From Promethearchaeota archaeon (GTDB taxonomy: Archaea; Asgardarchaeota; Lokiarchaeia; Sigynarchaeales; SOKP01): a DNA stretch of 20,385 nt. Position 1 is the stretch's first letter, and each line of letters begins with the position of its first letter. The DNA lies in NCBI GenBank assembly GCA_030620005.1, contig JAUXAJ010000057.1, forward strand, positions 1 through 20,385, in the 5' to 3' direction. The notes under the pieces are model-generated. The model searched no databases. It was not told where the DNA came from and saw only the letters and a list, made by a program, of their open reading frames with translations. Of the stretch, positions 1 through 20,385 are shown one piece after another. The position numbers and the translations under genes are program-made.

Positions 1-3
1 AAT

Positions 4-495
4 GTGGGATTAAAACATTTTAAAAATAATTACAAGGAAATCATTCAAAAGTTTCAAGAAATTCGAGAAGAAAAATTAAAAAGAAAACAAGAATATGAAT
101 CAGCACCAAGCGATAGTTTTGTTTTCAGCAGAAAAAAAGGCGAAGATAAGGTTCTTGACTTAATTCCAGCTCGAGATCCAAAAGCTCTCGAAGATATAAT
201 GAGTGCTTTGGAAGATTTAACTGGAGAAAAGTACGAAATTTCGATAGATTTAAGGAAGAAAGAAAAGGAAAGTGTAGAAAACGAAAAAGAAGATAGTGTA
301 GAGAATGAAATAGTAGTAGAAGAAAAAAAAGAACTTTTAAAAAAGGTGAATGAAAAAGACCACGATACAGGTGACCGTATCGTGCCATATACCGTGAAAG
401 ACATCGAAAAATTCGAGAAAGAATCTTTCAAGAAAGCCATATGGCGTGGTAGCCAGACAGTAGCTTTTAAAAAATGGCTTGAAAAAAAGAAATAA
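4..495 (+). CDS. Hypothetical charged protein, possibly 5'-truncated
   Basis: I do not recognise this protein. It is up to 163 residues, very rich in Lys and Glu, with no membrane segment or signal peptide. The middle (about residues 80-115) is a low-complexity acidic/basic stretch with repeated SVENE units (SVENEKEDSVENE) and is probably a flexible linker or coiled coil. The last ~45 residues (starting around DTGDRIVPY, including KKAIWRGSQTVAFKKWL) are less biased and look like the conserved part, perhaps a small helical domain. The GTG at position 4 is only the first possible start: the frame is open to the left edge, so the true start may lie outside the window. An 8-bp perfect inverted repeat lies inside the gene. 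A 126-bp gap separates it from the next gene, so there is no clear operon link. Confidence 0.62.
   Translation: MGLKHFKNNYKEIIQKFQEIREEKLKRKQEYESAPSDSFVFSRKKGEDKVLDLIPARDPKALEDIMSALEDLTGEKYEISIDLRKKEKESVENEKEDSVENEIVVEEKKELLKKVNEKDHDTGDRIVPYTVKDIEKFEKESFKKAIWRGSQTVAFKKWLEKKK
361..384. repeat. 8-bp perfect inverted repeat inside the first gene
   Basis: CACGATAC at 361-368 and GTATCGTG at 377-384 are exact reverse complements around the 8-nt centre AGGTGACC, whose GGT-G-ACC core is itself nearly symmetric. It lies in the coding region for residues DTGDRIVP. It could be a dyad protein-binding site or an mRNA hairpin, or a chance feature. Confidence 0.5.
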
Positions 496-621
496 AGAAA
501 ATTTTTTCTGTAAAGAATTAATTTTTTCATCTCTATTATTTCATTTATTTCTTTATTTTGGAGACTTAGCCTTTATAATCACAAAATAGAAATATTATGA
601 AAATTTTATTTATTCAAGACA

Positions 622-2028
622 ATGGATAAATTTATGTTTATTTTAGGCTCAAACTGGAAACTAAGTCTAGCCGAATTAGATAACTGTCTTAAATATTCAA
701 AGAATAAAGGAAAGATTGTCGATTATTCTGCTAACATAGTGGTTGTAGAATTTGAGAGTTTACACGAGGATAGATACTACGTGAATAATTTAATGGAATT
801 TCAATATTTATTAGGTGGCTGTCAAAAAATTGCTAAAATTTACGATTTTGTTTATATTCGTGACGCTAAAGAAGCGTTTCCGCTAAAGATTGAGAAATTC
901 AAGCAAGTTGAAAGAGCAAGAAAAAAAATTATTCAAGTTTTAAGTAATGTTCTCGAGGAAATCTTTCCAAGAATAAAAAACGAAAGTCTCTTTTTTGCGG
1001 TTTCGATCTATCCTAATCTTTTCGATGATGAATATTATTCAAGTATTATGGTGAAACACGTCCTACCTTTTTTAAACAAAAAAATTATAGAGATTTTGAA
1101 TCAAAAAGGTTGTAAAAAATCGTCGTATTACAAATATCCAGAGAAAAATATTCAAACAGGTAAACTAAATCCTATTTTTCCACATCATTTAATAAAATAT
1201 GGTCTATTAAACAAGGATCGAGCTGAAATCGTATTTGGATATACGGAAGAAGGTTTTTACATCGCAAGAACTTTTACGACAGATGACCCTAGCTTTAAAA
1301 AGAGAATAGACGAAGATCGGCCATTTAAAGAATTTAAAAGTGCAATTTCTCCAAAATTGGCCCTAATCATGTTTAACTTTTTAAACTTATTTGAGATGAG
1401 AGATAAAAAAAGGATCCTTGATCCGTTTGTCGGTAACGGTACAATTCCTTTATTGGCAATAGTTCAAGATTTTCAAGTTTACGGTTCGGATATTGATGAC
1501 AAAAAAGTAAGTAATACTATAAGAAATGTTAGTTGGTTATTGGAAGATTTAGAAGAACCAATCCCTTTACTCATTAACCAGCATTTTAAAGCTACAGATA
1601 TCAAAGACTTATCAAAACATTTTGAATCAAACTCCATTGATGGAATCTGCTCTGAACCTCCACTTGGTCCATATTATAGGGATAAACCATATTACATTCA
1701 AGCGAAGGAGTTAATAAAAAGCGAGTTAGAACCATTATATAATATATTTTTCGTAGAAGCTTATAAAGTATTGAAACAAAACGCTAGAATATGTATTACT
1801 GCTCCGATAATTAGCACGATTGATGGAGGAGATATTCAAATTAATATTAAAAAAATTGCCGACAATAATAATTTTAAGTCAATTCCAATGCTTGATTTTA
1901 AAAGAATTATTAACAAATCCAACCAAAAACTTCAATTTAGGAAACAACATGTTATAAGTTTAGTGGACGCTAAAAAAAATCAAATTGTAAAAAGAAAACT
2001 ATACGTGTTTGAAAAGCAAGATAAATGA
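622..2028 (+). CDS. TRM11-family SAM-dependent RNA methyltransferase
   Basis: Likely a cytosolic tRNA guanine-N2 methyltransferase of the TRM11/TrmG10 type (UPF0020 fold). The N-terminus (FILGSNWKLSLAELDNCL) is the usual opening of archaeal TRM11-like proteins, and residues ~30-220 are where the THUMP-type tRNA-binding region normally lies. The catalytic Rossmann domain follows: RPFKEF about 233-238, ISPKLALIMFN 242-252, SAM motif I DPFVGNGT 267-274, and the ribose-binding acidic residue D290 in YGSDID. Motif IV, normally [D/N/S]PP[Y/F], reads SEPPLGPYY at 344-352, so its first acidic residue is Glu and the aromatic after PP is Leu. This changes the target-base pocket and leaves the exact substrate open. 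The length (468 aa) is a little long for the family. The stop is 6 nt before the endonuclease III start, so the two are probably cotranscribed. Confidence 0.85.
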   Translation: MDKFMFILGSNWKLSLAELDNCLKYSKNKGKIVDYSANIVVVEFESLHEDRYYVNNLMEFQYLLGGCQKIAKIYDFVYIRDAKEAFPLKIEKFKQVERARKKIIQVLSNVLEEIFPRIKNESLFFAVSIYPNLFDDEYYSSIMVKHVLPFLNKKIIEILNQKGCKKSSYYKYPEKNIQTGKLNPIFPHHLIKYGLLNKDRAEIVFGYTEEGFYIARTFTTDDPSFKKRIDEDRPFKEFKSAISPKLALIMFNFLNLFEMRDKKRILDPFVGNGTIPLLAIVQDFQVYGSDIDDKKVSNTIRNVSWLLEDLEEPIPLLINQHFKATDIKDLSKHFESNSIDGICSEPPLGPYYRDKPYYIQAKELIKSELEPLYNIFFVEAYKVLKQNARICITAPIISTIDGGDIQINIKKIADNNNFKSIPMLDFKRIINKSNQKLQFRKQHVISLVDAKKNQIVKRKLYVFEKQDK

Positions 2029-2034
2029 AAAAGC

Positions 2035-2703
2035 ATGAATTATAAAGAAATTTTGGATAAAATAGAGGGTGTTTTAGAAGGAGAAGCTCATTTAGACGAA
2101 TTAGCAAGGAAGAGACAAGACCCTTTTAAGATATTAATTTCAACAATATTATCTGCGAGAACAAGAGATGCAAACACGAGAGAAGCGTCAAATAATTTGT
2201 TTTCAAAATACGACACTCCGGAATTAATTGCTCGTGCTGATTTAGAAGATTTAGAGCAACTCGTACGAAAATCGGGATTTTATAAGGTTAAGGCAGCTCG
2301 GATTAAAGAAGTATCTAAAATAATTCTTGAGGAACATCATGGAAAGGTCCCTAAAAATTTTGAAGATTTAAAAAAATTACCGGGAGTAGGTGCTAAGACG
2401 GCAAATTGCGTATTAGTTTACGCTTTTAAAATACCTGCAATACCGGTTGACACGCACGTACATCGAATCCCAAATAGATTAGGGTGGGTTCAAACAAAAA
2501 AGCCCGAAGAAACTGAGAGAGAATTAAAAAAAATAATTCCCAAAGATCAATGGATAAGATTAAATAGACTATTCGTTAAATTTGGACAGCAGATTTGCTT
2601 ACCAATTAATCCTAAGCATGAATCGTGTCCATTAGAAGAAATTTGTCCGAAAAATTATTCAATGGAAAATGCTAGAAGAAAAAAGAAGAAAACTAAAAAA
2701 TAA
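2035..2703 (+). CDS. nth: Endonuclease III (DNA glycosylase/AP lyase) with altered Fe-S motif
   Basis: Base-excision repair glycosylase of the HhH-GPD superfamily, removing oxidised pyrimidines and cutting AP sites. The helix-hairpin-helix [13 protein letters not shown] carries the catalytic Lys, and VDTHVHRI carries the catalytic Asp; both are intact. The C-terminal iron-sulfur loop is normally C-x6-C-x2-C-x5-C. Here it reads [17 protein letters not shown], so the second ligand is His (codon CAT) while the other three Cys remain. The protein is 222 residues, the usual family length, and ends in a Lys/Arg tail (RRKKKKTKK) that may bind DNA. ATG at 2035 follows the TRM11-like gene by 6 nt. The 3' end meets the convergent rhomboid gene with only 2 bp between stop codons, so there is no room for a terminator outside coding sequence. 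Confidence 0.93.
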
Positions 2704-2705
2704 AG

Positions 2706-3293
2706 TTAATAATAATCGTAATTCTTTTTTCTCCGTTCTTGACTGAAAAGATAACCAAACAAGATCCCTCCAATCAATCCAAACAAGTGCGCCCACAAAT
2801 TAATCCCCGGTCCGATGGATGAAAGCACGAAAAAAGCCACGTAACCAAGTCCAAGAAATAAAAGCGCGCGTTCCCTGCTCAACGCAATTATCACAAAAGC
2901 GGCGCCAATCAAACCAAATATTCCTCCTGACGCCCCTAAACTTATTGAATAAGGCGGTAGTAAGATCAATGAAAATAAATTGCCTATTAATCCTGATAAA
3001 AAGTAAACAATAATAAATTCTAGCTTAGAGAATGAATTCTCAACAGCAACTCCAAACAATAATAACGCCACCATGTTGAAAAATAGATGCATGACGTCAG
3101 CGTGAAGAAACATGGCAGTAATGAGCCTCCACACTTCAAGTTGCTCAATGACCAGTATATTTATTTGGACAAAAAGCAGCATGAATTCGTAAGGAAAGAT
3201 CAAATTAAATCCAATAAAACAAAATATATTAATAATTATTAAGGTCAAACTAATTTTGGAATTTTTTAAGCTATTTTGGTCTAATACAATCAA
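2706..3293 (-). CDS. Rhomboid family intramembrane serine protease
   Basis: A compact six-helix rhomboid of 195 residues that cleaves transmembrane substrates within the membrane. The sequence shows WRLITAMFLHADVMHLFFN with the HxxxN motif (H69, N73), the nucleophile in GASGGIFG (S122) and the catalytic His in NLWAHLFGLIGG (H169), so the Ser-His dyad is complete. There is no extra N- or C-terminal domain beyond a short basic tail (RRKKNYDYY), which by the positive-inside rule should be cytosolic. The natural substrate cannot be told from the sequence. The gene is divergent from the PCMT-like gene across 227 bp that must hold both promoters; that gap is AT-rich and I see no other feature in it. 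Confidence 0.93.
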   Translation of the reverse strand: MIVLDQNSLKNSKISLTLIIINIFCFIGFNLIFPYEFMLLFVQINILVIEQLEVWRLITAMFLHADVMHLFFNMVALLLFGVAVENSFSKLEFIIVYFLSGLIGNLFSLILLPPYSISLGASGGIFGLIGAAFVIIALSRERALLFLGLGYVAFFVLSSIGPGINLWAHLFGLIGGILFGYLFSQERRKKNYDYY

Positions 3294-3520
3294 AATTCAA
3301 TCAGCATGATTTTAAAAATTTTTAAACCTAAAAAATAATAGCTAACGAGAGAATTTAAATTTGTACTTTAGGAACTCATTAAGATAAAAAAAAATCTTGA
3401 ACGAATAAGACTTGACATCAATTCATTGATATTATCGCAAAGCAATGTTTTTCTGTTATCTAATATTAAAAAAATTAACCAATAAATATTAAATATTGAA
3501 TTTTTTTTATTATTATACAA

Positions 3521-4729
3521 ATGGAAAGAAATAAAAAGTTTAGATCAAAAAAAAAGCGTTTAATTGATTACTTGATCACTAATAAATTGTTAAAAGATAA
3601 GCGCTTGATCAAAGCTTTCATAGATGTACCCCTTGAAGATTTTATTCCTGAAGATTATTTCGATCCTTTTAAATTATACGAAGATATTCCAAACCTTTTT
3701 TATTATCAAAATCGAGATAATTACAGGACGATATCAGCACCTCACATGATAACAATCATGTTGCAAGGCTTGGCTTTAGAGTCTAACGATGATTTGCTAA
3801 TATTAGGCGCTAAAAGTGGATATATAGCCTCTTTGGCCCATAAATTGTCCCCTAATGGAGAAATTATAATTTTAGAAGCAAATTCAGAAATTGCACAAAT
3901 TACGACTGAAAATTTAAAAAAATTGAATCTAGACCATAATATTGAAGTAATTGTTAAAAATCCTCTAGTAGGCATGCCAGAACTAAGTCCATGGCAAAAA
4001 ATCTTGGTAACCGGTGCTATTACGCAAGACCGAATTTATCCTTTATTGACACAGCTTGACCCTGATGAAGGAGTCTTATATGCTCCTATTGGAGGGGTTT
4101 ATATTCAAACGTATACTCAAATTCTAAGAATAGAAGATGATTACTATGGCAAAAAGCAACTTCAAGTAAGATTTACGCCTTTAATGACCCAAATAGAATT
4201 GGGCGAGTTAGAATTAATAACGGATTTTGATGAAATAGAGATAAAAGACGATCCCTTAATTGTTGATAATACTTTAAACAAAGTAGACAGAAAATATGGA
4301 AAAAAAGTAAGCATCAAATATACTTCGAATATTTTAGATAATATTGAATTGGAACCAATATCTGAAAAGAAATCAATAGAACCAGAAAAAATTGGTATCC
4401 TGCTAGTCCACTTGGAAAACATTCTAAGGTTTGTCGTTAAGCTCAGAAGGGAAGAAGATGTCGAGTCTTGTTTTGATTTAATTAGTGCCATCGAAGCTCA
4501 AATTGAAAAACTTAAAGTTTTTAAGAAAACGTATAATCTAAAAATAAAGCGAATGTCGAGCGTTTTAAATCAGATTAGGACTTATTTAATTGTAAGAAAA
4601 GAATTAGAAAAAAGAGAAGTTTCAAAAGTACTGGATAAAAAATTAGAGATTATTAAAAAACAGATGGAAGATTTAAAGATCTTGTCAGAAATAGTAGAAG
4701 AAGAAATCAGATTGATTCGAGAACTCTAA
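3521..4729 (+). CDS. PCMT-fold (protein-L-isoaspartate O-methyltransferase-like) protein with C-terminal coiled coil
   Basis: Residues ~10-200 match the protein-L-isoaspartate methyltransferase fold: an N-terminal helical part (RLIKAFIDVPLEDFIPEDY), the conserved ISAPHM at 71-76 (PIMT substrate/SAM loop), a SAM motif I region LGAKSGYIASLAH at 95-107, an acidic strand end ILEANSEIA, and VLYAPIGG near 186-192, equivalent to the GG-x-L-V-x-P-x-G strand. Motif I lacks the usual E-x-G-x-G-x-G spacing (Lys98 in place of a Gly), so activity is uncertain. Residues ~250-402 form a highly charged helical extension (KLRREED, IEKLKVFKK, RKELEKREVSK) likely to be a coiled coil; ordinary PIMTs are about 220 residues. 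It may repair isoaspartate, or be a repurposed methyltransferase with a docking tail. It stands alone on the plus strand. Confidence 0.8.
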   Translation: MERNKKFRSKKKRLIDYLITNKLLKDKRLIKAFIDVPLEDFIPEDYFDPFKLYEDIPNLFYYQNRDNYRTISAPHMITIMLQGLALESNDDLLILGAKSGYIASLAHKLSPNGEIIILEANSEIAQITTENLKKLNLDHNIEVIVKNPLVGMPELSPWQKILVTGAITQDRIYPLLTQLDPDEGVLYAPIGGVYIQTYTQILRIEDDYYGKKQLQVRFTPLMTQIELGELELITDFDEIEIKDDPLIVDNTLNKVDRKYGKKVSIKYTSNILDNIELEPISEKKSIEPEKIGILLVHLENILRFVVKLRREEDVESCFDLISAIEAQIEKLKVFKKTYNLKIKRMSSVLNQIRTYLIVRKELEKREVSKVLDKKLEIIKKQMEDLKILSEIVEEEIRLIREL

Positions 4730-4796
4730 TTTTTTAAAATGTATCTTGTAATGTTTAAAAATCTTCTTATCTTAACGTCGTTATATCATTGGTGAG

Positions 4797-5309
4797 TTAC
4801 TTTTCAAGAAAGTCAAGAATAGCTTTCATGAAATCTGGTAAATCATTAGGAGTTCTCGAAGTAATTAAATTACCATCAATAACTACGGGTTTATCTTCGA
4901 ATTTTACACCAGCATTTATCATATCATCTTTAATTGCAAAATAACTTGTTGCCCTGCGATTCTTAACGATTTTTGCTGATATCAAAACCCAACCCGCGTG
5001 GCAAATGGCACCAACCAGTTTTCCTTGTTCGTTGATTCTTGCCACAAAATCCAAAATTTTTTGATTTCTTCTTAGATAATCTGGGTTCTTAGTTCCTCCA
5101 GGAACAATTACTCCATCGTACTCATCTGCACTAGCGTTATCAATTGATAAATCGGGTTCAAATGGATATCCATGTTTTCCTTCAATCGTTTTTTTTTTTA
5201 GACTGATTAACTCTGTTTCGTAACCTGCTTCGATTAATCTTATTCTCGGATAATGGAGTTCTAAATCTTCATAACCATCCGTAGCTAAAAAAGCTATTTT
5301 CTTTGTCAT
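4797..5309 (-). CDS. DJ-1/PfpI family protein (protease I-like)
   Basis: A 170-residue cytosolic protein of the DJ-1/PfpI superfamily, a typical length. The nucleophile-elbow motif GAICHAGWVL places Cys103 followed by His104, and Glu14 in DGYEDLEL is the acidic partner used in PfpI-type enzymes. DGVIVPGGTKNPDYLRRN and GNLITSRTPNDLPDF match PfpI closely. Members have been described as proteases, glyoxalases or protein deglycases; the sequence alone does not decide. It is convergent with the PCMT-like gene (67 bp between stops). It has one of the clearest ribosome-binding sites in the window, 9 nt before ATG, which supports this start. The adjacency of a glycation-repair candidate and an isoaspartate-repair candidate is suggestive but they are on opposite strands. 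Confidence 0.92.
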   Translation of the reverse strand: MTKKIAFLATDGYEDLELHYPRIRLIEAGYETELISLKKKTIEGKHGYPFEPDLSIDNASADEYDGVIVPGGTKNPDYLRRNQKILDFVARINEQGKLVGAICHAGWVLISAKIVKNRRATSYFAIKDDMINAGVKFEDKPVVIDGNLITSRTPNDLPDFMKAILDFLEK

Positions 5310-5318
5310 TGTTCATTT

Positions 5319-5347
5319 CCTCCTTTATTTCGATATTTTTAAATACT
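5319..5347 (-). promoter_or_regulatory. Shine-Dalgarno and TATA-like box of the PfpI gene
   Basis: On the minus strand AAAGGAGG (5319-5326) lies 9 nt before the ATG at 5309. An A/T box reading TATTTAAAAATA lies about 25-37 nt upstream of the start, at the right place for a TATA element with a short leader. Confidence 0.6.
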
Positions 5348-5433
5348 TTTACTAGATATTGTATAATTAAATTACATAACATTTCTTATTTTATAATTTG
5401 GATAATAATTGATTATAGTTATAGTTAGTTCCT

Positions 5434-6174
5434 TCAGGTTGAAATAAAATTGTTTAAAATCCCTACATACACAACCAATACAATGATTATGATGAGTAAG
5501 ATGTTATATGGGGTAGGTATTAATTTATAAATTGTTTTTTCCTTATAAACTTCGTATTCTTTCCCAAATAGAGGTAGAAGCATGTACTTTTCTTCCAAAT
5601 AACACTCTATAAAAACAGTTAAGATGACAAATGGAGAAAATACTAAAGATACAAACGAATCGAACACGAATGCCAGGCCTAACATTATTAAAATTACTGC
5701 AGACATCATTGGATGGCGTACAATCTTATAAGGCCCCCCCGTAATTAATTTATATTTTCCTTTAACTAAACCCCTATTTTTATTAATTTTTAACGCTGAA
5801 CTACTGAGTTTAACCCCTAAACCCATGAATATCATTCCTATTAAAAAAAACCACACCCAATATTGGAAAAAATAACTAATTCCACTTATAATACTTGAGT
5901 TAAGGACCGATAATAAGATTATTGGAACATTGAAGAAAAATAGAAACAACTTCGTGTATATCTCCCAAAATCTACTTTTAAGATTTTTTGTTATTAAAAA
6001 TACGATCCAATATCCAAAAAAATTTACGAAAAATAATGTAATTAAAATGAGATTAATGAGTATCATATTTTTTAAAATTTTTCCTACACTAAAAAAATAA
6101 CTAATATTTAAATTCAATTTTTGCCATGACTGCTCAAGAAAACCCCATCCTTCATTTAAGGATGAGTTGTTCAA
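5434..6174 (-). CDS. Membrane methyltransferase, ICMT/PEMT family
   Basis: An integral membrane SAM-dependent methyltransferase of the isoprenylcysteine carboxyl / phospholipid methyltransferase superfamily. About five to six hydrophobic segments are visible (roughly residues 37-61, 74-96, 104-122, 158-172, 176-190, 224-240). The superfamily signature is present: GGPYKIVRHP at 146-155 and EEKYMLLPLFGKEYEVY at 194-210, which together bind SAM. Substrate could be a prenylated protein C-terminus or a lipid; the sequence does not tell. The first candidate start is a TTG at 6174; the nearest ATG in frame is at 6066 (giving 210 residues beginning right at the first membrane segment). The TTG start keeps an N-terminal amphipathic, Trp-containing stretch, so the exact start is open. 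A 13-bp tandem repeat lies just upstream. Confidence 0.85.
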   Translation of the reverse strand: MNNSSLNEGWGFLEQSWQKLNLNISYFFSVGKILKNMILINLILITLFFVNFFGYWIVFLITKNLKSRFWEIYTKLFLFFFNVPIILLSVLNSSIISGISYFFQYWVWFFLIGMIFMGLGVKLSSSALKINKNRGLVKGKYKLITGGPYKIVRHPMMSAVILIMLGLAFVFDSFVSLVFSPFVILTVFIECYLEEKYMLLPLFGKEYEVYKEKTIYKLIPTPYNILLIIIIVLVVYVGILNNFIST

Positions 6175-6186
6175 ATTCCAATTAAT

Positions 6187-6212
6187 TCAAAGATAGTGTT
6201 CAAAGATAGTGT
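6187..6212. repeat. Perfect 13-bp tandem duplication upstream of the ICMT-like gene
   Basis: TCAAAGATAGTGT occurs twice head-to-tail (6187-6199 and 6200-6212), 12 bp upstream of the TTG start of the minus-strand methyltransferase. It contains an in-frame stop on that strand, so the gene cannot begin further upstream. It may be replication slippage or a doubled regulator site. Confidence 0.7.
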
Positions 6213-6327
6213 ATGATATTTGATTAAAAAATTAAAAAAAATTAGATAAGATACATGATTCATAAAAAATATATAATCTAAAAAATTATAAAAAGGAGAA
6301 AATTTTATAAATCTAATTCGAAAAACT

Positions 6328-6350
6328 TTTATATTCTATTAATAATAGAA
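6328..6350 (+). promoter_or_regulatory. TATA-like box overlapping a 17-bp palindrome (possible operator)
   Basis: TTCTATTA (6334-6341) and TAATAGAA (6343-6350) are exact reverse complements around one base. The TATA-like TTTATATT at 6328-6335 overlaps its left end. The site is 38 bp upstream of the small membrane protein's ATG. In archaea a dyad over or just after the TATA box is a common repressor position; the regulator is unknown. Confidence 0.4.
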
Positions 6351-6388
6351 CATGAAGTATTAAAAATAGAGTAGAGTGAATAAATAAT

Positions 6389-6718
6389 ATGGAAGAAGAA
6401 AAAAAACTTTTAATTATGAGAATTTTGGGAATTCTTGGAGCAATTCTACCCCTACTTAACGGTTTTATGTTTTTTCTTACAGGTGGAATTATTAGTATAA
6501 TTGGTGGAATTCTATATATAGCCGTTGCCATAGTTCTTATAATCATGTGCATAAAGCCTAACAAGCCAATCCCATTCAAAGGTCTTTTATTATTGATACT
6601 AGGAATCGTCATTATTGTATTAGGTTTTGCGTTTAGTACTGATATGGGTATGGTGGGTATAGTTATTAGTGGAATTATCGTCGCTATCGCAGGGATCTTA
6701 GATTATGTTATAAAATAA
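6389..6718 (+). CDS. Small four-helix membrane protein, unknown function
   Basis: A 109-residue hydrophobic protein with four predicted membrane segments (about residues 8-28, 31-54, 63-82, 86-107) and a charged N-terminus MEEEKK. The segments are rich in Gly and Ile (GGIISIIGGILY, VGIVISGIIVAIAGIL), as in small bundle or pore-like proteins, and there are no catalytic motifs. Two Cys-free helix pairs joined by the loop KPNKPIPFKG suggest an internal duplication of a two-helix unit, which I could not verify by alignment. It is monocistronic by position: its own promoter-like palindrome is upstream and a 16-T run follows 15 nt after the stop. Confidence 0.75.
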   Translation: MEEEKKLLIMRILGILGAILPLLNGFMFFLTGGIISIIGGILYIAVAIVLIIMCIKPNKPIPFKGLLLLILGIVIIVLGFAFSTDMGMVGIVISGIIVAIAGILDYVIK

Positions 6719-6733
6719 AATTCGGGAAAAATA

Positions 6734-6749
6734 TTTTTTTTTTTTTTTT
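6734..6749 (+). terminator. Oligo-T terminator after the small membrane protein
   Basis: A run of 16 consecutive T on the plus strand begins 15 nt after the stop codon. Long T tracts are sufficient for termination by archaeal RNA polymerase, and there is no hairpin before it. Confidence 0.55.
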
Positions 6750-7010
6750 ATGTGGGCGCAAATTAGTCCTTGTCGACAAAAATGTCCTTTCACCTTGAAA
6801 TCTCATCACAGGAAATTAAAACTCGATGCATTTTTTCGAAAATACTTAGTTCGTCATAAATAATAATAGATGACATGAAAATATAAATCTAAACTGAATA
6901 TAAACTAAGTAAATGCTCAAAAATAGAATTTCGTAATAAATCAGAAAACCATTACACCCTATCTTTTTAAATGTCGAGATGTAATGTATCTTTTAAATCT
7001 TTTTTAACTC

Positions 7011-7844
7011 ATGCTGTGGCTATTAGTTAAAAATCGTGATTTTGTTTACATACTACGTATCTTTGCCTCCTTCACCTTATATTACATGGCATTTTTAACT
7101 GGAAAAAGAATTAAAGAAGCAGGGGTACTATCAACTACAACAGGATTTACTATTTATCTCAGTTTATTTAGTACATATCATTTATTTGGCACGATTAGTA
7201 TTTTTTATCCTGAACTTGCCCTTGGATACTCATTCGATTTACTTACGAATACCATCATGCTGCTTGGCATGACCATTTTTATCATTCTTAATGAAATCGA
7301 TGAAGTTTTACATACATACAATATAGACACCAAAAAAAGGTTTAAATATCCTTTTAGCGTTATTTCTACTATTGGGATAATTACCCTCCTACTATTGTTT
7401 TTATATTCAGGCTTAGATCTCACAATAGCATTTATATTCATTCTCATACCTTTTATTATCACATCCAATAGATTGGGGAAAAGATTTGAAACTTTAGAAA
7501 TTGTAAAAAAATCTAATCCTTTACCATGGTTTTATAGCGGGTTAGTTCTTACTGGCTTTTCAAATTTTCTAAATAATCAAATACTTTTTAACCTTCTGGG
7601 ATATTGGATTCTTATCGTAACGACAATTTGTCTAATTGTTGGTGGAATGTTGATGACAAGGGGTTGGAATCGACTTCCTAGTCTTTCTGAATTTGAATGG
7701 ATGATTAAAATGGAACGATTATTTGTAATACACTTGACTACTTCCAGCGTGATTTATGAATATAATTTTCAAACATCGCTCAAATCTAACGCTGACGATC
7801 AAGTAGAAGGAGATCTAGCAGGGGACCGCAATCGGAGGAATTGA
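7011..7844 (+). CDS. Seven-helix membrane protein, N-terminal part of a frameshifted 7TM-longin-like protein
   Basis: Seven hydrophobic segments are visible (about residues 10-30, 41-62, 72-95, 113-134, 135-152, 171-190, 192-215), followed by a soluble region that opens with two beta-strand-like stretches, MERLFVIHL and SSVIYEYNF. The frame then runs into a meaningless basic tail (DRNRRN) and stops at 7842-7844. If one G of the GGGG at 7821-7824 is removed, the reading continues as DLAGTAIGGIDMLLGEI straight into the next frame and ends at 8100, giving about 362 residues with a complete beta-beta-alpha-beta-beta-beta-alpha domain, the longin/roadblock pattern. The likeliest explanations are a sequencing error or a real frameshift mutation; programmed frameshifting is possible. 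The family resembles a membrane receptor joined to a small-GTPase-interacting domain, which is inference. Confidence 0.8.
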   Translation: MLWLLVKNRDFVYILRIFASFTLYYMAFLTGKRIKEAGVLSTTTGFTIYLSLFSTYHLFGTISIFYPELALGYSFDLLTNTIMLLGMTIFIILNEIDEVLHTYNIDTKKRFKYPFSVISTIGIITLLLLFLYSGLDLTIAFIFILIPFIITSNRLGKRFETLEIVKKSNPLPWFYSGLVLTGFSNFLNNQILFNLLGYWILIVTTICLIVGGMLMTRGWNRLPSLSEFEWMIKMERLFVIHLTTSSVIYEYNFQTSLKSNADDQVEGDLAGDRNRRN

Positions 7845-7845
7845 T

Positions 7846-8100
7846 ATGCTCTTAGGGGAGATTTTAGCAAGTAAAGGACACGTTAAAGAGATTGATCATG
7901 GCAATAAAAAAATCATATTCACTCATGGAATGGAAACCGCAAGTATATTAATTACCACAGGTCAATCTGCTGAATTCAGATATCGATTAGAAATGTTTCA
8001 CATCTCATTCGAGAGACAATTTAAAGACATTTTAAAAGACTGGGACGGTAGAGTAACTGAATTTGCTAAAACTAAAGAGTTAATTAGAAAGTTCTTATAA
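7846..8100 (+). CDS. C-terminal longin/roadblock-like half of the split 7TM protein
   Basis: This 84-residue frame carries the rest of the soluble domain: a helix (MLLGEILASKG), three strands (HVKEIDHG, KKIIFTHGM, ASILITTG) and a long amphipathic helix (EFRYRLEMFHISFERQFKDIL) followed by a short helix. Coding sense continues upstream of its ATG in the same phase (GTAIGGID), so the ATG at 7846 is unlikely to be the ancestral start. However, GGAGG at 7834-7838 sits 7 nt before this ATG and the upstream stop overlaps the spacer, so translation as a separate protein by coupling is possible. It lacks the first two strands of the fold, so alone it would probably need the upstream protein as partner. 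Confidence 0.7.
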   Translation: MLLGEILASKGHVKEIDHGNKKIIFTHGMETASILITTGQSAEFRYRLEMFHISFERQFKDILKDWDGRVTEFAKTKELIRKFL

Positions 8101-8442
8101 TTATATAAATTAATAGAAATTCCGCACTTGAACTTGAAAAAATATATAAAAATCTAAGTACATGAAATCGTGTTGCCCTCAGAATTGCTCTCTAATTTCT
8201 GGAGTTTTTGAATAGAAAATCCTACAAAATTTTGCCACGAATTATTATTTTTACATCATTAATCATTTGATTTAAGAATTAGTACCTTTCTTTTTTTTTT
8301 TTTGCTCTTGAAGATTGATAAGCGAACTCAATGATTTCGTGAATATATTAAGGTTTTAATAAATATTGACCAAAAATTTTTTAATTTTTAGACAACATTG
8401 CTATCTATAGAATTTTGAAAAGAAAATAATTATTAGATTTAA
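8101..8442 (+). other. 342-bp intergenic region
   Basis: No convincing gene was found on either strand. It holds a 13-T run (8291-8303) that may serve as a terminator for the 7TM gene, and the promoter of the DUF1015 gene must lie in its AT-rich right end. Nothing else stands out. Confidence 0.5.
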
Positions 8443-9681
8443 ATGCCGGAACTTATTTCATTAAGATGTTATTATTATCGGGAGGGAAAAGACGAAAATA
8501 AGTTAAAGGAATTAATTGCACCACCCTACGATGTTATTTCAGAAGAAGAAAAGTTCGAACTGAAAAAAAACCAGGATAACATCTGCCACGTTATTCTTCC
8601 AGAAACTTACGAAGCCGCAGGCAAAAAATTAGAAGACATGATAACTAATCAAACTCTCATTACAAATAAAAATAGATGTATTTGCATTTATGGGATAGTT
8701 TATAAAAGACCTGACACTGGAGAATTAATTAGCCGCTACGGCTTCGTAGGATTGTTAAAATTAGTTGAAATCTTTCCGGCGAACGATGGTATAATCCCCC
8801 ACGAGAGCACATTTAAAAAGTATACGGAAGACAGGTATAGTTTAATTAAAGAAACGGATGCGAATTTTTCCCCAATTTTCACAATTTATGATGGGAATGG
8901 TTCTGCTGAAAAAGTAATTAAAAAGTATATAGATAAAAAACAATTTCTTCAAGTAATAGATTCTGACAACTTTATTCACAAAATCTGGGAAGTGTGGAAG
9001 GAAGAAGACGTAGAGGCCATACAAGAAATTGTTAAAAGGAATTCAATCATCATCGCAGACGGACATCACAGGTACATCACGTGCCTTCGTCATAGCAGAC
9101 ATGGTGGTTGCAAATATATAATGGCACTATTCATAGATTTCAACGATCCTGGTCTCATAATCTACACGAGTCATAGGCAAATTCACAAGCTTTTCGTAAA
9201 TGGTGTGGAAGAATTAAAAGAAAAGATTTCTGATAAGTTTGAAGCAATAGACATTGCAAGTTTAATAGACTTGAAAAAAATCATGGTCGAGAATCGAGGA
9301 AATCACGTGTTTGGATGTTATTTTAAAAATAAATATTTGTTCTTGAAATTAAAAGAAAAGATAAAACCCGAAGAAATCATTCATGGGAAACATTCAAAAC
9401 AATGGAAAAATTTAAATCTTCCTATATTGCACAATATCTTATTTAAAGATCTTGGAATTGAAGAAAATGACGTGAGTTTTGTAAAAGGGATCAAGAAGGG
9501 CATTCAAAATGTTGATCGTGAAGAAGAAATTAAAGCCTTATTTATTGTAAATCCAACTTCATTACAAGAAGTGCATGAAATTACCAGACTAGGAGAAATA
9601 ATGCCTCAAAAGTCAACGTATTTTTATCCCAAACCTCTTTCAGGCTTGGTCATACACGTGCATTCTGACGAAATTGAATAA
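8443..9681 (+). CDS. DUF1015 family protein
   Basis: A 412-residue soluble protein with the full set of DUF1015 (COG4198) hallmarks: APPYDVIS at 26-33, PHESTFKKYTEDRYSL at 119-134 (the HE-T...DR signature), NFSPIFTIYD at 141-150, IADGHHRYIT at 204-213, NDPGLIIYTSHR, and the C-terminal MPQKSTYFYPKPLSG at 387-401. Conserved His, Glu, Asp and Arg residues look catalytic, so it is probably an enzyme, but I know no firmly established reaction for this exact family. The family is said to neighbour serine-biosynthesis genes in some bacteria; no such gene lies next to it here, the only SerA-like gene being about 9 kb away. ATG at 8443 fits the family N-terminus. It appears monocistronic. Confidence 0.9.
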   Translation: MPELISLRCYYYREGKDENKLKELIAPPYDVISEEEKFELKKNQDNICHVILPETYEAAGKKLEDMITNQTLITNKNRCICIYGIVYKRPDTGELISRYGFVGLLKLVEIFPANDGIIPHESTFKKYTEDRYSLIKETDANFSPIFTIYDGNGSAEKVIKKYIDKKQFLQVIDSDNFIHKIWEVWKEEDVEAIQEIVKRNSIIIADGHHRYITCLRHSRHGGCKYIMALFIDFNDPGLIIYTSHRQIHKLFVNGVEELKEKISDKFEAIDIASLIDLKKIMVENRGNHVFGCYFKNKYLFLKLKEKIKPEEIIHGKHSKQWKNLNLPILHNILFKDLGIEENDVSFVKGIKKGIQNVDREEEIKALFIVNPTSLQEVHEITRLGEIMPQKSTYFYPKPLSGLVIHVHSDEIE

Positions 9682-9847
9682 ATTTAAAATCCCAATGAGT
9701 CTGGTAGACTTAGTACGAAATATATACTTTTTCTAAGCAAGAAGGCTTTGATTTTTAAATATGAAATCGTCTAAACTTAGTAATAATAAGTGGACATTAC
9801 TTTAAAATAAAAAAAAAATAGTATGGAGAATATATTTTATAGAATAA

Positions 9848-11962
9848 TTACATGTACTTTTCCTTAAACTCCTTTAATTTTGCTTCAATTCCATCAGCAA
9901 CTATCCCAACGATCATTTTATCACCATGGGCTTTTACTTCCAGCGCAAAGTTCTTGAACTGATGAACAGCTGGACCAGGGGGTAAAGTGTCTTTTGCCTC
10001 GTCTAGTATCATACCTAATTGAGTGCCTTTAATTCCTTCTTTCAATTTTTTAAATATGTTATCAAAAACCTCAAGTAATTGCGCCTGTTTTGTAGGACTT
10101 ACTTTTGTTACGGGAGTTTTACTAGGTTCGCCAGCAATAGAGACTGCTTTAGATGCTCCCACTCCACCTCTACCTTTTACAATAACTTGTGGTTCACCTC
10201 GAGGATAATCTCCGGAACCTTGGCAAGAATAATTAATGGTAATTGACTCATTCCCCTTTAATTCAACAATTTCTACATTTAGTTCTGATTCTTCACCAAT
10301 TTTATTGATTTCGTACTTTAGATCTTCAGGATTGAAATCAGTTAGGGTAAATCCAGCGGGAATCTTATCCTTAACAACGATGTTTTCCAGTTCAACATCA
10401 CCCTTGTTTTGAATTCGAACTGAAATGCTGAATTCTCCTTCTACACTACCAGGTTTAATGCTTTTAAGCGTTTTTAATTTTCGTTGAATGTATTTAATCT
10501 TAATTACGGGCTCCTCAGGTGGACTTATGACAAGATCTAAACCCCTTCGTGGAGCATTAGCTTTAATCTCAACTGGAGTGTTATATCGGACTTCAGGTTT
10601 TGGATTCTTAGCAAGAAGAGGATAACTCATTACTAATTTAGAGTTTGGTGGGAGTTGTTTTTCTAAACCATGTAAATCGACGGAAATGGTATGTTTGGTA
10701 TCAGGATTCTGATCTTCAGGTTCAATTACAAATTTTTTAACGAATTCTTGCCGATCTTGAATTTCAATTGAACCTTCTGGATTAGTTACTATCAATTTAA
10801 TTTCTTTTACCAGGGGTGGCATAAAATCAGGTGGAATTTCGTCGCTAATTTGAAGAGCATCTATGCTTGAAGTTCCCGTGTTAGGAATAGAATTTTCAAT
10901 TTTCATATCTGTATTTGCATAAGCGCCCACTTCGGGTGGTATAATTGCTTTATGAACTTCTGAGGCTAAAACGGGATATATAGTGGACTCTTTATTGATC
11001 TCACCAATAACTCTCGTAATTAGTTCGAATAACGGTGTAAATTCGATTTTTGATTCTAATTCTGGGACATTTTCTTCCTCAAGTTTGAAATCAAAATCCC
11101 AAGCATTTCCAGGCTTTAGTTCAACATTTGGAGTTTCTGAAACAACAATCTCACTACCAGTAGCAATTTTATGAGAGACTTTAACGTCTTCTAGTCTAAC
11201 CATGAATTCAGAATCGTTATTAAATTCTACATTATAATCCCAAGTTCCTGGATTAGTCCCCTCATCCCTACTTACTCCGCTCATCGAATCTGTAAGACCT
11301 CGTACTTCAGGATCCATCAATGTTAATTTATAACTGTTAATCAAGTAAAGTACTTTCAAGGCACCAAGAGATTGAGTATTTCTATCGTTTACAGTACCCA
11401 GACATTTTACGTTCAATTCAGCAGTTTCTTTTCCCGCTAAAGAGCCAATTTCCCATAGTAAAACTCTTTTTCCACCTTCTTCCTTTAAATCGGCGTTACC
11501 TAAATTAGGACTCAATATTTCAATATCTTGGAGAATTTCCGGCATTTCTCTTGTAGCTTTTATATCTATAATGGGTAAATCTAATGTATTCGTAAAAGTT
11601 AGTTTTAAATTGCATGAGTTTTTGTTTTGATAAAGAAATGCGTTATTTACGGTATCACCCGTTTGTCTTTCAGTATCAAATGTTTCAACTACTTTTAAGC
11701 ACGCTGCCTTCATGTTTTGAATCTCGTATTCGTCTACATGCTCCTGACCTGGATTCAAAGCTCCACAGCTAACTACTTTTGAAGAAGCAGTAGTATTCAC
11801 TATTTCTTTTAAATCATTTATTAAGTTCCAAAGTCTACTTTTTGAAGATCCATTTTTTACAACAACTTTTCCGTCTCCTTTAATCTCTACTTGTTCCGAC
11901 ATTTGGCCAAGTTTGATATATTCTTTATCTGTAATATCTACAATGATAAGATTTTCTGACAT
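9848..11962 (-). CDS. Large cytosolic multi-beta-sandwich (DUF11/CARDB-like) protein
   Basis: A 704-residue protein that I recognise only by architecture. It has no signal peptide and no membrane segment, so it is probably cytosolic. At least four immunoglobulin-like beta-sandwich units can be seen: about 115-190 (CNLKLTFTNTLDLPIIDIKA to AELNVKCLG), 240-315 (WDYNVEFNNDSEFMVRLEDV), 350-455 (TDMKIENSIPNTGTSSIDALQ) and 505-600 (FSISVRIQNKGDVELENIVV, KDKIPAGFTL, NESITINYSC). The last is a textbook DUF11/CARDB-type unit of the kind normally found on archaeal cell surfaces. Residues 600-625 are a Ser/Thr/Pro/Lys linker and 625-704 form a separate domain with helices (LLEVFDNIFKKLKEGIKG, KLKEFKEKYM) around two strands (FALEVKAHG, KMIVGIVADG). 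The N-terminal ~110 residues are another domain with IKGDGKVVVKNG. Possibly a scaffold or adaptor. Confidence 0.8.
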   Translation of the reverse strand: MSENLIIVDITDKEYIKLGQMSEQVEIKGDGKVVVKNGSSKSRLWNLINDLKEIVNTTASSKVVSCGALNPGQEHVDEYEIQNMKAACLKVVETFDTERQTGDTVNNAFLYQNKNSCNLKLTFTNTLDLPIIDIKATREMPEILQDIEILSPNLGNADLKEEGGKRVLLWEIGSLAGKETAELNVKCLGTVNDRNTQSLGALKVLYLINSYKLTLMDPEVRGLTDSMSGVSRDEGTNPGTWDYNVEFNNDSEFMVRLEDVKVSHKIATGSEIVVSETPNVELKPGNAWDFDFKLEEENVPELESKIEFTPLFELITRVIGEINKESTIYPVLASEVHKAIIPPEVGAYANTDMKIENSIPNTGTSSIDALQISDEIPPDFMPPLVKEIKLIVTNPEGSIEIQDRQEFVKKFVIEPEDQNPDTKHTISVDLHGLEKQLPPNSKLVMSYPLLAKNPKPEVRYNTPVEIKANAPRRGLDLVISPPEEPVIKIKYIQRKLKTLKSIKPGSVEGEFSISVRIQNKGDVELENIVVKDKIPAGFTLTDFNPEDLKYEINKIGEESELNVEIVELKGNESITINYSCQGSGDYPRGEPQVIVKGRGGVGASKAVSIAGEPSKTPVTKVSPTKQAQLLEVFDNIFKKLKEGIKGTQLGMILDEAKDTLPPGPAVHQFKNFALEVKAHGDKMIVGIVADGIEAKLKEFKEKYM

Positions 11963-12102
11963 TTTGACTCATTCTTTTTCATTTTTATGTTTTATTAAAA
12001 AGATTTTTACAAAATGATAATATAGTGTGCAAATATAAATTTTATTTATATGTTAATATTGGGTAAAAACAATTTTATATAAACAATACTAATTTTACTC
12101 AA

Positions 12103-12948
12103 ATGGTTAAAGATATTTTTTGGTCAGTAATTAAAGATTTTAACAAATTAATGAGCGTGGCAATTGAAGGACCGAATTGTATTGATCCTAACATTTGTAA
12201 AGGCGATTGCTGTTCTATTAAAATTGATGTTCCTAAATTATTAGCAAAACGATACATCAAGATGGGATTTGCGTTAAAAAATGACTTCATTAGAGGCGAT
12301 GTTTTTAGTTTTCATTTAAGATTTGACGAGAAAATGGGAAAATGTTTTTTGTTTGATAAAAAAATTAACGGTTGTAGCGTTCATGATTCTGGAATCAAAC
12401 CACCACAGTGTTGGATTTACCCTACAAACTTCTCAATTCCAAAAAATGTGAATGAAGTAAATTGTAAAAGAGCTAAAGGATGGAAAATTATTTATCCTGA
12501 GAAAACCAAAAAAGCCGAAGAATTATTGAAAAAATATGTTTTTTTCTGTCAAATTGAAGCAAAAAAGGAATTAAAAAATATAAATAAGAGAATTGGTAGA
12601 AATTCTTCTAATAAATCCATGGAAAAAGTACGTGATTTAAGAAAAAGGATTCAAGACACGGCTCCATATCAATTAGGTGGTTTTATAGACGCTTGGAATG
12701 AACTTAAAATTTTATCAGCTGAAGGTATCTCCTTACAAATGAAAAAATTTTGCCAAGAATTCAATGCAAAATGTAGTTATATCCTAAATGATAATTTCTT
12801 GGAATGCTCGTCCATTTGTGAAAAAATAGCTGATGAATTAATAAAAGTTATACAAGAAAATTTGTATCATTTCATTAAAACTAATGATCCAGATACAGAT
12901 GGACAATATCCATTATACAAGTTATTTCAATTTGTTTCCAATGAGTAG
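12103..12948 (+). CDS. YkgJ-like cysteine-cluster (zinc/iron-chelating) protein
   Basis: A 281-residue protein with an N-terminal YkgJ/FliB-like metal-binding region. Cys residues at 26, 32, 36 and 37 (NCIDPNICKGDCC), 81 (GKCFLFDKKINGC), 91, 103 (PPQCWIYP) and 121 (VNCKRAKGW) follow the family pattern C...CC...C-x-x-L...C...P-x-x-C...P. The family is thought to bind zinc or an iron-sulfur cluster; function is largely unknown. Residues ~135-281 are a helical extension with a second, irregular Cys set (CQEFNAKC, LECSSIC), longer than a minimal YkgJ protein. The gene is divergent from the beta-sandwich gene over 140 bp of A/T-rich DNA that must hold both promoters (TATA-like TTTATATAAA about 30 nt before the ATG), so the two may be co-regulated. 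Confidence 0.8.
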   Translation: MVKDIFWSVIKDFNKLMSVAIEGPNCIDPNICKGDCCSIKIDVPKLLAKRYIKMGFALKNDFIRGDVFSFHLRFDEKMGKCFLFDKKINGCSVHDSGIKPPQCWIYPTNFSIPKNVNEVNCKRAKGWKIIYPEKTKKAEELLKKYVFFCQIEAKKELKNINKRIGRNSSNKSMEKVRDLRKRIQDTAPYQLGGFIDAWNELKILSAEGISLQMKKFCQEFNAKCSYILNDNFLECSSICEKIADELIKVIQENLYHFIKTNDPDTDGQYPLYKLFQFVSNE

Positions 12949-12986
12949 TATTGAAGAATTTTAGAAAAAATATCTTCTAAATAATA

Positions 12987-13032
12987 TTTGTTTTTTTATA
13001 GGATAAAGGAGTTTGTTTTTTTATAGGATAAA
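12987..13032. repeat. Direct repeat: 21-bp unit twice, 25-bp period
   Basis: A 21-bp sequence (TTTG, seven T, ATA, GGATAAA) occurs exactly at 12987-13007 and 13012-13032, separated by GGAG. It lies between the YkgJ-like gene and the nuclease-fold gene, ending 31 bp before the latter's ATG. The T runs may act as a doubled terminator for the upstream gene. Confidence 0.75.
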
Positions 13033-13063
13033 AAATAAAAAATAAAAAGATTGAGTGTGTCCC

Positions 13064-13435
13064 ATGGAAATAGAAGGAAAAGATTTAAACGCATTAGCAG
13101 AAATGATATTTTCTAAAAAATATGAATACATAAAAGGCCCTTTAAAATATAAAGGAAAATCAGGAAAAACCTGGACATTTAATGCGCTTGTTAAGAGTGC
13201 GGATTCGCTTTTTGGCATTTTTATACGAGATTGGACCCGCGAAATCACCATTACTCAATTACGTCAATTACATAAGGCTTGCGCTGATACTCCGGAAATA
13301 AATGGAGGGATAATGGTCTGTAACTTAATTACAGACTTTTCTCGGGATTTTTGTTCGCAGTTTGGATTACAATTATTATCGAGAGGAAGGTTAATCTCAA
13401 AGATCTTACAAGATAGAAAAAAAGATATAAATTAA
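13064..13435 (+). CDS. Small protein resembling a restriction-endonuclease (PD-(D/E)XK) fold, probably inactive
   Basis: A 123-residue protein from the ATG at 13064; a GTG nine bases upstream (13055) is possible but less likely. The order of elements suggests the Mrr/PD-(D/E)XK fold: a helix (LNALAEMIFSKKYEYI), a strand with TWTFNALVKSAD, the core strand LFGIFIRDWTR, a helix (TQLRQLHKACAD), a strand NGGIMVCNLI, then FSRDFCSQFGLQLLSRGRLISKIL, which matches the A-x-x-x-G-I-x-L-I-x-R-x-x-L-I ending seen in archaeal members. The core strand should carry (D/E)-x-K, but here it reads IFIRDW, with no acidic residue before the basic position, so catalysis is doubtful. It may be a DNA-binding remnant domain. 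This assignment is by pattern only. Confidence 0.65.
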   Translation: MEIEGKDLNALAEMIFSKKYEYIKGPLKYKGKSGKTWTFNALVKSADSLFGIFIRDWTREITITQLRQLHKACADTPEINGGIMVCNLITDFSRDFCSQFGLQLLSRGRLISKILQDRKKDIN

Positions 13436-13612
13436 GGGCTTATCAATAACATAGTGGAGTTTTAGACAAGCATCGTTAATAACGACAATGTGTTAAGTTC
13501 CAATGAAAAAAAGCATCATAAAAAAAAATACATTTTTAGTAAAGCTAGCAAGTGGTAAGCGAATTCTTATTGCTTTTCCCATATCAAAACCATCACATAA
13601 TACACTTCTGAC

Positions 13613-13984
13613 CTACTCAAAATAAAAACGATTTCCTTCTTTCCTATAGTAACTACGATTTAACTTATAACAATCAACGCAGTACCACGCTTTAATATAG
13701 GGATTAAACGTCATATCTTTGTCTGCCACGCCACAAGTAGCACATTTACATATGGAATCATTACGAAAACGTTCAAGCTTGTTCCTTTTTTCGAGAAGTT
13801 TGTGAATTTCATCCCTGTCAACGAGATTACGAGGAGTTCCGTCCTCTTCATATTCGAGTTCTTGAATCTCTTTCCTTATTAAATACCACTTATCAGACAC
13901 CGCCTTTAATAAGACAAGGCGCAGATTATTTCTGAATCTCCTTAACTTTGGGTCCTTGATCTTGATGGTTTTTTTTCGCTTCAT
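13613..13984 (-). CDS. Zinc-ribbon protein with basic helical N-terminus
   Basis: 123 residues from the ATG at 13984; a TTG at 14005 would add seven hydrophobic residues and is less likely. The N-terminal two thirds is strongly basic and helical (MKRKKTIKIKDPKLRRFRNN, EIQELEYEED, EIHKLLEKRNKLERFRND) and probably forms a coiled coil. The C-terminus has a zinc ribbon with C81-x2-C84 and C102-x2-C105 (CATCGVADKD...AWYCVDCYKLN), plus an extra Cys at 79. Nucleic-acid binding is likely. I do not recognise a named family. It begins 25 bp after the stop of a minus-strand coding remnant (14010-14189), so the two may once have been one transcription unit. Confidence 0.78.
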   Translation of the reverse strand: MKRKKTIKIKDPKLRRFRNNLRLVLLKAVSDKWYLIRKEIQELEYEEDGTPRNLVDRDEIHKLLEKRNKLERFRNDSICKCATCGVADKDMTFNPYIKAWYCVDCYKLNRSYYRKEGNRFYFE

Positions 13985-14009
13985 GATTAAAACAAGAAAA
14001 TCCAACTAT

Positions 14010-14189
14010 TTATAATTTACGGAATGTAATTTTATCGGGACATATGAGAGCCATTTGTATTTCGTAATCCTGTTTATCACCGTAAAATCTTTCGGCAGCT
14101 AAAGAGTAATAATCTTTTAAAAATAGAACGGGTCCTAAATTCTTTAATTTTCTTTTTCTAACATTGTAATTCCGCTGGAGGCATATTAA
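14010..14189 (-). pseudogene. Coding remnant, C-terminal fragment or frameshifted small gene
   Basis: The minus strand is open for about 59 codons with strongly protein-like content: it includes KNLGPVLFLKDYYSLAAERF, then a segment with YGDKQDYEIQMALICPD, and ends TFRKL before TAA at 14010-14012. There is no ATG at its beginning, only an internal one. An ATG at 14184 in another phase reads MPPAELQC before a stop (TAG), so a single frameshift near 14160 would restore a gene of about 58 residues. I do not recognise the protein. The remnant ends 25 bp before the zinc-ribbon gene on the same strand. Confidence 0.45.
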
Positions 14190-14376
14190 TCAAATAATTG
14201 TAAGAGATACACCTAGATTAATTTAAGCATCTAGATCAGATCTTCACTGAAAAATTCTTTTAAAAAGATTTAAATTAACTTTTCTTAATTATTATCTCAT
14301 TTAAAAAATGTCAATACTTATGACTGATTTCGTATCAATTTTAGATTACTGATCATATGTATTAAAATTGATTAAT

Positions 14377-15813
14377 TTATAATCCCATTTGTTTCAATTT
14401 TTCTGTGTTATGTAGCGCATCTTCCTTACTTATAGTATACATCACAGCAAATAAAATAGCTCCTGCTATTAATATAAAAAATAGAATTATGCTAATTTGT
14501 ATTAATAATCCCATGAATGCTACATCAGTATGAGTACTAGGGTCACTAGAAACAAAACCCGTATTGATCGATACAATCGCAAATATTAAAGTCTGGATCG
14601 CATAAGAATATGCTGTAAACACCCTTAATACGCCGATATAAGTGCCTTCTTCGCGCTTACCTGATTGAATAACTGCGTTATCAATTGTTTCGGCATTTAT
14701 ATAAATTCCAGTTACTATTACCCCGCCATAGCTAAGTCCTCCAAAAATACACAGGTAATTCAAGAATGAAACTGGTAATAAGAATAACGATAGAAAAAAT
14801 AGACTTAAACAGATTAAACTTATGATCGAACACTTTTTCGCTCCATGCTTTTTAACCAATGGAATGAGAAGCAATGATCCAACAAAAGTCATGATTAGGA
14901 CTATTACAAACGGAAGTATTGCCTCTAAAGAACCGATATCGTAACCAAGTCCATCATAGAAGAAAAAAGGTAATCCGTTTAAAAAACAAATTCCCGCAAC
15001 TGAATATAAAAAGAACATTATAACATACGCCATCCAATTTCTATCCGTAAATATTCGAACTAGCGTTTCTTTAAGTGAGGAGTTGCTCTTGTCACCTCGA
15101 TTTAAGTCTAATTTCGCTCTAAATGCTCTCATCTCTTTATTTTCATGAGCACCATAAGAAAACGGAACTAATATGATGTATGATAAAATAACACATATTA
15201 TTACGGTTCCAATATACGCATTTTGATCATCTTCTCCCCCCAAGCTTCCTATTATTAGAGGAATAGAAATAACCATAAAGACTTGGAAAATAATGCTTAC
15301 AACCTGTCCCGCTCTTATGCTTTTAGAACGCTCGCGTTGTCCTCGGAATAAATCTGGAAACATTGCAGATTGATTAATATCGCTAATCGTTGCCATTGTC
15401 TCGTAAAGGCACATCATTATTAAGAACCAAATTACTGAAAGCATCAAGTTATTTGGATCGTTTACAACAAAAGTAAAAAAACATAAAATCAAGAATATTG
15501 GTTGTAAAATACGACCCGTCATTATCCAAGGAAATCGTTTTCCATATTTTTCAGTAAATCTAGTTGAGCGATCAGCAATATATCCAATTACAGGATCGTT
15601 AAATGCATCAACTGTAGAATATATAAGATATATTATAGAAATAGTAATCTGAGGGAATAATAAAATATGAGCTGCATAATATTGAAGCCTTCCCCACATG
15701 TTTACGATCAATGCTCCAGCCGGACCTCCCATTGCCCACGCCCAATATTTAGCATTTTTGTGAGGCGTTCTACTAACTAAATCGGTGCCGTTCTTTCCTT
15801 CTGATCCAGACAT
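14377..15813 (-). CDS. MFS sugar:cation symporter, GPH/MelB family
   Basis: A 478-residue, 12-helix transporter of the glycoside-pentoside-hexuronide:cation symporter family. The signature after the second helix, TVDAFNDPVIGYIADRS...KYGKRFPWI (about residues 67-97), matches MelB, including the acidic pair D69 and D73 with N72 between them, equivalent to the MelB cation-site residues D55, N58 and D59. This argues for Na+ or H+ coupled uptake of a sugar, glycoside or uronate. It lies downstream of and in the same direction as the aldolase-kinase-dehydrogenase operon, but 628 bp and a repeat separate them, so it has its own promoter and its link to that pathway is inferred. A purine-rich AAAAGGAAG lies 5 nt before ATG and supports the start. 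Confidence 0.9.
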   Translation of the reverse strand: MSGSEGKNGTDLVSRTPHKNAKYWAWAMGGPAGALIVNMWGRLQYYAAHILLFPQITISIIYLIYSTVDAFNDPVIGYIADRSTRFTEKYGKRFPWIMTGRILQPIFLILCFFTFVVNDPNNLMLSVIWFLIMMCLYETMATISDINQSAMFPDLFRGQRERSKSIRAGQVVSIIFQVFMVISIPLIIGSLGGEDDQNAYIGTVIICVILSYIILVPFSYGAHENKEMRAFRAKLDLNRGDKSNSSLKETLVRIFTDRNWMAYVIMFFLYSVAGICFLNGLPFFFYDGLGYDIGSLEAILPFVIVLIMTFVGSLLLIPLVKKHGAKKCSIISLICLSLFFLSLFLLPVSFLNYLCIFGGLSYGGVIVTGIYINAETIDNAVIQSGKREEGTYIGVLRVFTAYSYAIQTLIFAIVSINTGFVSSDPSTHTDVAFMGLLIQISIILFFILIAGAILFAVMYTISKEDALHNTEKLKQMGL

Positions 15814-15818
15814 TTTTT

Positions 15819-15827
15819 CTTCCTTTT
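15819..15827 (-). promoter_or_regulatory. Ribosome-binding site of the GPH symporter
   Basis: On the minus strand AAAAGGAAG ends 5 nt before the ATG at 15813, a plausible Shine-Dalgarno sequence. Confidence 0.45.
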
Positions 15828-15850
15828 GGTGAGCAACTCAATTTTTCATT

Positions 15851-15900
15851 TATTATTTATTAATTATTATTTATTAATTATTATTTATTATTTATTAATA
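15851..15900. repeat. 14-bp A/T tandem repeat, about three copies, upstream of the symporter
   Basis: TATTATTTATTAAT occurs at 15851-15864 and 15865-15878, and its first 12 bases again from 15879, followed by a degenerate TTTATTAATA. The array covers the expected TATA-box region 35-90 bp upstream of the symporter start, so copy-number change could alter its expression. Confidence 0.75.
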
Positions 15901-15951
15901 TTAGAGCAGTATTAAATTTAAAATTTGAAATGTAATGTGTTTTGAGATTTC

Positions 15952-16301
15952 ATGAACGATACTAATAAACAATCTGCTCATTTAGATATTGATTTATCTT
16001 TTGAAGAGCGAACAAGAATGAGGGGTTTGACATTGATAAGATCAACGACACATTATATGTGATCTTACCAGGCGAGTCAGAATACACTCCTTTGACCTAT
16101 TTTGGAATTTTTGAATTAAAGTAAGTTTATAGAGAAATTTATCGTGAATAAGCTATATAAAACTGATTAAGACAATTTGAATAATCAATTAAATGCATTC
16201 TTATAGACGGCAAAAATCTAAAACTTGCAGAGATACAATGTCATGCAAAAGTGGTAGAAGATCAAAAAAAAGTAGTAGAATTGTTTAATTTACGAAACTA
16301 G
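15952..16301 (+). pseudogene. Decayed protein-coding gene
   Basis: Protein-like pieces appear in two phases with stops between. An ATG at 15952 opens MNDTNKQSAHLDIDLSFEE and then drifts into nonsense, ending at 16060-16062. One phase over, 16014-16124 reads FDIDKINDTLYVILPG, then YTPLTYFGIFELK and a stop. In that same phase, after several stops, 16185-16301 reads DGKNLKLAEIQCHAKVVED, then KKVVELFNLRN and a TAG. The order and phase fit one former gene of about 115 residues with a frameshift and several nonsense changes. A perfect hairpin begins at its last stop, as a terminator would. The piece AEIQCHAKVVEDQKKVVELFN is loosely like the second half of PNPOx/split-barrel flavoproteins, but too short to assign. 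Confidence 0.55.
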
Positions 16302-16323
16302 ATGAATTAATTTATAATTCATC
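16301..16323 (+). terminator. Hairpin at the end of the decayed gene
   Basis: GATGAATTA (16301-16309) and TAATTCATC (16315-16323) form a perfect 9-bp stem with a 5-nt loop, beginning on the last base of the remnant's stop codon and followed by CTTCTTTTG. It resembles a terminator or RNA-processing hairpin. Confidence 0.5.
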
Positions 16324-16346
16324 CTTCTTTTGTAAAATTAGCCAAG

Positions 16347-16433
16347 ATCGGTTTTTTAAAATATTTAATTTTACGCCTATAAAAATTTTAATTATCCCTT
16401 TATTGATAATGTCGCTCTTTTTAAGATAACTCG
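16347..16433. repeat. Left copy of 88-bp direct repeat
   Basis: This sequence recurs in the same orientation at 19866-19953, with three substitutions and one T indel by hand alignment. It ends 8 bp before the stop codon of the aldolase gene. Together the two copies bracket the three-gene catabolic operon. Confidence 0.85.
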
Positions 16434-16441
16434 CCTATTAT

Positions 16442-17104
16442 TTATTTTAGCGCTTTAAAAATTGCTTTGCCCATTTTGAGAGCTTCTTCATCTAATTGTT
16501 TTATATTTCCAATCTGGCTTGAAATATAGTATATCTTAGCTGTTTTTTCTAATAGTTCACAGGATAATAATGCCCTGCTCATAGTTTTACCGAAACCTAA
16601 TGATCCATGATTTCTTATTATGATGGTGAGACTTGTCTTATTTACAATTTCAGAAACATGTGCAGCAAGTTCTCTTGAGCCAGAACGCTTGTAAAGGGAA
16701 GTAATAACAATTGGATGCCCGATAAAAAAAACTTGATCATCTACAATTGGAGGAAGTTCTGCATCAAGGACTAATCCAACTGCTGTAGAGTAAACGGGGT
16801 GATAATGAATGATTGCATTCACATCCCTTCGAGCTTTATAAATTGCCATATGTAAATATGTTTCGGATGTAGCTGGCAATTTACCTTCAATTACTTCAAA
16901 TTTATCTTCTTCACTTGAGAACTCAACTACAAGCATATCATCGAGTTCGTAGTCTTTAATATCTTTTCCGCTAGGTGTACAGATGATCTTTGTTCCTTTT
17001 TTTTCAATTCGCATTGTAATGTTTCCCGAAGATCCAAGGGTCAGGCCTTTTGCAAGCATCTCCTTAGCCGCATCAAACACGATTTGTTTCTGTTCTTCAT
17101 GCAT
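16442..17104 (-). CDS. Class II aldolase (L-fuculose-phosphate aldolase-like)
   Basis: A 220-residue zinc-dependent class II aldolase of the FucA/AraD/adducin family, which cleaves ketose 1-phosphates or related sugar phosphates to DHAP and an aldehyde, or acts as epimerase or decarboxylase in sister groups. The phosphate-binding loops GSSGNIT (24-30) and TPSG (43-46) are present, the catalytic Glu81 lies in PATSETYLH, and the zinc ligands are H100 and H102 in IIHYHP and H166 in RNHG. All active-site residues are intact, so it is an active lyase. It is the last gene of the operon, 33 bp after the FGGY kinase, with AAAGGT about 10 nt before ATG as a weak ribosome-binding site. Its substrate is presumably the kinase product, so L-fuculose phosphate is only a family label. 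Confidence 0.9.
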   Translation of the reverse strand: MHEEQKQIVFDAAKEMLAKGLTLGSSGNITMRIEKKGTKIICTPSGKDIKDYELDDMLVVEFSSEEDKFEVIEGKLPATSETYLHMAIYKARRDVNAIIHYHPVYSTAVGLVLDAELPPIVDDQVFFIGHPIVITSLYKRSGSRELAAHVSEIVNKTSLTIIIRNHGSLGFGKTMSRALLSCELLEKTAKIYYISSQIGNIKQLDEEALKMGKAIFKALK

Positions 17105-17137
17105 TAACTTTTACCTTTAATTAATCTATTAATATAA

Positions 17138-18652
17138 TTATTTTTTAATATTAAGGAATTGTAAATGAACTTTATTCCATTTTTTATATAATTTGCGATA
17201 TGTTTTAGTGTTCTTTATATCAGGTTCAAATATTTTTTCTAAATGTATCATATTTTCAGCAGCATCATTTATATTTTTATATATTCCAACACCAACAGAA
17301 GCCAAAACAGCACTTCCTAGACCCGAGCCTTCCTTTATTGTAAAAGTTTTAATTGGTGTTCCAAGCACATTGCATAATATGCTCGTAAAAATATTACTTT
17401 TTGCTTGACCCCCCGTAAGTGCAACATCTCCTGCTCCAATTTCCAACCCCGCAACTTCTTCAACTTGAGCACAGTTTTTCTTGACAATATACGCAAAATT
17501 TTCAAGCAATCCTCGGCAAAATTCTGCTTGAAATACATCAGATGATATAATAGGCAAAGGGATCAAAAATCCGCCGTATCCCAATCCTGTTAAACCGCCG
17601 TAATTTGCGACAGTTCCCCCAAAATTTGCGAAAAATCCCCCAGAGCCGGGAGAAGCTTGTTCGGCTAGGTTATCAATGTCGGGATAATCAAAATTAAATA
17701 CTTTTTTAATCCAGCGAAGGTAATGACCAGTTTCTCCAGCATCAGAGTCCACAGTCCACATGTTAGGAACCACATGACAACAAGTCCAAATCCTAAATTT
17801 TTCATCGACACATGGCTTTGAGGTAACCATTTGCACGGGAGTGGATGTCCCGGCAACTATGCAGGTTTGGCCTGGTTTGGTGGTTTTTGTCCCGAGCAAA
17901 GCACATTCGGTATCTGCGCCCCCAACAACGACTTTGATTTTTGGAGAAATTCCCATTTTACGAGCAATATCAGGATCGATTCCTTCACATATTAAAGTCC
18001 CTGGTTCTTTGAGAGCTGGTAAAATATGTTCTGGAAAATCCAGAAGCTCTATTAGTTCTTTCGACCATTCTCGCTTGTGGACATCGTAAATCCCTGATTC
18101 GCTGGCATTGGATGGTTCTGAAATGTACTCTCCAGTCAGTCGAAATAGAATCCAGTCGTTAATCATTAAAAATTTATAAATTTTTTCGTATATCTCTGGC
18201 TTGTTCTTTTTAAACCAAGCTAACCTTGCAGGCATGAAAATTATTGCAGGTAAATGTCCCGTAATGTGCTGGAGCTTTTCTTTTAATTTTCCTTGTATTT
18301 CCATTCCTTCCATAAAGGCTCTGGCATCTATATTTGGTCCCGCATATAATTCCTTCCCATCTTTATCAAAAAACACGCAACCTTCGCGCATGCTTGTCGA
18401 TGAAACAGCAACAATATCTTTTGGGTTTATTTTTGAAGAATTTATGGATTGCTTTACAAGGTTGCATAAAATATTCCAAAATTCACTGGCGTCAAAATCA
18501 AAAATAGGGACTTTATTTTCTCCAAATGGTTTCCAATTTTCATTATATTTCCACTCTTTAGAAGAATTGGCAATGAGTTCTCCAGTAACTGAAAAAATAA
18601 AACTTTTACCGGTTCCCGTTCCAAAATCTAAAGTTAAGATAAATTCTGACAT
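17138..18652 (-). CDS. FGGY-family carbohydrate kinase, LsrK-like
   Basis: A 504-residue kinase from the ATG at 18652 (MSEFILTLDFG); a GTG three codons upstream at 18661 is possible. The N-terminal ATP/sugar-binding fold starts with DFGTGTGKS (9-17). SSTSMREG, NIDARA (about 107-112) and EPSNASESG resemble the AI-2 kinase LsrK (SMREG, NVDARA, DPSNAG as I recall them) more than xylulokinase or glycerol kinase. The catalytic Asp is D247 in GGADTECALLG. The second domain carries the FGGY signature GGQAKSNIFTSILCNVLG (about 414-431) and GSGLGSAVLASVG. It phosphorylates a small sugar or acyclic polyol; the exact substrate is unknown. It lies between the dehydrogenase and the aldolase with gaps of 40 and 33 bp, so it is cotranscribed. 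Parts of the gene look less AT-rich than the rest of the window (one 60-base line counts 29 G+C). Confidence 0.9.
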   Translation of the reverse strand: MSEFILTLDFGTGTGKSFIFSVTGELIANSSKEWKYNENWKPFGENKVPIFDFDASEFWNILCNLVKQSINSSKINPKDIVAVSSTSMREGCVFFDKDGKELYAGPNIDARAFMEGMEIQGKLKEKLQHITGHLPAIIFMPARLAWFKKNKPEIYEKIYKFLMINDWILFRLTGEYISEPSNASESGIYDVHKREWSKELIELLDFPEHILPALKEPGTLICEGIDPDIARKMGISPKIKVVVGGADTECALLGTKTTKPGQTCIVAGTSTPVQMVTSKPCVDEKFRIWTCCHVVPNMWTVDSDAGETGHYLRWIKKVFNFDYPDIDNLAEQASPGSGGFFANFGGTVANYGGLTGLGYGGFLIPLPIISSDVFQAEFCRGLLENFAYIVKKNCAQVEEVAGLEIGAGDVALTGGQAKSNIFTSILCNVLGTPIKTFTIKEGSGLGSAVLASVGVGIYKNINDAAENMIHLEKIFEPDIKNTKTYRKLYKKWNKVHLQFLNIKK

Positions 18653-18692
18653 GATAATCACAAATTTAGCATGTTTTTAACAAGTAAATTGG

Positions 18693-19679
18693 TTATTTTA
18701 TATTGTATTTTCGAGCACGTTTTGGAGTAGCACCTGCAATAAAATCCTTTATATCCTCGTAGATCATTTTTGAATAATGATGGATGACATCGGTCGTTTG
18801 TCCTCCGATATGAGGGGTTGTTATAACCTTATCTAGGTCCTTGTAAGGACTGGCTCGACGCCCAGTAGGTTCTCTATTATAAACATCAATAGCAGCTCCA
18901 GCAATTTTATGTTCTTTTAATGCTTGTACTAGCGCTTTTTCGTCAGTTATCCTCGAACGGCCCAAATTAATCAAAAATGCGGTTGGTTTCATTAAAGAAA
19001 TCATATCTGCGCTTATTAGACCTTTAGTTTCCTTATTGTATACAGCGTGTATTGTAACGAAATCAGATTCCTTCATCAAAACATCCAAGGCAACTACTTT
19101 TCCGTCCACATCTTCTACCCGTTCGGGTTTGACGTACGGATCATAAATTAATACATTCATGCCCATCGCTTTCAAGATCTTTGCAACTTTGTATCCAATT
19201 GCGCCTAGTCCAACTATACCTGCAGTTTTGCCTTCGAGTTCCACTCCTATACCAGCAAGGATTCCTTCCAAGCCTTTCCACTCGCCATTTTGAACAGTGT
19301 TATGCATGGGAATAACATTTCTAGCTATACAAATCATTAAGCCAACAGTTAATTCAGTAACTGCAGTTGCATTTCGTCCGGGACATGCCGTAACCGTAAT
19401 ATTTGCTTTATTTGCTGCCTCCACGTCAATGTTAACCGGATTTCCGCGAGCGCAACAGATTAATTCAAGGCCGCTAACAGCTTCGAAGAAATCTTCTCTT
19501 AACACTTCAGCTTCACAAATTATTATTTTAATATCTTCTACTTTAATCTTTTCTAATAGCTCGACTGAATTGTAAAGCTTTTTGTTTTCTACCCAATCTT
19601 CAACCTTTAACTCGCTGACAAGCTCTTCTATTTGCTTTCTGTATTTAGGACTTAGTTTTATTGTCGAAAATGCCTTCAT
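18693..19679 (-). CDS. D-isomer-specific 2-hydroxyacid dehydrogenase (SerA/PdxB-like)
   Basis: A 328-residue NAD-dependent dehydrogenase that interconverts a D-2-hydroxyacid and a 2-oxoacid. The Rossmann fingerprint GLGAIG (157-162) ends with D180 in IYDPY, which favours NAD over NADP. The catalytic triad is present: R241 in INLGRSRI, E270 in NREP and H290 in TPHIGG. It has no C-terminal ACT regulatory domain, so a housekeeping SerA is less likely; together with its operon it points to catabolism of a sugar acid or a sugar-derived hydroxyacid. It is the first gene of the operon. GAGAGG lies 6 nt upstream of ATG and a TATA-like box about 45 nt upstream, which supports the start and a promoter in front of all three genes. 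Confidence 0.92.
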   Translation of the reverse strand: MKAFSTIKLSPKYRKQIEELVSELKVEDWVENKKLYNSVELLEKIKVEDIKIIICEAEVLREDFFEAVSGLELICCARGNPVNIDVEAANKANITVTACPGRNATAVTELTVGLMICIARNVIPMHNTVQNGEWKGLEGILAGIGVELEGKTAGIVGLGAIGYKVAKILKAMGMNVLIYDPYVKPERVEDVDGKVVALDVLMKESDFVTIHAVYNKETKGLISADMISLMKPTAFLINLGRSRITDEKALVQALKEHKIAGAAIDVYNREPTGRRASPYKDLDKVITTPHIGGQTTDVIHHYSKMIYEDIKDFIAGATPKRARKYNIK

Positions 19680-19685
19680 AAAAAA

Positions 19686-19728
19686 CCTCTCATGAATATT
19701 TTTGAAATACGGAAAAGGATTATAAATA
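19686..19728 (-). promoter_or_regulatory. Promoter and ribosome-binding site of the catabolic operon
   Basis: On the minus strand GAGAGG (19686-19691) lies 6 nt before the dehydrogenase ATG. AATATTTATAAT, a TATA-like box, lies about 40-50 nt upstream, giving an expected start of transcription some 15-20 nt before the ATG. Confidence 0.5.
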
Positions 19729-19865
19729 TTTTTTAAAAAATCTATTAAATCTTGAAAAAGTGGTATATTTCCTAACCAATTCTTTTAGAAAATTATATTT
19801 TTATTTTTTTATTTTTTTTTATTTTATTTATTATTTATTGAGGGTATTTTTAAATCTATAAGAAT

Positions 19866-19953
19866 ATCGGTTTTTTAAAATATTTTAATTTTACGCCGAC
19901 AAAAATTTTAATTATCCCTTTATTGATCATGTCGCTCTTTTTAAGATAACTCG
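19866..19953. repeat. Right copy of 88-bp direct repeat
   Basis: Same orientation as 16347-16433 and 84 of 88 aligned columns identical by hand. It lies about 190 bp upstream of the operon's first gene. On the minus strand both copies stay open in one phase (starting SYLKKSD, including NKGIIKIF) and the three substitutions give only Ile to Met and Ile to Val, which hints at a conserved peptide. Confidence 0.85.
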
Positions 19954-19958
19954 TTTAG

Positions 19959-20159
19959 ATTATTTACGAACTAAACAATGAAATATGGAATGTCCGTGGT
20001 AAAAAGACATTGACTGTGACTGAGTTTTCCGACGAAATAAAGATTATTGAAGCAGATAAGTCTTTCGTCCAAAAGATATTTAATAAATATCCGCACATTC
20101 CAAAGACGAAGGAAATAGTTATATCTGTTGAAAATTTCATTCACGAACTCACCTATTAG
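19959..20159 (+). pseudogene. Small coding-like frame without ATG, possible gene remnant
   Basis: After a stop at 19956-19958 the plus strand is open for 66 codons with protein-like content: EIWNVRGKKTLTVTEFSDEI, then EADKSFVQKIFNKYPHI, ending NFIHELTY before TAG. No ATG is available; TTG at 20010 or GTG at 20016 would give about 50 residues. It begins 5 bp after the right repeat copy, as if its 5' part had been cut away. I do not recognise the family. It ends 4 bp before the start of the next small frame. Confidence 0.42.
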
Positions 20160-20163
20160 TAAT

Positions 20164-20349
20164 GTGAAATCAATAAATTTAAAAAATATAAATAAAAAAT
20201 TAAAAACATTGGCAAAAAAAACATTGGCAAATATGATCAATTCAAACCCGAAGACCATCACGAAGGTGCTTGAAAATGTGTTTAATCCATCAGGAGTTAA
20301 TCCGGTAGAGCAAAAATGGGAATATTCAACAAAAGAAGGATTAAAATAG
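20164..20349 (+). CDS. Small basic protein of unknown function
   Basis: 61 residues from the GTG at 20164, 4 bp after the stop of the preceding frame, so translational coupling is plausible. The N-terminal half is very basic (KNINKKLKTLAKKTLANMIN) and helical, and the C-terminal half has NPSGVNPVEQKWEYSTKEG, which is not repetitive and looks like a folded tail. No family is recognised. The window ends 36 bp later, so neighbours that might explain it are missing. Short length and non-ATG start keep confidence moderate. Confidence 0.45.
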   Translation: MKSINLKNINKKLKTLAKKTLANMINSNPKTITKVLENVFNPSGVNPVEQKWEYSTKEGLK

Positions 20350-20385
20350 TAATTCCCCCTATTATAAAAGGATTTAAATAATTAT

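What the first reader, a model, noticed from the sequence alone, without database searches (positions are those of the whole stretch)
7011..8100. 7TM protein fused to a longin/roadblock-like domain, split by one base
Seeing the frame beyond 7846 continue upstream as GTAIGGID and the earlier frame ending in a nonsensical basic tail shows that one extra G in GGGG (7821-7824) splits a ~362-residue protein. Restored, it is seven membrane helices followed by a beta-beta-alpha-beta-beta-beta-alpha domain of the longin/roadblock type, whose known members bind small GTPases. A receptor-like membrane module joined to a GTPase-interacting module would be a candidate signalling protein of Asgard archaea.
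Basis: partly seen in the sequence, partly recalled or inferred. Interest (0 to 1): 0.7.

Follow-up and report, generated by a model that had tools for sequence, protein, structure and literature searches.

The report
Seven-helix membrane protein carrying longin domain
The gene, broken by one base in this copy, belongs to a family of Asgard-archaeal membrane proteins that join seven membrane helices to a longin domain, a module that handles small switch proteins in eukaryotes, and related gene pairs often sit beside such a switch gene, which hints at an archaeal receptor-to-switch signalling route.

Summary

Four Lokiarchaeota genomes hold 51 matches, most directly after a last membrane helix (44 of 52 frames). 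Of 148 genomes of the phylum, 135 match. Related 7TM-longin genes occur as tandem pairs; in 10 of 24 such loci a Ras-family GTPase gene lies within 1.5 kb (1.07 expected). The window's gene has none nearby, and longin genes overall show no excess.

Best reading: a receptor-like membrane platform that regulates a small GTPase. Architecture is near certain; GTPase coupling is supported for the pairs and inferred here. Whether the break is error or mutation is unknown.

The parts
7011..7844 (+). First ORF (277 aa): seven membrane helices plus the first two strands of the longin domain, then a short out-of-frame tail
   Evidence: this ORF hits the longin profile at E 1e-5
7014..7670 (+). Seven membrane helices (residues 2-31, 42-60, 73-101, 114-133, 137-160, 170-187, 199-220); N-terminus outside, C-terminus inside by loop charge
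   Evidence: model; K+R per loop 3.4/3.3/2.5 in loops 1,3,5 against 0.2 in loops 2,4,6 over 29 rows
7683..7709 (+). Short juxtamembrane helix (residues 225-233) joining TM7 directly to the first longin strand; part of the most conserved stretch of the protein (residues 223-233)
   Evidence: residues 223-233, mean information 3.52 against 2.02 for the 7TM part
7710..7766 (+). Longin strands 1 and 2 (residues 234-252)
7821..7846 (+). Place of the one-base frame break, at the start of helix 1 of the longin domain
7846..8100 (+). Second ORF (84 aa): rest of the longin domain; its frame is open further upstream
   Evidence: E 4.5e-30 to longin profile for 7819-8097
7815..8097 (+). Longin helix 1 (269-286), strands 3-5 (293-315), helix 2 (320-336), C-terminal helices (338-342, 354-361)

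Best explanation
The intact family protein is a seven-helix membrane protein, N-terminus outside, whose last helix runs through a short conserved helix straight into a cytosolic longin domain. I think the longin domains dimerise (with themselves, or with a partner 7TM-longin) and form the platform on which a Ras-family small GTPase docks, so that a change in the membrane part (ligand, lipid or other cue) alters recruitment or nucleotide state of the GTPase. Shown: architecture and longin fold by prediction, topology by charge, family-wide reuse of the module, gene neighbourhood of paired relatives. Inferred: dimerisation, GTPase binding, direction of the effect (exchange more likely than GAP), existence of a ligand. 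The copy in this window is interrupted by one base inside the longin domain.
Against: No GTPase gene in the window. Over all 34 longin matches of two genomes the GTPase neighbourhood is at chance (4 of 34 within 3 kb, 3.4 expected), and those 4 are all members of two tandem pairs: none of the other 30 has one within 3 kb. 14 of 24 tandem loci have none within 1.5 kb. The loci share ancestry (A proteins of the ten GTPase loci are 23-73% identical), so the P values are too small. The A protein's 7TM part does not match that of the window family (probability 0.5%). Pfam recognised no receptor family; ligand pockets were not examined. A paper says MK-D1 GTPase genes are generally not in operons with roadblock or longin genes (PMC10933270, passages).
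Confidence: 0.57

Rival explanations
1. Trafficking or anchoring role: the 7TM part is a membrane anchor or cargo-like protein, and the longin recruits adaptor- or tether-like partners (as AP sigma, SRX or TRAPP longins do) rather than passing on an outside signal.
For: Closest longin folds are trafficking proteins: AP sigma, COP zeta, Sec22b, TRAPP, SRX. The module also sits on 12-helix proteins (one with a sub-threshold MFS match) and on single-pass proteins with large ectodomains, which fits a general tag as well as a signal output.
Against: The 7TM part aligns over nearly its whole length with that of the B relatives, more than an anchor needs; GTPase genes flank many pairs. Coat or adaptor genes were not searched for systematically.
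Confidence: 0.25
2. The longin is only a dimerisation clamp for 7TM subunits, with no GTPase partner; GTPase proximity in some loci is inherited linkage.
For: Two or more such genes in a row in 23 of 24 loci fits obligate heterodimers; overall GTPase neighbourhood at chance.
Against: Direct longin-GTPase fusions reached by the same longin profile; GTPase 59-965 bp upstream on the same strand in six loci.
Confidence: 0.1
3. The two frames are a functional +1 programmed frameshift that makes a short 7TM form and a full form.
For: Both frames stay open up to the break and there is a run of four G.
Against: 28 of 31 homologues are single full-length frames and all 31 pass the site in frame; the short form would end inside a domain.
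Confidence: 0.03
4. The C-terminal domain is a roadblock (MglB/LC7-like) and not a longin domain.
For: Roadblock and longin share a core; one of 46 members hits Robl_LC7 weakly (0.035) and dynein roadblock appears at E 0.59. A juxtamembrane helix precedes strand 1.
Against: Extra C-terminal helices; the best folds listed are longins.
Confidence: 0.05

Closest known systems
Longin domains of TRAPP (Trs23/synbindin, Bet5), Fuzzy/Mon1, Sec22b, AP sigma
   Same: Fold and strand/helix order; weak but first-ranked sequence similarity to Trs23
   Different: Known ones are soluble subunits or N-terminal to a SNARE motif (recalled); here the longin is C-terminal to seven membrane helices
Asgard longin and roadblock proteins and longin-GTPase fusions (PMC10933270, PMC4917890; passages read)
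   Same: Same phylum and fold; longin-GTPase fusions are reached by the same profile
   Different: Passages read describe longins as such and GTPase-fused ones (41 longins in Loki); none of them mentions membrane-helix fusions
Solved Lokiarchaeota Roadblock-Longin protein, 8yqg
   Same: Longin fold, archaeal, dimeric by its title
   Different: Partnered with roadblock, not with a membrane part, by its title
Bacterial 7TM receptors with exchangeable output domains (7TMR-DISM, 7TMR-HD; recalled, no call)
   Same: Plan: seven helices plus a cytosolic output domain shared by many receptors
   Different: Outputs there are kinases, cyclases, phosphodiesterases, not a longin
GPCR with trimeric G protein
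   Same: Plan only: 7TM, N-out, GTPase handled on the cytosolic side (inferred here)

Membership tests
Longin domain | Order b-b-a-b-b-b-a with C-terminal helix | tested here: met
   model; same in paired relative
Longin domain | Structural match to solved longin domains over the whole domain | tested here: met
Longin domain | Sequence match above a curated longin cut-off | tested here: inconclusive
   No longin match in P0001 itself; 11 weak hits to Sybindin, Fuz_longin_1 and Intu_longin_1 among 46 modules; Trs23 E 0.0021
Roadblock/LC7 | Helix before strand 1 and no additional C-terminal helix | tested here: not met
   Model shows additional C-terminal helices; criterion from PMC10933270 passages. 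A juxtamembrane helix does precede strand 1.
Longin SNARE (R-SNARE) | N-terminal longin, then SNARE motif, then C-terminal membrane anchor (recalled) | tested here: not met
   Longin is at the C-terminus and the protein ends with it
GPCR (Pfam 7tm families) | Sequence match to a 7tm family | tested here: not met
   Only a chance-level Bac_export_2 match at E <= 10
GPCR (Pfam 7tm families) | 7TM fold | tested here: inconclusive
Microbial rhodopsin | Retinal lysine in TM7 (recalled) | tested here: not met
   No K in TM7 of the window protein; 8 of 29 rows have a K in that stretch, 21 have none
Small-GTPase platform | Direct binding of a GTPase | not testable with these tools
   Indirect only: fusions, gene neighbourhood
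Small-GTPase platform | Longin dimer | not testable with these tools
   No complex prediction available; genes in a row in 23 of 24 loci are suggestive

The most novel reading that the evidence does not exclude
Asgard archaea have a large, phylum-wide class of membrane receptors (7TM, 12TM and single-pass with large ectodomains) whose shared cytosolic output is a longin platform that switches Ras-family GTPases, i.e. a receptor-to-small-GTPase signalling system that predates, and may be a forerunner of, eukaryotic receptor-GTPase signalling.
Probability: 0.32. Interest if true: 0.95.

Novelty: new variant of a known kind. Interest (0 to 1): 0.74.

Why it matters
Asgard archaea carry dozens of small GTPases per genome (48-81 Ras-family matches in each of the 18 genomes counted), yet what controls them is largely open. 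A membrane protein with the GTPase-handling domain built in, with relatives encoded next to a Ras-family gene in 10 of 24 tandem loci, offers a named and testable answer. It would place transmembrane control of small GTPases before eukaryotes and turn 'longin proteins in Loki' from a trafficking hint into a signalling hypothesis.

Full report
WHAT IS IN THE SEQUENCE. The window holds ORF 7011-7844 (277 aa) and ORF 7846-8100 (84 aa) in another frame, and the second frame is open upstream of its ATG. Read through once, the product is 362 aa. A search of 5.8 billion proteins gave 32 hits, one of them the window's own 277-aa piece; of the other 31, 28 are 340-389 aa, run to the end of the query and show 34-51% identity; the remaining three lack N-terminal sequence but contain the C-terminal domain. 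None of the 31 ends near residue 270. A longin profile built from 46 other modules hits both pieces separately (E 4.5e-30 and 1e-5), so the break is inside one domain whatever one thinks of the joining. Error or mutation cannot be told apart here.

A SHARED OUTPUT MODULE. In four Lokiarchaeota MAGs (BC1, Bin_204, TEKIR_8, BC3) the family alignment finds 16, 11, 6 and 18 matches. In the 52 distinct longin frames examined, 35 have five or more hydrophobic stretches before the longin (355-390 aa with about seven; 518-582 aa with about twelve, one with a sub-threshold MFS match at 1.9e-5; 737-751 aa), 9 have one membrane stretch after a large N-terminal part (one with an MG4 match just over its cut-off; three are cut at the N-terminus), and 8 have none (some are fragments) (simple hydropathy count). 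Of 148 genomes of the phylum, 135 match at E <= 0.001 (candidates per genome were capped, so copy numbers there are lower bounds). Matches above 200 bits, i.e. close relatives of the window protein over its whole length, occur in only 5 of the 148. So the module is widespread, while this subfamily is not. The module profile finds 56 and 52 longins in two genomes, including frames that also hold an Arf/Ras GTPase; four such frames were fetched and all four hold both. Within the window family the longin is more conserved than the 7TM part (53% against 36% mean pairwise identity), and the juxtamembrane stretch 223-233 most of all.

AGAINST. The window has no GTPase gene. Over all 34 longin matches of G001 and G004, 4 are within 3 kb of a Ras-family gene, 3.4 expected; those 4 are the two G004 tandem pairs, and none of the other 30 qualifies. 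14 of 24 tandem loci have none within 1.5 kb. Passages of PMC10933270 state that MK-D1 GTPase genes generally do not share operons with roadblock or longin genes. No ligand, no binding, no dimer has been shown.

MECHANISM. Inference: TM7 is coupled through the conserved 225-233 helix to the first longin strand; two longins form the dimer platform known from TRAPP and roadblock/longin proteins (described in PMC10933270 passages); a Ras-family GTPase docks there; the state of the membrane part sets recruitment or exchange. The paired relatives would be heterodimers; the window protein, single in its locus, a homodimer or the partner of a paralogue encoded elsewhere.

KNOWN OR NEW. Asgard longins (41 in Loki), roadblocks and GTPase fusions are in print (PMC10933270, PMC4917890, passages), and longins with adaptin-appendage and Vps28-C domains too (PMC10936438, passages). 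In the library searched I found no account of longins on multi-pass membrane proteins, or of their pairing with GTPase genes; Klinger 2016 was not held.

Noticed in passing
window 9848-11962 (-): 704-aa protein: DUF11 above cut-off, and sub-threshold matches to adaptor medium subunit (PF00928, E 4e-4, residues 115-195) and AP3B1_C. Could be an adaptin-appendage-like protein, 1.7 kb from the 7TM-longin gene.
   Followed up: partly
window 5434-6174 (-): Membrane methyltransferase of the PEMT/ICMT kind (PF04191 2.9e-11; PF04140 6.4e-5, just under cut-off), a possible isoprenylcysteine-methyltransferase relative in a lineage rich in small GTPases.
   Followed up: no
L062 6604, L075 6644, L087 3076, L090 1944: Four of the neighbouring GTPase genes have an intact P-loop but no ATG, GTG or TTG ahead of it in frame; an unusual start codon or a sequence error.
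   Followed up: partly
L063 4852-9579: Four 7TM-type genes in a row, apparently two A/B pairs, without a GTPase nearby; the fourth is reached by the longin profile only in the genome search.
   Followed up: partly
L065 3371-8040; L066 3172-7810: Pairs of 12TM-longin genes flanked on both sides by genes that look like low-molecular-weight phosphatases or arsenate-reductase relatives (motif recalled).
   Followed up: no
L034, L041, L044, L046, L050: Single-pass proteins with a signal-like N-terminus, a roughly 490-1420 aa ectodomain, one membrane helix, longin, and a tail that reads like a winged helix (by eye).
   Followed up: partly
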